Shown: positions 1-64,000 of the stretch, piece after piece
How positions within the stretch are numbered: position 1 is the stretch's first letter
Layout: every line of letters begins with the position of its first letter
Source: Cyanobium sp. WAJ14-Wanaka
Lineage (GTDB): Bacteria; Cyanobacteriota; Cyanobacteriia; PCC-6307; Cyanobiaceae
Assembly: GCF_024345375.1 (NCBI RefSeq)
Contig: NZ_JAGQAZ010000001.1
Location: 248,001-312,000 of the forward strand
Direction of reading: 5' to 3'
Length of the DNA stretch: 64,000 bases
Translations under genes and position numbers: made by a program
Notes under the pieces: generated by a model
What the model saw: the letters and a program-made list of their open reading frames with translations, nothing else
Databases searched by the model: none
Told to the model about the DNA's origin: nothing

Positions 1-1
1 C

Positions 2-331
2 ATCTCCCAGGTGACCCCCGGCAGCGACCTCCAATCCCTGGGCAGTGCGGTGGCGGTTGGCGAGCAGCTACGCCGCACGGTGATTGCCCCAGAGGGCAGT
101 GGCCGCGTCGCCGACCTGGTGGAGGCCAGCGAGCGCAGCAGCGGTGGCCGCACCTTCTACGACATGGAATATGCGGTGCATCTGGACGACCGTGACCGCC
201 ATGAATTGGCCACGGTGGTGGTGGATCGGGGCAGGCTATACACCTTGGCCGCCAGCACCAACGAAATCCGTTGGCAGAAGGTGCAGGGGCTGTTCCACCA
301 GGTGATTGAGTCGTTCACCCTGCTGGTTTAG
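2..331 (+). CDS. psbP: PsbP family photosystem II protein (C-terminal part, cut by window start)
   Basis: PsbP/CyanoP-type lumenal protein that assists photosystem II assembly or oxygen evolution. Only the C-terminal ~109 codons are in the window; the frame is open to base 2 and the start lies upstream. The family pattern is visible: a segment FYDMEYAV, a strand-rich stretch ending in RHELATVVV, then RLYTLAAS and a final helix-strand region ending SFTLLV. The TAG stop lies just before an FAD oxidoreductase. The family call is firm; CyanoP versus another PsbP paralogue cannot be settled without the N-terminus. Confidence 0.85.
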   Translation: MSQVTPGSDLQSLGSAVAVGEQLRRTVIAPEGSGRVADLVEASERSSGGRTFYDMEYAVHLDDRDRHELATVVVDRGRLYTLAASTNEIRWQKVQGLFHQVIESFTLLV

Positions 332-350
332 GGCCCTGGAGCTCCCCGAT

Positions 351-1361
351 GTGGTGGTAGTTGGTGGCGGCCTGGCCGGTGGCCTATTGGCCTTGGCCTT
401 GGCGGAAGCTGGCCAGCGGGTGGTCGTTGTAGACGCCGATAAGGCTGCTGCCACGGGCCTGAGCTACGGCGGCGTGGTGGGCGACGCCGTGGCTGGCTGG
501 CAGCGGCTGCAACAACGCCACGGCGACCTGGGCCTGAGCAGCTGTCGGATTCATCGCTACGGGATCCACTGCCACGGGATCCACCGCCACGGAAACCCTC
601 CCCCGGAGCCCGCCACGGGGGGGGGCCGGGTAGATGGCCCTGTGTTTAGGAGCCGCCTGCCCCAAGCCCTTGCTGATGCTGGGGTTGGACTTTTGAGGGG
701 CGAGGTGCGCGGACCCCTATCGGCCCCGGGGCCAGGGGCCCCCTGGCGGCTTTGCCTGGGGGCGGATTCACCGCCGCTAGCTGCCCGAAAGGTGGTTTTG
801 GCGGCGGGTGCCCATTGCCGCACGCTGTGGCCCGCACTGCCTGATCGGCTGCGGAGCAGTTGGGCGGGAGTGCTCCAACTGGAGCAGGAACCCAGCCTCG
901 CCAGCGCTAACTCCCTGGGGAAAACGGCCCAGCTGGGGCGGGGCGATTTGCTGATCCCCCAGCGCTTTGCCCGCCTGGATCTTGAGGCCCGTGCCGCCGA
1001 GCTCACGGAGGCCGCATGGGTGGTTGATCCGGGCCTGGCGCCCTGGGGCTCCGGATCCTTGCTGGGCCAAATCAGCTGGGTGCCCCCGGGATTGGCTGCA
1101 GGGGTTGAGTTGGCAGATTCCCCCGATCCGGCGGTGATGGAGACCCACCTACGGGCCGGTGTGGCTGCTCTGGATCCGGCCTTGGCCCAGCTGCCGGGCA
1201 ATTTTCAGCAGTTGCCGGTGGCCTTTTGCATCGGATCCGAGCCCCTGGTGGGCCCCGTGGCCGATGCCCCCGGGCTCTGGGCGTTTAGCGGATTTAGTGG
1301 GGCCTTTAGCCAGGTGCCCCTATTGGTTGGCCAGATGGCGATGGCTGTTGCAAGCTGGTAG
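351..1361 (+). CDS. FAD-dependent oxidoreductase (glycine/D-amino-acid oxidase-like)
   Basis: Predicted flavoprotein of the DAO type. The N-terminus has the Rossmann dinucleotide motif VVGGGLAGG followed by an acidic end of strand 2 (VVDAD). The C-terminus carries a second FAD-contact-like stretch (GPVADAPGLWAFSGFSGAFSQ). About 336 aa, near the family size. The start is uncertain: GTG at 351 or 354 sits right before the Rossmann strand, while TTG at 306 would overlap psbP by 26 bp. Unusual: three 15-bp repeats near 549-594 encode a His-rich run (IHRYG, IHCHG, IHRHG) not expected in this fold. The substrate is unknown. Confidence 0.75.
   Translation: MVVVGGGLAGGLLALALAEAGQRVVVVDADKAAATGLSYGGVVGDAVAGWQRLQQRHGDLGLSSCRIHRYGIHCHGIHRHGNPPPEPATGGGRVDGPVFRSRLPQALADAGVGLLRGEVRGPLSAPGPGAPWRLCLGADSPPLAARKVVLAAGAHCRTLWPALPDRLRSSWAGVLQLEQEPSLASANSLGKTAQLGRGDLLIPQRFARLDLEARAAELTEAAWVVDPGLAPWGSGSLLGQISWVPPGLAAGVELADSPDPAVMETHLRAGVAALDPALAQLPGNFQQLPVAFCIGSEPLVGPVADAPGLWAFSGFSGAFSQVPLLVGQMAMAVASW
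549..594 (+). repeat. Three tandem 15-bp units coding a His-rich segment
   Basis: Three consecutive near-identical 15-bp units of the form GATCCACnGCCACGG (the first copy is diverged). They are translated as I-H-x-[YH]-G repeats inside the FAD oxidoreductase. The unit length keeps frame, so copy number could vary without breaking the gene. Confidence 0.75.
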
Positions 1362-1363
1362 GC

Positions 1364-2704
1364 ATGGTGGCCCCATCTGCAAACAGTCCGGATCCCTGGT
1401 GGCGCCAGCAATCCCGCCGGGTGGCGGCGCGTTGGCAGGGGCTCAGTGACCACGGCCAGGTGGGGGTGAGCCTGGCGGCGGTTGGCGGAACTTTGGTGCT
1501 TTGGGCCCTGTTCTGGCCAGTGCCCACCGAGGTGGATGGCATGGGCGTGCTGGTTTTTCCAGATAATGCAGGCATCCTCAACGCCCGTTCAGGCGGCCAG
1601 GTGCGAGACGTTTTCGTCAAGACCGGCCAGCGGGTTCAGCGCGGCCAGGTGCTGATGCAGCTCTATCTACCCGTGCTGGAGCGCCAGCTCGACCAACAGC
1701 GCGGCAACCTGCGCCAGCTTGAAAGAATCAACGAAAGGCTCGATGCCCGAGACTCCCTGCGCCTACTCACCGAGAAGCGCAGTCTTGACACCACCCTGGC
1801 CAAATATGCCGGCGATCGCCGCCGCTACGGGGTGCTGCAATCGACCTATGCCAGCAAACTGCGCAACCTGAATTGGTTGTCCAGCCGCGAGGTGGTAGCC
1901 CCCCTATCCAGCGAGGTGGTCTCGGCGGAACAGGGGCTCACAAACACCGGCGTCAGCCTCGACGACGTCAAGATCAACGAGAAGACCGCCCTGACCAACT
2001 ACCAGCAGGTCAAGCTCAACATCGAAAGCCAGGCCCTGCAGCGCCGTTATCAAATCGACGACCTCAAGCGCCAAATCAGGGTGACAGAGGCGAAAATCGC
2101 CTACGACGGCAAGGTGCAAGCCGAGCGCGACGGCACGGTGCTCGACCTGCAGGTGATCGCCGGCCAGACAGTGGGTACGAGCCAAAGGTTGGGCACCATC
2201 GGCCGCCCCGACCAGCCAAGGGCTAGCGATCGGCCCCTCCGGGCTGTGGCCTACTTCTCCCCAGCCGATGCCCGCAGGCTCCCCCTCGGATTGCCCGTGG
2301 AGGTGGTGCCGATGTGGAACCAGCGGGGCCGCTTTGGCGGCATCGTGGGCAAGGTCAAGCAGGTGCTCACCCTGCCCGCCACGGCAGACGACATCTCCAC
2401 AACCACCGGCAACAGCCAGCTCGCCCAGGAGCTAACCAAAAACGGCCCGGTGATGCGCACTGAGATTGAGTTGGACCGGGATCCCGCCAGCGTGGATGGC
2501 TACCGCTGGACCATCTCAGGCGGGAGCGGAGTTTTCCCGATTCGTGATGGTCTCACCATCTCCAGCCATGCCTATGTGGAGTGGCGTTCACCGATCACCT
2601 ACGTGATTCCTGGTCTGCGCTCGCTCACGGGCGGCTACCGCACCCCGGGGATTGATCTGCGCTGGAACCGGCCATTCCTGCGTCAACCAGGCACCCTCCC
2701 ATGA
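1364..2704 (+). CDS. HlyD-family membrane fusion (periplasmic adaptor) protein
   Basis: Predicted adaptor of a trans-envelope export system, 446 aa. There is a short cytoplasmic N-terminus, one membrane segment at about residues 33-53, and a lipoyl/barrel half-motif at about 75-100 (GGQVRDVFVKTGQRVQRG). A long helical hairpin with coiled-coil character covers about 105-235, and the second lipoyl half (GTVLDLQVIAGQTV) is at about 260. It most resembles adaptors of NHLP-type or type 1 secretion, but no ABC ATPase is adjacent. ATG at 1364 lies 3 bp after the preceding stop, and the gene ends in an ATGA overlap with the next small gene, so the three are probably cotranscribed. Confidence 0.85.
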   Translation: MVAPSANSPDPWWRQQSRRVAARWQGLSDHGQVGVSLAAVGGTLVLWALFWPVPTEVDGMGVLVFPDNAGILNARSGGQVRDVFVKTGQRVQRGQVLMQLYLPVLERQLDQQRGNLRQLERINERLDARDSLRLLTEKRSLDTTLAKYAGDRRRYGVLQSTYASKLRNLNWLSSREVVAPLSSEVVSAEQGLTNTGVSLDDVKINEKTALTNYQQVKLNIESQALQRRYQIDDLKRQIRVTEAKIAYDGKVQAERDGTVLDLQVIAGQTVGTSQRLGTIGRPDQPRASDRPLRAVAYFSPADARRLPLGLPVEVVPMWNQRGRFGGIVGKVKQVLTLPATADDISTTTGNSQLAQELTKNGPVMRTEIELDRDPASVDGYRWTISGGSGVFPIRDGLTISSHAYVEWRSPITYVIPGLRSLTGGYRTPGIDLRWNRPFLRQPGTLP

Positions 2705-2907
2705 ACCGTTTCAGGCTCCCCCGGCGTCTACCCCAGATCCATAACCCGCTGCTGCGGCAGGAATTTCCCTGGCTGGTGAGTGAGGTGGTTTTGCTGTTGA
2801 TCCTGTTCAACGCCAACCCGCCGGAACTGTGGTTCTGGTTGGTGGTGTTGGTGGTGGTGTTGCTGTATCGAATTGAGCGCTGGTGGTCTGCGCGGCCGGG
2901 AAGCTGA
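2701..2907 (+). CDS. Small membrane protein next to the HlyD adaptor
   Basis: A 68-aa protein of unknown function. The N-terminal third is basic (RFRLPRRLPQ); the rest forms two closely spaced hydrophobic segments (SEVVLLLILF and WFWLVVLVVVLLY) and ends in a basic tail. Its ATG overlaps the adaptor stop codon (ATGA), which indicates translational coupling and a role linked to that adaptor. It converges with the FUSC gene on the other strand, 4 bp away. Confidence 0.7.
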   Translation: MNRFRLPRRLPQIHNPLLRQEFPWLVSEVVLLLILFNANPPELWFWLVVLVVVLLYRIERWWSARPGS

Positions 2908-2911
2908 GCCC

Positions 2912-3970
2912 TCAACTGGCAATGGAGCGCCACTGCTGTTCGGTGCTCTCCAGGGTGTGGTCAATGCGGTTGAACACCATCAATCTCGAAGCCAGGGCAG
3001 TCAGCTGCTCGGCGTTGAGCTGCTGAGCCGCCGCCAGGGCCGTAGGTGTCTTGAGCAAATCCAGCCGCAGGATGGGGCTTGGCTGGGCGGGCGGCAGGGG
3101 CAGCTGGTGGGAATGGCTCAGCTGTACCTGCCACTGCAGCAACCTTGTGGCCACCTGCTCGGCAAATTCCACTCCGGCGGCCTCGAGTTCCTGGAGTCCC
3201 CACTCCTGCCACTTGGGTGCCTGCAGGCGGCGCAGCTCATCGAGATCCAGGATCAGGGCCTCACAGGTCTGGTCGAGCAGATCCCACATCCGGGCATGGG
3301 GGTGTTGGGCGGCCAAGGGCCCTAGCTCCATTAAGGCCCCCTTGCGTTGGTCGCGCATGCCAAAAAGGGTGGTTCGCAGGCTGCGAACCTGCTGGCCCAA
3401 TTTTTGACGCCTCACCCCTATGGGCAGCAGGGCTGCGGCATGGTCATTGGCCATCGACTCAAAGGTTTGGCCCAAATCCGCCAGCAGCTGCAGAAGCCCC
3501 TGCCGCTGCTGGATGCGGGCCCGCGATGGCCAAAAAAGGCGCAGGCTCAACAGGGCGATCAGGATGCCGAAGGCCGTCCAGAACAGGCGCAAGGTCAACC
3601 AGCTGTCGAGCTGCTGGTCATGGCTGAGCCAGCCCATCACCACCACAAAAAGGCAGACGCCGTAGCCAACGGTGAGCCGCATTGAGCCTGCGATCAGCCG
3701 TGCCAGCAGCAGGGCTAGGGGCAGGGCCACCATCACTGGCAAATGGCACCAGGCCCGATAGCCGAAGAACACGACAACGGCGCCAACCGCCGTGCCAATC
3801 AGTCGTTGGCGCCCCAGTTCGAGGGTGTTGCCGTAGTTGCCCACGGTCACACTCAGCACCGCTAGGGCGGCGTAGTAGCCAAAGGAAAGGCCGGTGATGG
3901 CTACAAAACCGTTGACCACCGTCACCGTGGCGGCTAGGCGCAGGTTGTCCCTTAGGGCTTGGCTACTCAT
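2912..3970 (-). CDS. FUSC-family membrane protein (aromatic-acid-exporter-like)
   Basis: Predicted inner-membrane protein of the FUSC/aromatic acid exporter superfamily, 352 aa. An N-terminal block of about six membrane helices (GYYAALAVLSVTVGNYGNTL, ALPLALLLARLIAG, VGYGVCLFVVVMGWL) ends in LFWPSRAR, followed by a long soluble helical region. It is a paralogue of the protein at 7837, which has the same DSW...FWPSRA pattern. ATG at 3970 was chosen because the longer frame upstream is low-complexity and the ATG overlaps the stop of an upstream open frame (ATGA). Substrate unknown; export of small organic compounds is an inference from the neighbouring HlyD and TolC-like genes. Confidence 0.75.
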   Translation of the reverse strand: MSSQALRDNLRLAATVTVVNGFVAITGLSFGYYAALAVLSVTVGNYGNTLELGRQRLIGTAVGAVVVFFGYRAWCHLPVMVALPLALLLARLIAGSMRLTVGYGVCLFVVVMGWLSHDQQLDSWLTLRLFWTAFGILIALLSLRLFWPSRARIQQRQGLLQLLADLGQTFESMANDHAAALLPIGVRRQKLGQQVRSLRTTLFGMRDQRKGALMELGPLAAQHPHARMWDLLDQTCEALILDLDELRRLQAPKWQEWGLQELEAAGVEFAEQVATRLLQWQVQLSHSHQLPLPPAQPSPILRLDLLKTPTALAAAQQLNAEQLTALASRLMVFNRIDHTLESTEQQWRSIAS

Positions 3971-4154
3971 CGGACCGTGGCCGAGAGCTGCCCAACTGCG
4001 GTTTTTAGAAGCGCACGACCATTGGCAAGCTGCTGCAGGACCCGGCACTGCTGGCCAATGGCGAGTACCAGCGGTTTCGATGCGCCCAGGCTGGTGGCGT
4101 GATCCAGCCAAATCTGGGCTTCGCTGGCTACGGGTTTGCCCTGATCAGGGTTGG
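3967..4154 (-). other. Start-less open frame between the TolC-like gene and the FUSC gene
   Basis: On the minus strand a frame in the +1 register of the TolC-like gene stays open across its TGA. It runs about 60 codons with ordinary helical composition (EAQIWLDHATSLG, VLAIGQQCRVLQQLA) and stops in an ATGA overlap with the FUSC start. It contains no ATG, GTG or TTG. The TolC-like gene ends CAA-CCC-TGA, so a +1 slip at CCC would join the two. It could instead be a sequencing indel, an old frameshift or chance. Confidence 0.4.
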
Positions 4155-5965
4155 CCGGGCTGCTTGCTACCCAACAGCAACTGCGGCTTGATTGGCAGGT
4201 TGGGGTCCGTGGGCATGGGCAGGAGTTCCCTCAGCAATTTGGCGTAGGTGATGTTGACGTTCACCGTCGCATTGAGCCGCTGCACCAGGCTGTTGATCAG
4301 ACGATCCTGGGTATTGGAGAGATTGAGCTCACTGTCGAGGCCGGTCAGGTAGCGCAGGCGCACATCCCGGAAGGCCTCGAGGGCTGCGGCCACCCCGCGG
4401 CGGGCGGAGCTCAGCTTGGCCAAGCTCGCTTCATGGTTGAAGAAGGCCTGCTCGATGCGCAGGCGGATGTCGTTGCGGCTGGCCGCATATTGCTGTGCCG
4501 TGGCCGCCTCCCTTCGCGCAAAGGCCCTTACCTGGCCTGCGGTGTTGCCCGCATCAAACAGCAGCCAGGTGAGGCTGAGCCCCACGGACCAATCCCAGCC
4601 AGTGGTGGTGGAGAGGGGCAGGGCGGTGGAGCCGCAACAGCCACCGCCACCAATGGTGAAGTCGCCCAGGCTGGTCTGGGAGCTGTTGCCACCGCCACTG
4701 GCGAACAGCGAAAGTTTTGGCAGCAGGCCAGCAGCGGTGGCCTGGCTCTGTTGGGCCAGGGCCGTGCGGGTGGCCAGGATTGCTTCCAATTCGGGATTGC
4801 CCCGGTAGGCCGCCAACAGGCTGGCTTCGAGATCCAGCGGCCAGCGGGGTTGCACCACGATTGGATCGCTGGCGCTAGGGGTGATTGAGGGGGGCAGGTT
4901 GAGCAGCACGGCCAACTGGCGCCGTGCCACGGCCCGGTCGGCCAGCGCCTGGATCAGGGTTTCTTCGTCGGAGGCCTGAATGGCGCGGCGGCGCAGCACA
5001 TTGAGCCTGGGCACCAGGCCGGCCTGCTTGAGGTCGAGGGTGTCCCGCAGGATCAGCAGGTCGTTGCGCAGGTTGGCGTCGTAGACGCGCACCAGTTGCT
5101 CGTCCTGCTGGAGCTGGTAATAGGCCTCACTCACCTGCAGCTGTAGGGAGCGCAGCTGGTTGGCGTAGGTGTTGCGCTGCTGATCCAGGCTGGCCCTAGC
5201 GGCCTTAACGGTGGGGGTGCGGGCAAAGTCGAGCAGTGCGTAGTTGAGCTGCAACCCCCCTTCAAAGCCCCATTCACCGGACGTGCCTGCCACGGAGCCG
5301 CCATTGGGCACATAAAAGGGGCCGGGAATGATCTGGCCTGCGGAGTCGCGCAAACCATTGGGATCAAAAAGCGGTCCAAAGCCCAGGTTGTTGTTTGGTT
5401 GGTTGGCGGTGGTGGTGCTGCGGCTGCGCTCATAGCCGCCATTGGCAAAGGCGCTGATCGTCGGCCAATAGCTGCCCATCGAGGCCTGGAAGCTGGCCAG
5501 GGAGGCGGCCACCTGCTCGCGCTGGGCCTGGAGGCTGGCGCTGTTGGCAAAGGCGATGGCCAGGGCCTGCTCCAGGCTCAGCCCAGCGATGCTGCCGGGC
5601 TTGAGCTGTTGGGCTGTTGGTAGGGCTAAAGGGGGGCTAGCCACCGAGTTGGCTGGCTGGATGGGCCCCGTGGCCGGTTGGTTGGCCTTGATCAGGTTGG
5701 CGGGCAACGGCGGGGTGCTGAGCACATCAGCCACCGGCTGATTTGGCTCACTGGGCAGCAGTTGATCCAGGCTGCGTAATTGGGCATCCAGCTTCTGCCA
5801 ATTGCGCTCGAGTAGCTCTGTACCCTTTCCCTGACTGGGCAAACCCGAGCCCTGACTGGGCAAACCCGGTTGATTGCCTGCAGGGATAGCCGCCTGAACC
5901 GGCAGTGCCCCAAGCATAAAAATGGCCAGGGCGCGGGAGCGGATCGCCAATGGGATGCAGATCAA
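4145..5965 (-). CDS. TolC-family outer membrane channel protein
   Basis: Predicted outer-membrane efflux channel, 606 aa. A hydrophobic signal-like N-terminus (IFMLGALPVQA) precedes a ~100-residue Pro/Gln-rich spacer. Two OEP-type helical repeats follow (first about 130-340, second about 360-590) with typical stretches such as LSLEQALAIAFANSASLQAQREQV and SEAYYQLQQDEQLVRVYDANL. The TTG start overlaps the stop of the upstream gene (TTGA), favouring that start and an operon with the channel-like membrane gene. The stop context CCC-TGA and the open +1 frame behind it are noted separately. Confidence 0.85.
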   Translation of the reverse strand: MICIPLAIRSRALAIFMLGALPVQAAIPAGNQPGLPSQGSGLPSQGKGTELLERNWQKLDAQLRSLDQLLPSEPNQPVADVLSTPPLPANLIKANQPATGPIQPANSVASPPLALPTAQQLKPGSIAGLSLEQALAIAFANSASLQAQREQVAASLASFQASMGSYWPTISAFANGGYERSRSTTTANQPNNNLGFGPLFDPNGLRDSAGQIIPGPFYVPNGGSVAGTSGEWGFEGGLQLNYALLDFARTPTVKAARASLDQQRNTYANQLRSLQLQVSEAYYQLQQDEQLVRVYDANLRNDLLILRDTLDLKQAGLVPRLNVLRRRAIQASDEETLIQALADRAVARRQLAVLLNLPPSITPSASDPIVVQPRWPLDLEASLLAAYRGNPELEAILATRTALAQQSQATAAGLLPKLSLFASGGGNSSQTSLGDFTIGGGGCCGSTALPLSTTTGWDWSVGLSLTWLLFDAGNTAGQVRAFARREAATAQQYAASRNDIRLRIEQAFFNHEASLAKLSSARRGVAAALEAFRDVRLRYLTGLDSELNLSNTQDRLINSLVQRLNATVNVNITYAKLLRELLPMPTDPNLPIKPQLLLGSKQPGQP

Positions 5966-6792
5966 CGCCTGGTTGGGCCAATTCTGCGCAGGGCAGATGC
6001 CCTTTGGCCCAGTGGGTGTTCAGATCGGGCTGCGGCTGTTTTTTGGCGGGGTTTGCCCAGAACCCCGGCAATGATGATGGCCAGGTAGAGCTGCCCCACG
6101 ATTGTGATGGCCACGCTGACGGTCAGGCTTGTGAGGCTGCCTGCTTTGAGCAGTGGGCTGCCGAGGGTGGTGAGGCTGGCGAAGGAGGCCCCAAGAATGG
6201 CGGGTGCATGGCGAATGCCATCGGGCAGGTTGGACGGGCTGGCCGCCAGGTTGAAGGCGGCAGGCTCCAGCACCAGCAGGGAATTCAGCACCACCCCGCC
6301 GATGAAGCCCACCAACAGATAACCGGCGGCTGCGCCCATCAATAGGTCGCCATTGAAGAGTGGTTCCGCCGCCAGGGAGTTGACCAGACCCCAAAGCATC
6401 TCGAGCATTAAGACCAGCCAGATCACCAGATGGGGTGCACTGAGCTGGACGGCTAGGGCAGGGTCCCAGACCAGGGCGGCCTGCCACACCACCTCAATTA
6501 CGAGCGCCGCCAGCCAACCAACCAAGATCAACTTGCGCCTGAGGAAAGCTCGACGCAGATAGCGACTAAGGGGGGCCGAGGATTTTTCGCTCTCCGTTCT
6601 CTTGAGGCGGTGTTGGGGCAACAGAGGTGAGGCCAGCAGCACATTTGTCCCGGCAATAACCAGATACACCAGGCCCACAAGGCGGGGCGCATGCTGTAGG
6701 GCCCGCAGGCTCACCAGGGCAAGCACCTCCACGGCCAGAAGGGTGCGGTAGTAGGCGTGGCGCTCTCGCAGCAGTTGGCTGATGACGGCCAT
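5962..6792 (-). CDS. Ion-channel-like membrane protein with degenerate pore motif
   Basis: A 276-aa integral membrane protein with about six hydrophobic segments. The C-terminal pair resembles the two-helix pore module of K+ channels: LLMGAAAGYLLVGFIGGVV, then a P-loop-like FASLTTLGSP, then VAITIVGQLYLAIIIAGVLG. The filter position reads TTLGSP instead of T-x-G-Y-G, so potassium selectivity is not supported. It precedes the TolC-like gene with a 4-bp overlap. Family relation is inferred from the pore-region pattern; the transported species is unknown. Confidence 0.6.
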   Translation of the reverse strand: MAVISQLLRERHAYYRTLLAVEVLALVSLRALQHAPRLVGLVYLVIAGTNVLLASPLLPQHRLKRTESEKSSAPLSRYLRRAFLRRKLILVGWLAALVIEVVWQAALVWDPALAVQLSAPHLVIWLVLMLEMLWGLVNSLAAEPLFNGDLLMGAAAGYLLVGFIGGVVLNSLLVLEPAAFNLAASPSNLPDGIRHAPAILGASFASLTTLGSPLLKAGSLTSLTVSVAITIVGQLYLAIIIAGVLGKPRQKTAAARSEHPLGQRASALRRIGPTRR

Positions 6793-6850
6793 GGTGGATC
6801 CAGCTCCACCCGATCATCCCAGCTAAAAGCCATAGCCTTGGCAAATCGCG

Positions 6851-7840
6851 TTGCTCGATTTCGTGCTGTCGGCCCGGGCCCTAAAGGCTGCGATCAAATA
6901 CGGCATTGCGGCCATGGCGGCGGCGGCAATTTCCGTGGCCACCAACCAGGTGGAGTTCATCTGGTATCCGCTCCTGGCGGTGGTTATGTGCATGGATGAA
7001 ACCGAAACCAGAGTGCTGGCGGCATCCCGCGCCCGGGTTTGCGGCACCATCGCCGGGGGCCTGGTGGCATTCCTTGTTCACCTCCTGATGGGGGGCTGGA
7101 TTGGCATCACCGTGACGATGCTGATCGTGGTTCCACTGTTGAGATTGCTGGGTTGGGGTGCGGGTATGGCAACGGCAATCGTTGTGGTTTCACTCCTATT
7201 TCTAGTGGCTGATTACAACAGCCTGGATTGGTTCTATGTATTGAATCGCACGGTTGATACCTTGCTTGGGGTGGTGGTGTCTATTTTGGTTAGTGCCTTG
7301 ATCTGGCCTGTTAACCGACTGGCTGAAATTAGGGCTCTAGATTCCCAACTACGTAGCGAGATTGGTAGCCGTCTTGAAGCTATTCAGCAGCTCCTTAAGG
7401 GCTCGGGAGGAGGAGCTATTGTTAAACTAGTACCCGTTAAGTCCCGCCGCTTGATCCTGCAGCTTGGCAAGTTAGTAAGTGATGAATTAAGCGCCAATCC
7501 GTTGGGATTGGGTCTAAAGCAGCGCTGGCGCCAGAGAAGCATTCTCTGGGAGCGGATAAATCACCACAGCATTCAGGTGCAGCGCTTGGCGGAGCTGCTG
7601 CCCGAGGGAGTGATGGCCCACGTAAGTACCCCCTGGATCGAAAATCTTCCCAGTCTCTTGCATCCCTCTGCTGGTTCGGAGTGCTCCCCCTTGCCCCAGC
7701 GCCAGAGCTTGGTGCGCTTAGCTGACCAGCTACGGATTTCTCCCCTGCTGTTGCTTTCCCTAGACGATGAATTACAGCGCTTGGTGAAAAGCATCCATAG
7801 CTTGGGGCTGGCGGGCTCAACCTCCTTGGCCCGCCCGTGA
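6851..7840 (+). CDS. FUSC-family membrane protein (first of an overlapping pair)
   Basis: A 329-aa inner-membrane protein. The N-terminal half has about six membrane helices with the family-like MCMDETETRVLAASRARVCGTIAGG loop; the C-terminal half is soluble and helical. The TTG at 6851 is the longest start; GTG at 6863 is an alternative. The gene ends in GTGA, shared with the start of the next FUSC gene, so the two are likely translated together and may form a complex. Base composition around 7200-7450 looks more AT-rich than the neighbours. Confidence 0.7.
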   Translation: MLDFVLSARALKAAIKYGIAAMAAAAISVATNQVEFIWYPLLAVVMCMDETETRVLAASRARVCGTIAGGLVAFLVHLLMGGWIGITVTMLIVVPLLRLLGWGAGMATAIVVVSLLFLVADYNSLDWFYVLNRTVDTLLGVVVSILVSALIWPVNRLAEIRALDSQLRSEIGSRLEAIQQLLKGSGGGAIVKLVPVKSRRLILQLGKLVSDELSANPLGLGLKQRWRQRSILWERINHHSIQVQRLAELLPEGVMAHVSTPWIENLPSLLHPSAGSECSPLPQRQSLVRLADQLRISPLLLLSLDDELQRLVKSIHSLGLAGSTSLARP

Positions 7841-8961
7841 CTTTGCGCAAATCTGTCGGGCATAAACCCCAATCTGTCGGGCATAAACCCCAATCCGTGG
7901 GCCATAAACCCCTAATAATTAAAAGTGACCTGCGCCTGGCCCTCGCCGTGGGCCTATCTGCCGGTCTACTAATAACATTAGGATTGCCCTATCCGTATTA
8001 CGGGCCGATGGCGGTGGGTGCCGCCCTGGGCGGCACGCTGGGGGCAAGTCGCATCGCCTCGATTCAACGGATGCAGGGCACCCTGTTGGGAGGGGTGATT
8101 GTATTTATCAGCTACTCCACCTTGGCGCAGGCCGTGCCATTACCCGTTGGGGTGGGCGTGGCGCTTGCCTCCACCCGGCTCTTTGGAGGTGCGTTGGGCT
8201 TGCTATCTGGCTACAAGGTGGCCGGATTGGTGGTGGCGATGGGATGGACCATTCATGCCGGCAACCTTGACAGCTGGATCCCATACCGCCTGGTCGACAC
8301 CTTGGTGGGGGTGTTGGTTGCCCTTTTGGTGGTGGGGGCATTTTGGCCTAGCAGGGCCTTGGATCAGCACGGGGCCATCTCTAAGCAGCTCCTCAATGAT
8401 TTTGCTGAGGCCTTTAGGGAGCGAGCCCAATTGCTTAGGCGGGGCGATGAACTGAATGCCGATACACGTATCACCACCCGCAACCAGCTGTTGAATAAAA
8501 TTGTTCAAATACAGGCAAAACGGCCAGAGGCATTGGTCGAGCTGGGTGAAGATCGCACTGGCCAACTACTGACTCGCCTCTGGGATTTGGAGGAGCAACT
8601 TTTCAGTGAAATGATCTCGATCTATCGCACCCTGTTGCGGCTCCCGCCCGTTCCGCATTCCAGCCCTGCCTTGCAAAAATTGGTGGGTGCTGAGGCGGAG
8701 CTGTTTGATGCGGTGTCTGCGCGGTTGGAGCTCTGGTCTAAGCATTGGCCTGGCGGCTCGGGCTTGGGGCGGATCTTGGCCGATCAATCCAGTCTTCACT
8801 TAAGTCAGGAAAGGTTAGAGGCGGCGGAAGCAGATGTCTTTGATGATCCCGCTGCCATGGCAGTGCTGCTATCCAGTACTGGGGGCCGGCGCGCCATGGC
8901 CTGCCACCAGTTGCTCAATGTGGTGGCGTCGTTTGAAGATGCTTGGCTGGCAACTTTCTAG
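7837..8961 (+). CDS. FUSC-family membrane protein (second of the pair) with N-terminal repeats
   Basis: A 374-aa membrane protein related to the one at 2912 (shared LDSWIPYRLVDTLVG and FWPSRALD motifs). GTG at 7837 overlaps the previous stop. The first ~25 residues are three copies of SVGHKPQ encoded by 21-bp tandem repeats; membrane helices follow from about residue 30, and a soluble helical domain from about 170. A start downstream of the repeats cannot be excluded. Together with 6851 it looks like a two-subunit FUSC transporter. Confidence 0.7.
   Translation: MTLRKSVGHKPQSVGHKPQSVGHKPLIIKSDLRLALAVGLSAGLLITLGLPYPYYGPMAVGAALGGTLGASRIASIQRMQGTLLGGVIVFISYSTLAQAVPLPVGVGVALASTRLFGGALGLLSGYKVAGLVVAMGWTIHAGNLDSWIPYRLVDTLVGVLVALLVVGAFWPSRALDQHGAISKQLLNDFAEAFRERAQLLRRGDELNADTRITTRNQLLNKIVQIQAKRPEALVELGEDRTGQLLTRLWDLEEQLFSEMISIYRTLLRLPPVPHSSPALQKLVGAEAELFDAVSARLELWSKHWPGGSGLGRILADQSSLHLSQERLEAAEADVFDDPAAMAVLLSSTGGRRAMACHQLLNVVASFEDAWLATF
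7854..7916 (+). repeat. Three 21-bp tandem repeats at the start of a FUSC gene
   Basis: Three consecutive copies of a 21-bp unit (core CTGTCGGGCATAAACCCC, third copy with two changes). They are in frame and code for SVGHKPQ repeats immediately after the GTG start. Confidence 0.85.
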
Positions 8962-9019
8962 GTTTAAAGCAGCATCCCAACTGGTCTAAGTTGGGTTGGC
9001 CAAAGCCTGATTATTTTCC

Positions 9020-9448
9020 ATGGCCCACACCATTGCCCGTTCCCTAATGGTCTCAGCGCTGGGATCCGCCTTGGCTTTGTCAGGGGCGGCTCTGCCAGCT
9101 CGAGCCTATTGGTATGGCTATGGATGGGGAGTTGAGCATCCGGCGGGGTGCTGGGGAGGCCCCTGCTGGAATCGCCCCGCCCTGGTGGTATCACCCGCGC
9201 CTGTTGTGGTGGAGCCCGTGATCAACCCTGCTCCCGGAGTTATCGGCGCTGCCACGATTTGCACCAACTTCCAGAACGTGATCCTGCGCACCGGGCCGAA
9301 TCAGAACTTTGCGGTTGAGGCAGTGTTGGCTAATGGAACGCCCATAAATGTCCTTAGAAATCAGCTAAACGGCCTGGGCCAGGCTTGGAGCCTGGTGCAG
9401 GTATGGGGTTTCCAGGGTTTTGTGCCAAGCGGTCACATTTGCTCCTGA
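9020..9448 (+). CDS. Secreted SH3-like domain protein
   Basis: A 142-aa exported protein. A signal peptide ends near LPARA, followed by a Tyr/Gly/Trp-rich stretch (YWYGYGWG, CWGGPCW) and a Pro/Val-rich spacer. The C-terminal bacterial SH3-like domain has the usual pattern: LRTGPNQNFAVEAVLANGTPINVL...WSLVQVWGFQGFVPSGHIC. SH3b domains commonly bind cell-wall or protein ligands; no enzymatic motif is present. It stands alone, converging with the LCP gene 1 bp away. Confidence 0.75.
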   Translation: MAHTIARSLMVSALGSALALSGAALPARAYWYGYGWGVEHPAGCWGGPCWNRPALVVSPAPVVVEPVINPAPGVIGAATICTNFQNVILRTGPNQNFAVEAVLANGTPINVLRNQLNGLGQAWSLVQVWGFQGFVPSGHICS

Positions 9449-9449
9449 G

Positions 9450-10364
9450 TTAAAAGAGAAATTTGTAGCGATCCGCGTTGGGATCGGTTTCGGCGGCTGA
9501 GCTGCTGGGCTTGGGCCATTCCGCATCCCAATAGCTCAGGCCATCTCGGTAAAAGGGGCGCCCGCCCAACCGCTTGGTTTCGAGGTGGGTGGTCCCCATG
9601 GCGGTGATCAGTCCACCCAATTCCATGGGCCCCAGGTCGGTTTTAAGGTCCTTGCCTGCGGCACTCAATAGGATTGGCAGCCGCACAATCTGCTCGGGAC
9701 GGGTCAGTTTTTGGAAAAGGGCGCGCAGGGCAATTTGCTGGCGTTCGATGCGGCCAATGTCGCCCATTTCATCGTGGCGGAAGCGCAGGAAACCCTCCAG
9801 TTCGCGACCTTTTAGCCGCTGGACTCCGGGTTGAAGATCGATATATAGACCCTGGCTGTTGTCTACGTAATACATTCGCTTTGGCACATCCACATCGATG
9901 CCGCCAATGGCATCAGCCATCCTTCTGATCGATGCCAGATTGACCAAAATGTGGTGGCTAATTGGCCGGCCGAGCTTGCGGGAAAGTTCGCGCTTTAGGA
10001 GATCTACACCGCCGAGGCTATAGAGAGAATTGATCTTATTGGGCCCATATCCCTCTGCTTCGATATAGGAATCACGGGGTACTTGGATGATTCTGGTGGT
10101 GTCGCCATCCACCCTCAATGCCGCAATTACATCGGTATTGCCGCCGCCCACATCTGTGCCAACTAGCAGGATGTCCTGGCTGCCAATGCCGGTCCAGGCG
10201 GTAAAGGGATTGACCAGGCCAGGATTGTTGAGCCCCTTGCCGTTTAGCAGGTTGGAGAGGGGTTCCGCCAGCACCAGGCCACCGCCCAGGCCTATGGCAA
10301 TGGCCAGCAAAACGGGCCCGCGCTTCGCACGCTTTCGGCGGCGCTTGGCCTGGCTACTCTTCAT
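9450..10364 (-). CDS. LytR-CpsA-Psr (LCP) family cell-envelope phosphotransferase
   Basis: Predicted membrane-anchored enzyme attaching polyprenyl-linked glycopolymers to peptidoglycan, 304 aa. A basic N-terminus is followed by one membrane segment at about 16-35. The LCP domain has the diagnostic motifs DILLVGTD, TDVIAALRVD, IIQVPRDSY, GPNKINSLYSLGG, RFRHDEMGDIGRIERQQ. The Arg and Asp residues that bind the pyrophosphate lipid are present. ATG at 10364 was preferred over an upstream GTG-type start that would add an unlikely leader. Close downstream of the ABC exporter, 10 bp apart. Confidence 0.9.
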   Translation of the reverse strand: MKSSQAKRRRKRAKRGPVLLAIAIGLGGGLVLAEPLSNLLNGKGLNNPGLVNPFTAWTGIGSQDILLVGTDVGGGNTDVIAALRVDGDTTRIIQVPRDSYIEAEGYGPNKINSLYSLGGVDLLKRELSRKLGRPISHHILVNLASIRRMADAIGGIDVDVPKRMYYVDNSQGLYIDLQPGVQRLKGRELEGFLRFRHDEMGDIGRIERQQIALRALFQKLTRPEQIVRLPILLSAAGKDLKTDLGPMELGGLITAMGTTHLETKRLGGRPFYRDGLSYWDAEWPKPSSSAAETDPNADRYKFLF

Positions 10365-10374
10365 TGCTGAAAAC

Positions 10375-12183
10375 CTAGTCCACCAGCATTTCGTCAGGGC
10401 GTAGGCCCGCCTGTACCCGCCAGAGATTGGCATAGGCCCCCTGCTGGCGAATCAGGGACTCGTGGCTGCCGCTTTCCACAATTTGGCCGTTCTCCATCAC
10501 CACAATTCGATCTGCGTGGCGCACGGTGCTGAGGCGGTGGGCGATCACCAGGGTGGTGCGGGTGGCCGTAATTCGCTCCAGGGAACGCTGGATTGCGGCT
10601 TCGGTTTCGTTATCTACCGCTGCGGTGGCTTCATCCAGTACCAGCACTGGCGGGTCCTTGAGGATGGCCCGGGCCAGGGCAATGCGTTGGCGTTGGCCAC
10701 CGGAGAGCCGTTGGCCCCTTTCTCCCACCACCGTGTCGTAACCCTCGGGCAGGTCTTCAATGAAGCTGGCGGCTTCGGCGGCCTCAGCAGCTGCTTCGAT
10801 GGCAGCCCTGGGGGCTTCGAAACTGCCGTAGGCAATGTTTTCGGCCACGCTGCCGTGGAACAAAAACACCTCCTGGCTCACCAGGCCAATCGAACGGCGC
10901 AGGTCGGCGAGGCGCAGATTTTCGATCGGTTGTTCATCTAGATAGATGGCCCCAGCCTGGATTTCATAAAGCCTGAGCAGCAGCTTCACGATCGTGCTCT
11001 TGCCCGAGCCGGTGGCGCCCACAATCCCCACGGTGCTGCCGGCGGGAATTTCTAAATTGAAGTTCTGCAGCAGGGTTTCGCGGCCGTCGTAGGCGAAATT
11101 GACCGCCTCAAAGCGCAGGCTGCCCCGCACCTGATGGGGCGCCAGGGTGGCCTGGCCACTGGGTATGCGGATGGGGCTGTCGAGCAGGTCCAACACCCGG
11201 GTGGTCGAGGCCATCGCCCGCTGGTAATCATCCAGGGTTCGCCCCAGGGTGGTGAGCGGCCAGAGCAGCCTTTGGGTGATGAAAATCAAAAAGCTGTAAG
11301 TGCCGATGGCGATGTCCCCTCGCCAGGCCTGGAGGCCACCGATCACCAGGATGGCGATAAAGGCAAACAGGATTGCGAAACGAATCAGGGGCACAAATGC
11401 CGCAGAGAGGCGAATCGCCCGGCCGTTGCTGAGTCGATAGGCCTGGCTCTGCTGGCCGAGGCGGTTTAGTTCCCAGGCCTCTGCCGCATAGCTCTTGATC
11501 GTGAGCATGCCGCCCAGGTTGTTGCTCAAAAGGCTGGCCAGGTCGCCGGAGCGCTCCCGCACTTCCCGGTAGCGGGGTGCGAGCTTGTTTTGAAAACGCA
11601 GCGATCCCCAGAGAATTACGGGAATCGGCAGGAAGGAAACCCCTGCCACGGTGGGGGAGAGCACCACCATGGCCCCACCCACGGCCAGCACGGTGGTGAC
11701 CAGCTGCAGGATTTCATTGGCCCCTTGATCCAGGAAGCGCTCCAGCTGGTTGATGTCGTCGTTGAGGATCGCCAGCAGTTGGCCCGTGCTGCCCCGCTCG
11801 AAGAAGGCCATCTCCAGCTGCTGCAAATGGTCGTAGGCCTCAAGCCGCAGCTCGTGTTGCACGGTTTGGGCAAGGTTGCGCCAGAGCAGGGCGTAGAGGT
11901 ATTCGAATAGGGATTCGCCGCTCCAGATCACAAACGAGAGCCCGGCCAGCACCGCCAGCTGACCTGGCACCGACTGGACGCCAAAGGCCGCCAGCCAGGA
12001 GTTGTTTTGCTTGACCACCACATCCACGGCCAGGCCAATCAGCACCGGTGGAGCCAGATCCAACAGCTTGTTGACCACCGAGCAGCTGGCCGCCAGCCAG
12101 ACCAGCCGTCGGTGCGGACGCAGGCTTGTAAGCAGGCGCTGTAGGGCTGGCCTCTCCAGTTGCTGGTGGTTGGACGCTGACAC
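10375..12183 (-). CDS. ABC transporter, fused permease and ATPase (exporter type)
   Basis: Half-transporter of the MsbA/multidrug exporter class, 602 aa. Six membrane helices lie in the first ~320 residues, followed by the nucleotide-binding domain: Walker A VGATGSGKSTIVKLL, Q-loop region GLVSQEVFLF, signature LSGGQRQRIALARA, Walker B VLVLDEATAAVD, H-loop VIAHRLSTVRHAD. It would act as a dimer in the plasma membrane; the substrate is unknown. GTG at 12183 gives the expected length. Confidence 0.92.
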   Translation of the reverse strand: MSASNHQQLERPALQRLLTSLRPHRRLVWLAASCSVVNKLLDLAPPVLIGLAVDVVVKQNNSWLAAFGVQSVPGQLAVLAGLSFVIWSGESLFEYLYALLWRNLAQTVQHELRLEAYDHLQQLEMAFFERGSTGQLLAILNDDINQLERFLDQGANEILQLVTTVLAVGGAMVVLSPTVAGVSFLPIPVILWGSLRFQNKLAPRYREVRERSGDLASLLSNNLGGMLTIKSYAAEAWELNRLGQQSQAYRLSNGRAIRLSAAFVPLIRFAILFAFIAILVIGGLQAWRGDIAIGTYSFLIFITQRLLWPLTTLGRTLDDYQRAMASTTRVLDLLDSPIRIPSGQATLAPHQVRGSLRFEAVNFAYDGRETLLQNFNLEIPAGSTVGIVGATGSGKSTIVKLLLRLYEIQAGAIYLDEQPIENLRLADLRRSIGLVSQEVFLFHGSVAENIAYGSFEAPRAAIEAAAEAAEAASFIEDLPEGYDTVVGERGQRLSGGQRQRIALARAILKDPPVLVLDEATAAVDNETEAAIQRSLERITATRTTLVIAHRLSTVRHADRIVVMENGQIVESGSHESLIRQQGAYANLWRVQAGLRPDEMLVD

Positions 12184-12331
12184 GCTGGCGCTGGATCGTT
12201 GCTTGGCAGTCTGGGCCTAGGCGGTTTTTGTGGAGAAGCTTGAAGCCAATCCGAAGAGAGTATTTGGTTGGGACCCCAGGCCCGAGGATGGGACCAATGT
12301 CAGCAAATCCTGATTTTTGGAGTCTTGAGCC

Positions 12332-12565
12332 ATGGGGGTCGCTAGCAACTCGGCTTTCGCCCCTTCCCTGCCGGCGGCCTGGAGCTTGGCCTGGTGTGAA
12401 GACGGGGAGCTGGCCCAGCAGGATCGCTTTGATCTTTTGCAAACCCTTGTGGCCACCGAGTCCCACGAGGTCCAGGTGGGCTTGATCGTGGCCCTCGAAA
12501 CCCTTGGGGTAGGCCTAAATGCCACCGTGGCGATCACGGCGGCATCGACTGCGCTCTGCGCCTAG
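12332..12565 (+). CDS. Small hypothetical protein
   Basis: A 77-aa ORF with ATG start, in the gap between two minus-strand genes. Acidic middle (WCEDGELAQQDRFDLLQTLVATESHEV) and a hydrophobic Ala/Thr-rich end. No domain is recognised. It is accepted because it fills an otherwise empty gap and has protein-like composition, but it could be spurious. Confidence 0.4.
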   Translation: MGVASNSAFAPSLPAAWSLAWCEDGELAQQDRFDLLQTLVATESHEVQVGLIVALETLGVGLNATVAITAASTALCA

Positions 12566-12590
12566 GTCTGCCCCATTTCCTAGGCAGGCC

Positions 12591-14444
12591 CTATTCAGCT
12601 AGGCGGGTGATCTGCAGGGCTTTGTTCATCACCCTCAGTTGACGCAGGCCCTGGAAGACATCGTCGGGCATGCCCTTGGGCAGGTCCACGGTGCTGTGGG
12701 TGTCGAAGATCTGAATGCGGCCAATCGAGCGGCCGGTTATGCCAGCTTCATTGGCGATCGCGCCAACAATGTTGCCGGGCTTGATGCGGTCTCTCCAGCC
12801 CACTTCGACGCGGAAGCGCTCCATGTGATCTTCCGGCGGGCCCATCGGGCGCTCGCCGCGGGGACCCCTGCCCCCATCCCGGCCCCCATCACGACCTCCG
12901 TCCCGGCCCCCATCCCTGCCCATTTCGCGGCCGCCATCACGGCCGAATTCCCTGCCGCCATCGCGGGAGCGGCTAGGACCGTTTTGACGCACCTGGTCGA
13001 AGTTGTCTTCGCCCTGGATCAGCAGGGGTTTGCCAGCCAGGCTGAGCTCCAGGGCCGCCAGGGCGAGCTGCTCAGGGCTGCAGGACTGCTCCTGGCCAAC
13101 CCTTTGCAGGATCTCGCTGAGGAGGGCCAACTCTTCGGTGCTGCTGCTCGGGGTTTGCAGGTTTTCCGTGAGCTTGCTGCGCAGGCGATCGAGCCTGTTT
13201 TGGTTGATGGTGGCGTTATTGGGCACATCCATCGGTTCGATGGCCTTGCCTACGGCCCGCTCCATGCCCCCTAGGAAGCGGCGCTCCCGGGGGGTGAGGA
13301 AGAGGATCGCGTCACCGGTGCGGCCAGCCCGACCGGTGCGGCCGATGCGGTGCACATAGGCCTCCGAATCGAAGGGGATGTCGTAGTTGATCACCAGGCT
13401 GATGCGTTCCACATCCAGGCCCCGAGCTGCCACGTCGGTGGCCACCAGCACCTCCAGTTGGCCCTGGCGAAGCCGCTCGATCGTGCGCTCCCGTTGGGCC
13501 TGGGGCACGTCGCCGTTGAGAACGGCAACGTCGTAGCCGTGTTGCTCCAGGGATTCGGCCACCGACATGGTGATCGCCTTGGTGCGGGCAAAAATAATTA
13601 CCCCCTCACTGCGTTCTGACTCCAGCACCCGCTCCAGGGCCGCCAGCTTGTGCGGTGCATGGACCATCAGATAGCGCTGACGGATGAGGCTGGCGTCTGA
13701 CGCCTTCTGCTTGATCGTTACCTCGGCGGGGGAATTGAGGTATTTCTGGGAAATGCGCCGAATTTCGTTGGGCATGGTGGCTGAAAACAGCACCACCTGA
13801 CGTTTCTCGGGCAGCTGGGTCAACACCCACTCGACGTCGTCGATGAAGCCCATCCGCAGCATTTCATCTGCCTCGTCGAGGACAAGGGCCCGCAGGGAAG
13901 AGAGATCGAGGGTGCCCTGCCGCATGTGGTCCATCACCCGGCCTGGGGTGCCGACCACAACCTGTACGCCGCGGCGCAATTGATGGATTTGGTCGCGAAA
14001 ATCGGCACCGCCGTAGATCGCTAGAACCCTCACATGGGGCAGGTGGGCGGCATAGCTGTTGAAGGCTTCTGCCACCTGTAGGGCCAGTTCCCGGGTGGGG
14101 GCCAGCACCAGCACCTGGGGTTTGCGTTGTTCGGGATCGAGGGCCGCCAGCATTGGCAGGGCAAAGGCTGCCGTTTTGCCGGTGCCTGTCTGGGCTTGGC
14201 CCACCAGATCGCGGCCAAGCATCAGCTCGGGAATGGCAGCCTTTTGGATCGGTGAAGGCTCCTGATAGCCAACATCGACCAGGGCCTTCATCAATTCAGG
14301 GCCAAAGCCAAAACGGCTAAAACCGGCCGCAGCCCCTACGGCTGGGGCTGGCAAAGATGAGGTCGACTCGCTATCAAGTCGCGCATCAACATCGACGGCA
14401 CAGCCAAGGCTGCCGCCATTAGAAATTTCGGTCACGGGATTCAA
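12591..14444 (-). CDS. DEAD-box ATP-dependent RNA helicase (CsdA/DeaD-like)
   Basis: RNA helicase, 617 aa, that unwinds RNA duplexes; in cyanobacteria such enzymes are linked to redox and cold responses. After a ~40-residue leader: Q motif, Walker A AQTGTGKT, PTRELALQ, GTPGRVMDH, DEADEM, SAT, then domain 2 with ATDVAARGLD and HRIGRTGRAGR. A low-complexity linker of RDGG units (about 500-535) connects to a C-terminal DbpA-type RNA-binding domain (VGWRDRIKPGNIVGAIANE). TTG at 14444 or an in-frame GTG three codons later may be the start. Confidence 0.92.
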   Translation of the reverse strand: MNPVTEISNGGSLGCAVDVDARLDSESTSSLPAPAVGAAAGFSRFGFGPELMKALVDVGYQEPSPIQKAAIPELMLGRDLVGQAQTGTGKTAAFALPMLAALDPEQRKPQVLVLAPTRELALQVAEAFNSYAAHLPHVRVLAIYGGADFRDQIHQLRRGVQVVVGTPGRVMDHMRQGTLDLSSLRALVLDEADEMLRMGFIDDVEWVLTQLPEKRQVVLFSATMPNEIRRISQKYLNSPAEVTIKQKASDASLIRQRYLMVHAPHKLAALERVLESERSEGVIIFARTKAITMSVAESLEQHGYDVAVLNGDVPQAQRERTIERLRQGQLEVLVATDVAARGLDVERISLVINYDIPFDSEAYVHRIGRTGRAGRTGDAILFLTPRERRFLGGMERAVGKAIEPMDVPNNATINQNRLDRLRSKLTENLQTPSSSTEELALLSEILQRVGQEQSCSPEQLALAALELSLAGKPLLIQGEDNFDQVRQNGPSRSRDGGREFGRDGGREMGRDGGRDGGRDGGRDGGRGPRGERPMGPPEDHMERFRVEVGWRDRIKPGNIVGAIANEAGITGRSIGRIQIFDTHSTVDLPKGMPDDVFQGLRQLRVMNKALQITRLAE

Positions 14445-14526
14445 TTGGGCCTGCTTAATTGGCCGAGTTGTTCCTTAAACGCAGGCCGGCAGATACCCAA
14501 TGGAAGAGAAGAATCAGGGCTTGTTT

Positions 14527-14544
14527 TGCAATCTGCGGATTGCA
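14527..14544. promoter_or_regulatory. Hairpin in the helicase 5' leader
   Basis: TGCAATC-TGCG-GATTGCA, a perfect 7-bp stem with a 4-nt loop, about 85 bp upstream of the helicase start. It could be a leader structure of the helicase mRNA or a processing site after the cupin gene. There is no T-run on either strand, so a simple intrinsic terminator is not supported. Confidence 0.35.
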
Positions 14545-14587
14545 CCCTGGTCTTATGAAAACTGCCCTGCCCTTGAAAAGGGTGGAT

Positions 14588-14971
14588 TCAAATCTTATCA
14601 CTCGGCATCCGGCCAAAGTCATCGGCCAGCCGTTCGATGTCGTCCTCCCGCAGCTCGATGCCGCGCTGCACTTCCACGATCAGTAGGTCCTGGCTGCCGG
14701 CACTGGCCCGATGGATGGCGCCAACGGGAATGAAAACCGTGGTGCCGGCCCTGGCCTCCAGGTTGGTGTCGGCCACCTGCAAGCTGCCATTGCCAGCTAC
14801 CACCACCCAGTGCTCGCAGCGATGGCGGTGGCGTTGCAGGCTGATGCGGGCGCCACTGCGTATCAACAGGCGCTTGACCAAATAGCCCTCTTCATTGCCT
14901 GGCCCTTGGCCACTCCCCAGGCTTTCAAACCAGCCCCAGGGCCGTTCAATTCGGTTGCCAATTGAATCCAT
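14588..14971 (-). CDS. Mannose-6-phosphate isomerase type II-like cupin
   Basis: A 127-aa single-domain cupin matching the C-terminal isomerase part of bifunctional ManC/GMP proteins: ERPWGWFES, YLVKRLLIRSGARISLQRHRHRCEHWVVVAG, FIPVGAIHRASA, and LREDDIERLADDFGR at the end. The HRHR...E and H metal ligands are present. It would interconvert fructose-6-P and mannose-6-P for sugar nucleotides. The nucleotidyltransferase domain is absent, so it is a stand-alone isomerase. 6 bp upstream is the recD stop. Confidence 0.85.
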   Translation of the reverse strand: MDSIGNRIERPWGWFESLGSGQGPGNEEGYLVKRLLIRSGARISLQRHRHRCEHWVVVAGNGSLQVADTNLEARAGTTVFIPVGAIHRASAGSQDLLIVEVQRGIELREDDIERLADDFGRMPSDKI

Positions 14972-14977
14972 ACAGCC

Positions 14978-16564
14978 CTAGCTCGGGGTGATCAGCACTG
15001 CGTGATCTTTGGCCCTGGTAAGGGCTGTGTAAAGCAGGCGCTGGTTAGGACGCCCCGTGTCACTTAGTAGAACCCATACCTCGCTGGCTTCGCTGCCCTG
15101 GGCCTTGTGCACGGTTAGGGCGAAGGCGGGCTGGACGCCAGGCAGTTGGGCCGGGTGAACCCAAATTGGCAGGCCATCCCCATGGCTTGCAAAGAGCAAT
15201 TGGCGCCTGCCCCCGTGCTCCGCCACCAGGCCCAGATCGCCGTTGGCCAGGCCGAGCTCGTCGCGGTTCTGCTGGCAGAGCACCGGAGTGCCCAGGGGCC
15301 AGCGCTGGGCACCAGCTAAGAGGGCTTCCCCCAATAGGGCGCGGTGGATTTCGTCCACACCCCAGCGGCCACGCCGCACCGGACTGAGCACCAGCAGGTT
15401 GGCCAGCAGGGCCAGCAGCTTTTCAGGGTTGGAGGTTTTTTGATCACTGGCTAGCTTTTCCAGCTGCCTTTGGTGGCTGCGCAAACGCAACAGCAGCTCG
15501 GCAGGCAGGGATCTGGTTGATGTCCGCTGCCAGCGCAGGTTGGCGGTGCCATCCAATGAGGCCAGCAGGGCGGCCGTTTGATCAGGTAGGCCAGTGTCAT
15601 CAGTCAGGCCAGTGGCTAGAGGTGTGCTCTCCTGCCGCAGGCTGGCGGCCACCTCGGCGATGGCTCCGTTGTTGCGGTAGGTGGTGGTTAGGCGGATCGC
15701 CGCGGCTCCGAGGGCCTGGCGATGGGCGCCTGAATCGAGTTCCAGCAGCACGGAGCCCGCCCCCACCGGCGCCAGTTGGGCCCCGTCGCCCACCAGCACC
15801 AACCGAGCCGGACTGGGCAGGGCCTCCAGCAGGGCTGCCATTAGGTCCAGGTCCACCATCGAGACCTCATCCACCACCACCAAATCCAGGGCTAGGGGAT
15901 TGCGGCGATTGCGCCGGAAGCCCTCACCATGGCTTTCCAGCAGGCGATGCAGGGTGCTGCAGGGAAACCCAGCTGCAGCCGCCTTGAGCCGACCGGCGGC
16001 CTTGCCGGTGGGGGCCGCCAGGTGGATCCGGCATTCGGGTTGTTGGGCCCTGACGGCAGCCAACATCGCCACCACCGTGCTGGTTTTGCCCGTGCCCGGC
16101 CCCCCCTCAAGCAGCACCAACTGGTGTTCGAGCACTGCCCTCACCGCCCTTAGCTGCTGGGGATCTGGCTGCTGGGAGTTGTTTGCCAGGGCTGGTTTGG
16201 AAGCCTTCTCTTCTGGTTTGCCCTGGACGCTCAAGGCTGTCTGGGCCCGTTCCACCAGTTGGTCCAGCACGGATCGACGCTGTTGCTGCCAGCGGCGCCA
16301 GAGCAGCTGGTCTGCCTCCACCACGAGCGGCCCATCGGGCTCCCGGGCCAGGGGTGAGGCCAGCAGGGCCTGAAGGTGGGCAGCCGATGGCAGGGGGATC
16401 GCCAACTCCCCAGCTGCCAAGGCGGTGGTGAGGGCTTCAATCAGCTCAGCCACCAGGGGGCCTGGCCCGCCGCCATGGAGCCGGGGTAGGGCTTCACTGA
16501 GGGCGTTGGCGAGCGGGCTAACCCAGCTGGCCTGTTCGCTGCTGCCCTGTTCGAACCGGTTCAT
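14978..16564 (-). CDS. recD: Exodeoxyribonuclease V subunit alpha RecD
   Basis: The 5'-3' helicase subunit of RecBCD, 528 aa, somewhat short for the family. Walker A LEGGPGTGKTSTVVAML at about 154, LAAPTGKAAGRL, DEVSMVDLDLMAAL, GDGAQLAPVGAG, and the C-terminal UvrD-like HKAQGSEASEVWVLL and LLYTALTRAK motifs are all present. It overlaps the recB stop (ATGA). Acts with RecB and RecC on double-strand DNA ends. Confidence 0.92.
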   Translation of the reverse strand: MNRFEQGSSEQASWVSPLANALSEALPRLHGGGPGPLVAELIEALTTALAAGELAIPLPSAAHLQALLASPLAREPDGPLVVEADQLLWRRWQQQRRSVLDQLVERAQTALSVQGKPEEKASKPALANNSQQPDPQQLRAVRAVLEHQLVLLEGGPGTGKTSTVVAMLAAVRAQQPECRIHLAAPTGKAAGRLKAAAAGFPCSTLHRLLESHGEGFRRNRRNPLALDLVVVDEVSMVDLDLMAALLEALPSPARLVLVGDGAQLAPVGAGSVLLELDSGAHRQALGAAAIRLTTTYRNNGAIAEVAASLRQESTPLATGLTDDTGLPDQTAALLASLDGTANLRWQRTSTRSLPAELLLRLRSHQRQLEKLASDQKTSNPEKLLALLANLLVLSPVRRGRWGVDEIHRALLGEALLAGAQRWPLGTPVLCQQNRDELGLANGDLGLVAEHGGRRQLLFASHGDGLPIWVHPAQLPGVQPAFALTVHKAQGSEASEVWVLLSDTGRPNQRLLYTALTRAKDHAVLITPS

Positions 16565-19500
16565 GGCACCAATCCCCGGGCCCAGGAATTACCGAGCAGG
16601 CGGTCCAGGGCCAGCAACCGCTCCAGGGGCGCAATGTCTACGAATACCCCGGGCACCATTAATTCCTCGTTGTTGGCGATTGCTAGGGCCTGCGGGCTGG
16701 CTCCGGGTACCCCCCGCAAAAAGAGGTAGAGCGAACCTCCCAAATCCCGTTCCGGCTCGTAATCGCTCAATCGCCAGCGCAGGTAGCGATGGAGGGCGAC
16801 TAGGTAGAGGTGGGCCTGGAGGGGGTAGTGGTTTGCCTCCATCAGCCCTGCCATGGCAGCTGTTGTGTAGTGGAGAGGGCCGCAGGCCAGCGGTTTGCCG
16901 TTGGCATCCCTTTCGCCTAGCCAGTTGCTTTTCCAGTCGGCCACCCACCAGCGCGGCTGGCCCTGGCGATCGGCCGCACGGAAGATCAAATCCATCGAGC
17001 CGGTCAGAAATCCTTCGCTGGCAACCGAGAGCTGGGCCAGGCTGGCGGCGTAGCTCGCCCCAAATTGGCCGCCTGGGTGCCCAGCGAAGCAGGTGGCCAG
17101 GGCCTGGGCCTCCACCAGGGCGATCGGCAGATCGAAATTCAGCTCGTTGAGCCGCTGGCCCTGCCCCAACTGGTTGAGTTTGAAAGGGCCCAGGGGGCCG
17201 CCGAGGGGGGTGTCGAGCAGTTGCTGCAGGCCAAGCAACACGGCATCGGCCTGGTTGATGTCGATGCCCGAGCGCTGCAATTCCCGCTCGCAGATCCCAC
17301 GACGGCATGGGTGGTCCGCCTCCTGCTGGTAGTCGATTTGCTCGAGGATCCGGTGCAGGCAGTCGCCGGCCTGGGCACCCCTGGGAAATTGGGCCAGGGG
17401 CCCCTGGTCGCTCCAGTTGGCGGTAATCGAATCTTGGTCACCTACTTGGGCGCCAAGTTGGGCGCCTAGTTGGGCAACTTCCTGGCTTGGGTCGTCGGTT
17501 TCACGGCCCTCCTCCAGGGCCTGGGGTGCGGCGCCATGGCTGCCTTTTGTCCAGCTGGTGTAACTGCTGCGGCCCCAACGACTATCGAAATTGCGCTCCG
17601 GCACCGGGCCCCGGCCCAGTTTTGTAGGGGCGGCTGCTGGTTCTGCGGATCTGGCTGCACTTGCGGCAGCACCAGCCGCTGGGCCAGTAAGCAGCTCGAT
17701 GGGAACCCGCCGCGACTCCATTTCCAATTTCAAGAGCTCAAGCCAGTCGGCATCGCTGCGGCTGGTGTAGTCGCAATCGCCCTGCTCCTGGCTGAATAGC
17801 CAGGGGGAAAGGGGATTGCCCCCTTGGCCATGGGCTGGTCCCCAGGCCAAAACCAGCAGTTGTTGGGCGCGGGTGGCGGCCACATAGGCGAGGCGTTCCC
17901 GTTCAGCCAGTTCGGCTTCGAGCTGCTGGCTGCGGGCCTGGTAGCCCCTGCCCCAGTGGCCATTGAGATGGAGATCCAGCACCGGCGCCCCCAGGGCCGC
18001 ATCGGGGGGGTGCCAGCGGACCCCCAGTCTTTGGCCAGCCCGCGCCTGGGTTGATGGGGCCTGCCAGAGGTAGGGGCAGATCACAACTGGATACTCCAAC
18101 CCCTTGCTGCGGTGGACGGTCACCACGGAAACGGCCGCATCCACCGCATCGCTGTGGGGCTGGTGGGCCTCAGGCACATCCCGGACGGGATCGAGCCGGC
18201 GCCGGCGCAGCCAGTCGGCAGCGGCAGCGGGGCCAAGCCTTTCGGTGTGCAGACATTCCTGCACCAGCTCGGCGCTTTGCTGCAGGTCGGCCAGCAGCCG
18301 GCCCCCTAGGGAAAGCCTGGCCAGCCCCTGCTCCTCCAGCAAGCTGCCCAGTATCCCCAGCAGGCCCCGGCGGGGCAGTTGCTCGGCCATGGCGCCCAGA
18401 CGCGCGGCCAATTCACCCCATTGCTCGGCCGTGGTGCTGGCCAATTGCTCCGCACTCCAGCCCAGCAGCGCTGAGGCGGCGAGTAGCCGCAGCCGGTTCG
18501 GATTGGCCGGATCGGCCAGGGCATCGAGGAAGCGCTGCAGGGCCCCAGCCCCTTCGCTCTCCAGCACATCCCCCTTGCTCACCAGGCGGCTGGCTATGCC
18601 CTCGTACTCGAGGGCCTGGCGCAGGGCCTCGGCCTGGGAGTGGGTGCCCACCAGCAGGCAAATGCCATTGGCCCCCAGGATTTCGCCCTGCCCGGCCTGG
18701 TCTCCTTGGTGAGCCTTGCTGATTACGAGCCGCCGCGCCAACAGCTGGGCGGTGAAGGCGGCAATGCGCTTTGGCAGCATCTGGTCCAGCTGGCTACGGC
18801 TGGGGGCCGGGCTGCCGGCGGGGCGATCGGCGCCGAGCCAGAGCAGTTGCAGCGGTTGCTCCCCTGCCGCAAGCTCGATCGTGCCCTTGTTGGCCATCGC
18901 CCTTACCTCCAGCACCTCCAGCTCGGAGCGCCTTAGGCCTGGGGCCATTAGACGGTTGAGACCTTCGAGCAGGGGCTGGGAGGAGCGAAAGTTGTTTTGC
19001 AGGCTGCTGATGCCGCCTTCTTTGCGGGCGCATTCGCGGGCGAGCAGGTAGGTGGCCAATTCGCCGCCCCTGAACCGGTAGATCGCCTGCTTGGGGTCCC
19101 CCACCAGCACAATCCTGTGCTCGCTTGGCTGAAAAGCCCCGGCCAGGATCCGCCATTGGATTGGATCGGTGTCCTGGAATTCATCGATCAAGGCGGCCCG
19201 GTAGCGCTCCCCCACGGCCCTTAAAAGGGGGGTGCTCGCCTGCTCGCCGGGGTCAAGACCCTCCAGTAATTGGGCAAAGCCCAGCCGGCCTCGGCGTTCG
19301 CGGCGGGCCTTTAATTCGGCCCGACCCCAGTGGCAGGCGTGCAGCAACAGGGCTTCGGCAGGGCCTTCCATCGCCGCAGCAATGGCCCCCATCAGTTCTG
19401 GCTGGGGCAGGGAGGGATCTCCGCTTGTTGGGGCCTCGATCGGCCGGGCCACCTTCAGAAAGGCGCCCGGGTGGAAGTATTCCGAAAGCAGTTCCTGGCC

Positions 19501-20442
19501 CCGAATCGCCCCGTAGTCGCCCCGCTGTTGGCTGTCTAGGTCGCTGCCCTGCAGCCAGCTATCCAGCAGGGCCCGCCGGTCCTTGGTGGGCTTGGGGCTG
19601 TACTTGCCCGTGCTCTTGCAGCCCAGCTCGCGCCAATGGGCCGCCGCCGCCCGCAGGCTGGCCTCCAGCTCTGCGCCCCGTTGGGGCCAATGCTGGTTGA
19701 GGTCGTGCCACCAGCCTTGCCAGAGGCCCTCTAGCTGGGGGGCGAGGGGCTCCTCCAGGCCCAGGCCGGGGGGGAGGGGATCTAGCTGTAGGGCTGGATC
19801 GCCATCCAATTGGGCCAGCAGCGGTTCCAGGGCCTGGGGCCCCTTGATGCTGGTCATCAGCCCCGCCAGTAAGTGCTCCGGCAGGGCCAGCACCTGCTGC
19901 TGCCAGTAGTCGTGGGCCACCTGGCGCACCAGGGGGCCGCTTTCAGCCTCCAGTTGGAGGTCGGGGGGTTGGCCTGCCTCCAGGGCCTGGCGCTGCAGGG
20001 TGCGCCGGCAGAAGCCGTGGATGGTGGTGATGTCGGCGCTATCGAGCTCCTCAAGGGCCATTAGCAACCTCGCCTGCAGGGCGGTTGAGTCACCACTGGC
20101 CAAGCCCCCGGATCTGTCCCCGGATTCGCCCCAGTGATCCAGCCAGCTGGCCAGCACGGGATCGGGAATTTCCCTGCTGGGATCGGCCAGGCAGGCCTGG
20201 GCCTGGCTCAACCGCTGGCCAATGCGGTCCCGCAATTCAGCCGCGGCCGCCTCGGTGAAGGTCACCACCAGCAGCTCACCGAGGCCTAATTGCTCCTCGC
20301 CGACCAGGCGCAGCACCAGGTGGGCCAGGGCAAAGGTTTTGCCGGTGCCAGCACTGGCCTCCAGCAGCCGCAGCCCGGGAGCGAGCGGAAAGCCATTGGC
20401 ATCAAAGGGGCTGACGGCACTTTTGGCCACGGCACTCTTCAT
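16561..20442 (-). CDS. recB: Exodeoxyribonuclease V subunit beta RecB
   Basis: The 3'-5' helicase and nuclease subunit of RecBCD, 1293 aa. Walker A LEASAGTGKTFALAHL is near the N-terminus (about 29-37), with VTFTEAAAAELRDRI, DEFQDTDPIQWRIL, GDPKQAIYRFRGG and VVTVHRSKGLEYPVV. The C-terminal RecB-type nuclease has the catalytic motif ADWKSNWLG. Middle of a recC-recB-recD operon with 4-bp overlaps on both sides. A low-complexity Ala-rich stretch separates helicase and nuclease parts. Confidence 0.93.
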   Translation of the reverse strand: MKSAVAKSAVSPFDANGFPLAPGLRLLEASAGTGKTFALAHLVLRLVGEEQLGLGELLVVTFTEAAAAELRDRIGQRLSQAQACLADPSREIPDPVLASWLDHWGESGDRSGGLASGDSTALQARLLMALEELDSADITTIHGFCRRTLQRQALEAGQPPDLQLEAESGPLVRQVAHDYWQQQVLALPEHLLAGLMTSIKGPQALEPLLAQLDGDPALQLDPLPPGLGLEEPLAPQLEGLWQGWWHDLNQHWPQRGAELEASLRAAAAHWRELGCKSTGKYSPKPTKDRRALLDSWLQGSDLDSQQRGDYGAIRGQELLSEYFHPGAFLKVARPIEAPTSGDPSLPQPELMGAIAAAMEGPAEALLLHACHWGRAELKARRERRGRLGFAQLLEGLDPGEQASTPLLRAVGERYRAALIDEFQDTDPIQWRILAGAFQPSEHRIVLVGDPKQAIYRFRGGELATYLLARECARKEGGISSLQNNFRSSQPLLEGLNRLMAPGLRRSELEVLEVRAMANKGTIELAAGEQPLQLLWLGADRPAGSPAPSRSQLDQMLPKRIAAFTAQLLARRLVISKAHQGDQAGQGEILGANGICLLVGTHSQAEALRQALEYEGIASRLVSKGDVLESEGAGALQRFLDALADPANPNRLRLLAASALLGWSAEQLASTTAEQWGELAARLGAMAEQLPRRGLLGILGSLLEEQGLARLSLGGRLLADLQQSAELVQECLHTERLGPAAAADWLRRRRLDPVRDVPEAHQPHSDAVDAAVSVVTVHRSKGLEYPVVICPYLWQAPSTQARAGQRLGVRWHPPDAALGAPVLDLHLNGHWGRGYQARSQQLEAELAERERLAYVAATRAQQLLVLAWGPAHGQGGNPLSPWLFSQEQGDCDYTSRSDADWLELLKLEMESRRVPIELLTGPAAGAAASAARSAEPAAAPTKLGRGPVPERNFDSRWGRSSYTSWTKGSHGAAPQALEEGRETDDPSQEVAQLGAQLGAQVGDQDSITANWSDQGPLAQFPRGAQAGDCLHRILEQIDYQQEADHPCRRGICERELQRSGIDINQADAVLLGLQQLLDTPLGGPLGPFKLNQLGQGQRLNELNFDLPIALVEAQALATCFAGHPGGQFGASYAASLAQLSVASEGFLTGSMDLIFRAADRQGQPRWWVADWKSNWLGERDANGKPLACGPLHYTTAAMAGLMEANHYPLQAHLYLVALHRYLRWRLSDYEPERDLGGSLYLFLRGVPGASPQALAIANNEELMVPGVFVDIAPLERLLALDRLLGNSWARGLVP

Positions 20443-23400
20443 TGATGCGGTTTTGCTTGCTGTGCCATCAGGGGCGTAAGCAACTCCAGGGCCAGCCCTG
20501 GCATGGGCCCCTCCAGCAGCGCCGCGCCGCTGGTGCTCACCCCAAAGCAGAGGGCCTGCTCAGCCTCCTGCCGTTCGCCCCGTTGGCCGATGCCCCCCTC
20601 CCAGCAGCCGATGGCCTTGGCCGCCCCACTGCCGGGTTTACTGGCCTCGGCCTGGACATAGGTCCAGCCGCTTTGGGGTGGCACCGGCCAGCAGCTTTGG
20701 CGCCACTGGCCGCGCAGCTTATCCAACCGCTCGAGCTCGATTTCGGCCCCGGCCAGCTCCGGTGCCTGCAGGCGCAGCATCACTCCAAAACCCCTGTCGC
20801 CGCGGGCGATCACCACGCCCTGGTCAACGGGCAGGCCAGCCAGCACTGCCAGTTGCAGTTGGAGCCAGAGCTCGAGGCCATGGCGGGCCCGCAGCTTGGC
20901 GGTGTGGACCAACACCAGGGAGCTGCCGCGCCATGCCAGCGGGCTTTCCCAGCCTTGCCAGCTAACGCTTTGTTGCTGGGCTTCCCCAAGTTCTTCCAGG
21001 CTTTCGACCAGCCCATGCCAACGGTTCGCCAGGGTGCTGGCCTCCAGGCATCCACCGCTGCGGGGGGGCAGCAGTCCCTCGCCGCGGTGATAGGCCAGCA
21101 GGTAGGCCTGGTCGAGGTCAGTGGCTGCTGCCATTGGCTGGCCGGGGCTGGCCTCCAGGTGCAGGCGCAGCAGTTGGGCCCGTTGCCTTTCATCGAGCTG
21201 CAGGCTGTCGAGATCACTGGGGCTATCGCCCCATTCCCTTGGCTTCAGGCCCAGTTGGGCCAACCATTGGGCCTGGGGGGCCACCAGCCATTCGCGTAGA
21301 TCGCCATAGCTGGAAGGGCTGCTGGGGCCAGTGGCGCCATGGCTGCCCTGGGCCAGGGGCTCCGGTTTCTGCAGGCCGGCCCCCTCCAGCCAGCGACGGG
21401 CCTCCAGCAGCCGGCGATCACAACTGCTGGGGGGCCGTTCGCCATGGGCAAGAAAGTTGCTCCGATCGAGGGGGTTGACGGCGTGGTTCACCAGGAGCTC
21501 GGCGCCGCCGCAGGGGAGATGGTCCTGGAGCCACTCCAGCCATTGGCGCACCGGGGTGGCGGGGGGCAGGGCCTCACCGCGGCGTTCATCGCGGCTGCTC
21601 CAGGTGATCAGCAGGTGGCTGCGGGCGGAAAGCAGGGCCTCCATCAGCACATAGCGGTCCTGGTCGGCCGGCTGGGGGTCGCCCAGCAGCCGTTGCTTCT
21701 CCAATAGGTGGAAGCCGGAGCGGGGCCGCTGCCTGGGGAACACCCCGGCATCGAGGCCGATCAGCACAATTACCCGGTGGGGGATGGCCCGCATCGGCTC
21801 CAGGGCGCTGATCGTGAGGGCCCCACTGCGGTGACCAAAGCGCCCCGAATCGGCCGCCAGTCGTTCATCCAAAACCGCCGCCACCACCGCCGCATCCAGG
21901 GGTAGACAGAAGTCGCCGGCGGCCTGCTGCCAGTCGTCGATGGCAGCCAGCACCAGGGGCAGCTCCCAGGCCAGTTCGCCGCCATCGCCAAACAGGTCCG
22001 CCAACAGGGCCTGGAGGGTGCCGGCCCAGGCCTGGCTTGGGCGGATTCGGCGCAGCTCGACCAGCCAATGGCGTAGCCGGGTCAACAGGTGCAACCAGCG
22101 GCCCACCAGCTCCAGGCTGTGGCCGCTGGCCAGGGGGGCCGTCTCGGCGGGGGCAAGGCCTGGGGTTTGGGGCAAAACCAAGCCCAGCAGCAGCCGGTCG
22201 ATGGCCCAGCTAAGGCTGCCGGTGGCGTCTCCACCGCGTTCCTGGCCATCGAGTCCCCAGCGGAAGCCAGAGCGCTGGAGCAGTAATTGCAGGCTGGCAA
22301 TCTCCTCGCTGCTGAGCAGGAAGTGGCTGCGCAGGGCGCTGCTCTCCAGCAGCTTTTCCAGGGCCGAGGCGGTGAACCTTTCGCTGGCCAGTTGGAGCAG
22401 GAGCAGCAGGGTGCGGCTGATGCCCGCTTCGCTCTGCTGACTGCGGTCCGTCAGGCGCCAGGGCAGATGGACGCCCGTGGCTTCCGAGTCGCCGAATACC
22501 GACGCCACCAGGGGGGCAAAGAGATCCACCTGGGGGGTCATCACCAGAATGTCCCGGGGCTGGAGGCTGCTGTCGTTGGCAAGGAGTTGCAGGATTCGAT
22601 CCCGCACGATTTGCACCTGGCGCAGCCGCCCTGGGCAGGGATGGAATTCCAGGGAACTGTCACCGGGTGCCCGCTCCAGGGATGGTGATTCGGCCGGATT
22701 GGCCAGGTGTTTCTGGAGTTGGGCCAGTAGGGGGGCGGGCCCAACTCCGCCATGTCCCGCCGCAGGGTCACAGAACAGGTCTTTTTCCTGCCATTGGCCC
22801 AGTTGGCTTTCACCGGTGCCCTCCAGCAATTGTTGAAATTCCCCCCCCAGCCGGCCAAAGCGGGCCTCGAGCCCCGGGGCCTCCAGCAACCAAGTGCTGT
22901 CGAAGGGGTCGCGCAGGGCCACCGCAGAACTGAGTCGCTCGCGGCGTTGGCCGCAGCGCTGCCAGAGGTCAGGGCAGGGGGTTAGTAGGTAGAGGTCCAC
23001 CGGGATGTGGCCGCCCAGGGCCTGGAGCAACTCCACCTGGATCGGCGCCAGGCTGCTGAGGCCAAACAGGCGCAGCTGCTTGGGGAGTAGCCCGGCCGGT
23101 GGTGTGGCTTTCCCCAACAGCTGAATGGCTTTGTGCACCTTGAGGCCAAAGGGGAGCTCCCCCAGCCGTTCCCTTAGTCGTTCGAGCAGCAGGGGTTGCC
23201 ATTGCTGGTTCTCGGCTAGGGCTTCACCCCGGCCATCCACCCACTTGCCCTGCCCCCAGGCCGCCACCATGGCGGGTCTGTAGAGGGTGTAATCGTCGAT
23301 GGCGTCGGCGATGGCGCGCCCCAGCTGCCAGCGGGCCAGGCCCAGGCTGGGCCCCTCATGCTGCTGCCACCAGAGTTGCAGGGGCCTGCCCCTGGGATCA

Positions 23401-23738
23401 GCCAGCAACTCCGGCAAAATTTCGAGCACGGGCCACACCAGCCGGTTGGCCCGCCAGGGATCCACCGCGCCCGCTCCTTCCGCTGCGATTTCCGGAGCCG
23501 CCGCCGCCAGCACCCCATCCACCAGTTGGCGCAGCTGGCTGCCGGGAAATGGGAAGCGAATGTTGGCGGCAATGCCGCCCAGGCCCACGGCCAGTTGCTC
23601 CCCCAGCCAGCGGCTGGTGGGCCAGGTATTTACCATCACCTGCACCTGCTCAAAGGGATCAGGTGGATTGAGTTTCAGCTGGGCGGCGAGGAGCTCAGCA
23701 AGCCACTCAGCCCTGTTTCCCCGAAAAACAGTGAGCAA
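20439..23738 (-). CDS. recC: Exodeoxyribonuclease V subunit gamma RecC
   Basis: Scaffold and Chi-recognition subunit of RecBCD, 1099 aa. It has the family N-terminus (FRGNRAEWLAELLAAQL, VMVNTWPTSRWLGEQLA), HPCPGRLRQVQIVRDRIL, DILVMTPQVDLFAPLV and VFGDSEATGVHLPWRLTD. It resembles an inactive UvrD-like helicase fold. TTG appears to be the start. First gene of the recCBD operon; the next gene upstream, a metallophosphoesterase, is 12 bp away on the same strand. Confidence 0.92.
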   Translation of the reverse strand: MLTVFRGNRAEWLAELLAAQLKLNPPDPFEQVQVMVNTWPTSRWLGEQLAVGLGGIAANIRFPFPGSQLRQLVDGVLAAAAPEIAAEGAGAVDPWRANRLVWPVLEILPELLADPRGRPLQLWWQQHEGPSLGLARWQLGRAIADAIDDYTLYRPAMVAAWGQGKWVDGRGEALAENQQWQPLLLERLRERLGELPFGLKVHKAIQLLGKATPPAGLLPKQLRLFGLSSLAPIQVELLQALGGHIPVDLYLLTPCPDLWQRCGQRRERLSSAVALRDPFDSTWLLEAPGLEARFGRLGGEFQQLLEGTGESQLGQWQEKDLFCDPAAGHGGVGPAPLLAQLQKHLANPAESPSLERAPGDSSLEFHPCPGRLRQVQIVRDRILQLLANDSSLQPRDILVMTPQVDLFAPLVASVFGDSEATGVHLPWRLTDRSQQSEAGISRTLLLLLQLASERFTASALEKLLESSALRSHFLLSSEEIASLQLLLQRSGFRWGLDGQERGGDATGSLSWAIDRLLLGLVLPQTPGLAPAETAPLASGHSLELVGRWLHLLTRLRHWLVELRRIRPSQAWAGTLQALLADLFGDGGELAWELPLVLAAIDDWQQAAGDFCLPLDAAVVAAVLDERLAADSGRFGHRSGALTISALEPMRAIPHRVIVLIGLDAGVFPRQRPRSGFHLLEKQRLLGDPQPADQDRYVLMEALLSARSHLLITWSSRDERRGEALPPATPVRQWLEWLQDHLPCGGAELLVNHAVNPLDRSNFLAHGERPPSSCDRRLLEARRWLEGAGLQKPEPLAQGSHGATGPSSPSSYGDLREWLVAPQAQWLAQLGLKPREWGDSPSDLDSLQLDERQRAQLLRLHLEASPGQPMAAATDLDQAYLLAYHRGEGLLPPRSGGCLEASTLANRWHGLVESLEELGEAQQQSVSWQGWESPLAWRGSSLVLVHTAKLRARHGLELWLQLQLAVLAGLPVDQGVVIARGDRGFGVMLRLQAPELAGAEIELERLDKLRGQWRQSCWPVPPQSGWTYVQAEASKPGSGAAKAIGCWEGGIGQRGERQEAEQALCFGVSTSGAALLEGPMPGLALELLTPLMAQQAKPHQ

Positions 23739-23750
23739 GGTTTTGGGTCG

Positions 23751-24404
23751 CTAGACCAGGCAGCGGAGGCTGGTGGCTGGCCGCGCTGACACCTGGCGAA
23801 TCGCCCTGGTCTCGGGGCAATAGGCCGTCAGTTCGCCGCCGTAGCAGGCACCCGTGTCCACCATCACGATCTGGGTTGGCCCCTCATCGCCCAGCCGCCG
23901 CACATGGGGCCCGGGGGTGTGGCCAATGATTACTTCGCCAAAGCGGCCGTCATAGGCCTGCCAAAACGGCATGCGCACGTTTAGGTCAGGCAACCAGGTT
24001 TGGGGGTCGAAGCCGGCGTGGGTTGCCACCCAGCCCTCCTGGCCGTAGGTCACGGGCAGATTTGCCAGCCGCTCTCCCCACAATCGGCTGTAGGTATCCC
24101 CCAGCTGGCGGTAGGTGTCGGAGCCGGCCAGGGCCTGGTGGGCCTGCCAGGGGGCGTTGCTGCCCAGGGCCCTGACCAGGTCGGCCTCATGGTTGCCCTT
24201 CAACCAGATGGCCCTACCGCTCTCCACCAGCGACCAGGCCAGTTCCATGGTGCGCTGGATTTCCGGGCCACGGTTGATCACATCACCGCAGAGCACGAGC
24301 CGGTCTTGGCTTGGCAGTAGGCGGACCAACTCCGCCAGGGGTTCTGCGCAGCCGTGGACGTCCCCGATCACCCAATGGCGGCAGGAACGGTTTGGGGACG
24401 TCAT
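23751..24404 (-). CDS. Metallophosphoesterase (PP1/Ap4A hydrolase-like)
   Basis: Calcineurin-like phosphoesterase, 217 aa, with the dinuclear metal site motifs in order: GDVHG, GDVINRG, GNHEAD, ATHAGFD and GHTPGP. This is the serine/threonine phosphatase or diadenosine-tetraphosphatase subgroup; the substrate cannot be told apart here. ATG at 24404 is preferred over a TTG six codons upstream. Confidence 0.88.
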   Translation of the reverse strand: MTSPNRSCRHWVIGDVHGCAEPLAELVRLLPSQDRLVLCGDVINRGPEIQRTMELAWSLVESGRAIWLKGNHEADLVRALGSNAPWQAHQALAGSDTYRQLGDTYSRLWGERLANLPVTYGQEGWVATHAGFDPQTWLPDLNVRMPFWQAYDGRFGEVIIGHTPGPHVRRLGDEGPTQIVMVDTGACYGGELTAYCPETRAIRQVSARPATSLRCLV

Positions 24405-24548
24405 CAGTCCTTCGCGTTGCAAGCAGTCTGGCCCCCCAACCGATGCCTTGTCAGCCCCCCGGGTCAGGAATCGCTGGTACGGTCGCCCCCAAGTTGCCCG
24501 CGAGCCATCGATTCCCCTGCCCCGTCAGTAGATCCGAAATCCCTCTCC

Positions 24549-24833
24549 GTGGGCCAGAGGGTCCGGGCCCTGGTGGGTGCCCTCAATGGGGCTAAGCGCA
24601 CCAATGAGGCCCTGGCCAACTGCTCCAACGGCGAGCAAATGCTCGATGTGTTGCTGCAGGCTTCGGCAAAATTGGGCCTGGGTCTGACCCGGGAGCAGTT
24701 GGCCGCCACACCCCCGATTCGCGATTGGGTCTGGTGGAAAAACAAGGAGGCAGTGTTCACCATCGGTGATGACAAACCGCTTTACCAGCAGGACAGGCCT
24801 AAAACCGGCAAGAAATTTTTAGGGCTGTTCTGA
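24549..24833 (+). CDS. Conserved hypothetical protein (short)
   Basis: About 94 aa from the GTG at 24549. Composition is coherent from there on: GQRVRALVGALNGAKRTNEALANC, MLDVLLQASAKLGLGLTREQLAATPPIRDWVWWKNKE, ending KKFLGLF. The upstream extension overlaps the phosphoesterase and looks non-coding. No known domain; the layout (helical region, then W-rich segment) suggests a small soluble protein. It overlaps the 3' end of ycf54 by 15 bp in convergent orientation. Confidence 0.6.
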   Translation: MGQRVRALVGALNGAKRTNEALANCSNGEQMLDVLLQASAKLGLGLTREQLAATPPIRDWVWWKNKEAVFTIGDDKPLYQQDRPKTGKKFLGLF

Positions 24834-25148
24834 GGCCCCGGCCAGGGCGTTGGGGATGCTGGCGCTGGGGGCTTCGAACTGGCCATAGGCCACGAATTCC
24901 AGCCGCAGCTTTAAAAAAGTGATGAATTTCTGGTCGCTGGAGATCACGGCCGCAGAGGGTCTGGGCACGGCGCTGGCGATCGGCTCAAGCTCTGGGGCGT
25001 CGAGGAAGGCGGGCCGCCTAACCAGCCAGAAATCAATTTGCTTGTTCTGTTCTGAATAGTTGCGAACCCGTTCGCGCAACACCTCTTCGAGCGGTTCTTC
25101 CTCGGTGAGGAAAATCTCGCTGGCGGCAACGAAGTAGTAAGTGCTCAT
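24819..25148 (-). CDS. ycf54: Ycf54, Mg-protoporphyrin monomethyl ester cyclase accessory protein
   Basis: A 109-aa protein of the MgPME-cyclase complex family. Ycf54 binds and stabilises AcsF and is needed for the oxidative cyclase step of chlorophyll synthesis. Family signature visible: [81 protein letters not shown] overlaps the pdxJ stop (ATGA), so it is cotranscribed with pdxJ. Confidence 0.93.
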
Positions 25149-25894
25149 GGCGTAGCGCTGCCAAACAGGTGTTCGGTGCGCGGATTCTGGACCAAGGCCT
25201 TCATTTGGCGCACCGCCTGCTCCAGGCCAACGGCCAGGGCGCGGGCCACGATCGTGTGGCCGATATTTAGCTCTTCGATTCCCTCGATGGCGGCAATCGG
25301 CTCCACGTTTTGGTAGGTGAGGCCATGGCCGGCGTTGACCCTCAGGCCCAGGCTGCGGGCCATGAAGCTGGCCTCGCAGAGCCTGGCTAGCTCCCGCGGC
25401 TGCTGGGCCCAGCTGGCCTCGGCGTAGGAGCCAGTGTGCAGTTCAACCCAGCGGGCTCCCGTGGCTCGGCAGGCCTCCAGCTGGAGGGGATCTGCATCCA
25501 CAAACATGCTCACCCCAATCTGGGCGGCCTGGAGTCGTTCCACCAGCGATTGGAGGGCATCCCTTTGGCCGGCCACATCGAGGCCGCCTTCGGTGGTCAC
25601 CTCCTGCCGCTTCTCCGGCACCAGGGTGACCATGTCTGGCCTGATCTCGAGGGCGATCGCCGCCATCTCCTCAGTCGCTGCCATTTCAAGATTGAGCCTG
25701 GTCCTGACCAGCGAGCGCAGCAGCTTCACATCGCGGTCCTGGATGTGGCGCCGGTCTTCCCGTAGATGCACGGTGATGCCATCGGCTCCGCCCAACTCCG
25801 CCAACAGGGCGTAGCTGACCGGATCGGGCTCCATGCCGCGGCGGGCCTGACGCACGTTGGCGATGTGGTCAATGTTTACGCCGAGGCTGGCCAT
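25145..25894 (-). CDS. pdxJ: Pyridoxine 5'-phosphate synthase
   Basis: TIM-barrel enzyme joining 1-deoxyxylulose-5-phosphate and aminoacetone-3-phosphate in vitamin B6 synthesis. 249 aa; motifs [87 protein letters not shown] and [12 protein letters not shown] cover the barrel and the active-site His, Glu and Arg residues. Start ATG at 25894 rather than the TTG two codons before. Confidence 0.96.
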
Positions 25895-25907
25895 GGGCAA
25901 CTAAAGG

Positions 25908-26729
25908 TTGCTCCCATTCAAAAGCCCCGGCAGGGCAGGGCAGGGGCCGCAAGCCCAACTGCCCGCAGTCTTGGGGGAACTACCGGCAGCACCCCTAGCG
26001 TTGGCCCCAATACTTGCAAGCAATCTGGTGGTGGCGACGGGAGCCCAATCGGCACTCAAACGCGAAAGCCAGCTCTGCAATGGCATCAACCCATGGTTGG
26101 CTCCATTGGCCACGGTGTTTACCCAGGACCTGGCCCTGCCCTTTTATTTCCAGGACATCCAAATTCTCGGTAGGCAACACCTGCCGACCCGGGGCCCCGT
26201 GCTGCTGGCACCCACCCACCGCTCCCGCTGGGATGCCCTGTTGATGCCCCAGGCGGTGGGTCGCCGTTTCAGCGGGCGCGATAGCCATTTCATGGTCACC
26301 GTTAATGAGATGCGGGGCCTGCAGGGATGGTTCCTGCAGCGCCTGGGCTGCTTTCCGGTGAACCAGGGCCGGCCTTCGTTGGCCAGCCTGCGCTACGCCG
26401 TTGATCTGTTGAAGAGCGGCAACCAGTTGGTGGTTTTTCCGGAAGGGGGGATCCGCAGCGACGACGGCCCGATTCGTCTCCACCAGGGCCTGGCCCGCCT
26501 GGCGATGCTTGCCGCCAGCCAGGGCGTGGATGTGCCGGTGCTGCCCGTAGGCATCGCCTATTCCCACCACCGCCCCCGCTTCCGCGATCGCACCGCCGTG
26601 GCCCTGGGTCAACCCCTTTGGATCAGGGGCCAAGGGCGGGAGGCTGCCCAGGCCCTAACTGGCCAATTGGCCGCGGCGATGGGGGAGCAGGAGCACCAGG
26701 CCCGCGGGGCCATTGATTTCGCTGCCTGA
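25908..26729 (+). CDS. 1-acyl-sn-glycerol-3-phosphate acyltransferase-like (PlsC family)
   Basis: Acyltransferase of the LPLAT family, up to 273 aa. Motif I is present as THRSRWDAL (H-x4-D form), then RRFSGRDSHFMVTVNE, LGCFPVNQGRPS (motif II region), VVFPEGGIRSDD (motif III) and VLPVGIAYSH (motif IV). It likely esterifies lysophosphatidate or a related lipid at the membrane. The start is uncertain: TTG at 25908 gives a Pro-rich leader, and a later start near the NGINPWLAPLA segment is possible. Confidence 0.8.
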   Translation: MLPFKSPGRAGQGPQAQLPAVLGELPAAPLALAPILASNLVVATGAQSALKRESQLCNGINPWLAPLATVFTQDLALPFYFQDIQILGRQHLPTRGPVLLAPTHRSRWDALLMPQAVGRRFSGRDSHFMVTVNEMRGLQGWFLQRLGCFPVNQGRPSLASLRYAVDLLKSGNQLVVFPEGGIRSDDGPIRLHQGLARLAMLAASQGVDVPVLPVGIAYSHHRPRFRDRTAVALGQPLWIRGQGREAAQALTGQLAAAMGEQEHQARGAIDFAA

Positions 26730-26788
26730 TCCCTGGTTTGGCGATTTGGCCGGGGCCCGTAGAGTTGGCCAAACTTGTTTGATCTTTC

Positions 26789-27343
26789 GTGCTTAGGACC
26801 ACCCGAGTCTTTTGCGGTGCTGCCTTGAGCCTGGCGGCCCTCTTGACTCCAGCCGTAATCCCCGCGATGGGGCTGCAGGCGGCCCGGGCCCAACAGCCCC
26901 AACCGGTGGACAACGCCCTCACCATTGCGGCGGTGCAAGGGGTATTGAACAAGGGCGACCAGGCTGCGGCCAGCGGCAACCTGACAGAAGCCCGCAGGCA
27001 ATACGACCTGGCCCGGGATTACACCCGCAAGCTGCTGGGTTTTTACCGCGATTTGAGCGGTTCCTTCCGGGGCCTGGATGCCCGGATTCCCCGGGAAATG
27101 GACCAAAAGGGTCGCGAAGCCCTCGAAACCCTCGCCCAGGCAAACCTGCGCCTGGCGGCGGTTTTCCGCCGCCAGAACCAGTCCGAAGTGGCCGTGCCCC
27201 TGTTGGTTGAGGTGGTCAAGGTGATGACCCCGGCCAGCCCAGAGGGCCGCAAGGCCTATCAGAGCCTGGTGGAGCTTGGTTTTGCCTCCACCCCTTACAC
27301 CGCTGGCCAGGTGCTAGATGCGGTGCCAGCCGCAGGTAAGTAG
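26789..27343 (+). CDS. Exported helical-repeat protein, function unknown
   Basis: A 184-aa protein with a signal peptide (LSLAALLTPAVIPAMGLQAARAQ), then a helical, TPR-like region: VQGVLNKGDQAAASGNLTEARRQYDLARDYTRKLLGFY and EVAVPLLVEVVKVMTPASPEGRKAYQSLVELG. Probably periplasmic or lumenal. GTG at 26789. It lies 3 bp upstream of bolA and reads in the same direction. Confidence 0.7.
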   Translation: MLRTTRVFCGAALSLAALLTPAVIPAMGLQAARAQQPQPVDNALTIAAVQGVLNKGDQAAASGNLTEARRQYDLARDYTRKLLGFYRDLSGSFRGLDARIPREMDQKGREALETLAQANLRLAAVFRRQNQSEVAVPLLVEVVKVMTPASPEGRKAYQSLVELGFASTPYTAGQVLDAVPAAGK

Positions 27344-27346
27344 TCC

Positions 27347-27580
27347 ATGGTTCAACCCGACGCGATCAAGGCGGCGATCGCCCTCTCCCTACCCGACGCC
27401 CAGGTGGAGGTAGAAGACCTCACCGGCGGTGGTGACCATCTCCAGGTAAAGGTGACCTCTGTTGCCTTCACTGGTTTGAACCGGATCAAGCAACACCAAC
27501 TCGTCTATGGCGCCCTGCGCCAGGAGTTGGCCAGTGAGGCGATCCATGCCCTAGCCCTGCAAACTTCCGTTCCTTCTTGA
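27347..27580 (+). CDS. BolA/IbaG-family protein
   Basis: A 77-aa BolA-like protein: [32 protein letters not shown], then [21 protein letters not shown] with the conserved H-R-x-V-like helix (here HQLVYGAL) and LALQTS at the end. BolA proteins pair with CGFS glutaredoxins to handle [2Fe-2S] clusters and iron sensing. The partner glutaredoxin is the next gene, 3 bp downstream. Confidence 0.9.
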
Positions 27581-27583
27581 GTC

Positions 27584-27907
27584 ATGGACGCAACCACCAA
27601 GCAACGCATCGACGAACTCGTGGCAAGTAGCCCGGTTTTCGTATTCATGAAGGGCAATAAATTGATGCCCCAGTGCGGCTTCTCCAACAATGTGGTGCAG
27701 ATCCTGCACTCCCTTGGGGTGGCCTTTGAAACTTTCGACGTGCTTTCTGATGGCGAAATTCGCCAGGGCATCAAGGAGTATTCCGAGTGGCCCACCATCC
27801 CCCAGGTTTATGTCAAAGGAGAATTCATCGGCGGATCAGACATCCTGATCGAGATGTACAACTCCGGCGAGCTGCGCGAAAAAATGGAAGTGGCCCTAGC
27901 CAGTTAG
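27584..27907 (+). CDS. grxD: Monothiol glutaredoxin (CGFS type, Grx4/GrxD)
   Basis: A 107-aa [2Fe-2S]-cluster-binding glutaredoxin. The CGFS active site (PQCGFSNNVV), the preceding FMKGNK with the glutathione-contacting Lys, WPTIPQVYVKGEFIGGSDI with the cis-Pro, and the C-terminal helix are all present. The bolA-grxD pair implies shared work in Fe-S cluster trafficking. Confidence 0.96.
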   Translation: MDATTKQRIDELVASSPVFVFMKGNKLMPQCGFSNNVVQILHSLGVAFETFDVLSDGEIRQGIKEYSEWPTIPQVYVKGEFIGGSDILIEMYNSGELREKMEVALAS

Positions 27908-27919
27908 CTAGTAGAGCAG

Positions 27920-28183
27920 TTAGCGCCCCAGTTCGTACAAGGTGCTGGGGTCACCATTGGGCCCCACAAAGCTGGAGGGGTCACGGATCCAACGGTCCAT
28001 GATTTCCTCAAGCCTGCGCTGCTGGAGGGGATCGAGGATTGAGGTGTGCCGGAGGGCGTGCAGGTAGCCGTCGGCATAGAGCCTCATTTCGACAGGGCTT
28101 TGGTAGCGATGCGCCATTTCCTGGCAGGCATCGCAAAGCGACTGAAAATGGCGGATGGCTTCTGGTTGTAGGAGCGCGTTCAT
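27920..28183 (-). CDS. DUF6761-type cyanobacterial small protein
   Basis: 87 aa. Pattern EAIRHFQSLCDACQEMAHRYQSPVEMRLYADGYLHALRHTSILDPLQQRRLEEIMDRWIRDPSSF agrees with a family of short cyanobacterial helical proteins of unknown role. ATG start; it converges with grxD. Confidence 0.7.
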   Translation of the reverse strand: MNALLQPEAIRHFQSLCDACQEMAHRYQSPVEMRLYADGYLHALRHTSILDPLQQRRLEEIMDRWIRDPSSFVGPNGDPSTLYELGR

Positions 28184-28328
28184 GGGCCAAGTAACCCTCC
28201 TCCCATTCTGAACCTCGGCGCCAGCCCCTGCGAGCTTGCTAAGGGATTTGGCTTTTGGGGCCTTGGGCCAGCTGTAAAGGAATCGCCGACTACGCGTTTC
28301 TACCTACCAGAACAGCTAAGTTCGAGGG

Positions 28329-29117
28329 ATGCTCTCATTAGCGCCGCAACAACCTCCTACGGCCAGCCAGCCCCTGCGGGTTTTGGTAGTAGATCCCCAT
28401 GGCACCTTGCGCACCGTGCTCGCCCAAAGATTGAGGCAGGACGGCCATTTAGCGGCAGCCGTTGCCACGGCCCAAGAAGCGCTCGATGTGTGCCGTGACC
28501 AATCGCCTGATCTCTTGATCAGCGCCGAATTGCTGGAGGAAAGCGGCGCCCTGCGGCTGGCTGCCCAGCTGCGCTGTCAGGTGATGGTGCTGACGGCCCG
28601 CACGGGATCTGAACCGATTGTCAGCCTGCTGGATGCGGGGGCGGATGAGGTGTTGCGCAAGCCCTTCGGCCTTGAGGAATTGGCAGCCCGCTCCAGGAGC
28701 CTGCTGCGCCGTAAAGGCTCTGGCCTGCAGGAACGGGTATGCGTGGGCCCCTTGGAGGTGCACCTGTTGCTGCGCCAGGTAACCCTCAGGGACCAACCGG
28801 TCGAGCTCAGCCCCCGGGAATTTGCCCTGCTCTGTGCCCTGTTGATGCCGCCCGGGGTGGTGCGTAGCCGCCAGGAGCTGCTGACAATGGCCTGGCCCCC
28901 ATTTAGTGGGGGCCCCCGCTCGGTGGACACCCAGGTGCTTACCCTGCGCCGCAAGCTGGAGCAGGCTGGTCTGGGCGAGGGCGGTGGCATCGAAACAATG
29001 CGCCAGCAGGGTTATCGCTTTAGCCTCGAAACCCTGCCCGAGGGCGGTGCGGATCCGGCAGGTGTGGAGGATGGGCCCAGCGGTAACCAGCGGCAGCCGC
29101 TCAATTCCCTGTTTTAA
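28329..29117 (+). CDS. OmpR-type regulator with a receiver lacking the phospho-acceptor Asp
   Basis: A 262-aa protein with a receiver-like domain (about 17-130) and a winged-helix DNA-binding domain (about 140-240: LSPREFALLCALLMPPGVVRSRQELLTMAWP, SVDTQVLTLRRKLEQ, MRQQGYRF). In the receiver the acidic pocket is reduced to VVDP, and the phospho-acceptor position in DLLISAELLEE is Ala or Glu rather than Asp. The Thr (VLTAR) and Lys (LRKPFG) remain. It probably works without phosphorylation. Its last 17 bp overlap the convergent membrane protein gene. Confidence 0.82.
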   Translation: MLSLAPQQPPTASQPLRVLVVDPHGTLRTVLAQRLRQDGHLAAAVATAQEALDVCRDQSPDLLISAELLEESGALRLAAQLRCQVMVLTARTGSEPIVSLLDAGADEVLRKPFGLEELAARSRSLLRRKGSGLQERVCVGPLEVHLLLRQVTLRDQPVELSPREFALLCALLMPPGVVRSRQELLTMAWPPFSGGPRSVDTQVLTLRRKLEQAGLGEGGGIETMRQQGYRFSLETLPEGGADPAGVEDGPSGNQRQPLNSLF

Positions 29118-29637
29118 AGGCTAGGGCCAGGGTCGCCTCCCCCACCAACATCGAGCCACTGAGCAAGGCCAGGAGCTGGTATGTCCAAGGTGGGCTGATG
29201 CGGCCAATGCCGCTGCTGTCCAGGCCCGAGGCCTGGCTGAACAGCTCTAGGAATTCGTCAAACCTGGCAATGCGTTGGGGCAGCAGGTAGGCCGATCCAT
29301 CCAGGCAGCGCAGATAAAAGACTCGCCCCCCCTGGCTGGTGGCCACGGCCGTAAGCCCGGTAATGGCGCTCCAGCTTTGGCTCCAGCTGCGCCGAATCAG
29401 CCAGTTGCACCAGCTTGGGTAGCCCACGGCAATGCCCCCTGCGTCTATCACCACCTCCTCGCTGGTGGCGGCCACAACCAGGGCCAGGCCCAGCACCAGG
29501 GCGCCAAGCAGGGCCAGGCGCCAGGGGGCTGGGGCCAATAGGGGCAGGGGAGCCACCAGGGCCAGGTAGAGGCCCAGGAGGGTGAAGCGAATCACCGCCG
29601 CCATCGAATAGCGGCTTGGGCCGATGGCCTGGGTCAT
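29101..29637 (-). CDS. Membrane protein, function unknown
   Basis: A 178-aa protein with two adjacent membrane helices near the N-terminus (FTLLGLYLALVAPLPLLA, LALLGALVLGLALVVAA), a PH-like soluble region (SEEVVIDAGGIAVGYPSWCNW...WSAITGLTAV, GGRVFYLRCLDGSAYLLPQRI) and a last hydrophobic stretch. The soluble pattern resembles bacterial PH-like membrane proteins, but the assignment is tentative. Its start overlaps the stop of the 94-aa gene upstream. Confidence 0.6.
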   Translation of the reverse strand: MTQAIGPSRYSMAAVIRFTLLGLYLALVAPLPLLAPAPWRLALLGALVLGLALVVAATSEEVVIDAGGIAVGYPSWCNWLIRRSWSQSWSAITGLTAVATSQGGRVFYLRCLDGSAYLLPQRIARFDEFLELFSQASGLDSSGIGRISPPWTYQLLALLSGSMLVGEATLALAFKTGN

Positions 29638-29918
29638 CGGTCTTCGGGGGAGCCGGGCAGTGGTTCAATCAGGTTGGGTGGCTGGTATTTACCCCCGAAC
29701 AGCTCCGCCTCCCGCCCCCTCCAAAACTCCCCCAGACGCATTAGGTCGGCGTGGGCCTCCTGGAGCAGGGCCATGTATTGACCAGGTTCCATCGTGTCCT
29801 TGGCCTCCTTGATTTTGGTGAGCCGCAGCAGCTGCAGCATCCAGGGCTTGCCCAATTCGCCCCGCTGCTCCAGGTAGCGGGCCAGATCGGCTGAATTTGG
29901 GGTTTGGGAATCTCCCAT
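29634..29918 (-). CDS. Small hypothetical protein upstream of the membrane protein
   Basis: 94 aa, soluble and charged: ADLARYLEQRGELGKPWMLQLLRLTKIKEAKDTMEPGQYMALLQEAHADLMRLGEFWRGREAELFGG. Helical; no domain recognised. ATG start and a 4-bp overlap with the downstream membrane gene suggest coupling. Confidence 0.65.
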   Translation of the reverse strand: MGDSQTPNSADLARYLEQRGELGKPWMLQLLRLTKIKEAKDTMEPGQYMALLQEAHADLMRLGEFWRGREAELFGGKYQPPNLIEPLPGSPEDR

Positions 29919-30021
29919 CCGCTAGCCCAGAGAAATCTCAATTAACCCTATGGAAGCTGCACTAAGGGCGTGGCTGGTCCAGGCTCGGAAAGCCGAACGG
30001 CGCGCCCCCCCATCGCAAGGA

Positions 30022-30993
30022 TCAGTAGAGATCGGGGCGGCGGTCGGCCAGGTAGCTAGTGCCCGTCGGGTGAGTGGGTCCGTAATCGCCGGGACAACAA
30101 TCGGCGATCAGCAGGGTGGGTTCGGGCCTGGCCGCCACCAGCACATCGCCGTGGGGGCCAGCTACCACGCTGTTGCCGAGGTAGCCCGCCATCACTTTCC
30201 CGTTAACGCTCTCTTTACCGCAGCGGTTGGCGTAGGCCACGAAGCAGTTGTTGTGGAAGGCGTTGGCCGGGATCAGATTCCTGGACACATCCGGGTAGGA
30301 GCGGTCTGTGTGTTCGCCATTGCTGAGGGTTGCAAAGCTGTCGGCGGCGGTGGGAATTAGCACCAACTTGGCCCCCTCCATCGCCAGGCTGCGGCTCAGC
30401 TCGGGGAATTCGGCCTCGTAGCAATTGAGTAGGCCCAGGGGGAAGTCATTCACCCGCTGCACCGTGAAGGCTGGGCCCTCCTCGGCATGGAGGTAACCGG
30501 AGCTCCAGCAGAGCTTTTCATCGGGCCCCCAGAGATGGGTCTTGCGGTAACTGCGCAGCAGGTTGCCCGCTGAATCAAACAGGGCTATGGCGTCGTAGAA
30601 GCGCTCCTCGCCTGCCACCTGGGCCCGCTCTGGATAGGGAACTGCCATCGCCAGGCCATGGCGCCGGGCCGCCGCCGCCACCCGCTGCAGGCTTGGGCCA
30701 TCACTGGGTTCGGCCAGGGCCCGGGCAATTTCCGGCGTAACTATGTAGCCACTGAGATACAACTCCGGAAAGGCCAGCAGCTGTACCCCGTGTTTGGCCG
30801 CAATGGCTGCCACCTGCTCAAGCCGCACCAAGTTTTCTTCCACCGCCTGGGCGGTGCCCGCCGTGCCCTCCCCCTGCCAGATACCCAGGCGCAGGCCCTC
30901 GCCTGGGCCCGGGGGCTCCTGATGGATAAGGGTGTGCAGTCGGTAGGGCCCTAGGGGCCGCCCATCTGAAGAGATCGTCACGGCTGGAGCCAC
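30022..30993 (-). CDS. Carbon-nitrogen hydrolase (nitrilase superfamily amidase)
   Basis: A 323-aa amidohydrolase. The catalytic triad is visible as Glu in AFPELYLSGY, Lys in YRKTHLWG and Cys in LLNCYEAEFPE. The core domain starts near residue 34 (LRLGIWQGEG) after a ~30-residue leader. Substrates in this superfamily include nitriles, amides and carbamoyl amines; which one applies is unknown. GTG at 30993. Confidence 0.85.
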   Translation of the reverse strand: MAPAVTISSDGRPLGPYRLHTLIHQEPPGPGEGLRLGIWQGEGTAGTAQAVEENLVRLEQVAAIAAKHGVQLLAFPELYLSGYIVTPEIARALAEPSDGPSLQRVAAAARRHGLAMAVPYPERAQVAGEERFYDAIALFDSAGNLLRSYRKTHLWGPDEKLCWSSGYLHAEEGPAFTVQRVNDFPLGLLNCYEAEFPELSRSLAMEGAKLVLIPTAADSFATLSNGEHTDRSYPDVSRNLIPANAFHNNCFVAYANRCGKESVNGKVMAGYLGNSVVAGPHGDVLVAARPEPTLLIADCCPGDYGPTHPTGTSYLADRRPDLY

Positions 30994-31082
30994 GGGGTCC
31001 CAGTGTCGTTTAAGACCTGGGTTAATGCCAACACAGACAGGTTGAGGGATCTGGCCTTGAATGGTGGATTCGTCTTCAGTCC

Positions 31083-32480
31083 ATGCCCCCGCGTCGCCGC
31101 TCTGATGTTCTGGGGCTAAACGCCGGCCTCAGCACCCGCCTGACGGCCGACCAGCTCCCTGCTGAAATCCCCCGTGACCGGCTGGGGAGCAAGGGTCTGG
31201 GCCCCGACATGGCCTACGAGGTGATCCACGACCACCTGATGCTTGATGGCAATGCCCGGCTGAATCTGGCGACCTTTGTGGGTACCTGGATGGAACCCCA
31301 GGCGCGGCAGCTGATGGAAGAGTGCGCCGATAAAAACATCATCGACAAGGACGAATATCCGGAAACCGCCGAGCTGGAGGAGCGTTGTCTGCGCATCCTT
31401 GCGGATCTTTGGCATGCCCCCAATCCGGCGGACTCGGTAGGTACCTCCACCACCGGCTCGAGTGAGGGCTGCATGCTTGGTGGCCTGGTGCTCAAGTGGC
31501 GCTGGCGTCAGCGCCGCCAGGCCGCCGGCCTCAGCACCGAGCGACCGAACTTAGTGATGGGTAGCAATACCCAGGTCTGTTGGCACAAGTTCTGCACCTA
31601 TTTCGATGTGGAAGCGCGGGAGGTGCCAATTACGCCCCAGCGATTGCAGCTGGGGGCCCCTGAGGCGGTGGCTGCCTGCGACGAGAACACCATTGGCGTG
31701 GTGGGCATTCTCGGCAGCACCTTTGATGGCAGCTATGAACCGATCGAGGCGATCCACCGGGCCCTCGACGATCTCCAGGCCAGTCGGGGGCTCGACATTC
31801 TCATGCACATTGATGCCGCCTCTGGGGGGTTTGTGGCGCCCTTTAATTCCCCCGAACTGCGATGGGATTTCCAGCTACCGAGGGTGCAATCGATTAACTC
31901 CAGCGGCCATAAATACGGCGGAGTTTTGCCTGGAGTGGGTTGGGTGCTGTGGCGTGATGGCTCGGCGTTGCCCGAAGAGCTGCGCTTCAACGTCAATTAT
32001 TTGGGCGGTGAAATGCCCACGATTGGCATGAATTTTTCGCGGCCTGGTGCCCAGATTGTGGGCCAATACTTCAATTTTCTAAACCTGGGCTGGGAGGGTT
32101 ATGCCAGGCGCATGGCCAGCCTCGAGGCGATCGCCTGTCACCTGGCCGATGGTCTGGCTGCCCTGGCACCCCTGAAGTTGGTGAGCCATCCCCTGGGCCA
32201 GTTGCCCGTGTTTGCCCTGGCGGTAGATCCCGCCGTAACCAAATGGGATGTTTTCCAACTCTCCGACAAGCTGCGTGAGCGGGGCTGGCTAGTGCCTGCT
32301 TACACGATGCCCGCCGATTGCATGCAAATGGAGGTGCTTCGTTTTGTTGTGCGGGCGGGCTTCAGCCGCGACATGGCCGACCAACTGCTGGAGGACGTGG
32401 AACGATCTGTGGAGTGGTTCGAGGGCCTGCCATCGGCGATGCCCAAGCCGTTTAAAGCGACCGCGGGTTTCCACCACTAG
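31083..32480 (+). CDS. gadB: Glutamate decarboxylase (PLP-dependent)
   Basis: A 465-aa group II decarboxylase converting glutamate to GABA with proton use. The family N-terminus is present (LDGNARLNLATFVGTWMEPQA, ENIIDKDEYP-like DKNIIDKDEYPET), then GTSTTGSSEGCMLG, HIDAASGGFVAPF and the PLP lysine in INSSGHKYGG. Length matches bacterial GadB. ATG start; no antiporter gene is next to it, so a GABA-shunt role is at least as likely as acid resistance. Confidence 0.93.
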   Translation: MPPRRRSDVLGLNAGLSTRLTADQLPAEIPRDRLGSKGLGPDMAYEVIHDHLMLDGNARLNLATFVGTWMEPQARQLMEECADKNIIDKDEYPETAELEERCLRILADLWHAPNPADSVGTSTTGSSEGCMLGGLVLKWRWRQRRQAAGLSTERPNLVMGSNTQVCWHKFCTYFDVEAREVPITPQRLQLGAPEAVAACDENTIGVVGILGSTFDGSYEPIEAIHRALDDLQASRGLDILMHIDAASGGFVAPFNSPELRWDFQLPRVQSINSSGHKYGGVLPGVGWVLWRDGSALPEELRFNVNYLGGEMPTIGMNFSRPGAQIVGQYFNFLNLGWEGYARRMASLEAIACHLADGLAALAPLKLVSHPLGQLPVFALAVDPAVTKWDVFQLSDKLRERGWLVPAYTMPADCMQMEVLRFVVRAGFSRDMADQLLEDVERSVEWFEGLPSAMPKPFKATAGFHH

Positions 32481-32486
32481 TGCCCA

Positions 32487-34070
32487 TCAGGCTGGCAGCT
32501 TCCAGGGGTTTAGGCCCAGGTCGGCGCCGATGCGGTGGGCGCAGGCAAAACCGCTAAAGGCCACGGCATTGAGGCCCTGGCCCGGGAAGCAGGAGTCGCC
32601 AACGTTGTAGAGATTGGCCAGGCCGGTTTTATTGAAGGGCATCGGCAGCAGCCCCGGCAGCCGCAGGGCAGGGATCGGGCCATAGGTGCCGCCCATGCGG
32701 CCCAGGAAGCGGCGGTGGGTGCGGGGGGTGCCGATCTCTTGGTGGCGGATGGCGCCGGCCAGTCCGGGCAGGATCGCCTCGAGGCGCTGCACCAGGCGGG
32801 CGGCATCGGCATTTTTCTTGGCCCGGTAGGCGGAGGGGCTGAGGTTGCGCCAGTGGCCGTTGTCGCTGGGGGTGAAGGTGTGCACGATGTGGCGACCCTC
32901 CGGTGCCAGGGCGGGATCGAGCAGGGTGGGGATCGACACGAAAATCACCCCCTGTTCCGCCTCCATCTGGCCCCAGTCCTCGAGGATTAGGTGGTGGCAG
33001 TGGCAACCATCGGGAATCAGCGCCGCATCGACGCCCAGGTGTAGCGATAGGAAGGAGGGTGAGGGCCTGTAGCGCCTGCGCCAGGTGGTTTCGGCTCTTG
33101 GGGTGTGCGCCGCATCCACGAGGGCGGAGGTTCTGGGGCGCTGCACGTCGGCGCTTTCCTGCTCGGTTTCAAACGTGTCCCAGCGGGTGGCGTTGCTCAC
33201 CACGCGGCGGGCGCGAATCTCTTCGCCATCGGCCAACTGCACCCCCACGGCTTCACCGTTTTCGATCAACACCTTGGTGACCCTTGCCCTGTAGCGAATC
33301 GAGCCGCCATGGCTCTCCAGGCCCGCCACCAGCTTCTCGGCAATTACCCCGACCCCCCCCTTGGGGTAGTTGATGCCACCGGCATGGCGATCGGAGAACA
33401 CCATCCCCGCATTGATCATTGGCGTCAGATCGGCCGGCATCACCGACCAGCAGAAGCACTCCATGTCGATGAACTTCAGGAGCTGTTCATCCTTGATGTG
33501 CCTGCGGGCCACATCGCCCACATTCACCGGTAACCAGCGGGCTAACCCCAGGCAGGCCAGGGGTGCCTGGAAGAACACCTTGGCCAGATAGGCCGGATCC
33601 TCCAGCGATAGCAGGGGCATCGCATCGAGACAGTTGAACACCTGCCAGCAGGTGTCGTAGAAGGCGCGAATGCCCGAGGCCTCGTGGGGGAATAGGGCTG
33701 ACAGCCTGGCCACAAAGCTCTGGTAGTCGCGGTCGACCGCCACATTCAGGCCACCGGGCAGGTGGTATTCGAGCTGGGCCGGATCGGGGATGGTTTCGCA
33801 GTGTTGGCCCACATCCGCCAGGGCCCGGGTGAGCAGGTTGGTGTGGCCCTTTTCGCCAAAGCCAAAAATCATCGAGGCGCCCACATCAAAGGTGTAGCCC
33901 TCGCGCTTGAAACTGCCGCCACTGCCCCCGGGGATCAGGTAGCGCTCCAGCACCAATGTTTTTGCCCCCTTGGCGGCCAGCTGGGAGGCGGTCACCAGGC
34001 CGCCGACGCCCGCCCCAATCACGATCACATCCCATTCTTGGCTGGGGTTGAGATTTTTGGCGGTGCTCAA
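32487..34070 (-). CDS. crtH: Prolycopene (carotenoid) isomerase
   Basis: FAD-dependent CRTISO-type enzyme, 527 aa, converting poly-cis-lycopene to all-trans-lycopene at the thylakoid membrane. N-terminal dinucleotide motif VIVIGAGVGGL, then LVLERYLIPGGSGGSF, GASMIFGFGEKGHTNLL, MECFCWSVMPADLTPMINAGMVFSDRH, GGINYPKGG, and C-terminal NLYNVGDSCFPGQGLNAVAFSGF. Converges with gadB, 6 bp apart. Confidence 0.95.
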   Translation of the reverse strand: MSTAKNLNPSQEWDVIVIGAGVGGLVTASQLAAKGAKTLVLERYLIPGGSGGSFKREGYTFDVGASMIFGFGEKGHTNLLTRALADVGQHCETIPDPAQLEYHLPGGLNVAVDRDYQSFVARLSALFPHEASGIRAFYDTCWQVFNCLDAMPLLSLEDPAYLAKVFFQAPLACLGLARWLPVNVGDVARRHIKDEQLLKFIDMECFCWSVMPADLTPMINAGMVFSDRHAGGINYPKGGVGVIAEKLVAGLESHGGSIRYRARVTKVLIENGEAVGVQLADGEEIRARRVVSNATRWDTFETEQESADVQRPRTSALVDAAHTPRAETTWRRRYRPSPSFLSLHLGVDAALIPDGCHCHHLILEDWGQMEAEQGVIFVSIPTLLDPALAPEGRHIVHTFTPSDNGHWRNLSPSAYRAKKNADAARLVQRLEAILPGLAGAIRHQEIGTPRTHRRFLGRMGGTYGPIPALRLPGLLPMPFNKTGLANLYNVGDSCFPGQGLNAVAFSGFACAHRIGADLGLNPWKLPA

Positions 34071-34116
34071 GGAACCATCTGGACCTGCTGGGCTGACCCT
34101 AGGTGCCCGTTTAGGC

Positions 34117-35538
34117 CTAATGGAGGAAGGGCTCTAGGTCGGCCAGGGACCGGTCGCGGTAGGCCCCATAGCGGCGCCTTTTATCGCGAATCCGCTCCGC
34201 CAACGCAGGCATTAGGCCGAAATTAGGCGGCATTGGCTGGAAGCCACCCCGCTTGGCCTTGCCGGCGCCGGGGGCCTCGCAGATGAAGTGGGTAAGGGCG
34301 CCGATCATCGTGGTGGCGGGCAGCTCGATCGGGCTTTGGCCCAGGGCCAGGCGGGCGGCATTGGTGCCCGCCAGCCAGCCCCCGGCTACGGCGGCGGCAT
34401 AGCCCTCGGTGCCGGTGATCTGGCCTGCGGCAAACAGCCTTTTGCGACGGCGAAATTGCAGGGTGGCATCCAGCAGTTGGGGGGATTCCAGAAAGGTGTT
34501 GCGGTGCATCACGCCGAAGCGCACAAATTCGGCCTTTTCCAGGCCCGGGATCAGCCGCAGCACCCGTTTCTGTTCACCCCATTTGAGGTTGGTCTGGAAA
34601 CCCACCAGGTTCCAGAGCTGGCCGTCCTTGTCCTCCTGGCGCAGCTGCACCACCGCATAGGCCCGCTTGGTGCGCCGCACATCCCGGTCGTTCACATCCC
34701 CCCAGCGGGGATCCCAGAGACCAATTGGTTTGAGGGGCCCATAGCGCATCGTGTCCTCACCCCGGCGGGCCAGTTCTTCGATGGGAAGGCAGCCCTCAAA
34801 AAAGCAGGCGTTGCCCTTTTCAAAATCCTTTAGTTCGGCCTGCTCGGCATTCAGCAATTCCGCGCGAAAGGCCAGGAACTGCTCCTTGTCCATCGGGCAG
34901 TTGATGTAGTCGGCATCCCCCTTGTCGTAGCGACTGGCCCGAAAGGCCCGATCCAGGTCGATGCTCTCCCCTTCCACGATGGGGCTGGCGGCATCGAAAA
35001 AGTGGCACTCGCCGCGGCCGGTGAAAGCCTTTAAATCCTCGGCCAGGGGCTCCGAGGTGAGGGGGCCGGTGGCGAGCACGGTGATCTGGTGGGCAGGCGG
35101 TAGGCCCAGCTGTTCCCGGCGTTCGATGCTCACCAGGGGATGGTGTTCAAGGGCTGCGGTGAGGGCTGCGCTGTAGCGACCCCTATCCACCGCCAGGGCC
35201 CCACCGGCCGGCACGGAATGTTCGTCGGCGGTGCCGATTACCAGGGAGCCAAGTCGGCGCAGTTCCTCCTGCAGTAAGCCTGCGGCCCGGTCACTGGAGA
35301 GGGCCCCAAAGCTGTTGCTACAAACAAGCTCAGCAAAATTTTCGCTGTGGTGGGCGGGGGAGCGCCGCACCGGACGCATCTCCACCAGCCTCACCCTCAG
35401 GCCGGACTGGGCAATTTGCCAAGCGGCCTCGGTGCCTGCCAGACCGGCCCCTATCACCAGGAGCTCCGGCGGCTCAGGTCGTAGGAACGTAGGCAGGCAA
35501 CGGCGCAGGAGGGCCCGCTTAGATCCTTTCCAGGCCAA
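34117..35538 (-). CDS. trmFO: tRNA (uracil-54-C5)-methyltransferase, folate- and FAD-dependent
   Basis: TrmFO makes ribothymidine at position 54 of tRNA using methylene-tetrahydrofolate. 473 aa; motifs [146 protein letters not shown]. The first ~20 residues (basic, from a TTG) are atypical, so the true start may be slightly downstream. psbY lies 11 bp upstream on the same strand. Confidence 0.94.
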
Positions 35539-35549
35539 TGGTTTCAGGC

Positions 35550-35672
35550 TCAGGCGCGGGCGCGCTTAAGCATCAGCTGCAGTTGACCTACGGCTGCCCG
35601 GCCGATGTGGAACACGGCCCAGCTGGCGGCAAGAAGGATCGGAGTTGCAACCAGCACCAGCCGTGCGTCCAT
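35550..35672 (-). CDS. psbY: Photosystem II protein Y
   Basis: A 40-aa single-span photosystem II subunit. Read from ATG at 35672: [18 protein letters not shown], then [17 protein letters not shown] and a basic end KRARA. This matches PsbY closely in length, the [13 protein letters not shown] motif and the single hydrophobic helix. It sits directly before trmFO and may share its transcript. Confidence 0.92.
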
Positions 35673-35757
35673 GGAAGGCAAAAACAAGATTGGGCGATCC
35701 TAATGACTGAGCTGCTGTTTCCGCTTTATCTGCCGATTTCCTGCAGTGTTTGGTAAT

Positions 35758-36258
35758 TCAGCTGGCCCTGGCGTGGGCCATGGCCAGCTGGCGATATTTG
35801 CGGGCGTGCAGACGCTGCTCCTCAATCGCCTCTGGGCTGAGCTGTCTTTTCACCTGGGCGGGGGCACCCATCACCAGGGCGCCGGCCGGCACATCTTTCG
35901 TGACCACCGACCCCGCAGCCACCAGCGCGCCCGCCCCCACGGTGACGCCGTTCAGCACTATGGCGCCGATGCCAATTAGGCAGCCGTCCTCGAGGGTTGC
36001 GCCATGGATTACGGCCCGATGGCCGATGGTCACATCCGCGCCGATCAGCACCGGTTGGTCTGGATCCCCATGCAGCACTGCGCCGTCTTGCACGTTTGAG
36101 CCTTCGCCCACGGTGATCGGGCAGACATCGCCGCGGGCCACTGCGGTGGGCCAGAGGCTGGCCCCGGCCGCCAGGCGCACATCACCAACCACAACCGCCG
36201 TGGCGGCCACCCAGGCAGCGCTATCTATCTGGGGATCTGGCCAGGGAAAAGCAGCCAT
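35758..36258 (-). CDS. Gamma-carbonic anhydrase-like hexapeptide protein
   Basis: A 166-aa left-handed beta-helix protein. Hexapeptide repeats run through most of the length, and the three zinc-type His are at VLHGD, IGHRA and VIHGA. C-terminal helix [19 protein letters not shown]. The PaaY/YrdA/CaiE subgroup is likely; carbonic anhydrase activity is not assured because many relatives lack it. Confidence 0.85.
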
Positions 36259-36368
36259 CTACAAAGAGTCCTACTGGCTCCATTCTTTCCCCATTTCAGC
36301 TAACCCGCATTGGCCCCTTGGAGGACACCCCCCCTGGGTGATACCTTCCTTTGGTGCCTAAAAGGCGC

Positions 36369-36440
36369 GGGTCGCTAGCTCAGCGGTAGAGCACTCGGCT
36401 TTTAACCGATTGGTCCTGAGTTCGAATCTCAGGCGACCCA
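36369..36440 (+). tRNA. trnK: tRNA-Lys(TTT)
   Basis: A 72-nt cloverleaf: acceptor GGGTCGC pairs with GCGACCC plus discriminator A. D arm GCTC...GAGC, anticodon loop CTTTTAA with anticodon TTT, T arm CTGAG-TTCGAAT-CTCAG. CCA is not encoded. The outermost anticodon-stem pair is a C-T mismatch. Confidence 0.97.
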
Positions 36441-36460
36441 TGGGCTTACTTGTCTTGCGA

Positions 36461-36480
36461 TGACTGGCTGTAGCCAGTCA
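36461..36480. terminator. Perfect hairpin after tRNA-Lys
   Basis: TGACTGGCT-GT-AGCCAGTCA: a 9-bp stem with a 2-nt loop, 20 bp after the tRNA. Position suits a transcription end or processing signal, but no T-run follows. The core TGGCTGTAGCCA recurs at 54374 and 56469. Confidence 0.5.
36465..36476 (+). repeat. TGGCTGTAGCCA element, copy 1
   Basis: A 12-bp near-palindrome, the same as at 54374 and 56469. Flanks here extend the inverted repeat to 9 bp per arm. Confidence 0.55.
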
Positions 36481-36635
36481 GTCAGGGGAAAGGTTGGTGA
36501 AGGATGGTCGCGGAAAGCCCGCGGCCCATCCAAAGGCCAGGAGAATTCGGCAAAGCCGAGGCCCTGCACCCGATGGAGCCAGAAGTAGGCAAGCCCGAGC
36601 CGACTAGCCCTCGGGATCATCACCATCCGGTGCCG

Positions 36636-37232
36636 ATGGCTTTTGTGAGGCTCTACGGCCTGTTTGCCGTGCTGTTTGTACTGATGCCTGAGTGGATGGA
36701 TGTTCTGCTCAGGCAGTCCGCTAAGGGGCGCATAGGTGCCAGTTGGGAACGGGATCGGGAAGCTGGTGGGCCCTCCTTACCGCGGCCACGCCGACTAGTC
36801 AGCCTTAGCCAACCAGGCAGCCGTCGCCGCTCAACCCTGGCGTCCTCAACCCTGGCGAGCTGGGTGCTGCTTATCGGCATTGGCGCTGGCCTGGGTTGGG
36901 GAGGCACCGTGCTTCTTGGTCGCGGCCGGACGCCCAGCTCGAGCGAGGCAACCATTGCCAGCAGGCCCCAAGTGGTTTCGCTTGTGTTGTATGCCGCCCA
37001 ACCAAGCTGGGTCGAGGTAAGGAGCCTGGAGGGGCGCCCGATCTACGGGGCCATTTTCCAGGGCAAAAAAAGCTGGCGCCTTGGCGAGGGTCTTGAGGTG
37101 TTGGCGGGTCGCCCCGACCTGGTAATTGCGGCGGTGGGGAACCAACCTGCCAGGGCTCTGGGGCGAATTGACCAAATCGATTGGGTGACTTTCAAGCCTG
37201 GAGATGGCCGTGACGCAGGCAGCGCTAGGTGA
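36636..37232 (+). CDS. Membrane protein with RodZ-like C-terminal (DUF4115-type) domain
   Basis: 198 aa from ATG at 36636 (a longer frame begins at 36504). A short hydrophobic N-terminal segment (FAVLFVLMPEWMDVLL), a basic linker, one clear membrane span (ASWVLLIGIGAGLGWGGTVLL), then a periplasmic domain with the RodZ-tail pattern: SWVEVRSLEGRPIYGAIFQGKKSWRLGEGLEVLAGRPDLVIAAVG. The usual N-terminal helix-turn-helix of RodZ is not seen. A role in cell shape is an inference from the C-terminal domain only. Confidence 0.6.
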   Translation: MAFVRLYGLFAVLFVLMPEWMDVLLRQSAKGRIGASWERDREAGGPSLPRPRRLVSLSQPGSRRRSTLASSTLASWVLLIGIGAGLGWGGTVLLGRGRTPSSSEATIASRPQVVSLVLYAAQPSWVEVRSLEGRPIYGAIFQGKKSWRLGEGLEVLAGRPDLVIAAVGNQPARALGRIDQIDWVTFKPGDGRDAGSAR

Positions 37233-37332
37233 TCGGCCAGGTAGGTATCGCCGGCATCGTGAGAATGGATCAACAAGCGAGCAGGCTAATCTGGCTAACT
37301 AACCGGGCTAACTCGCCGGGGGGCCGCGGTTG

Positions 37333-38757
37333 ATGGCTAAGCGCAGCGTTCAGGCCTACATAGAGGAAATCCCCAGCTGGGAGGGAGGGGCCCAACTGGC
37401 CGGACCGCCACTTTCCGGTATGCAGTGGCTTGTGTGGTCGCTGGCCACTGCGGGCAAGTTTTTTGAGGGGTTGATCGTGTTCATGGGCGGCATCGCCCTG
37501 CCGTTGATCGCCGATCAATTTGGGATGACTACTACCGATAAGGGATTTGTTACGGCGGCCACCTTGGCCGGGATCCTGGTGGGGGCCCTAGCCCTGGGGG
37601 GCCTCGCCGATCGCTTCGGCAGAAAGCCAGTGTTTATCGGCGAAATGGTTCTGCTGGCGGTAGCCCTGATCGCTGCGGCCCTTAGCCCCGACACCAATAG
37701 TTTGGTGGCTGCCTTGTTTGTGATGGGTTTGGCCCTTGGGGCCGATTACCCCACAGCCCACTTGGTGATCTCCGAAAGCATCCCCGCCGCGGTGCGCGGT
37801 CGGCTGGTGCTGGGTGCCTTTAGTTTCCAGGCCCTTGGGGCGATTGTCGGCACGGCGATTGCCGCGGTGCTCCTGGCCAATAAGCCTGAATTGAGCACCT
37901 GGCGGCTCTTCTATCTGCTCCCGGTGGTGCCCGTGCTGTTGGTGGTCTGGGGCCGCCTATTTCTGCCCGAAAGCAGCCACTGGTTGGTTAGCAAGGGCAA
38001 CGTCAAAAAAGCCGAGAAGCAGCTGCGTAAGTTGCTGGGCCGCAACGATGTGGAGTTGCTGGATGTGCTGATAATTAAGGAAGGTAATATCAAACGGAGT
38101 AGCCATTGGGGCCAGCTATTTCAGGGCAAGCTGCAGCGAGCCACGATTTTGGCCTCGGTGCCCTGGTTTCTGCAGGACATCTCTACCTATGGGATCGGAA
38201 TCTTTACGCCGGTGATTATTGCCGCCGCCTTCGGTGCTGAGGCAAATGAAAACAACGTGGCCGCCGTAATTCATAACGACCTGCTGGGAGCTCGGGGCAC
38301 GGCCCTTGTGGATGTGGGCTTTCTAGTGGGCATCGCCTGCGCCATTGTCTTGGCTGACCGTTGGGGCCGAATCCGACTGCAGATAATTGGTTTTGTGGGC
38401 TGCGCAGCCGGCTTGATTATTGCCGCCCTAGGAAATATTGGAGGCCATAGCAACCTGGTGGTGATCGTGATTGGCTTCATGCTGTTCCAGTTCATGACCA
38501 ACCTTGGCCCCAACGCCCAGACCTACCTGCTGGCGGGGGAGGTTTTCCCCACTCGGCTGCGGGGCCAGGGGGCGGGTCTGGCGGCAGCTATCGGCAAAGT
38601 TGGGGCGGTGCTTACGGCATTTTTGTTTCCCACCCTGCTGGCCAATTGGGGCACGGAAAGACTATTACCCCTGTTGGCAGTTACCTCCTTGGTGGGTGCC
38701 TTAATTACCTGGATCTACCGGATCGAGACCACCGGAGTGGATTTAGAAACCATCTAG
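37333..38757 (+). CDS. MFS transporter (sugar/metabolite:proton family)
   Basis: A 474-aa protein with 12 predicted membrane helices. It has the MFS loop motif GGLADRFGRKPVF between helices 2 and 3 and its second-half counterpart ADRWGRIRLQ, plus the helix-6 loop LPESSHWLVSKGNVKKAEKQL typical of the sugar-porter branch. It resembles bacterial aromatic-acid and sugar transporters; substrate unknown. ATG at 37333. Confidence 0.88.
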   Translation: MAKRSVQAYIEEIPSWEGGAQLAGPPLSGMQWLVWSLATAGKFFEGLIVFMGGIALPLIADQFGMTTTDKGFVTAATLAGILVGALALGGLADRFGRKPVFIGEMVLLAVALIAAALSPDTNSLVAALFVMGLALGADYPTAHLVISESIPAAVRGRLVLGAFSFQALGAIVGTAIAAVLLANKPELSTWRLFYLLPVVPVLLVVWGRLFLPESSHWLVSKGNVKKAEKQLRKLLGRNDVELLDVLIIKEGNIKRSSHWGQLFQGKLQRATILASVPWFLQDISTYGIGIFTPVIIAAAFGAEANENNVAAVIHNDLLGARGTALVDVGFLVGIACAIVLADRWGRIRLQIIGFVGCAAGLIIAALGNIGGHSNLVVIVIGFMLFQFMTNLGPNAQTYLLAGEVFPTRLRGQGAGLAAAIGKVGAVLTAFLFPTLLANWGTERLLPLLAVTSLVGALITWIYRIETTGVDLETI

Positions 38758-38759
38758 CT

Positions 38760-39485
38760 TTAGAGTTTAGTTTGGCCGCTTATCGGGCTGATTTTTTGTA
38801 ATTCGGCCTGGATTTCAGGATTAGCCTTGAAGCTGCGCCACTGGGCTGAATTGATTATCTGGCGAGCTGCTGCCACCCCAAACCTTTGGCCTGCTTCCAC
38901 GTCTGACGGGAAATGCACCCCACAGAGAACGCGATTCGAGCCGCCAAGTGCCCCCAGGGCCACGATTTCACTTTGACGTTTTGGAAATAGATCGGCCAAT
39001 AGTTCTGCGGTGGCGCGGAACCAGGTGGCATGGCCCGAGGGGTATGAGTTGGTCCCTTCCAGGGGTAGGCAGGGTTTTATCTGGGGGAATTGCACGAAGG
39101 GCCGCCGGCGCGCCAGTTCCTTCTTAAAGCTGTCCTTGACGGCATCGATAGGTACAAGAAAGGAAATCAAGCCAGCATTGAGCCTGGGGGTGTTTCGCGC
39201 CATGTCGACCCCCAGGGTGCGGCTAAAGACGGATGGATTTCGCTCCAGGGTGAGCCAGGTATTTGCCTCCATTTCGGGCGTGCGGGTTTTCTGGAGCCAG
39301 AGCAGAATTGCCAGGTCGTTGTTGGCGGCTGGGCTGCCTGGGGCGGGCGGCTTTCCGATGGCCTGGCCGAGGGGCTGGCGATCAAGTTGGAGGCCTTCGG
39401 CTTGGGCCCAAGCCGCTGGCGGTTCCCCGCTGGCCACGGCCAACAGCGATAACATCGGTAGAAGGGCAATTGCAGGGCGAGCCAC
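38760..39485 (-). CDS. Secreted PAP2-type acid phosphatase
   Basis: 241 aa with a signal peptide (LLPMLSLLAVASG...AWAQ). The vanadium-chloroperoxidase/PAP2 active site is complete: KKELARRRPF (K-x6-RP), YPSGHATW and RVLCGVHFPSDVEAG. This is the class A non-specific acid phosphatase pattern, acting on organic phosphate in the periplasm. GTG at 39485. Converges with the MFS gene and is followed upstream by a second phosphatase gene. Confidence 0.85.
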   Translation of the reverse strand: MARPAIALLPMLSLLAVASGEPPAAWAQAEGLQLDRQPLGQAIGKPPAPGSPAANNDLAILLWLQKTRTPEMEANTWLTLERNPSVFSRTLGVDMARNTPRLNAGLISFLVPIDAVKDSFKKELARRRPFVQFPQIKPCLPLEGTNSYPSGHATWFRATAELLADLFPKRQSEIVALGALGGSNRVLCGVHFPSDVEAGQRFGVAAARQIINSAQWRSFKANPEIQAELQKISPISGQTKL

Positions 39486-39490
39486 AGTGT

Positions 39491-40105
39491 TTAGCGCTGA
39501 AGGATCTTGGGATCTGCACAGGATTCTGAGCCCTCAAGAAGAAGGCTCTGATCGAATGCTCTCACCGTTGGTTTGGTTGAGCCTTTACTGTAGCGGAGTT
39601 GATATAGGCGGTTAAAGTCGTTGTCTACAATTGGGGGCATCGTAGGCCAGCCCAAACCGGCAACTAGTTCTGGTAGGTGGCGGTGCTCCCAAATGAAAAT
39701 TAAATTGGCACCACCATAATAGGGATCAGCTAGGATCTTTTCACCAGCCTGTTTCATTAGGACCTCCGCCTCCTTGAAAATGCGAATATTGACCCCACTT
39801 TTAATAGCCAGTGGCACAGCTGTTTGATAGCTACGGGCATTTTTACCAGTGTCTTGATTTAGAAAATATGTCAGAATATGGTCAACTTTTCCGAAACAAG
39901 CTGGCAGCACTGCCGCCAGATCCATGGCCCTTTGGAAGCCTGTGGGGGAGAGATTGTAATTGGCATGGTCTTCGCCTTTGTGGCCGTGGCGCATCAACAG
40001 AATTTGTGCGGGCTGGGCGAGCACTGGGGCCGCGCAGATTGTCAGCCCCAAGAAAAATAAAAATCCTAAATGTGTTCCCGGATACAAGCTTCGGATTCGC
40101 GTCAC
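39491..40105 (-). CDS. Exported histidine phosphatase-family protein
   Basis: 204 aa with a signal peptide (FLFFLGLTICAAPVLAQ). The catalytic RHG motif is ILLMRHGHKGEDHANYNLSPTG; a second His lies in FIWEHRHLPELV. The start of the gene is less GC-rich than neighbours. Stop lies 5 bp before the PAP2-type gene, so the two exported phosphatases are likely in one transcript. Confidence 0.8.
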   Translation of the reverse strand: MTRIRSLYPGTHLGFLFFLGLTICAAPVLAQPAQILLMRHGHKGEDHANYNLSPTGFQRAMDLAAVLPACFGKVDHILTYFLNQDTGKNARSYQTAVPLAIKSGVNIRIFKEAEVLMKQAGEKILADPYYGGANLIFIWEHRHLPELVAGLGWPTMPPIVDNDFNRLYQLRYSKGSTKPTVRAFDQSLLLEGSESCADPKILQR

Positions 40106-40159
40106 AGCCTTGATAATTTTTAGGGCCTTTGATTATGATCAAGTACCAATTTTAGCAGC

Positions 40160-41278
40160 ATGTCAATTCTGCCCCAGCTGCGTCCGACTCCAGGCTCCCT
40201 TGATTCCCGCAGGCTTTCGGATCGGCTGGGCGATATGCCCAATAGCCTATTTCTCGCTGATGGTCGGGCTGATTGCAGTTTATCTGTAGTGGTGCTAAAG
40301 CCGAATCAGGTGTTCCTTCGTAACAACTTAAGAATCGAAGAGCTGAAGGAGCTTGTTGAAAGTGGTGATCCCTTTTGGCTTCGCATTGGTGGCCTTGGGC
40401 AGCCCCAATTAATCTCCAGCGTGTTGAGTTGCTGCGGAATTCCCGAGGTATTTAGGCCCCTACTGCTGGAGGTGCCCCAGATTCCACGGGTTGACTCCTT
40501 TGCCGAGGTGATCACGGTGGTGGTGCATCGCCTGCGCTTTGGCCATGATCCCCTCAATTTGGTGAGTGATCAGGTGGGGATGGTGCTCACCCACAAGATG
40601 CTGATCTCCATAGAAGAGGCTCCGAGTAAGGAGCCCTTCCCTGCCTTGACCGAATGGCTGCTCCATAAATCTCCAGCAGCTACGGCCGATGATCTAGATG
40701 ATCTGCTCCATTATTTGGTCGACAATTTGTTGGATGGCATCTTCCCGATGCTGGAGCAGATGGCTAGCCGCCTTGATGACCTGGAGGAATCTGCCCTCAG
40801 GGATCCGCGGCCGGGTGTTTTGAACCGTGCCTACCAATTGCGTATCAATCTGCGGCGCATTCGCCAGCAGCTCTGGCCCCTGCGCCATCAGATCCTGCTA
40901 TTCCTGCGCCAAAACCAACCGGTCATGGGGCCCGAGGCACTGCTGGGGTTTCAGGAGATGGCCCAGAACGTGGAACAGATTTTTGATAGCTGCGAAATTC
41001 TGCGTCACCAATGTGATGCCGTTACCGAGGCCCACATGGCCAGCAGTGGCAACCGCATGAACCAGATCATGAAAACCCTCACGATCGTTTCTTCAATTTT
41101 TGCGCCGCTCACCTTTATAGCCGGTATTTATGGCATGAACTTCGACAACATGCCTGAGTTGCACTGGCCCCACGGCTATCAAATCGCCCTCGTGTTGATG
41201 GGTGCCATAGCCACTATCATGACCACCATGCTTTGGCGCCGGGGCTGGTTTGAGGATTGGACCAGCCGCCGGCGTTAG
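40160..41278 (+). CDS. corA: CorA-family magnesium/divalent cation channel
   Basis: A 372-aa protein with a large cytoplasmic N-terminal domain, a long stalk helix (about 190-300), and two C-terminal membrane helices. The pore-signature YGMNFDNMPEL follows the first membrane helix (SSIFAPLTFIAGI), and the second ends in a basic tail. Funnel-shaped pentamers of this family admit Mg2+ or Co2+. Confidence 0.93.
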   Translation: MSILPQLRPTPGSLDSRRLSDRLGDMPNSLFLADGRADCSLSVVVLKPNQVFLRNNLRIEELKELVESGDPFWLRIGGLGQPQLISSVLSCCGIPEVFRPLLLEVPQIPRVDSFAEVITVVVHRLRFGHDPLNLVSDQVGMVLTHKMLISIEEAPSKEPFPALTEWLLHKSPAATADDLDDLLHYLVDNLLDGIFPMLEQMASRLDDLEESALRDPRPGVLNRAYQLRINLRRIRQQLWPLRHQILLFLRQNQPVMGPEALLGFQEMAQNVEQIFDSCEILRHQCDAVTEAHMASSGNRMNQIMKTLTIVSSIFAPLTFIAGIYGMNFDNMPELHWPHGYQIALVLMGAIATIMTTMLWRRGWFEDWTSRRR

Positions 41279-41306
41279 CGGCGCGAATATATTTTTTGCA
41301 GGTGAT

Positions 41307-41882
41307 TCAGCTCAGATCTAGCCACCATCCGCTGCTGGGGCCCTCCACCATCCAGCGGCTCCCCCAGTTTTTAGACGAATAACGCACGGACCGGCCGCTG
41401 CCGACCGAGCGCTTGCAGAAGCCCCCGGCCACCAGATCCGCTTCTCCGTAGGGATCGTGCATCAGCCATTGGGAGCTGGCCGGATCAAAACCCACCACCA
41501 GGCTCCAGTGGCCGCCACCTCTGGGGGCGCTGACTGGGCCATGGTGCAACCACCCCACCGGGCAGGGGATGCCCCGCATCAATCGGCTAATTAACAGTTG
41601 GATTGAGCCATCGCTGCGAAAGCGGGCCGCAATGCCCAGCCTTCTAAGGGCCTGTAGTTGGGCCGGGGCGCTGGTGCTGTCGCCATAGCGCTGCACGATT
41701 TGGAGATACTGGTCGTCCGGTTGTGCTGCACCTGCCAGGGTTGTTGGTTTGAGGAAGGCTGCGGCCATCGCGCAGCTGGATGAAAAGCACATGCGCTCGC
41801 CCTGGGAGGTGGCGCTATCGCGTTGGGACAAGTAGGGAACTGCCAGCTGGATCAGTTGCTGGCTGGCGGGAGTGGAAATCAC
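41307..41882 (-). CDS. C39-like papain-fold peptidase
   Basis: 191 aa. N-terminal VPYLSQRDSATSQGERMCFSSSCAMAAAFL carries the putative catalytic Cys, and GGHWSLVVGFDPASSQWLMHDPYGE the His and Asp. No membrane or ABC domain, so this is a free C39_2-type enzyme. The fold begins inside the 68-bp overlap with the glycosyltransferase gene, supporting the GTG at 41882. The target is unknown. Confidence 0.75.
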   Translation of the reverse strand: MISTPASQQLIQLAVPYLSQRDSATSQGERMCFSSSCAMAAAFLKPTTLAGAAQPDDQYLQIVQRYGDSTSAPAQLQALRRLGIAARFRSDGSIQLLISRLMRGIPCPVGWLHHGPVSAPRGGGHWSLVVGFDPASSQWLMHDPYGEADLVAGGFCKRSVGSGRSVRYSSKNWGSRWMVEGPSSGWWLDLS

Positions 41883-42660
41883 GGCATGGAGCGCGGTGCT
41901 CCATAGGGTTCCGTGGCCCCATGGCCAGTTCCAAAGCTTCCTGTTGGATATTTATTTGCGTACGAGCAAGGATCTGTTCGCCCCTTTCCCAGGCGGATTT
42001 TCGTGAAAGAAGCTCCAGATCATTGAACCATTTGGTTTTGGTCATCTGGCCGCCATGGAGGCGGATGTGATACACGTATGCCCCGATTACTACGCCCGGC
42101 GCCATTGATGTAACTGCCATCATCATGCCAATGTCTTCCGCCTGGGGGAGCCCCATCCAGCCCCCAGCTTTTTTAAGCAAATTTGCCTCCACCAGCAGGG
42201 TGGTTGGACCGAGGGGAATGCTGTCGCTTGGGCTGGGCCATGCCCGCCAAATGTCCCCAGCCGCACTGGGGCCTGGGGACACTATTGCGGGATCCAGCTT
42301 GTGGTCATCGGTGCAATAACCAGCCGCCCAAAGGGCACCATGGTTGCAATTGATTGCTTCCAGCCGTTTGTCGATTGAATGGGGGTGGAGCCAGTCGTCG
42401 TCGTCTGCACTGGTAATCCAGCGGCCCTTTGCCACGGCTAGCCCTAGGTTTCGAGCTGCCGCCTGGCCCACGGGGCGTTCGGTATAAATTATGGTTGCAT
42501 ATTTGCAGAAATCTATGGGCAGAGGCTCCCGTTTTGTTCCGTCTACAACTATTACGTGCTCAATATCGCAGTCATTGTTTTTGAGGCTTTGATTTAGCTC
42601 CTCCAGCATCTCCAGGCGATCCGGCAGGAGCCTGGTGGGGGTTATTACGCTTATGGTCAT
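41815..42660 (-). CDS. GT2-family glycosyltransferase-like protein
   Basis: 281 aa. Rossmann-like start ISVITPTRLLPDRLEML, HVIVVDGTKREPLP, RPVGQAAARNLGLAVAKGRWITSADDDDWLHP with the DxD metal site, and GPTTLLVEANLLKKAGGWMGLPQAEDIG. It transfers a sugar from a nucleotide donor; acceptor unknown. The last ~23 codons overlap the peptidase gene in another frame, and these residues look like shadow sequence, so the natural end may have been altered. Confidence 0.8.
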   Translation of the reverse strand: MTISVITPTRLLPDRLEMLEELNQSLKNNDCDIEHVIVVDGTKREPLPIDFCKYATIIYTERPVGQAAARNLGLAVAKGRWITSADDDDWLHPHSIDKRLEAINCNHGALWAAGYCTDDHKLDPAIVSPGPSAAGDIWRAWPSPSDSIPLGPTTLLVEANLLKKAGGWMGLPQAEDIGMMMAVTSMAPGVVIGAYVYHIRLHGGQMTKTKWFNDLELLSRKSAWERGEQILARTQINIQQEALELAMGPRNPMEHRAPCRDFHSRQPATDPAGSSLLVPTR

Positions 42661-42821
42661 CTAATGCCTACGTACTATGGAGGCATCGATTTGTTGCTTA
42701 AAACTTGATATTTTGCCGACCATATTATTGCCGGCCATATTGTTCATTTATTTACCTTAGCGGCTTCATCTCTGCGCCGTTGCTTCGCCGTTGCTGTGAT
42801 GTTGGTTCGCGCAGATTTGGC

Positions 42822-43808
42822 CTAGCTCCTTCCCCAGCGCTCACTGAGGTCCCATAGCTCACGGGCTAGTGCTTCGGATTTGGCCTCAGCACTGGGCTCG
42901 GATGGCCCAAATTCCAACCTGCCGGGGCCCAGCACCCTGTTGCTCCAGTAGCCAAAGCCAGGCCGTTTGTCCATGAAATTGCTTGCCAGCCCCGCCAGCA
43001 GTGCCCCCGCTTTTTGGGGTGTTTCGCAGACCCGCAGCAGGTCTCGGGCAGCGAAGGCAAAGAGGGCTTGGCCCAAGGGGTTGTGGCTGCGGCTGTAGCG
43101 AAAGAAGCCGCCGTCTTGGCGCGGGATCACCAGCCCCGGGCTCCAGGCCAGCACCTGAATTTGCCCCCGTTGTCTGCGTTCCAGCTCCTGGGCCATCAGC
43201 AGGTTGCAGAGCTTGCTGTCCTTGTAGGCCTTTTCGGCATTGAAGCGGCTGATTCCATCGAGCATCGGCGCCCCCGGGCCCTGGCGCAGCCCGTCTAGAT
43301 CGCCAAGCCCGGCAGCCTGGCCGACCTTGCCGCCAGGGGTGCTGGGGTCGTGCACCTCCGAGCCCGTAACCACCAGCCGCGGCTTGCTGGCCTGCTTCAG
43401 CAGGGGCAAAAGCTGCTGCAGCAGCACCTGGTGGGCCAGATGGTTTACGGCGATCGTCAGCTCAAAGCCCTGGGCCGACCATCGCGTCTCGGCGGCGCCG
43501 CTGTATTGCAGGCCTGCGTTGAGCACCAGGCTGTGTATGGGTTTGCCTGCCTGGAGCAAGGATTGGCCGCACTCCAGGACACTGCCCAGATCCGCCAGAT
43601 CGCAGATCGGCGTTTGGATCTGGCTTTCCAGGCCCTGGCCCAGGCCCGCAAGGCGGTTGCGCAGCCCAGTGGCCGTGGCCCCATCCCGGCAGGGCAGGGT
43701 TAGTTGATGGCCAGCTGCTAGCAACTGGCTTGCCGCTTCGAAGCCGATCCCGGAGCTGGCGCCGGTGATCAGGATGTGCAGGCTTGGCTGGTTCCCGTCA
43801 CTCCCCAT
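42822..43808 (-). CDS. Protochlorophyllide reductase-like short-chain dehydrogenase
   Basis: A 328-aa SDR. NADP motif ILITGASSGIGFEAA, NAGLQ, Tyr-Lys pair in KAYKDSKLCNLLMAQEL. It shares light-dependent POR features: SEVHDPSTPGGK, GLGDLDGL, DGISRFNAEKAYKDSK, and the C-terminal KSEALARELWDLSERW. The segment after the active site (WSPGLVIPRQDGGFFRY) differs from the usual YPGC region. It may be a POR paralogue with another substrate. Divergent from the GST gene 53 bp away. Confidence 0.75.
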   Translation of the reverse strand: MGSDGNQPSLHILITGASSGIGFEAASQLLAAGHQLTLPCRDGATATGLRNRLAGLGQGLESQIQTPICDLADLGSVLECGQSLLQAGKPIHSLVLNAGLQYSGAAETRWSAQGFELTIAVNHLAHQVLLQQLLPLLKQASKPRLVVTGSEVHDPSTPGGKVGQAAGLGDLDGLRQGPGAPMLDGISRFNAEKAYKDSKLCNLLMAQELERRQRGQIQVLAWSPGLVIPRQDGGFFRYSRSHNPLGQALFAFAARDLLRVCETPQKAGALLAGLASNFMDKRPGFGYWSNRVLGPGRLEFGPSEPSAEAKSEALARELWDLSERWGRS

Positions 43809-43861
43809 GGGACCTGCCTGGATTGGTTTTCATTTTGCCGCTGCCAGCCGATGATCGGTCA

Positions 43862-44707
43862 ATGGGCGATCAAGAGCTTGTGCTGCTGCACGCGGCACCT
43901 TCCTATTACTCGATGGTGGCCCGGCTGGCCCTGGTGGAGGCGGGCGTGGCGTTTTGCAGCCAATTAATAGATATCCATTTGGCCAAGCAGCAGCTAGGTG
44001 ATCGCTACCGCCAGCTCAACCCGGCGATGACGGTGCCGACACTTTGTGCGGCCGATTGGAGCTCCCCTGGGGCTCGGATCTGGACTGATAGCCGCGACAT
44101 CCTGACCTTTGCATCCCAGTCGGCTGCTGCTACCTGGCTGGATTTTTGCCCCAATTTGCGAGATCAGATTGCCGATGTGGTGGCGGGCCACTACGCCATC
44201 TCGATCGAGGACCTCACCTTTGGTAAGGCCATTCTCAGTAATCCCGTGCTGAAGCGGATCGTGCCGAAGCTGCTCCAATCGCTTGTCGACGGCCTGGAGC
44301 GGCGGGCAGAGGGGGCCGCCGATGGAGGGGCCAGCCTGCGGGCGAAGGCGCAGCAAAACCGGGAGAGACTTGCCTATTTCAGCCAGGGCAGCCAGCTGGA
44401 CAAACTCGATTTGATGCGGACTCAGGTGGGCAGCTATCTGGCTTCTTTGCCCCTGGTGACTGGGGGGCCAGGCCTGTTTGGCGATCGCCCCAGCAGCGCC
44501 GATGTGGTGGTGGCTGTGTTGTTTGCCCGTTTGGAGATGATCCAGGAGCTGGACCTGGAGGCCCGCCCCGATTTGCAGGCCTGGTGGCTGCAGTTCCAGC
44601 AGCGCAAGAGCTTCAGGCAGGCTGAAATTTGGACCCGCTTTCGCCGCCGCCGCTTTGTCCAGGCGATCTTTGTGGCGAAGCTGGGCCCCAGGCCAATTCC
44701 CGTCTAG
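43862..44707 (+). CDS. Glutathione S-transferase-like protein
   Basis: 281 aa from ATG at 43862. Thioredoxin-like N-terminus with LVLLHAAPSYYSMVARLALVEAGV, LNPAMTVPTL (cis-Pro) and WTDSRDILTF (Ser/Asp at the glutathione site), then an all-helical C-terminal domain that is longer than usual and ends in a basic segment. Function unassigned; the divergent SDR neighbour suggests a shared promoter region. Confidence 0.75.
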   Translation: MGDQELVLLHAAPSYYSMVARLALVEAGVAFCSQLIDIHLAKQQLGDRYRQLNPAMTVPTLCAADWSSPGARIWTDSRDILTFASQSAAATWLDFCPNLRDQIADVVAGHYAISIEDLTFGKAILSNPVLKRIVPKLLQSLVDGLERRAEGAADGGASLRAKAQQNRERLAYFSQGSQLDKLDLMRTQVGSYLASLPLVTGGPGLFGDRPSSADVVVAVLFARLEMIQELDLEARPDLQAWWLQFQQRKSFRQAEIWTRFRRRRFVQAIFVAKLGPRPIPV

Positions 44708-44725
44708 GGTTCGATCGACGGATCC

Positions 44726-44845
44726 GGCTCCCTGGAGCTGGTCAAACGAGGAAAGTGCGGTGAGGGGTTACCCAAATCCGCCGCTGTCCCGCAACTGTGA
44801 TGGGGTTGTGCCCCTTAGTCAGAACACTCGCCGTCTGTCTACCAC
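44726..44845 (+). promoter_or_regulatory. Cobalamin (B12) riboswitch
   Basis: Aptamer landmarks in order: GAGGAAAGTGCGGTG, then AAATCCGCCGCTGTCCCGC followed by AACTGT, and the B12-box-like AGTCAGAACACTCGCC. Spacing fits the class. A stem CTCGG/CCGAG at 44852-44867 close to the downstream ATG (44876) could act as the expression platform by blocking translation. The regulated genes are hupE-like and cbiM-like, consistent with B12 repression of cobalt uptake. Confidence 0.88.
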
Positions 44846-44875
44846 CTCGATCTCGGCGCGGACCGAGCATTGCCC

Positions 44876-45502
44876 ATGAAACGTTTTTCGGCGCCGTTGG
44901 CGTCCTTTTCTGCTGTTGCAACCCTGCTGCTTGCGGCGATTCCAGCCCAGGCCCACGGCTCAGCCGGCGCTGGCCTAGCTGGTGGGGGATTGGCTGGTGG
45001 CCTGATGCATCCCCTGATGGGGCTCGACCACCTCTTGATGCTGTTGGCAGTGGGCGCCGTAGGGGCATTTATTTCCCCTGCGCTGCTGGGCTGGGCCCTT
45101 GGCGGCGCCCTAGTTGGCGGGATGGTTGGCAGCTCTTTGGCTTCCTTCGGCCTCAATTTGCCGGCGGGTGAGCTGTTGGCGGCCCTAGCGATTGTGGCAC
45201 TGGGAATAGTCATTTTTGCCTCTGCCAAGGGACGCAGCATTACCTTCACCCCGGCGCTGGTGGCCCTGGGGGTGAGCTTTCACTCCATGCTCCATGGCCT
45301 GGAGGTCCCCCAGGACGGCAGCAGCCTTGGTTGGTGGATGGGTGCCCTAGCTGCTTCGGCGCTGGTGGCGGGTTGCTCCTATGGGGTCTGCAAATATTTT
45401 GCTAATCGGGGTATTACTCGCCTTGCAATTCCAGTTGCTGTGGGATTCACCCTTTCTGGGGTAATTCTCTCGGGCCTGGCCCTGGCGAGTGGTGGTATTT
45501 AG
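44876..45502 (+). CDS. HupE/UreJ-family cobalt/nickel transporter
   Basis: A 208-aa membrane protein with a cleavable or anchor-like N-terminus ending AQAHGSAG, then six or more hydrophobic segments. The family metal motif HPLMGLDHLLMLLAVG is present, as is SFHSMLHGLE. HupE/UreJ proteins move Ni2+ or Co2+; control by a B12 riboswitch favours cobalt. ATG at 44876 chosen over a TTG two codons upstream. Confidence 0.88.
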   Translation: MKRFSAPLASFSAVATLLLAAIPAQAHGSAGAGLAGGGLAGGLMHPLMGLDHLLMLLAVGAVGAFISPALLGWALGGALVGGMVGSSLASFGLNLPAGELLAALAIVALGIVIFASAKGRSITFTPALVALGVSFHSMLHGLEVPQDGSSLGWWMGALAASALVAGCSYGVCKYFANRGITRLAIPVAVGFTLSGVILSGLALASGGI

Positions 45503-45571
45503 TTAATTTATTTTTTCTATTTGTAATTTCGCCAAAGTTTCTCGCCGAAGTTTTTCGCAAACCCTAAAACC

Positions 45572-46234
45572 ATGCACATCCATCCCGGCATCCTTGCTGC
45601 TCCAAAGATTATTGGTGCTAACTACACCGCCCTAGTCACCCTTGCCGGTTTTGCGCCTGCCCTGCTCAAGAAGCCCCTGCTGCTTGTAAAGACCATTGCT
45701 GCAGCGTTGATCTTTTCGCTGCTGATGCAGGTTGTGCATTTTCCGGTTGGACCATCGGAGCTCCACCTAGTAGGGGCCTCCATTGTCTATTTTCTATTTG
45801 GTTTCTTGCCTGCCATGTTTGGCTTTGCCATTGGCTTGCTCCTGCAGGGCCTGGTATTTGAGCCCCAAGATTTGATGCACTTGGGTGTCAATACGCTTTC
45901 ATTGATCTTGCCTCTGATCGCCACCCATCAGTTGCTTGGCAAACGCTTTTTTGCCAAGGGTGAGAATGGCTTGGCGGTGAACTGGGCCCAAATTGTCAAA
46001 TTCGATGCCATCTACTACTCCGGTGTGGTGGTGATGGTGGGATTTTGGTTGCTGAATGGCAGCGAAGCGACTCCACTGCAGAGCTGGGCTACCTGGGCAA
46101 TCTCCTATCTGCCGATAGTTTTGATTGAACCTCTACTTACCTACCTGGCGATTAAGGCAGTTCAGGGTTCCAAGCCTGGCAGCTGGCTTCGCAATCTGAC
46201 TTCAGCGGGTTCCCTTAAGCTCCAGGGAAGCTGA
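45572..46234 (+). CDS. CbiM-like energy-coupling-factor permease (cobalt)
   Basis: A 220-aa membrane protein. N-terminus MHIHPGILAAPKI holds the His-rich metal-binding start typical of CbiM/NikM, followed by several membrane helices (LVGASIVYFLFGFLPAMFGFAIGLLLQGLV, LGVNTLSLILPLI, AIYYSGVVVMVGFWLL). No cbiN, cbiQ or cbiO follows, so partners must be elsewhere. 69 bp after hupE, likely in the same riboswitch-controlled transcript. Confidence 0.82.
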   Translation: MHIHPGILAAPKIIGANYTALVTLAGFAPALLKKPLLLVKTIAAALIFSLLMQVVHFPVGPSELHLVGASIVYFLFGFLPAMFGFAIGLLLQGLVFEPQDLMHLGVNTLSLILPLIATHQLLGKRFFAKGENGLAVNWAQIVKFDAIYYSGVVVMVGFWLLNGSEATPLQSWATWAISYLPIVLIEPLLTYLAIKAVQGSKPGSWLRNLTSAGSLKLQGS

Positions 46235-46274
46235 GATCTAGTTGAATTTCGGATGAGATAAGGGTTACTTGTAT

Positions 46275-46288
46275 CCGGCTTTTGCCGG
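46275..46288 (+). terminator. Weak hairpin after the cbiM-like gene
   Basis: CCGGC-TTTT-GCCGG, a 5-bp GC stem with a T4 loop about 40 bp after the stop, followed by a T/A-rich stretch. It could end the hupE-cbiM transcript. Confidence 0.35.
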
Positions 46289-46320
46289 TGGTAATACTTT
46301 GGTTTTGACGCTGCAGGAGG

Positions 46321-46336
46321 TTGGTCAATTGACCAA
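46321..46336. promoter_or_regulatory. 16-bp perfect palindrome
   Basis: TTGGTCAATTGACCAA is a perfect inverted repeat. After one G-T position, the symmetry continues with GAG/CTC outside. It lies in the 190-bp gap between the cbiM-like gene and the pilin-like frame. It resembles a dimeric repressor site more than a terminator. Confidence 0.45.
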
Positions 46337-46424
46337 TCTCTTTAAGCGTTTGTCCCCATGGGGTTTCCCGCGTTGCACCTTTTCATTTTGTCGGTTTTCG
46401 TAAATCAGCCTAATTTGTCTGGAT

Positions 46425-46634
46425 TTAGGCGTTGCCAAAGGCAACCTGGCAGGCGCTGTTTAGCACTTGTGCCTCCTGGGCACTGCTTGGTGCCTGGCCA
46501 TTGAGTAGGCCGGACTGACAATCGGCGTTGAGGCTGTAGTTATTGCCATCGGAGTTAACCACAAAGGTAATTGTGGATGTTCCGGTGGCCTGCACGCTGC
46601 CGAAAAGTAATTGGTAGTTGGTATTTGGAACCAA
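46425..46634 (-). pseudogene. Secreted/pilin-like C-terminal fragment, no proper start
   Basis: Minus-strand frame ending ...LNSACQVAFGNA. From TTG at 46634 it gives 69 aa, but coherent sequence continues upstream in frame (YLASINSAVNNAVSNNQTYI) to about 46778, where TAA closes the frame inside rpaB. No ATG or GTG occurs. Asn/Ser/Ala-rich composition with two Cys (NADCQSG, NSACQ) resembles minor-pilin or exported proteins. It is probably a truncated remnant that lost its signal or pilin N-terminus. Confidence 0.45.
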
Positions 46635-46719
46635 AATGTATGTTTGGTTGTTGCTAACAGCATTATTTACGGCGCTGTTAATGGAAGCTAAGTAGGGCTG
46701 GGGCCAGGGGCCGTTTTTA

Positions 46720-47511
46720 TCAGCCGGCGTTGCTGGAAGGTAGGCGCTGGAAAAGATATCCGGTGCCCCTGGCGGTGATTACTAGCTCGGGGTTTTCTGG
46801 ATCGTCTTCGATCTTGTTGCGCAGCCGGGAGATGTGCACATCCACCACCCGGGTGTCGGAGTGGCGCTCGGGGGTGTAGCCCCAGATTTTGGTGAGCATG
46901 TCTTGGCGGGTGAGCGGTTCGCCAGAGCGACTGATCAGCATTTCGAGCAGGTCGAATTCCATGCCCGTGAGCCGTACCCGCTCGCCACTTTTAAATACTT
47001 GGCGCTTGTGGGGGATCACCCGGAGTTCGCCAACGGTGATTTCCCGGTTGGTGGTGCTGTTGGGGCTGGCCTGGGCGGAGCCGCCCGAGCGACGCAGCAC
47101 GCAGCGGATCCTGGCCTCTAGCTCCTTGGGGCTAAAGGGTTTGATCACGTAGTCGTCGGCGCCAAGCTCCAGGCCAAGAATGCGATCTTTCACTTCCGAG
47201 CAGGCGGTGAGCATCACCACCGGCACATCGGAATCCATGCGCAGGGCTTTTAGGACGGCATAGCCATCCATCTTCGGCATCATTACGTCGAGCACCACCA
47301 GATCTGGTTCCACCGTTTGGAATAGGGCCAGGGCCTCCTCCCCATCGGAAGCGGTGGCCACGTCGTAACCAAACATGCTGAGCCTGGTTTCCAACACCCG
47401 CCGGATGTTGGCGTCGTCATCTACCAAGAGAATCGTGTCCCGACGGGCCACCTCTTGGCCAGTGGTGGCGGCGATATTGGCGGAGTTGGTGCTGGGATTG
47501 CTACCGGTCAT
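46720..47511 (-). CDS. rpaB: Response regulator RpaB (OmpR type)
   Basis: A 263-aa essential cyanobacterial regulator (Ycf27) that controls high-light and photosystem genes. Receiver with VDDD, phospho-acceptor in VVLDVMMPKMDG, VMLTA and VIKPFS; winged helix with VRLTGMEFDLLEMLISRSGEPLTRQDMLTKIWGYTPERHSDTRVVDVHISRLRNKIEDDP. A ~25-residue Ser/Asn/Thr-rich leader precedes the receiver. ATG start. Divergent from the LuxR-type regulator, so both promoters share about 157 bp. Confidence 0.93.
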   Translation of the reverse strand: MTGSNPSTNSANIAATTGQEVARRDTILLVDDDANIRRVLETRLSMFGYDVATASDGEEALALFQTVEPDLVVLDVMMPKMDGYAVLKALRMDSDVPVVMLTACSEVKDRILGLELGADDYVIKPFSPKELEARIRCVLRRSGGSAQASPNSTTNREITVGELRVIPHKRQVFKSGERVRLTGMEFDLLEMLISRSGEPLTRQDMLTKIWGYTPERHSDTRVVDVHISRLRNKIEDDPENPELVITARGTGYLFQRLPSSNAG

Positions 47512-47668
47512 GGGCAGGGCATGCTCCGCTTAAGTTAAAAAACGGTAAGGGTTTGCGCTGCCTTTCCCCAATAGGGCCGTGAAAGATGTAACAACCACGC
47601 CTCAGGGCCTAGCGGCCTAGATTTGATCAGCCCCAAGGCAGATTTTTCCTGCGCTGGAGGAGTGTCCT

Positions 47669-48355
47669 ATGGACCTGACACCCTTTCTTACCAGCCTGGA
47701 GGGCAGCACCCTCGACCAGGTGCTAGTGGCGGGGGCAATCGAGGGCCGGGTGGCCCTTGCCCTGAAAGGAAAATTTTTGCTGCGCTCGGTCTGCGAGAGC
47801 TTCCAAGAGCGGGAGCGAATTGGCTGTGCGGTCACCGACCAGGCCAGTTGTTTGGCCTATCTGGCCAAACAGCCCTACGGGCTACTGATCGCCACGGACC
47901 ATCTGGAGTATGGCAACGGCTTTGAGCTGGTGCGTCTCGCCCGCAAGGCCCAACCAGGCCTTAGGGCAGTTGTGCTGGCCCTGGGGGATGTGATCCCCGC
48001 GGAATATGCCGATGCTCCCTGGCTGGAGGCGGTGGTGGCGCAGGCTGATTTTGCTGGGGATCAGCGGCCCCTGCAGGCGGCGGTGATTGCCTTGATGGGG
48101 CAGCACTCCTATAGAAGCCCCTCGCTGCGATCTGGTGCCTTGCCTTACCTCAGTTGTCCCCGGCTGACTCCCCGGGAATATGAGGTATTGGATTTGTTGG
48201 CCAGTGGCCTTTCAGATCGGGCGATTTCCGAGCAGCTTGTGGTGAGTGAGGAGACAGCCAGGACCTACACGAAGCGGCTCCTCAAGACCCTTGATGTGAG
48301 CAACAGGCTCCAGGCCGTTCTGAAGGGCATGCGCTGCGGCATGGTCAAGCTCTAG
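47669..48355 (+). CDS. LuxR/NarL-type transcription regulator with degenerate receiver
   Basis: 228 aa. The C-terminal helix-turn-helix is clear: LTPREYEVLDLLASGLSDRAISEQLVVSEETARTYTKRLLKTLDVSNRLQAVL. The N-terminal ~150 residues resemble a receiver fold (YGLLIATDHLEYGNGFELVRLARK, LRAVVLALG), but the acidic cluster and Thr/Lys switch residues are not preserved. It is related in layout to the protein at 58552. Divergent from rpaB. ATG at 47669 has a GGAGG-like stretch upstream. Confidence 0.8.
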   Translation: MDLTPFLTSLEGSTLDQVLVAGAIEGRVALALKGKFLLRSVCESFQERERIGCAVTDQASCLAYLAKQPYGLLIATDHLEYGNGFELVRLARKAQPGLRAVVLALGDVIPAEYADAPWLEAVVAQADFAGDQRPLQAAVIALMGQHSYRSPSLRSGALPYLSCPRLTPREYEVLDLLASGLSDRAISEQLVVSEETARTYTKRLLKTLDVSNRLQAVLKGMRCGMVKL

Positions 48356-48455
48356 GGGTGGTGGTGGTCGGTCTTTGAATTGTCCCCGTATGGGGGGATC
48401 GAAAAGGCTGGCCGTGGACTGAGAGTTGGCATAGGCAAAAGGAAATACGGGTTCT

Positions 48456-48716
48456 ATGACCATTGCCACTACGGCTTCCACCCTCACCATTGGTGAGCTT
48501 GAGGCCAGCTATCCGCTCTATTGCAAAGCCCTACGCATCTTGATTCGCGAGGGTAAAACGATCAACAAGGTGCGCCGCACCGTGTGCTGGCAGCGCCTTG
48601 AAGTTCTGCACAATTGCCTGCCAAATCAATATCGCGAACCCGACTATCTCTTCGTATTGCTTTCCAGGGAGGTTAAGGAAGTCATTGCCAAATCCCTGCA
48701 GAAATCCTTGGCCTAG
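48456..48716 (+). CDS. Small conserved-looking protein, function unknown
   Basis: 86 aa: LTIGELEASYPLYCKALRILIREGKTINKVRRTVCWQRLEVLHNCLPNQYREPDYLFVLLSREVKEVIAKSLQ. Basic and helical with no known domain. ATG start; 100 bp after the LuxR-type gene in the same direction. Confidence 0.6.
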   Translation: MTIATTASTLTIGELEASYPLYCKALRILIREGKTINKVRRTVCWQRLEVLHNCLPNQYREPDYLFVLLSREVKEVIAKSLQKSLA

Positions 48717-48780
48717 CATTGGCATGGCGTTAGGGGAATATTTCTATGGATCATCACAGGGCCGACAGCGCGGATAGCAG

Positions 48781-48814
48781 CCAGTGATGGATAGCAACCA
48801 GTGATGGATAGCAA
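48781..48814 (+). repeat. Two 17-bp tandem repeats at the PPK2 start
   Basis: Two exact copies of CCAGTGATGGATAGCAA plus partial copies on both sides. Each copy contains GTGATGG, but the ATG at 48786 runs into TGA in frame; only the ATG at 48804 opens the gene. Confidence 0.85.
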
Positions 48815-49577
48815 CCTATATGGGAAAGAGCTCGTTAGGTTGCAGGTTGAACTTGTCAAGATGCAGTATTGGATAAAGCATACTGGCTATCGCCTGGTAA
48901 TTCTTTTTGAAGGCCGTGATGCGGCTGGTAAAGGTGGCACTATTAAGCGTATTACTGAGACGCTAAATCCAAGGGGCTGCAGGGTTGTTGCCCTGGGAAC
49001 CCCATCTGATCAGCAGAAATCCCAGTGGTATTTCCAGCGCTATGTGGAGCATTTACCATCGGCTGGTGAGATGGTGCTCTTTGATAGATCTTGGTACAAC
49101 AGGGCAGGTGTGGAGAGGGTGATGAACTTCTGCAGCCCTGCCCAGGTGGAGGAGTTCCTGCAGTCGTGCCCGGAATTTGAAAGGATGCTTGTGCGAAGTG
49201 GCATCAGCCTGATCAAGTATTGGTTCTCCGTCAGTGATGGGGAGCAGGAAGTGCGTTTCCTCTCACGACTAAAGGATCCGGCCAGGCGATGGAAATTGAG
49301 CCCCATGGATCTTGAGTCGCGGGACCGCTGGGTCGAGTTTTCCCAAGCCAAGGATGAGATGTTTGCCCGCACTAATATTCCAGAGGCACCTTGGTTTACC
49401 GTTGAAGCCGATGACAAACGTCGGGCGCGCCTTAATTGCATTCGCCATATCTTGAGCAAGGTTCCCTATGAAGACATGACACCGGAGCAGATTGAATTGC
49501 CGCCCCGAAAGGCGGTTGGAGATTATCGACGTCCCCCCCTGAATGGGCAGTTTTTTGTGCCCGATTCCTACGGGTAA
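48804..49577 (+). CDS. ppk2: Polyphosphate kinase 2 (PPK2 family)
   Basis: A 257-aa P-loop kinase that moves phosphate between polyphosphate and nucleotides. Walker A FEGRDAAGKGGTIKRIT, LGTPSDQQKSQWYFQRYVEHLP, lid and Walker B-like MVLFDRSWYNRAGVERVM, IKYWFSVSDGEQEVRFLSR and WKLSPMDLESRDRW are all family motifs. Single-domain class I type. Start ATG at 48804. Short tandem repeats flank both ends, and base composition is more AT-rich than nearby genes. Confidence 0.94.
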   Translation: MDSNLYGKELVRLQVELVKMQYWIKHTGYRLVILFEGRDAAGKGGTIKRITETLNPRGCRVVALGTPSDQQKSQWYFQRYVEHLPSAGEMVLFDRSWYNRAGVERVMNFCSPAQVEEFLQSCPEFERMLVRSGISLIKYWFSVSDGEQEVRFLSRLKDPARRWKLSPMDLESRDRWVEFSQAKDEMFARTNIPEAPWFTVEADDKRRARLNCIRHILSKVPYEDMTPEQIELPPRKAVGDYRRPPLNGQFFVPDSYG

Positions 49578-49635
49578 AGCTGATGCCTACGGGTAAAGCT
49601 GATGCCTACGGGCAAAGCTGATGCCTACGGGCAAA
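49567..49635 (+). repeat. 19-bp tandem repeats at the PPK2 stop
   Basis: About 3.6 copies of CCTACGGGTAAAGCTGATG (later copies have CAA for TAA). The first copy contains the TAC-GGG-TAA that ends PPK2. The unit is not a multiple of three, so frames rotate between copies; only the first stop is used. Confidence 0.9.
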
Positions 49636-49650
49636 TCCGTGGCCGACTGA

Positions 49651-51834
49651 TCAACCCAGCAGGGGTTTGCCGTCGAGTCTGCGGATTGCCACTACCCCGG
49701 GCCTGGGCGGCCTGGCGGGTACGCCGGAGGGCCAGTTAGAGCCGAGGGGCACCCAGCGCAACTGCTCAAAGCGTTGGCCGCTGCGGTCCACCAGGCTGTG
49801 GGATTGGGCTTCCACCTCCTTGCCCTGGCGCACACCCTGACCCTCGCCCGGGTGCTGCACCGCCATAAACAGGGTGCGAAACCCCTCATCAAAGCAGGGC
49901 CCACACAGTTCACAGCCCACTGGACCGATTGCAAAGCAGAGGGCCTTGCCCGCCAAGGCGCCGGCGCGCGGTAGCAGCCAGCAGCTGTTGTTGCCAAAGA
50001 CGTCTAGGTCAGCATCACCGGAGCGATCGCTCACCAGCCAGAGGTTGCCGGCTGGGTCAAAGGCCAGGTTGTCGGGGTGGCTGAATCCAAGCCCACCTTC
50101 CCAGGGCAGGCCGCCGGAGGCCACCATCCGCCAGCGGAAGTTGGACCCTCGAGTGCTGTCGCCGTCGCTCAGTCGCATTACCCAACCGTGGGGCCAAAGG
50201 GTTTCGCCCTTGGGGCCGCGGAAGATCGCTGGATCACTGCTGCCGCCTTCATCTCGACCCGCCGCCGTGAAGGCGATCAGCAGGTCGCCATTGATCGGGT
50301 CGATGTCGGTGTCTTCTGGGCGGGGGCAGGCGGTGGCACCCGCAGCGTTGGCGGCCAGGTGGGCATCGATCAGGATCGCCCCCTGCTGTCGCAATTTTGC
50401 GTCTATGCCAGCGCCGCCCAATGGGTAGAGATCGCCAAGGGTTTTGTAGCGGCCGCAGTAGGCCTGAAGATCGACATCGCTGCCAAGGGCCTCACTGCCG
50501 CTGCGCTGGCGGTCGCCATGGGGCAGCACGGTTGGTTGCTGCCAACCAAAGCGCTCGTAATGGCTGGGAGGTTTTGGTTGCACGGCAGTTTCCGGCTCGA
50601 GGGCGATCCAGCTGCCGCTGCCTGCGACGTTGAAACGTGCCACCTCCAGCCGGCCAGCCGTTAAAAGGTTTGAATTGGCGGGATCGCGCCGGTCACGCAC
50701 GGGCGCGTCACTGACAAAGCGGTACAGATGTCCGCCATGGCGATCGCAGCCCGAGTACACCACGAGCGGCTCGCCGGCCCTGGCCACAACGGCCACGGCC
50801 TCGTGGCGAAAGCGACCCAACATGCTGTGTTTTACGACGGCTGAATTGGGGTCGCGGGGGTCAAATTCCACCATCCAGCCGTACTTGTTGCCGGCCAGCC
50901 GAAAGGGATTGCCGAGCCCATCGAGGCGTGCCCCATCCCAGCGGAAAGGCTTCGCCTGGGGGGAAGACGCCGAGCCATCGGCATGGACGGCCTCGGCCAC
51001 CTGCGACTGAAAGTTTTCCTCAGCGCTCAGCACGGTGCCCCAGGGGGTGGTGCCGCCGGCGCAATTGGCAAAGGTGCCGATGATTTGATCACCCAGGCCA
51101 TCGCGGTAGCCAAGTGGCTGGCTGTGGCGAAATACCGCAGCTGCCGGACCGCTGCAGCGCAGTGTCTGCCTTGGTTCGTTGAGCCCGCTGAGGCCATCGA
51201 TGCGCCTTTCGTAGCGGCTGCCGCCCCTACGTCGCCAGCCTGCTGGTCCTTGCTCTAGCTCGATCACGCCGATGCCGAGGTCGGCCATGGCGGCGCTGGC
51301 CACGGTCTCGATCAGTGGGCGCAGGGGGTCGTTTGCGGCCAGGCTGGCCACATCAACGCTGCCGCCGCGGCTGGCCAGGGCCTGCCGCAGGGGCTCCAGC
51401 GGCAGGGGGCTGCCTACGGCTTCTGCAAAACCTGCCGCCCAGGTCTGCGGGCTGATGTATTCGAAGTTGATGCTCAACAGAGCCCTGGCATCGGCTAGGG
51501 GCTGGAAGGCCAGGTAGTCGTTATTGAAACCAAAGCGGCCCTGGGCTAGGGGATCTCCCCATACGGCGATTAGCTCGGCTCGATAACCCTCGGGAACCAG
51601 CAGTTTGTCTTCTACCTTGAAGCTGCGATACAGCCGCCGCTGATCTGCCGCGCCCAGCCCATCGCCTGGCAAGGGCAGGGGGGCACGCACGGGCCGAAAG
51701 GGCAGGGCAGCCTTTCCCGTAGTGCCGCTGCCGCCGGCCTCCAGTTGCGGTAAAAGCAGCACGGCGGCGGTGCTGCCGGCACCGATGCCCAACAATTCGA
51801 GTAGCTGGCGACGTTTAAGTACGGAGCGGGTCAT
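49651..51834 (-). CDS. phoX: PhoX-type alkaline phosphatase
   Basis: A 727-aa exported phosphatase (DUF839/PhoX). The N-terminus has a twin-arginine-like signal: KRRQLLELLGIGAGSTAAVLL. Family motifs: FANCAGGTTPWGTVLSAEENF with the conserved Cys, GWMVEFDP, HEAVAVVARAGEPLVVYSGCDRHGGHLYRF, CPRPEDTDIDPINGDLL and FSHPDNLAFDPAGNLWLVSD. PhoX hydrolyses phosphomonoesters using Ca and Fe. Its ATG directly follows the stop of the phytase-like gene. Confidence 0.92.
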   Translation of the reverse strand: MTRSVLKRRQLLELLGIGAGSTAAVLLLPQLEAGGSGTTGKAALPFRPVRAPLPLPGDGLGAADQRRLYRSFKVEDKLLVPEGYRAELIAVWGDPLAQGRFGFNNDYLAFQPLADARALLSINFEYISPQTWAAGFAEAVGSPLPLEPLRQALASRGGSVDVASLAANDPLRPLIETVASAAMADLGIGVIELEQGPAGWRRRGGSRYERRIDGLSGLNEPRQTLRCSGPAAAVFRHSQPLGYRDGLGDQIIGTFANCAGGTTPWGTVLSAEENFQSQVAEAVHADGSASSPQAKPFRWDGARLDGLGNPFRLAGNKYGWMVEFDPRDPNSAVVKHSMLGRFRHEAVAVVARAGEPLVVYSGCDRHGGHLYRFVSDAPVRDRRDPANSNLLTAGRLEVARFNVAGSGSWIALEPETAVQPKPPSHYERFGWQQPTVLPHGDRQRSGSEALGSDVDLQAYCGRYKTLGDLYPLGGAGIDAKLRQQGAILIDAHLAANAAGATACPRPEDTDIDPINGDLLIAFTAAGRDEGGSSDPAIFRGPKGETLWPHGWVMRLSDGDSTRGSNFRWRMVASGGLPWEGGLGFSHPDNLAFDPAGNLWLVSDRSGDADLDVFGNNSCWLLPRAGALAGKALCFAIGPVGCELCGPCFDEGFRTLFMAVQHPGEGQGVRQGKEVEAQSHSLVDRSGQRFEQLRWVPLGSNWPSGVPARPPRPGVVAIRRLDGKPLLG

Positions 51835-52812
51835 CTATGGGTTGGTACTTGGCACTTGGGACTTGGCAGCCCGGCAGCCCGGCAGTTGGCGCGGTACCAG
51901 CCTGGCCAGGTGTGAGCGTTGCAGCGGATTGAAGTTGTCGTCGGTCGCCAGCAGCAGGCTTGGGCGGCCGTTGCCCAGGGGTGGAGCCGCCAGCAGCACT
52001 TCCCAGTTGTCTGGGGCAAGACCGAGTTTCAGCAGATTCCAGCTGATCAGGGGTGCCAGTGGGGTTGCGGCTGCGTTGTTGGATTTAGGGGTTGTGATGG
52101 CGTTAGGGGGGTAAAGCACCAGTCGCGCCTGCCACTGGTCCGGTGCCTTAAATAGGCGCCACAAACCGAGTAATCCCTGGTTGGTGACCAGCAGGTCGGT
52201 GAGCCCCCAACCGCCAGGCGGCAGGGCCAGGGGTCGGAGCGCTGCAGGTTGTAGGGCGCCGCTGGCATCAGCTGTCCAACGCAGTAGCCGCACGCGATCG
52301 GGAGGGTCCTGCAACAGCGGTTTTTCAGCTGCCATCAACAGGTCCCCGCCTGCAGATGCTTGGCTCAAGGATTCCGGGCCCCCATTGCTGCGCAGGCCAC
52401 GGTCGGAGGAGAGGCGCCAAGCTGGCGGCAGCTCCTGGCTGCCTAGCAGGGAGCCCGTAGCCATGTTGTATTTGAGTAGACCCGCGGGTTGGGGTGGTTT
52501 TAGTCGCCCCTCGGCAGCTACCCAAAAGTGCTTGTCACCCACCACCAGCCCCTCACCGTCCATGGGCTCGGGCTGCTGTAGTGCAAGCGTTGAGATGGGA
52601 ATCAGACCCTGCAGTCCGCCGGCTCGCAAGCCCCGCCAACGGCTGATGCTGCCGCGGGAAGCATCGCTGAGCAACCACAACTCATCCCGGTCCGGTCGAT
52701 AGGCCCCTGCTGAGAAGCCGCCCCCCTGGCCCGGTTCAAGCAGCCGCTGCTCTGCCACCTCCCAGCCGGCTGAGAGCGGGCACGGCAGGGCAACGGTGGG
52801 GACAAAGCCCAT
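51835..52812 (-). CDS. Esterase-like phytase-domain protein
   Basis: 325 aa of phytase-like beta-propeller pattern: GGFSAGAYRPDRDELWLLSDASRGSISRWRGL, EPMDGEGLVVGDKHFWVAAEG, GPESLSQASAGGDLLMAAE. Probably hydrolyses organic phosphate or another ester outside the cytoplasm, although the ATG at 52812 gives no clear signal peptide. TAG abuts the phoX start, so this pair forms a phosphate-scavenging operon. The C-terminal Leu/Pro-rich end follows short direct repeats. Confidence 0.75.
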   Translation of the reverse strand: MGFVPTVALPCPLSAGWEVAEQRLLEPGQGGGFSAGAYRPDRDELWLLSDASRGSISRWRGLRAGGLQGLIPISTLALQQPEPMDGEGLVVGDKHFWVAAEGRLKPPQPAGLLKYNMATGSLLGSQELPPAWRLSSDRGLRSNGGPESLSQASAGGDLLMAAEKPLLQDPPDRVRLLRWTADASGALQPAALRPLALPPGGWGLTDLLVTNQGLLGLWRLFKAPDQWQARLVLYPPNAITTPKSNNAAATPLAPLISWNLLKLGLAPDNWEVLLAAPPLGNGRPSLLLATDDNFNPLQRSHLARLVPRQLPGCRAAKSQVPSTNP

Positions 52813-52957
52813 CTCCCCCCGCAGTGAATCAAAGGCATGTCACATCTAGCAGAGCCGTTGCTTTTTTGCTTGTTGCGCCTACAGCTTTGGCCTGTGCTGC
52901 CCCCGCTTGGAGCCACTGCCAGGGCGCAAGAACAGTGGGCAGGTGGCTAGGGCTGGC

Positions 52958-53905
52958 ATGAACCTCTGGATCCTGCAGAAACGTTGCTCGGGGTTGGTGG
53001 AGCCCTATGAGTTGATGCGGCTACGGGAGGAATCACGGCATTTTGGGGTGGCCCTAGAGGCCGTAGCACCCGAGGAGATCGATCTGATCGTTAGCCGCGG
53101 AGGCCGCCGCTCGATCCGTAGGTGTGGCCAAGAGGTTGATCTTCCCGATGTGCTGCTTAGCCGAACTGGCAGTGGCACCGACTACTTCTCCCTGGCAATC
53201 CTGCGCCAACTCGAACAGCTTGATGTGGCTGTAATTAACCCAAGTGGTGCGGTCGAGGCGGTCAAGGACAAGCTCTATGCCCACCAGTTGTTAGCCCAGC
53301 GCAATCTGCCGATTCCCCGCACCATGCTGGTGCGCTTTCCGGTGAACCTCGAGCTGGTTGCGGCTCAAATTGGCTTCCCCTGTGTTGTGAAGCTGCTGGT
53401 TGGTTCCTATGGCGATGGCATTGTGTTGAGCCAAGACCCCCGGAGCTTCCAGGATCTAATGGAGCTTGTCTCCGCCCTGGATCGATCCCAGAGCCTGATC
53501 CTGCAGCAGTACATCGATACCCGCCCCGGCCAGGACCTACGGGTATTTGTGATCGGTGGCAGGGTGCTCGGCGCGATGCTGCGCCGAAGTACGGATGGCA
53601 GCTTCAAGGCGAACATCAGCCGTGGTGGTGATGGTGAGGCCTTTGCCATCACCCCCGCAATTGAACAGCTGGCCTTGGCCAGTGCCGCCGCCGTGCAGCT
53701 TGATATTGCCGGAGTGGATCTACTTTTTGATGGTGATGGCTATAGCGTTTGCGAAGTAAACAGTGCCCCAGGCTTCTGCGGCTTTGAGGCAGCGACCGGC
53801 CTCAATGTTGCCCGCGCCATGCTCGAGCATTGCCAAGCACGGCAGCAAAAGCAGGGCGAAAGCTACGTACCAAGGGCCCCACGGGAGTTGGTTCAAAGCC
53901 AGTGA
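52958..53905 (+). CDS. RimK-type ATP-grasp ligase
   Basis: A 315-aa enzyme adding amino acids, often glutamate, to a peptide or cofactor carboxylate. N-terminal MNLWILQKRCSG and LPDVLLSRTGSGTDYFSLAILRQLEQLDVAVIN match RimK pre-ATP-grasp; the ATP-grasp core has FPCVVKLLVGSYGDGIVL, LQQYIDTRPGQDLRVFVIGG and the metal-binding VCEVNSAPGFCGFE. ATG at 52958. Its 3' end meets the decayed vapC. Confidence 0.88.
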   Translation: MNLWILQKRCSGLVEPYELMRLREESRHFGVALEAVAPEEIDLIVSRGGRRSIRRCGQEVDLPDVLLSRTGSGTDYFSLAILRQLEQLDVAVINPSGAVEAVKDKLYAHQLLAQRNLPIPRTMLVRFPVNLELVAAQIGFPCVVKLLVGSYGDGIVLSQDPRSFQDLMELVSALDRSQSLILQQYIDTRPGQDLRVFVIGGRVLGAMLRRSTDGSFKANISRGGDGEAFAITPAIEQLALASAAAVQLDIAGVDLLFDGDGYSVCEVNSAPGFCGFEAATGLNVARAMLEHCQARQQKQGESYVPRAPRELVQSQ

Positions 53906-54027
53906 GATTTGATCGCCAGTTGATGGATCAACTGGCGCGCGGCTTGGCGCTGGTCCTGGGTGGAGGCATCAGCGCCCTCTCCCTCCACGAAATAGCGGGC
54001 TAAAACATTGGTGTCGAGCCCGATCAC
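53893..54027 (-). pseudogene. Truncated VapC (PIN toxin) remnant
   Basis: Starts GTG with IGLDTNVLARYFVEGEGAD, the classic PIN-domain N-terminus holding the first catalytic Asp. It continues for ~44 codons and stops inside the tail of the RimK-like gene. The later acidic residues of the PIN site and about two thirds of the domain are missing, so it is not functional. Confidence 0.8.
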
Positions 54028-54159
54028 GGTTGCGGCAGGCTGGCGACATCAAAATCGACCGGTAAGGGTGGGCACCGACTCTTGAGTAGGCCGAAATGGT
54101 CTGAGGCCGAGCTGCTGGCGCAGGCTCTTGGGGATGGTGACCTGTCCCTTGCTGGTCAT
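54024..54159 (-). pseudogene. AbrB/VapB antitoxin remnant
   Basis: From ATG at 54159: TSKGQVTIPKSLRQQLGLRP, the conserved SpoVT/AbrB fold. After about 25 codons the normal frame is lost and it stops at 54049. The expected C-terminal end (VDFDVASLPQP) is legible in a shifted frame and ends TGA at 54024, overlapping the vapC GTG, as in intact modules. Confidence 0.75.
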
Positions 54160-54369
54160 TGAGCAGGAAGCTGAGGTGTCCACGCCCGGTTTCAGCAACG
54201 TCGTATCTGGTAATACTGCCAATCCATTTGGGTGCCTGCTGCTCTTTCGCACGAAAAATGGAATGAATTGCCCCTGCGGCGCCAATTCCGGCCTCGGCGC
54301 ATGGGGAGCTGGAGCCCGCCCTACGCGATTACATCCTGTTGATCACGCCCTGTCGCTTAAGAAAAGGGC

Positions 54370-54468
54370 GAACTGGCTGTAGCCAACCTATCGATTGATG
54401 CGGATGGGAATCTGTTCTTTATTGAGGTGAAGGGCCGGGTGGATGGGGCAGGGAGGCCACCCCATTGA
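54370..54468 (+). pseudogene. DUF3883-like fragment
   Basis: A 32-codon open stretch reading VANLSIDADGNLFFIEVKGRVDG, close to the nuclease-like core (D...FIEVKGR) of DUF3883 domains in helicases and defence enzymes. There is no start and no further homologous sequence on either side; a TGA ends it. It overlaps a TGGCTGTAGCCA element at 54374. Confidence 0.5.
54374..54385 (+). repeat. TGGCTGTAGCCA element, copy 2
   Basis: A 12-bp match to the element at 36465 and 56469. Here the flanks do not extend the stem. Confidence 0.5.
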
Positions 54469-54517
54469 CTTTCGCTGTCATGCTGATCCTAGAGTCCTAC
54501 TTCTGGAGGCAAGAAGC

Positions 54518-54748
54518 ATGAAAGTGACCGTGGAGCTTTCTGACCAGGAGATGACTGAAGTCCTGGAGCTGACCGGCGAGCGCAAAAAAGGGCCTGCCAT
54601 CCGGCGGTTGATGGAGGAAGCACTGCAGCTGCGCCGCCGGGCGCAGATCGCCCAGAAGTTTCTCAGCGGAGAGTGGGGCGTGGAGCTGGAGACCTACGAG
54701 GCAGACCAGGAACGCGAGCGCCTGCGGGCCCAGGAGATCGCCCCATGA
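54518..54748 (+). CDS. vapB: VapB-type antitoxin
   Basis: A 76-aa antitoxin: MKVTVELSDQEMTEVLELTG, then KKGPAIRRLMEEALQLRRRAQIAQKFLSGEWGVELETYEADQERERLRAQE. A ribbon-helix-helix-like N-terminus and a charged tail that would wrap the toxin. ATG at 54518 is chosen because GGAGG lies 8 bp before it. Overlaps vapC by ATGA, the usual arrangement. Confidence 0.85.
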   Translation: MKVTVELSDQEMTEVLELTGERKKGPAIRRLMEEALQLRRRAQIAQKFLSGEWGVELETYEADQERERLRAQEIAP

Positions 54749-55149
54749 CCCTTCTGCTCGACACCAGTCTCTGGATCGACTTCACCCGGGCTCGCAGCCC
54801 GGCGGCCATCAAGCAGTACATCGCGCCCTATGTGCTCGATCCCGCGGCCCATCTGGCAGAACCGGTTCGCTTCGAGGTGCTCCGTGCCGCAAGGCCCGAG
54901 GAGGCCCTAGTGCTCGAAGCCCAGTTCATCACCCTGCCCTTGCTTCCCACGCCAGCGGATCTCTGGCAGCAGGCGATTGACCTGGGCCAAGCCTGTCGCC
55001 GGATCGGCCGCACTGTGCTGAGCCTCGATCTGCTAGTTGCCGCCGTGGCCCTGCACCACAACGCCGAGCTGGTGAGCTTCGACGCCGACTTCGACGCCAT
55101 CGCTTCGGTGAGTGCCCTGCGTCTCAACCGCCTAACTCGCCCTCTCTGA
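54745..55149 (+). CDS. vapC: VapC-type PIN-domain ribonuclease toxin
   Basis: A 134-aa PIN toxin with all acidic positions in place: LLLDTSLWIDF (Asp near N-terminus), PVRFEVLRAA (Glu), LSLDLLVAAVALHHNAELVSFDADFDAIA (Asp pair). VapC toxins cleave tRNA or rRNA. Complete and intact, translationally coupled to vapB. Confidence 0.88.
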   Translation: MTLLLDTSLWIDFTRARSPAAIKQYIAPYVLDPAAHLAEPVRFEVLRAARPEEALVLEAQFITLPLLPTPADLWQQAIDLGQACRRIGRTVLSLDLLVAAVALHHNAELVSFDADFDAIASVSALRLNRLTRPL

Positions 55150-55204
55150 CATTGGAACCCAAACTCCAGCTGCCGTCGCTTATTGGGTGTGGGCGTCAGC
55201 GAGT

Positions 55205-55229
55205 GGTCTGTATTGCTTTTGTACAGACC
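55205..55229 (+). terminator. Hairpin downstream of vapBC
   Basis: GGTCTGTA and TACAGACC form an 8-bp perfect stem around a 9-nt T-rich loop, followed by an AATTTTG stretch. A plausible end for the vapBC transcript. The rest of 55150-55394 holds no gene that can be supported; two 9-bp TGACGGTTT direct repeats lie just before the next gene. Confidence 0.4.
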
Positions 55230-55394
55230 GTACGGAATTTTGAGTGCAGCTTTTTATGGCATGACACTCCTTGGAAGTGCATCTGACGTGGACCCCAGAA
55301 ACTGAGCCAGCCCTTATGAGAGCTTCCCTGCCCGCCAGCATTGGCCAGCAGATCTGCAGCTGACGGTTTTGACGGTTTGACTTAGGATCAGCCC

Positions 55395-55742
55395 ATGAGC
55401 GCGATCAGCCCAACCCTTCTCGTCGACCTGACCGCTGCCCTGCGCGAAGCGGGCCGCAGCGATCTGGTGGAACGCTTGATGGCCAGCACCCAGCCAGCCG
55501 TGCTCACCAGTACTGAAGCGGCAAGCCTGCTTGGCGTTGCTTCCGCCAATACCGTGAAGAACTGGCTGGAGGGCGGGCATTTCCCAGGAGCATTCCAAAC
55601 TCCAGGTGGCCACTGGCGTTTTCCGCGAGAAGAGGTCGAAGCCGTCATGATGCGGATGGAAGATCTTCGGGGCCGCAATCGACAGGTAGACCTCATGCCT
55701 GTTGGAGGGGATGAAGAGAGCATTCATCCACCTCTGCCCTGA
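55395..55742 (+). CDS. Excisionase-type HTH protein (antitoxin-like, partner missing)
   Basis: 115 aa: SPTLLVDLTAALREAGRSDLVERLMA, then a MerR/excisionase helix-turn-helix (LTSTEAASLLGVASANTVKNWLEGGHFPGAFQTPGGHWRFPREEVEAV). Proteins of this form are usually the first gene of a two-gene toxin-antitoxin unit. Here the expected downstream same-strand toxin is absent; a GNAT gene on the opposite strand faces it 4 bp away. Confidence 0.7.
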   Translation: MSAISPTLLVDLTAALREAGRSDLVERLMASTQPAVLTSTEAASLLGVASANTVKNWLEGGHFPGAFQTPGGHWRFPREEVEAVMMRMEDLRGRNRQVDLMPVGGDEESIHPPLP

Positions 55743-55746
55743 GGTT

Positions 55747-56229
55747 TCAGGTCAAGATCTTGCGCATAGTCAGGATTGGATCGCCATCATCCTGCGGGGA
55801 TGGCCCACCAGGATCCTCGTTGGTTGAACGTACCCATAGGCTGAGGCCAACACAGCTCTGCTTGGCCCTTGCGATGACCTCAAGGACAGTCATGATGGAC
55901 GCTGAGTAAGTCTGCCCAGGCGCTAGTGGGTTCTGGATGCGCTGAAACGACTGATCGACACCGATCATGTAGATCACCAGATACCTGGCTTTAGTGTCAC
56001 TTGCGTCGTCAGGATGGGGCCGCTTGCCGAAGTCAAAGGCGCAGTAACCCACAACTGGACCACCTTCTGCCACGCAGAAAACATAGGTGGGTGGTGAGGA
56101 TCGACCCTTATCGGCCTTGAACCATTTGCGACTGCGAAAGTAGTTGTCGGCAGTTTCGTAGCCACATGAGAACTGATCAAGAAAAGGATCATCTGGCAGC
56201 GCGAACTCGAAAAATATCTCTCCCGCCAT
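55747..56229 (-). CDS. GNAT-family N-acetyltransferase-like protein (internal segment missing)
   Basis: 160 aa. It resembles toxin-type GNATs: FSCGYETADNYFRSR (cf. F-x-C-G-x-x-x-L-D), YVFCVAEGGPVVGYCAFDFG, YLVIYMIGVDQSFQRIQ, ILTMRKILT at the end. After LWVRSTNE the sequence jumps to DPGGPSPQDDGDP, skipping the A-x-x-FY-x-K-x-GF segment normal in the fold. The loss is in frame. The acetyl-CoA loop (Q-x-x-G-x-G/A) is also unusual. Activity is doubtful. Confidence 0.55.
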   Translation of the reverse strand: MAGEIFFEFALPDDPFLDQFSCGYETADNYFRSRKWFKADKGRSSPPTYVFCVAEGGPVVGYCAFDFGKRPHPDDASDTKARYLVIYMIGVDQSFQRIQNPLAPGQTYSASIMTVLEVIARAKQSCVGLSLWVRSTNEDPGGPSPQDDGDPILTMRKILT

Positions 56230-56527
56230 TTGGACTTGTCATCCGCTCGCCACAGTATAGCGGCGACAATTGTGGCGAGTTCTTTGATGACTAGATAGAC
56301 CATTATTTGTGTTGTGCTGTACCTTTGCACCTTCAGCTAAGTTCCGTCTAAGTCTTGCTGAGTTGCGACTTGAACCGACCACTGGGCTTGCAGCTCTTCA
56401 GAAAAGAGCTCCGGCTCATCGGGCATCTCGTGGCACCCCAGCACCCGCCTCTGAAGAAAATATCGCGCTGGCTGTAGCCAGCCTGATCCAATCAGCTCGC
56501 GGCGCTGACCTGACCCCCGGGCCAATT
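56230..56527. other. Gap without a supported gene
   Basis: About 300 bp between the GNAT gene and the TspO-like gene. ORFs on both strands have shadow-like composition. It holds the third TGGCTGTAGCCA element (56469-56480) within a 7-bp-stem hairpin GCTGGCT-GT-AGCCAGC. AT-rich around 56230-56330, the likely promoter side of the GNAT gene. Confidence 0.4.
56469..56480 (+). repeat. TGGCTGTAGCCA element, copy 3
   Basis: Same 12-mer as at 36465 and 54374, in an intergenic hairpin. Confidence 0.55.
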
Positions 56528-56974
56528 TCAGCGATTTAGCCGCTGCATCTGCCAGGTCACCAGGGTGCCCAGGGGGCTCCAGAGCAAGTAGGGAATTAGT
56601 AGCAGCACCGCCGGTATTGAGTGGGGCAACACCACCATCGCCAGCGCTACGCCCCACATCCAGCCGGCCAGGCCCACTGCCGTGCCATTGCCCAGCTTGC
56701 GGGTGGTGCAGATCAGCCAGGTGTAGCTCTGCACCAGTAGCAGCAGGCCCAGGTAGCCAGCCATTAGGCCCCAGCTCCAGCTGCCGTTCCAAGTCAGCAG
56801 GGCTGAGCTGTAAAAGCAGACGTAGATGCTGATCCAGATCAGCGGTATCAGGCCCTCAAAGGTGAGCCAGGCCGGCCGCCGTAAACGAATGAACCAGGCG
56901 AATTGTTCGCGGCTTGGATTGAGCAGGGCCCCCACCGCCACCATCACCAGCAAGATCAGCAGCGCAGCAACCAT
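56528..56974 (-). CDS. TspO/MBR-family membrane protein
   Basis: 148 aa with five membrane helices. The TspO pattern is visible: RLRRPAWLTFEGLIPLIWISIYVCFYSSALLTW, NGSWSWGLMAGYLGLLLLVQSYTWLICTTRKLGNG, and a C-terminal PYLLWSPLGTLVTWQMQRLN. Tryptophan-rich; such proteins bind tetrapyrroles and cholesterol-like ligands. ATG at 56974 fits the family start; a 51-residue extension looks unrelated. Confidence 0.75.
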   Translation of the reverse strand: MVAALLILLVMVAVGALLNPSREQFAWFIRLRRPAWLTFEGLIPLIWISIYVCFYSSALLTWNGSWSWGLMAGYLGLLLLVQSYTWLICTTRKLGNGTAVGLAGWMWGVALAMVVLPHSIPAVLLLIPYLLWSPLGTLVTWQMQRLNR

Positions 56975-57062
56975 GGATCCTGTGTGGGGCCTCCCCAGCC
57001 TGGCCTGGCGCCAATCATTGCCGGGCATTCGCTGCAGCTGGGGCAAGAGCAATTCCCGTAGA

Positions 57063-57293
57063 TCAAACCTGCTCTGAATTGGCCGCCTGGGCTTCAAGGG
57101 CGGTGGATTGGAGGTTTTCAAATACATCCGCCAGCACCCGGGTCACATTTGCTGGCAACTTGGCCTCAGGGGCAGCCTGGGAAGCAAGCAAAACCATCGT
57201 GCAAGCGTCCACTAGGGCTGAGGCCTCCTGGGAAGTCAGGTTGATCAGGTGCTCCCCGTGGAGGTGGGTTACGCGCAAGGACTTGCCTGCCAC
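57063..57293 (-). CDS. Small hypothetical protein
   Basis: 76 aa: RVTHLHGEHLINLTSQEASALVDACTMVLLASQAAPEAKLPANVTRVLADVFENLQ. Helical and acidic with no motif. It fits a small soluble cyanobacterial protein. ATG start; 88 bp upstream of the TspO-like gene on the same strand. Confidence 0.6.
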   Translation of the reverse strand: MAGKSLRVTHLHGEHLINLTSQEASALVDACTMVLLASQAAPEAKLPANVTRVLADVFENLQSTALEAQAANSEQV

Positions 57294-57397
57294 TGCCTAG
57301 GAATGTATCAAGCGATACATGGCGAGCCCTTTTGTCACCTGATCTCTTCGGTATTGGGCGAGCGCGGAACCCTAGGGAGCCCCTTTATTTGGCTCCT

Positions 57398-57664
57398 ATG
57401 GATTGTCGCCGCCTGGTGGTTTGGATTGCTACGGGAATTTTGGGTTTCCAGGGGATCTCCCTGGCCGTGGGCCTGGTGCATTGCTGGAGTTTTGCCTCCT
57501 GGCATGTGCAGCGCCATGGACCAATGCAGCAGGCTCTCCAGCTTTGCGATCCCCTCCAACAACGCATCGATGATGCGGTCAGCCACGGCATTGGCCTGCT
57601 GGCTGTTTTGGCAGTGGGTGGGGTCGTTGGCGCCCTGACGCCCGGCCGCTCCGACCAGCCCTAG
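57398..57664 (+). CDS. Small two-span membrane protein
   Basis: 88 aa from ATG at 57398. Two hydrophobic spans (LVVWIATGILGFQGISLAVGLV and GLLAVLAVGGVVGAL) with a short loop rich in Cys, His and Gln between. Function unknown. Ends in a 4-bp convergent overlap with sodA. Confidence 0.6.
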   Translation: MDCRRLVVWIATGILGFQGISLAVGLVHCWSFASWHVQRHGPMQQALQLCDPLQQRIDDAVSHGIGLLAVLAVGGVVGALTPGRSDQP

Positions 57665-58404
57665 GAGAAGCGCCTGTTCACCTCATCCCAATTGACCAGA
57701 TCCCACCAGGCGCTGATGTATTTCGGGCGCATGTTTTGGTAGTTGAGGTAGTAGGCGTGCTCCCACAGATCTAGGCCAAGCAGGGGTTTTCCCCTTTCGA
57801 TGCCCGGTAGGTCCATCAGGGGGTTGTCCTGGTTGGCGGTGGTGGTGATGGCCAGGCCGCCATCGGGCTTGACGATCAGCCAGGCCCAGCCAGAACCAAA
57901 TACGGAGCTGGCCTCCTTGTTGAATTGCTCCTGCATGGCTGGCAGCGAGCCAAAGGCTGAATCAATTGCCTTGCTCAAGGCCTTTGATGGCTTACTGGCC
58001 CTGGCTGCCGTGGTGGACGTGCTTGCAGGTGCCATTACCAGCCAAAATTGGGAGTGGTTGTAGTGGCCGCCGCCGTTGTTGCGCACCGCCGTATTGAAGC
58101 GACCAATCTGCCCCTGGAGCTCTTCAACTGAAAGTTGCTCCAGCTCGGGGTAGGTGGCGATCTGGGCATTGAGATTATTCACGTAGGCGCCGTGGTGCCT
58201 GTCGTGGTGAATCTCCATCGTTTTTTGATCAATTTGCGGCTCCAGCGCCTCGCCTTGATAGGGCAGTGGCGGCAGCACATACTCCGCCCAGGCTGCTTCA
58301 GGCGCACCCAGCAATAGGGGCGCCAGCACCATTGGCAGTAGCAGCAGCAGGCCAACGAAAAAGGCTGCGGCCTTGCGGCCAAGCCGGGTCGATTGATGGG
58401 CCAT
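57661..58404 (-). CDS. sodA: Superoxide dismutase, Mn-type, membrane-anchored/exported
   Basis: A 247-aa Fe/Mn SOD with an N-terminal signal-anchor (FFVGLLLLLPMVLAPLLLGAPEAAWA). Metal ligands: His in MEIHHDRHHGAY, GHYNHSQFW, and Asp/His in GLDLWEHAYYLNYQN. NQDNPL and the GGGHYNH context favour manganese over iron. Such enzymes protect thylakoid or periplasmic sites from superoxide. ATG at 58404. Confidence 0.93.
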   Translation of the reverse strand: MAHQSTRLGRKAAAFFVGLLLLLPMVLAPLLLGAPEAAWAEYVLPPLPYQGEALEPQIDQKTMEIHHDRHHGAYVNNLNAQIATYPELEQLSVEELQGQIGRFNTAVRNNGGGHYNHSQFWLVMAPASTSTTAARASKPSKALSKAIDSAFGSLPAMQEQFNKEASSVFGSGWAWLIVKPDGGLAITTTANQDNPLMDLPGIERGKPLLGLDLWEHAYYLNYQNMRPKYISAWWDLVNWDEVNRRFS

Positions 58405-58551
58405 GGGGATGCCAGTGGCCACTGGGGCCAAATTTTCAGACAGGCTAATAAAGGCCAGGTGCCGCCGCTAATTCTTAAGGATGGCTTTATTTGCCAGTAG
58501 TTGCACATTCTGGAATCTTGTTTTCTATGGATATATATCTGATCCCTTTCC

Positions 58552-59289
58552 GTGGTTTCCGCCGATATACGCCAATCTTTTCCGGCTAAATACGCCGAAC
58601 TTGAGAAAGACCTGGCCGGCTATGCAGTGATCTCGGTGATGGGATCCTCTGCCCTGCTCAGTCTTGCGGTGCTGCAATATCCCCGCATTGATCTCTGGGC
58701 TGAATCGCTTAGCAAGCTATGGCAATTGCCCATACCCGATCAGGGGCCCCTGCTGATTTGCTGCAGCGATGATCTTCCCGATGGTTCCCTGCTCGACCTG
58801 CTCTCCCAGTTGCAGCAGCGATTAGGGCCCCAAAACAGCAAGCGCCCCATCAAGGTGCTGGCCCTGCTCGATTCCCACACCGATGGCCCCACCCTGAAGG
58901 CCCTGCTAAGGGCCGGGGTGCATGGGCTTTGCTGCATTGATGCAGTCGGCGAGGGCCAGGCCTTACTTGCCCTGGCCACCATCCTGCGGGAAAGTGTCTT
59001 TATCGATGATCGCTTCAGTAGGCGCCTTGCCGAACCCAGCGGCCCCAGCCAGTGCCTCGGATCAGTCGGTGGTTTGAGTGATCGGGAGCGCACGGTGCTG
59101 CAATTGCTAAGCGCTGGCTATAGCAGTGCGGAGATGGCTGGCCGCCTGCGGATTCGCCCCGATACGGTGCGCCGCTACCTCAGTGACGCCTACCAGAAGA
59201 TTGGCGTAAGGGATCGCTCCCAGGCGGTGGCCTGGTGCCTCAACCAGGGCTTAATGACGCGCCGTGAATTGCAGCAACTCTTTGGCTGA
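58552..59289 (+). CDS. LuxR/NarL-type transcription regulator
   Basis: 245 aa. The N-terminal half has receiver-like layout (LLICCSDDLPDGSLLDLL, VLALLDSHTDGPTLKALLRAGVHGLCCIDA) but not the standard acid-pocket residues. The C-terminal HTH is complete: GLSDRERTVLQLLSAGYSSAEMAGRLRIRPDTVRRYLSDAYQKIGVRDRSQAVAW. Similar layout to the protein at 47669. GTG at 58552, the start of a frame of protein-like composition. Confidence 0.8.
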   Translation: MVSADIRQSFPAKYAELEKDLAGYAVISVMGSSALLSLAVLQYPRIDLWAESLSKLWQLPIPDQGPLLICCSDDLPDGSLLDLLSQLQQRLGPQNSKRPIKVLALLDSHTDGPTLKALLRAGVHGLCCIDAVGEGQALLALATILRESVFIDDRFSRRLAEPSGPSQCLGSVGGLSDRERTVLQLLSAGYSSAEMAGRLRIRPDTVRRYLSDAYQKIGVRDRSQAVAWCLNQGLMTRRELQQLFG

Positions 59290-59313
59290 GAGGGTTTCGA
59301 GGTCAAGTAAGCG

Positions 59314-59469
59314 TTATTGATCGCGGGCCTTGGGCAGCCAGCGCGCCAAGGCGGGGCCATCGCCGAGGAAGGGCAGATGGTGCTCCACCCCATCCAGCAC
59401 ACCCCAAAAGACCATCCAGCCACTGATGGGGTGTGCCCGTTTGAATGATGGTGGGATTTGTAATCCCAC
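59314..59469 (-). CDS. Possible 51-aa small protein
   Basis: GTG at 59469, then LQIPPSFKRAHPISGW, then MVFWGVLDGVEHHLPFLGDG, ending ARWLPKARDQ. Composition is protein-like, with one hydrophobic stretch. It fills the gap downstream of the LuxR-type gene on the opposite strand. No homologue is recognised and no strong ribosome site is seen. Confidence 0.35.
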   Translation of the reverse strand: MGLQIPPSFKRAHPISGWMVFWGVLDGVEHHLPFLGDGPALARWLPKARDQ

Positions 59470-59478
59470 ATCTGTGGG
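59452..59478. promoter_or_regulatory. Two overlapping inverted repeats
   Basis: TGGGATT-TGT-AATCCCA (59452-59468) and CCCACA-TC-TGTGGG (59465-59478) share the CCCA arm, so only one hairpin can form at a time. It lies about 120 bp before the sigma-like gene. It could be an RNA switch or just a repeat; no ligand motif is recognised. Confidence 0.4.
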
Positions 59479-59597
59479 GATGGTTGGCCACGGGGGTGGA
59501 TTAGGCGCCAGTTGGCATCAGGAAATGGCTGGATAGATTTTTGGTTTTGCTTTTGTTTTGATGCGGTTTGTTTTAGAAGTTATTTTTGAATTCCTCC

Positions 59598-60092
59598 ATG
59601 CCCAGGGCCCTTGGTGGCTGGCACATTGAGGGCAATCGCACTGGAGCAATGCCTAATTCCAAGCCGGGTTTGATGGGCGACCACCACCGGGCCTTTGCCA
59701 TCAAACATCTCAATTTGGCTCGCCACCAGGCCCATCGTTTTGCGCGGCGCCATGACATCCCCTTTGAGGTTTTAATCGGCGTTGCCTATGAGGGGCTGTG
59801 TAAGGCAGCCCTGGGATTTGATGCCTCAAAGGGCTTCATGCCCTCTAGCTATGTGGTGCCAAAGGTGAAGGGTGAATTGCTCCACTATGTGCGCGATTTT
59901 GGCTACGGGCTGCGTATCAGTTGTGCCCTTAAGGAGCTCTGGATGCGGGGCCGCAGGCAGCTGCCGCTGGGCTATGGCGATGCCGAAATTGCCAGCCAGC
60001 TCAAGGTGAGCCTCGATCGCTGGCTGGAATGCCGATTGGCCTGCGAATTTGCCCCGATCCCCCTGGATCAGGCCTGGGCCTACTTGGAGTAG
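59598..60092 (+). CDS. Short sigma-70-like protein (region 2 only)
   Basis: 164 aa. Region 2 features are clear: AIKHLNLARHQAHRFARRHDIPFEVLIGVAYEGLCKAALGFDASKGFMPSSYVVPKVKGELLHYVRDFG. A partial region-3-like part follows (LKELWMRGRRQLPLGYGDAEIASQLKVSLDRWLE). The region 4 helix-turn-helix that reads the -35 box is missing. The start is uncertain (ATG at 59598, 59649 or 59673). It may be a truncated or specialised sigma factor. Confidence 0.65.
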   Translation: MPRALGGWHIEGNRTGAMPNSKPGLMGDHHRAFAIKHLNLARHQAHRFARRHDIPFEVLIGVAYEGLCKAALGFDASKGFMPSSYVVPKVKGELLHYVRDFGYGLRISCALKELWMRGRRQLPLGYGDAEIASQLKVSLDRWLECRLACEFAPIPLDQAWAYLE

Positions 60093-60517
60093 TTCTCCAG
60101 GGTGTTGAGGCCCCTGCGCAGCAGCTCCTGGGATTGCTCAAGCAGCCGTTGCTTATCGCTGCGGAAGCTGCAGCTGGTGGTGCGGTACTGCACGGTGCGG
60201 CTAAAGGGCACATACCAAACCGCCCCCACCTTGCAGAAATTGCGCCCGTTTTGGGCCGGTACCCCCACCAGGGCCTCGCCGCCAAGGCAGCGGTAGCCCC
60301 CCTGCCCCTCCTTCACGCAGGGGCCCAGGTTTTTGAAAAACACGTCCTTGCCCTGGAGCCGGTAGGTCTCGTTGGCAAAGCCAGCAAATGACACCGGGTT
60401 GTAGCTAAAGGGTGCCGCCAGGGCGGGCGAGCCCAATCCCGTCAGCACTGCCACGGCGGCCAGGCCCGTGGGGCCAGCCAAATCAGCAAGCAGGTGGTTG
60501 GCGATGCGGCGCAGCAT
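60080..60517 (-). CDS. Exported protein, function unknown
   Basis: 145 aa; signal peptide ending SPALAAP. The mature part has four Cys (GPCVKEGQGGYRCLGGE, NFCKV, TTSCSF), likely disulfide-bonded in the periplasm, and a helical tail. No family recognised. Its end overlaps the sigma-like gene by 13 bp in convergent orientation. Confidence 0.65.
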   Translation of the reverse strand: MLRRIANHLLADLAGPTGLAAVAVLTGLGSPALAAPFSYNPVSFAGFANETYRLQGKDVFFKNLGPCVKEGQGGYRCLGGEALVGVPAQNGRNFCKVGAVWYVPFSRTVQYRTTSCSFRSDKQRLLEQSQELLRRGLNTLENYSK

Positions 60518-60608
60518 GGAACACGGCTAGAGCTCAACCCATTTTGGCCTGGGGCGTTTTTTGCGGCTTAGCTAGCCACACTTGAAGCGCATAAGGCCCC
60601 TGCAGCGA

Positions 60609-62108
60609 ATGCCCCTTTCATTTGCCGAACTCCAACAGCAGCTCCAACCTGCATGGGGGCAGGAGAACGGGGCCAAGGGCGCCGATGTGGACCTGCTGGT
60701 GGTGCCTTCGCTGAGCATGGATCCGGCCCAGATGGCCATGATCACTGGGGCGCACCACTACGAGGAGCGCCAGCTGTTCTCCCTGATTCGGCTCCGGGAT
60801 CCAGGCGTGCGGGCTATCTATGTGACCAGCAAGTTGCTGCCGGAGCTGGTGGTGGATGCGGTGCTGGAGCTGCTGCCGGGGGTGCCCACCTCCCATGCCC
60901 GCCGGCGCTTACATCTCTTCGACACCGACGACGCCTCGCCCCGCTCCCTCACCGAAAAGCTGCTGGAGCGCCCGGCCCTACTGGCCCGGATCAAGGATCT
61001 GCTGCGCCCCGGCCGCAGTTTGATGACCTGCTTTGTGGTCAGTGAGCAGGAAAAACGGCTCTCCGAGCTGTTGCAAATTCCCCTGCTGGGCACCGACCCT
61101 GCCCTGGGTTACTGGGGCAGCAAGGCAGGTAGTCGGGAGCTATTTGCCGCCTGCGGTGTGCCCCATCCCGCCGGCAGTGGCCTGGTTTACAACCTCGATG
61201 ACCTGGCGGAAGCCACCGCAACGCTCTGGGAAGACCACCCCGATTTAGGCCGCTGTGTGGTCAAGCTCAACGAGGGCTTCAGCGGGGAGGGCAATGCCCC
61301 CTTTGAACTGGCGCCGCTCCAGCTGGAGGGCCGCAGTGGCCGCGAGCGACGCCAGCTAATTCGCCAATCCCTGGAGCAGTTGCCTATGCCTGCCCCCTCC
61401 TGGCGGCTCCTGCTCGGCGATCGGGGTGCCTTGGTGGAGGCCTGGCTGGAGGGCGGCGATGGCCTGAGTTCACCCAGCGTGCAGGGCACGATCTATCCCG
61501 GCGGTGCCGTGGATGTGCTCTCCACCCATGAGCAGATCCTTGGTGGCCCCAGCGGCCAGACCTACCTGGGCTGCCAATTCCCCTGCGCCGACCCCTATCG
61601 CCTCGAGTTGATGCGCCACGGCCAGGCCGTCGGTGAAGCCCTAGCCCAGCGGGGTTGCCTGGAGCGCTATGCCGTGGATTTCATCGCCCGCCGTTTTGGT
61701 GATCGCTGGGATCTGCAGGCGATTGAGGTCAACCTGCGCCAGGGGGGCACCACCCACCCCTACATGGCCCTGCGGGCGATCACCACCGGTGAGCTGGATC
61801 CGGCCACTGGCCTGTTTATGGCCCCCACCGGCCAACCCCTGCACTACCAGGCCAGCGACAACCTGGCGGATCCGGCCCTTAGGGGTCTGTTGCCCGCCGA
61901 TCTGATCGACATCGTGGCCGAGGCCGACCTCCACTACGACCCGGCCCGGCTGCGCGGCAGCGTGTTTCACCTGCTCGGTTGCCTCTCGGAATTCGGCAAG
62001 TTGGGCATGACCTGCGTTGGTGGCAGTGCCGCCGAGGCCCAGGCGGTCTATCGGGCCACGGAAAGCCAGCTGATCGGCCGCGCCCAGTTGATCGCTAGTG
62101 CCCCGTAA
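60609..62108 (+). CDS. ATP-grasp peptide ligase, PGM1-related
   Basis: A 499-aa protein matching peptide ligases related to PGM1 of pheganomycin synthesis. N-terminal DVDLLVVPSLSMDPAQMAMITGAHHYEERQLFSL and VTSKLLPELVVDAVLELLPGVP; the ATP-grasp core has LGRCVVKLNEGFSGEGNAPFEL and the metal site AIEVNLRQGGTTHPYMALRAITTG; also QTYLGCQFPC and AVDFIARRFGDRWDL. It joins amino acids or peptides with ATP. No peptide-precursor gene is next to it. ATG at 60609, nine codons inside a TTG-started frame. Confidence 0.85.
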   Translation: MPLSFAELQQQLQPAWGQENGAKGADVDLLVVPSLSMDPAQMAMITGAHHYEERQLFSLIRLRDPGVRAIYVTSKLLPELVVDAVLELLPGVPTSHARRRLHLFDTDDASPRSLTEKLLERPALLARIKDLLRPGRSLMTCFVVSEQEKRLSELLQIPLLGTDPALGYWGSKAGSRELFAACGVPHPAGSGLVYNLDDLAEATATLWEDHPDLGRCVVKLNEGFSGEGNAPFELAPLQLEGRSGRERRQLIRQSLEQLPMPAPSWRLLLGDRGALVEAWLEGGDGLSSPSVQGTIYPGGAVDVLSTHEQILGGPSGQTYLGCQFPCADPYRLELMRHGQAVGEALAQRGCLERYAVDFIARRFGDRWDLQAIEVNLRQGGTTHPYMALRAITTGELDPATGLFMAPTGQPLHYQASDNLADPALRGLLPADLIDIVAEADLHYDPARLRGSVFHLLGCLSEFGKLGMTCVGGSAAEAQAVYRATESQLIGRAQLIASAP

Positions 62109-62137
62109 ACAGCCCGGCCGTAGGCCGGCAAATCTCC

Positions 62138-62383
62138 TTAGGGAGCGCTAGAGCCACTGTTGGCAGTTGCCCTCTGGAACAGGCCATTGAGGTAGTGGCG
62201 AGCCACGGCCCGGTCCTTGCAGCCATGTTGGAAGAGAAAGCCCGCCAGAGCTGCCTGCATCAGCCGGTATTGGTCCCATTGGGGGTGGAGGCGCACAAAC
62301 TCCTTCATCGCATCGAAGAGGTCTTCCGGGAATTGGTTTTCAACGCTGACGCTGCTGGGGGCGTGGTCGGGGATCTGCTGCAT
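62138..62383 (-). CDS. DUF2811-family small cyanobacterial protein
   Basis: 81 aa from ATG at 62383: SSVSVENQFPEDLFDAMKEFVRLHPQWDQYRLMQAALAGFLFQHGC, then DRAVARHYLNGLF. Compact helical protein of unknown role. Confidence 0.8.
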   Translation of the reverse strand: MQQIPDHAPSSVSVENQFPEDLFDAMKEFVRLHPQWDQYRLMQAALAGFLFQHGCKDRAVARHYLNGLFQRATANSGSSAP

Positions 62384-62765
62384 GCGCCCTATTTGCTCGC
62401 TTCTGGTTGGCTTAGATCCACCTTGGCCTGCCAGGCAAAATCCCGATCTCGGGCCTGTCTCTCGTGACGGCATCTGAGAAATCAGTGCCCGGAGCTGTTT
62501 TGGCTGCTTTGATCGCCGCTGGCTGGAACCACTGGCAGCCTGACTGCAGGCGTCAAGCGATTCGCCCGTTTCCCCACCCCCTCGTTAAAGCTTTTGCGGC
62601 CATTGGGCTTTCCGCTCCAGCGCCTGTGGAAAACCCCGGTTTGGCTTGGGGAAAAGTGCCGGCGCCGGTGGAAAAAATCGGCCCACAGCTTTGCTGATCG
62701 GTGCGCCCCATTCCCCCAGACCTTCGTATGTCCCGGGTTCCTGTTGGCCAGCTAGGCCAATGGGC
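62384..62765. other. Gap with DnaA-box-like sites and a hairpin
   Basis: About 380 bp. TGTGGAAAA (62625-62633) matches the inverse of the cyanobacterial DnaA-box form TTTTCCACA; GGTGGAAAA (62667-62675) differs at one base. A stem TTGGCC/GGCCAA around AGCTA (62744-62760) lies just after the stop of the gene at 62766. A GTG-started ORF (62464-62697) is possible but has low-complexity composition. Confidence 0.35.
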
Positions 62766-63452
62766 TCAGCTGGCGGGTTGCCAATCGGCAGGGGGTTCGG
62801 GCTTATCGGTTTCCTTCAGCGACGGAAAGGTGCTGCGAATGAATTCGATAACCCCAGTGCGCACCTGGGCCCGGAAGGCTTCGGCCCCTTCCCCCTGGAG
62901 CACCAGATAGCTGCTGGGGTTTGCCGCCGTTTCTGGCCGGAGCGCCTTCCATTTGCTGTGGCCCTGGGCCTTGGCGGCCTCCAGCGGTGCATCGAAATCA
63001 AAACTGAGGCTGCGGCCCTGACTTTCCGCCCCAGCCACCCACTGCTCCCGCAGGCTGATCAACTCCTTTGCCTTGATCGTGTCGGGCAGGCCGAGCACCG
63101 GTTGGTAATAGGCAAGGGCGCGCAGCTCCTCTTCTAGGACGATTTGCCAGGCCCCAAGCTCGTCTTCGGCCAGGCCAAGCTCAGGGGTACTGGCTTTCAT
63201 GGCATCGCAATAGCTCGATAACCACAGGTAGTGGGCCTTGTCCTGGATGGCCTTTTTGACCGAACCCTTGCCAGAAACCCTTTTGGGCAGCGCACCTTCA
63301 GCCTTTCGCAGAAACTGGCGGTCTTCCAGTTCGAGGTTGATCGCGCCCCAGCGCTGGCGGTATTCCCAGAGCTCTTCGTACTTGCGTACTTCCTCGGCGG
63401 TCCACCCCAGGGTCAGGAGTTCTGGTCCACGGCTTGATTCGTCTTTAGCCAC
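62766..63452 (-). CDS. Conserved hypothetical protein
   Basis: 228 aa, soluble and helical with repeated Trp: TLGWTAEEVRKYEELWEYRQRWGAINLELEDRQFLRKAE, AHYLWLSSYCDAMKAS, LEEELRALAYYQPVLGLPDT, SSYLVLQGEGAEAFRAQVRTGVIEF. No known catalytic motif. 35 bp downstream of the GDT1-type gene on the same strand, possibly the same transcript. Confidence 0.7.
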   Translation of the reverse strand: MAKDESSRGPELLTLGWTAEEVRKYEELWEYRQRWGAINLELEDRQFLRKAEGALPKRVSGKGSVKKAIQDKAHYLWLSSYCDAMKASTPELGLAEDELGAWQIVLEEELRALAYYQPVLGLPDTIKAKELISLREQWVAGAESQGRSLSFDFDAPLEAAKAQGHSKWKALRPETAANPSSYLVLQGEGAEAFRAQVRTGVIEFIRSTFPSLKETDKPEPPADWQPAS

Positions 63453-63487
63453 CGATTGCTTAGCTGCACTGAAAGGCAGCGTAGTTG

Positions 63488-64000
63488 TCAGACCAGGGCT
63501 TGTTTGAGGGCCACCAGACCAAAGGCCAGAAATAGGCCACCACTGAGTCGGTAGAGCAGCTGTTCATCTACCCGTTGACCGATCCACTTCCCCGCGTTTA
63601 CCGCCAGGGCCGTAACTAGGCCATGGCCAGCAAGGGATCCAGCCAGCAGCCCCGTAAAACTAAAGGCCGGTGCCGTGGCCAGGAAAATTGTGGCGAACTG
63701 GGTGCGATCACCTAGTTCGGCAATAAACACCAGCACGAAGGCTTCCCAGATCACCCCCCAGGCCGAATCAAAGTTTTTGCTGCTTTCGGCTTCATTCACG
63801 ATGGCTTCTGCCTGTTCGGCCTCCTGGTTGGCCGCTTGGGCCCCCAGGCCCTGGGCTTCGAGCAGCAGCTTCAGGCCGAAACCGAGGAAGAGCGCCGCAG
63901 CCAGCCAGGGCACCACCGCCTCGGGCAGGATTCCCTTGAAGCCATAACCCAGACCCAGGGAAATCATGGTCACGGCGGCCAGGGCCGCAAAGGCCCCCAC
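63488..64000 (-). CDS. TMEM165/GDT1-family transporter (cut by window end)
   Basis: C-terminal ~170 residues of a UPF0016/GDT1 protein that exports Mn2+ (or moves Ca2+/H+) across thylakoid or plasma membrane. The hallmark E-x-G-D-[KR]-[TS] is present as ELGDRTQFATIFLA in the second repeat, with membrane helices on both sides and a charged loop rich in Glu and Asn between repeats. The N-terminal half, with its own such motif, lies beyond base 64000. Confidence 0.9.
   Translation of the reverse strand: MGAFAALAAVTMISLGLGYGFKGILPEAVVPWLAAALFLGFGLKLLLEAQGLGAQAANQEAEQAEAIVNEAESSKNFDSAWGVIWEAFVLVFIAELGDRTQFATIFLATAPAFSFTGLLAGSLAGHGLVTALAVNAGKWIGQRVDEQLLYRLSGGLFLAFGLVALKQALV

Follow-up and report, generated by a model that had tools for sequence, protein, structure and literature searches.

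A putative horizontally acquired cobalt permease of the stand-alone CbiM group behind a cobalamin riboswitch and hupE in Cyanobium sp. WAJ14-Wanaka

The window, the whole stretch of 64,000 nucleotides analysed here, contains a cobalamin riboswitch followed by genes for two metal permeases of different families, hupE and cbiM, and raises the question of how a CbiM with no CbiN, CbiQ or CbiO beside it came to stand there and what it does. The observation behind the original prediction is confirmed and its interpretation is partly supported: the pair of riboswitch and HupE is known from other cyanobacteria, and the interest of the locus lies in the stand-alone CbiM. The reading we regard as rather likely is that cbiM encodes a horizontally acquired cobalt permease lacking an ECF motor, situated in the place of a second hupE behind a B12-repressed hupE.

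The riboswitch and its expression platform

The aptamer occupies positions 44702 to 44849 of the forward strand, where the cobalamin model RF00174 of Rfam matches over its complete length (model 1-189) with 43.5 bits (gathering score 31.5, E 1.2e-07), and its core can be aligned with the riboswitches of three genomes of the same genus (G260, G301 and G302). The Rfam check therefore bears out the B12 riboswitch that had been proposed upstream of both genes, with the correction that the start given for it, 44726, falls inside the aptamer. The first bases of the aptamer (44702-44707) are also the last ones of an upstream GST-like open reading frame that ends at 44707, so that transcription of the riboswitch probably begins within this frame or upstream of it; a simple scan of 44500-46500 found no sigma-70-like promoter.

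Loop L5 of the aptamer (44787 to 44791, forward strand) reads TCCCG, which fits the UCCCG consensus described for this loop (PMC10653944), and the same letters are found in all 34 aptamers of the main comparison. Directly behind the aptamer, at 44852 to 44867 of the same strand, lies a P13/L13 hairpin, CTCGG-CGCGGA-CCGAG, with a stem of five pairs that ends 8 nt ahead of the hupE ATG; read from the letters, its loop (CGCGGA) and L5 can form five pairs with one bulged base. The stem-CGNGGA-stem element recurs in 40 of 40 riboswitches, 34 of them in the main test (24 of 30 listed loci, which are the best-scoring ones and not a random sample, and 10 of the genus, the window included) and the remaining six of the list in a wider search stretch. 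An ATG follows within 10 nt of the hairpin in 36 of the 40, and the four loci with no start ATG directly after it (L026, L027, L034 and L037) all belong to the six additional ones. The stem shows compensatory exchanges in the comparison of 34 riboswitches (A-T/G-C and C-G/T-A), and a P13/L13-like element arose in only 78 of 34000 mononucleotide shuffles. The hairpin is missing when the window leader is folded at minimum energy, and its support is accordingly comparative.

Pairing between L5 and L13 that stabilises P13 and hides the ribosome binding site is a published mode of translational cobalamin riboswitches (PMC10653944). With a hairpin that can pair with L5, stands 8 nt ahead of the hupE ATG and is kept throughout the comparison, control is probably exerted at translation here as well. 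Plentiful corrinoid would then bind the aptamer, L5 would pair with L13, P13 would be stabilised before the hupE start and HupE synthesis would fall, whereas under scarce corrinoid HupE would be made and would bring Co(II) through the inner membrane. A transcriptional mode or component may also operate, as a terminator-like site is found just inside hupE (44890-44904, forward strand), the predicted leader fold lacks P13, and in S. elongatus the peaks of polymerase seen at a riboswitch leader were taken to suggest that it pauses or terminates there (PMC3219970). Terminator-like sites are no commoner in the scan than expected, with three found against 4.1 in shuffled sequences.

The hupE gene and the place behind it

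The first gene of the unit, hupE (44876 to 45502, forward strand), encodes a permease of 208 residues that matches the HupE_UreJ family PF04955 with 73 bits (cut-off 23), in agreement with the HupE-like assignment made beforehand, and carries HPLMGLDH at residues 45-52, an instance of the HPxxGxDH motif of HupE/UreJ proteins (PMC7689651). Cyanobacterial hupE genes under B12 riboswitches, among them slr2135 of Synechocystis and genes of marine strains, have been described as serving cobalt uptake, and mutants are rescued by cobalt or methionine (PMC7689651, PMC4284471). The window gene has in common with these the B12 riboswitch or the cobalt role, the HupE family and the HPxxGxDH motif, so that the riboswitch-hupE half of the locus is ordinary. 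The view that the pairing as a whole is unusual holds for the type of CbiM, found in one of 400 genomes of the family, but not for riboswitch and HupE, a published combination. A sequence search of solved structures with HupE gave only a chance-level match, and a relation to defence systems was rejected, as PADLOC returned no match for HupE or CbiM.

What the window adds to the known arrangement is a stand-alone cbiM behind hupE, at a position taken by another hupE in two near relatives. In these two genomes, G260 and G301, the order is riboswitch-hupE1-hupE2, with a hupE2 of another type whose product has 35-36% identity with the window HupE. Identity with the first hupE is 44% for G260, G301 and G302, and the contig of G302 ends past this gene. 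The window genome has one HupE, as do G153, G300 and G302 among the 15 other genomes of the genus, and its cbiM occupies the place of hupE2. The simplest history is a gain of cbiM and a loss of hupE2, in either order; cbiM would have been acquired horizontally and have taken the place of the second hupE.

The second gene, cbiM (45572 to 46234, forward strand, 220 residues), starts 69 nt past the end of hupE, and the spacer has a GC content of 32%. It is possible, if somewhat unlikely, that the riboswitch governs hupE only and that cbiM is expressed independently: the P13 hairpin sits at the hupE start, a switch that acts on translation alone could leave the following gene untouched, and the AT-rich spacer might hold signals of its own for cbiM. 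Arguing for a joint unit, the genes are adjacent on the same strand, the spacer has no promoter-like site and no terminator-like site on the forward strand, the second hupE of the two near relatives lies at this position, and 11 of 17 relatives of the gene have a B12 riboswitch under 400 nt upstream of cbiM, on the same strand (L042, L044, L113, L115, L117, L119 to L123 and L126). Joint transcription of hupE and cbiM is the arrangement that these features suggest, and B12 may thereby act on cbiM too.

The next family-assigned gene past cbiM, on the opposite strand, is rpaB (NF045944, 349.6 bits against a cut-off of 330), whose match to a cyanobacterial equivalog model marks the host as a cyanobacterium. 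Contamination of the assembly was considered and rejected, since the contig that carries cbiM is 1.2 Mb long and the gene is flanked there by the riboswitch-hupE unit and rpaB; the assembly comprises 2.14 Mb in seven contigs and is 99.93% complete. A few genes upstream of the unit, at 40160-41278 of the forward strand, a transporter of the CorA family (167 bits) represents another possible route for divalent metals, and at 42822-43808 of the reverse strand lies the gene of an SDR protein that resembles light-dependent protochlorophyllide reductase (140.9 bits, far under the cut-off of 331.35).

Affiliation of the CbiM protein

The window CbiM, predicted as CbiM-like from the outset, scores 121.9-122.1 bits against the CbiM family PF01891 (cut-off 23.1), and it stays below the cut-off of the NCBIfam CbiM equivalogs, the best of which gives 63.5 against 173 bits. 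A structural model built from an input of five sequences (pLDDT 78.7, pTM 0.77, residues 1-4 under 50) retrieves in Foldseek the NikM2 structure 4m58 (TM 0.65) and the CbiM of CbiMQO, 5x3x_m (0.58), followed by other ECF S components, with weak E-values (best 7e-3) and a probability of 1.00 for the top three. With a family score above the cut-off and an S-component fold, the protein is a CbiM/NikM S component; a sequence search of solved structures gave no match at E 0.001.

Within the family the protein belongs to a separate group of stand-alone CbiMs. Its identity is 50-58% within its subgroup, 34-36% with the two proteins aligned from the other stand-alone subgroup and 22-26% with seven further CbiM/NikM proteins. 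Residues M1, H2 and H65 are invariant in 13 of 13 aligned rows, stand-alone and other CbiM/NikM alike, and the last of these is a further conserved histidine that we take to be a metal ligand. A metal ligand role has been described for the first two residues of CbiM/NikM (PMC6828968). The stand-alone rows have FxPxDLxxxxxN where the seven other CbiM/NikM rows have HGGLxTxGxN, and the window segment at residues 96-107, FEPQDLMHLGVN, fits the former. That cbiM is a non-functional remnant, as its single occurrence in the family sample might suggest, is very unlikely indeed, as the frame of 220 residues is full length, aligns with its relatives from end to end and keeps M1, H2, H65 and the FxPxDL segment.

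The nearest proteins found come from the proteobacteria Pseudomonas sp. LD120 (57% identity), Azohydromonas (54%), Rubrivivax (52%) and Leptothrix (52%), with a partial match in a Polaromonas metagenome-assembled genome (MAG), and plasmid-borne copies at 50-56% are found in Azospirillum, Vitreoscilla, Sphaerotilus and Ideonella. A first tree has 37 rows and leaves out the proteins in which no MHIx[EDP]G start was found (L005, L010, L081, L085, L087, L088, L091 and L092) as well as L009 and L011. In it 18 stand-alone CbiMs, the window included, split off at 100/100 from 18 other cyanobacterial CbiM/NikM proteins, and the other 17 members of the stand-alone group are all proteobacterial. The last row, L125, is annotated as CbiM and is followed by CbiQ; it falls outside the group on a long branch and its placement is unsure. 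The split recurs at 100/100 against 13 cyanobacterial rows in a second tree of 31 rows that also omits the most distant proteins (L003, L004, L006-L008 and L125), and both values come with a warning about long branches that join between groups. In the first tree the forks surrounding the window protein have weak support (94/88; 80/37), so that no donor can be named.

A profile of stand-alone CbiM matches one of 400 genomes of the family, which is the window's own, and in the order a CbiM occurs in seven of 299 genomes, the window's included, the six others having best matches of 184.5-192.5 bits against 121.9 for the window protein. Descent from the CbiM of order members was rejected, given this scarcity and an identity of 23-24% with three aligned others. 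Across the phylum the window CbiM matches 28 of 386 genomes, its own included, and the best-scoring other match is 33% identical; no relative was found among viral contigs. The GC content of cbiM (52.2% against a window mean of 61.8%, with 3.5% of windows as low) is only a weak sign of transfer, because the nearby ppk2 is equally low. The exclusively proteobacterial affiliation of the other members suggests that the gene would have crossed from Proteobacteria into the cyanobacterium.

Cobalt settings and the question of a motor

The setting of the relatives consistently involves cobalt. All 17 full-length relatives outside the window, which are those fetched from a wider pool (90 plasmid records and Proteobacteria at large, the partial L046 uncounted), are in cobalt settings, 14 near B12 riboswitches and three in nitrile hydratase operons. 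In addition to the 11 with a riboswitch close upstream, two (L112 and L045) have one about 1.6 kb upstream of cbiM, and in a further one (L043) the distance is about 5 kb and cbiM is surrounded by cobalamin genes (CobB/CobQ-like, tetrapyrrole methylase and CbiC). The remaining three (L114, L116 and L124) show no riboswitch in the stretch and have cbiM behind nitrile hydratase genes, ahead of which lies a gene for a GTP-binding protein; their alpha subunits contain CTLCSC in 3/3 cases, the signature of the cobalt type, CSLCSC being that of the iron type. In two relatives the cobalt setting consists of the riboswitch alone, one of them in an unannotated stretch (L122) and the other adjoining an annotated superoxide dismutase gene (L121). 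In Pseudomonas sp. LD120 (L042:6717-12583), two DUF2946 genes come after riboswitch and cbiM, and at a greater distance there is a TonB-dependent receptor, which could be the partner in the outer membrane for cobalt or corrinoid.

Import of nickel, or of both metals, instead of cobalt is quite improbable for the unit. HupE/UreJ and NikM relatives do include nickel importers (PMC7689651, PMC2667541), and the histidine of an SE[LV]H motif aligns with SVHL of NikM-like rows, but the window locus has a B12 riboswitch, the 17 relatives fetched are without exception in cobalt settings with no urease or hydrogenase genes beside them in annotated stretches, and the superoxide dismutase neighbour is a case directly under a B12 riboswitch. 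In the host genome two CobN/ChlH-type proteins and a CbiC make a demand for cobalt in corrin synthesis plausible, and the host probably makes its own corrin. Transport of cobalt by HupE and CbiM alike would fit this demand.

In contrast to the cobalt ECF transporter CbiMNQO (group I), of which at least one member of the order (L003) has the complete series of B12 riboswitch, cbiM, cbiN, cbiQ and ABC ATPase gene, the window unit shares the CbiM family and fold but has no CbiN and no dedicated CbiQ or CbiO, belongs to a separate group and has FxPxDLxxxxxN in place of HGGLxTxGxN. None of the three partners is among nine neighbouring open reading frames scanned, as had been noted from the sequence, and the suggested genome-wide search for cbiQ and cbiO gives a more differentiated picture. 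The genome has a single CbiM, no match for CbiN, no ABC ATPase above the cut-off for CbiO (45 matches, best 147.2 against 211.8 bits) and one protein of the CbiQ family (L111:4243-5160, C1 about 21.2-22.2 kb), about 270 kb from cbiM. The eight neighbouring frames of this CbiQ homologue encode Dus, DUF1823, an EngA-type GTPase, alanine-racemase-N, SepF, pyrroline-carboxylate reductase, a glycerol-phosphate acyltransferase and DUF3086; no ABC transporter ATPase and no CbiM was found among them, the EngA-type GTPase giving a weak P-loop cross-match to ABC_tran. A broken ordinary CbiMNQO was rejected as the origin of the gene on the strength of the two trees and the settings of the relatives.

These components of the host genome bear on the view that CbiM, as an S component, makes use of the T protein of the cell, the CbiQ homologue by the EngA gene, together with an ABC ATPase, in the manner of a mix-and-match ECF transporter. 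The CbiQ-family protein and the CbiO-related ABC ATPases are present, and green plants have a T/A module with cyanobacterial relatives, described in that source as having an unidentified substrate-binding subunit (PMC6828968). We nevertheless consider such sharing unlikely, given that the T gene has no adjoining ABC ATPase, that it lies far from cbiM, and that CbiM relatives occur in genomes without a match to the CbiQ family. A protein of this family (PF02361) was found in none of five whole genomes, those of L042-L046, four with full-length genes and one, the Polaromonas MAG, with a partial one, genome completeness figures not being given, against 10 of 14 control genomes that are positive. 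This absence is the strongest sign that the stand-alone group needs no T protein. Around the stand-alone plasmid copies no CbiN, CbiQ or CbiO is annotated in the PLSDB gene tables, which are incomplete, and other ABC transporter genes are annotated near cbiM in five relatives (L113, L114, L115, L116 and L119). To judge from these genomes, stand-alone CbiMs would function without a T protein, with a dissimilar partner as a further possibility.

Transport by ECF S components in the absence of a motor is debated. The window CbiM and its relatives resemble BioY, BtuM and solitary Cbi/Nik units in being S components that occur without a motor; BioY and BtuM are stand-alone ECF S components, and solitary Cbi/Nik S units were reportedly treated by Kirsch and Eitinger in 2014. 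Literature searches on CbiM without partners brought up, in the portions of the sources they returned, no description recognised as the stand-alone CbiM group.

Taken together, the second gene of the unit would encode a stand-alone CbiM of a proteobacterial group that imports Co(II) without CbiN, CbiQ and CbiO. We lean, by a small measure, towards the wider reading that the group marked by FxPxDL is an S component that escaped from its ATP motor and became self-sufficient, and that it crossed from Proteobacteria to a cyanobacterium into the hupE2 slot, bringing two unrelated cobalt permeases into one regulon. Stand-alone CbiM is a candidate cobalt supplier in B12 and nitrile hydratase operons, where six plasmid copies bear no more specific label than 'energy-coupling factor ABC transporter permease'. 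A group in which no CbiQ is found in the five genomes searched and every full-length relative fetched is in a cobalt setting makes the question of whether an S component needs its motor directly testable with one small gene.
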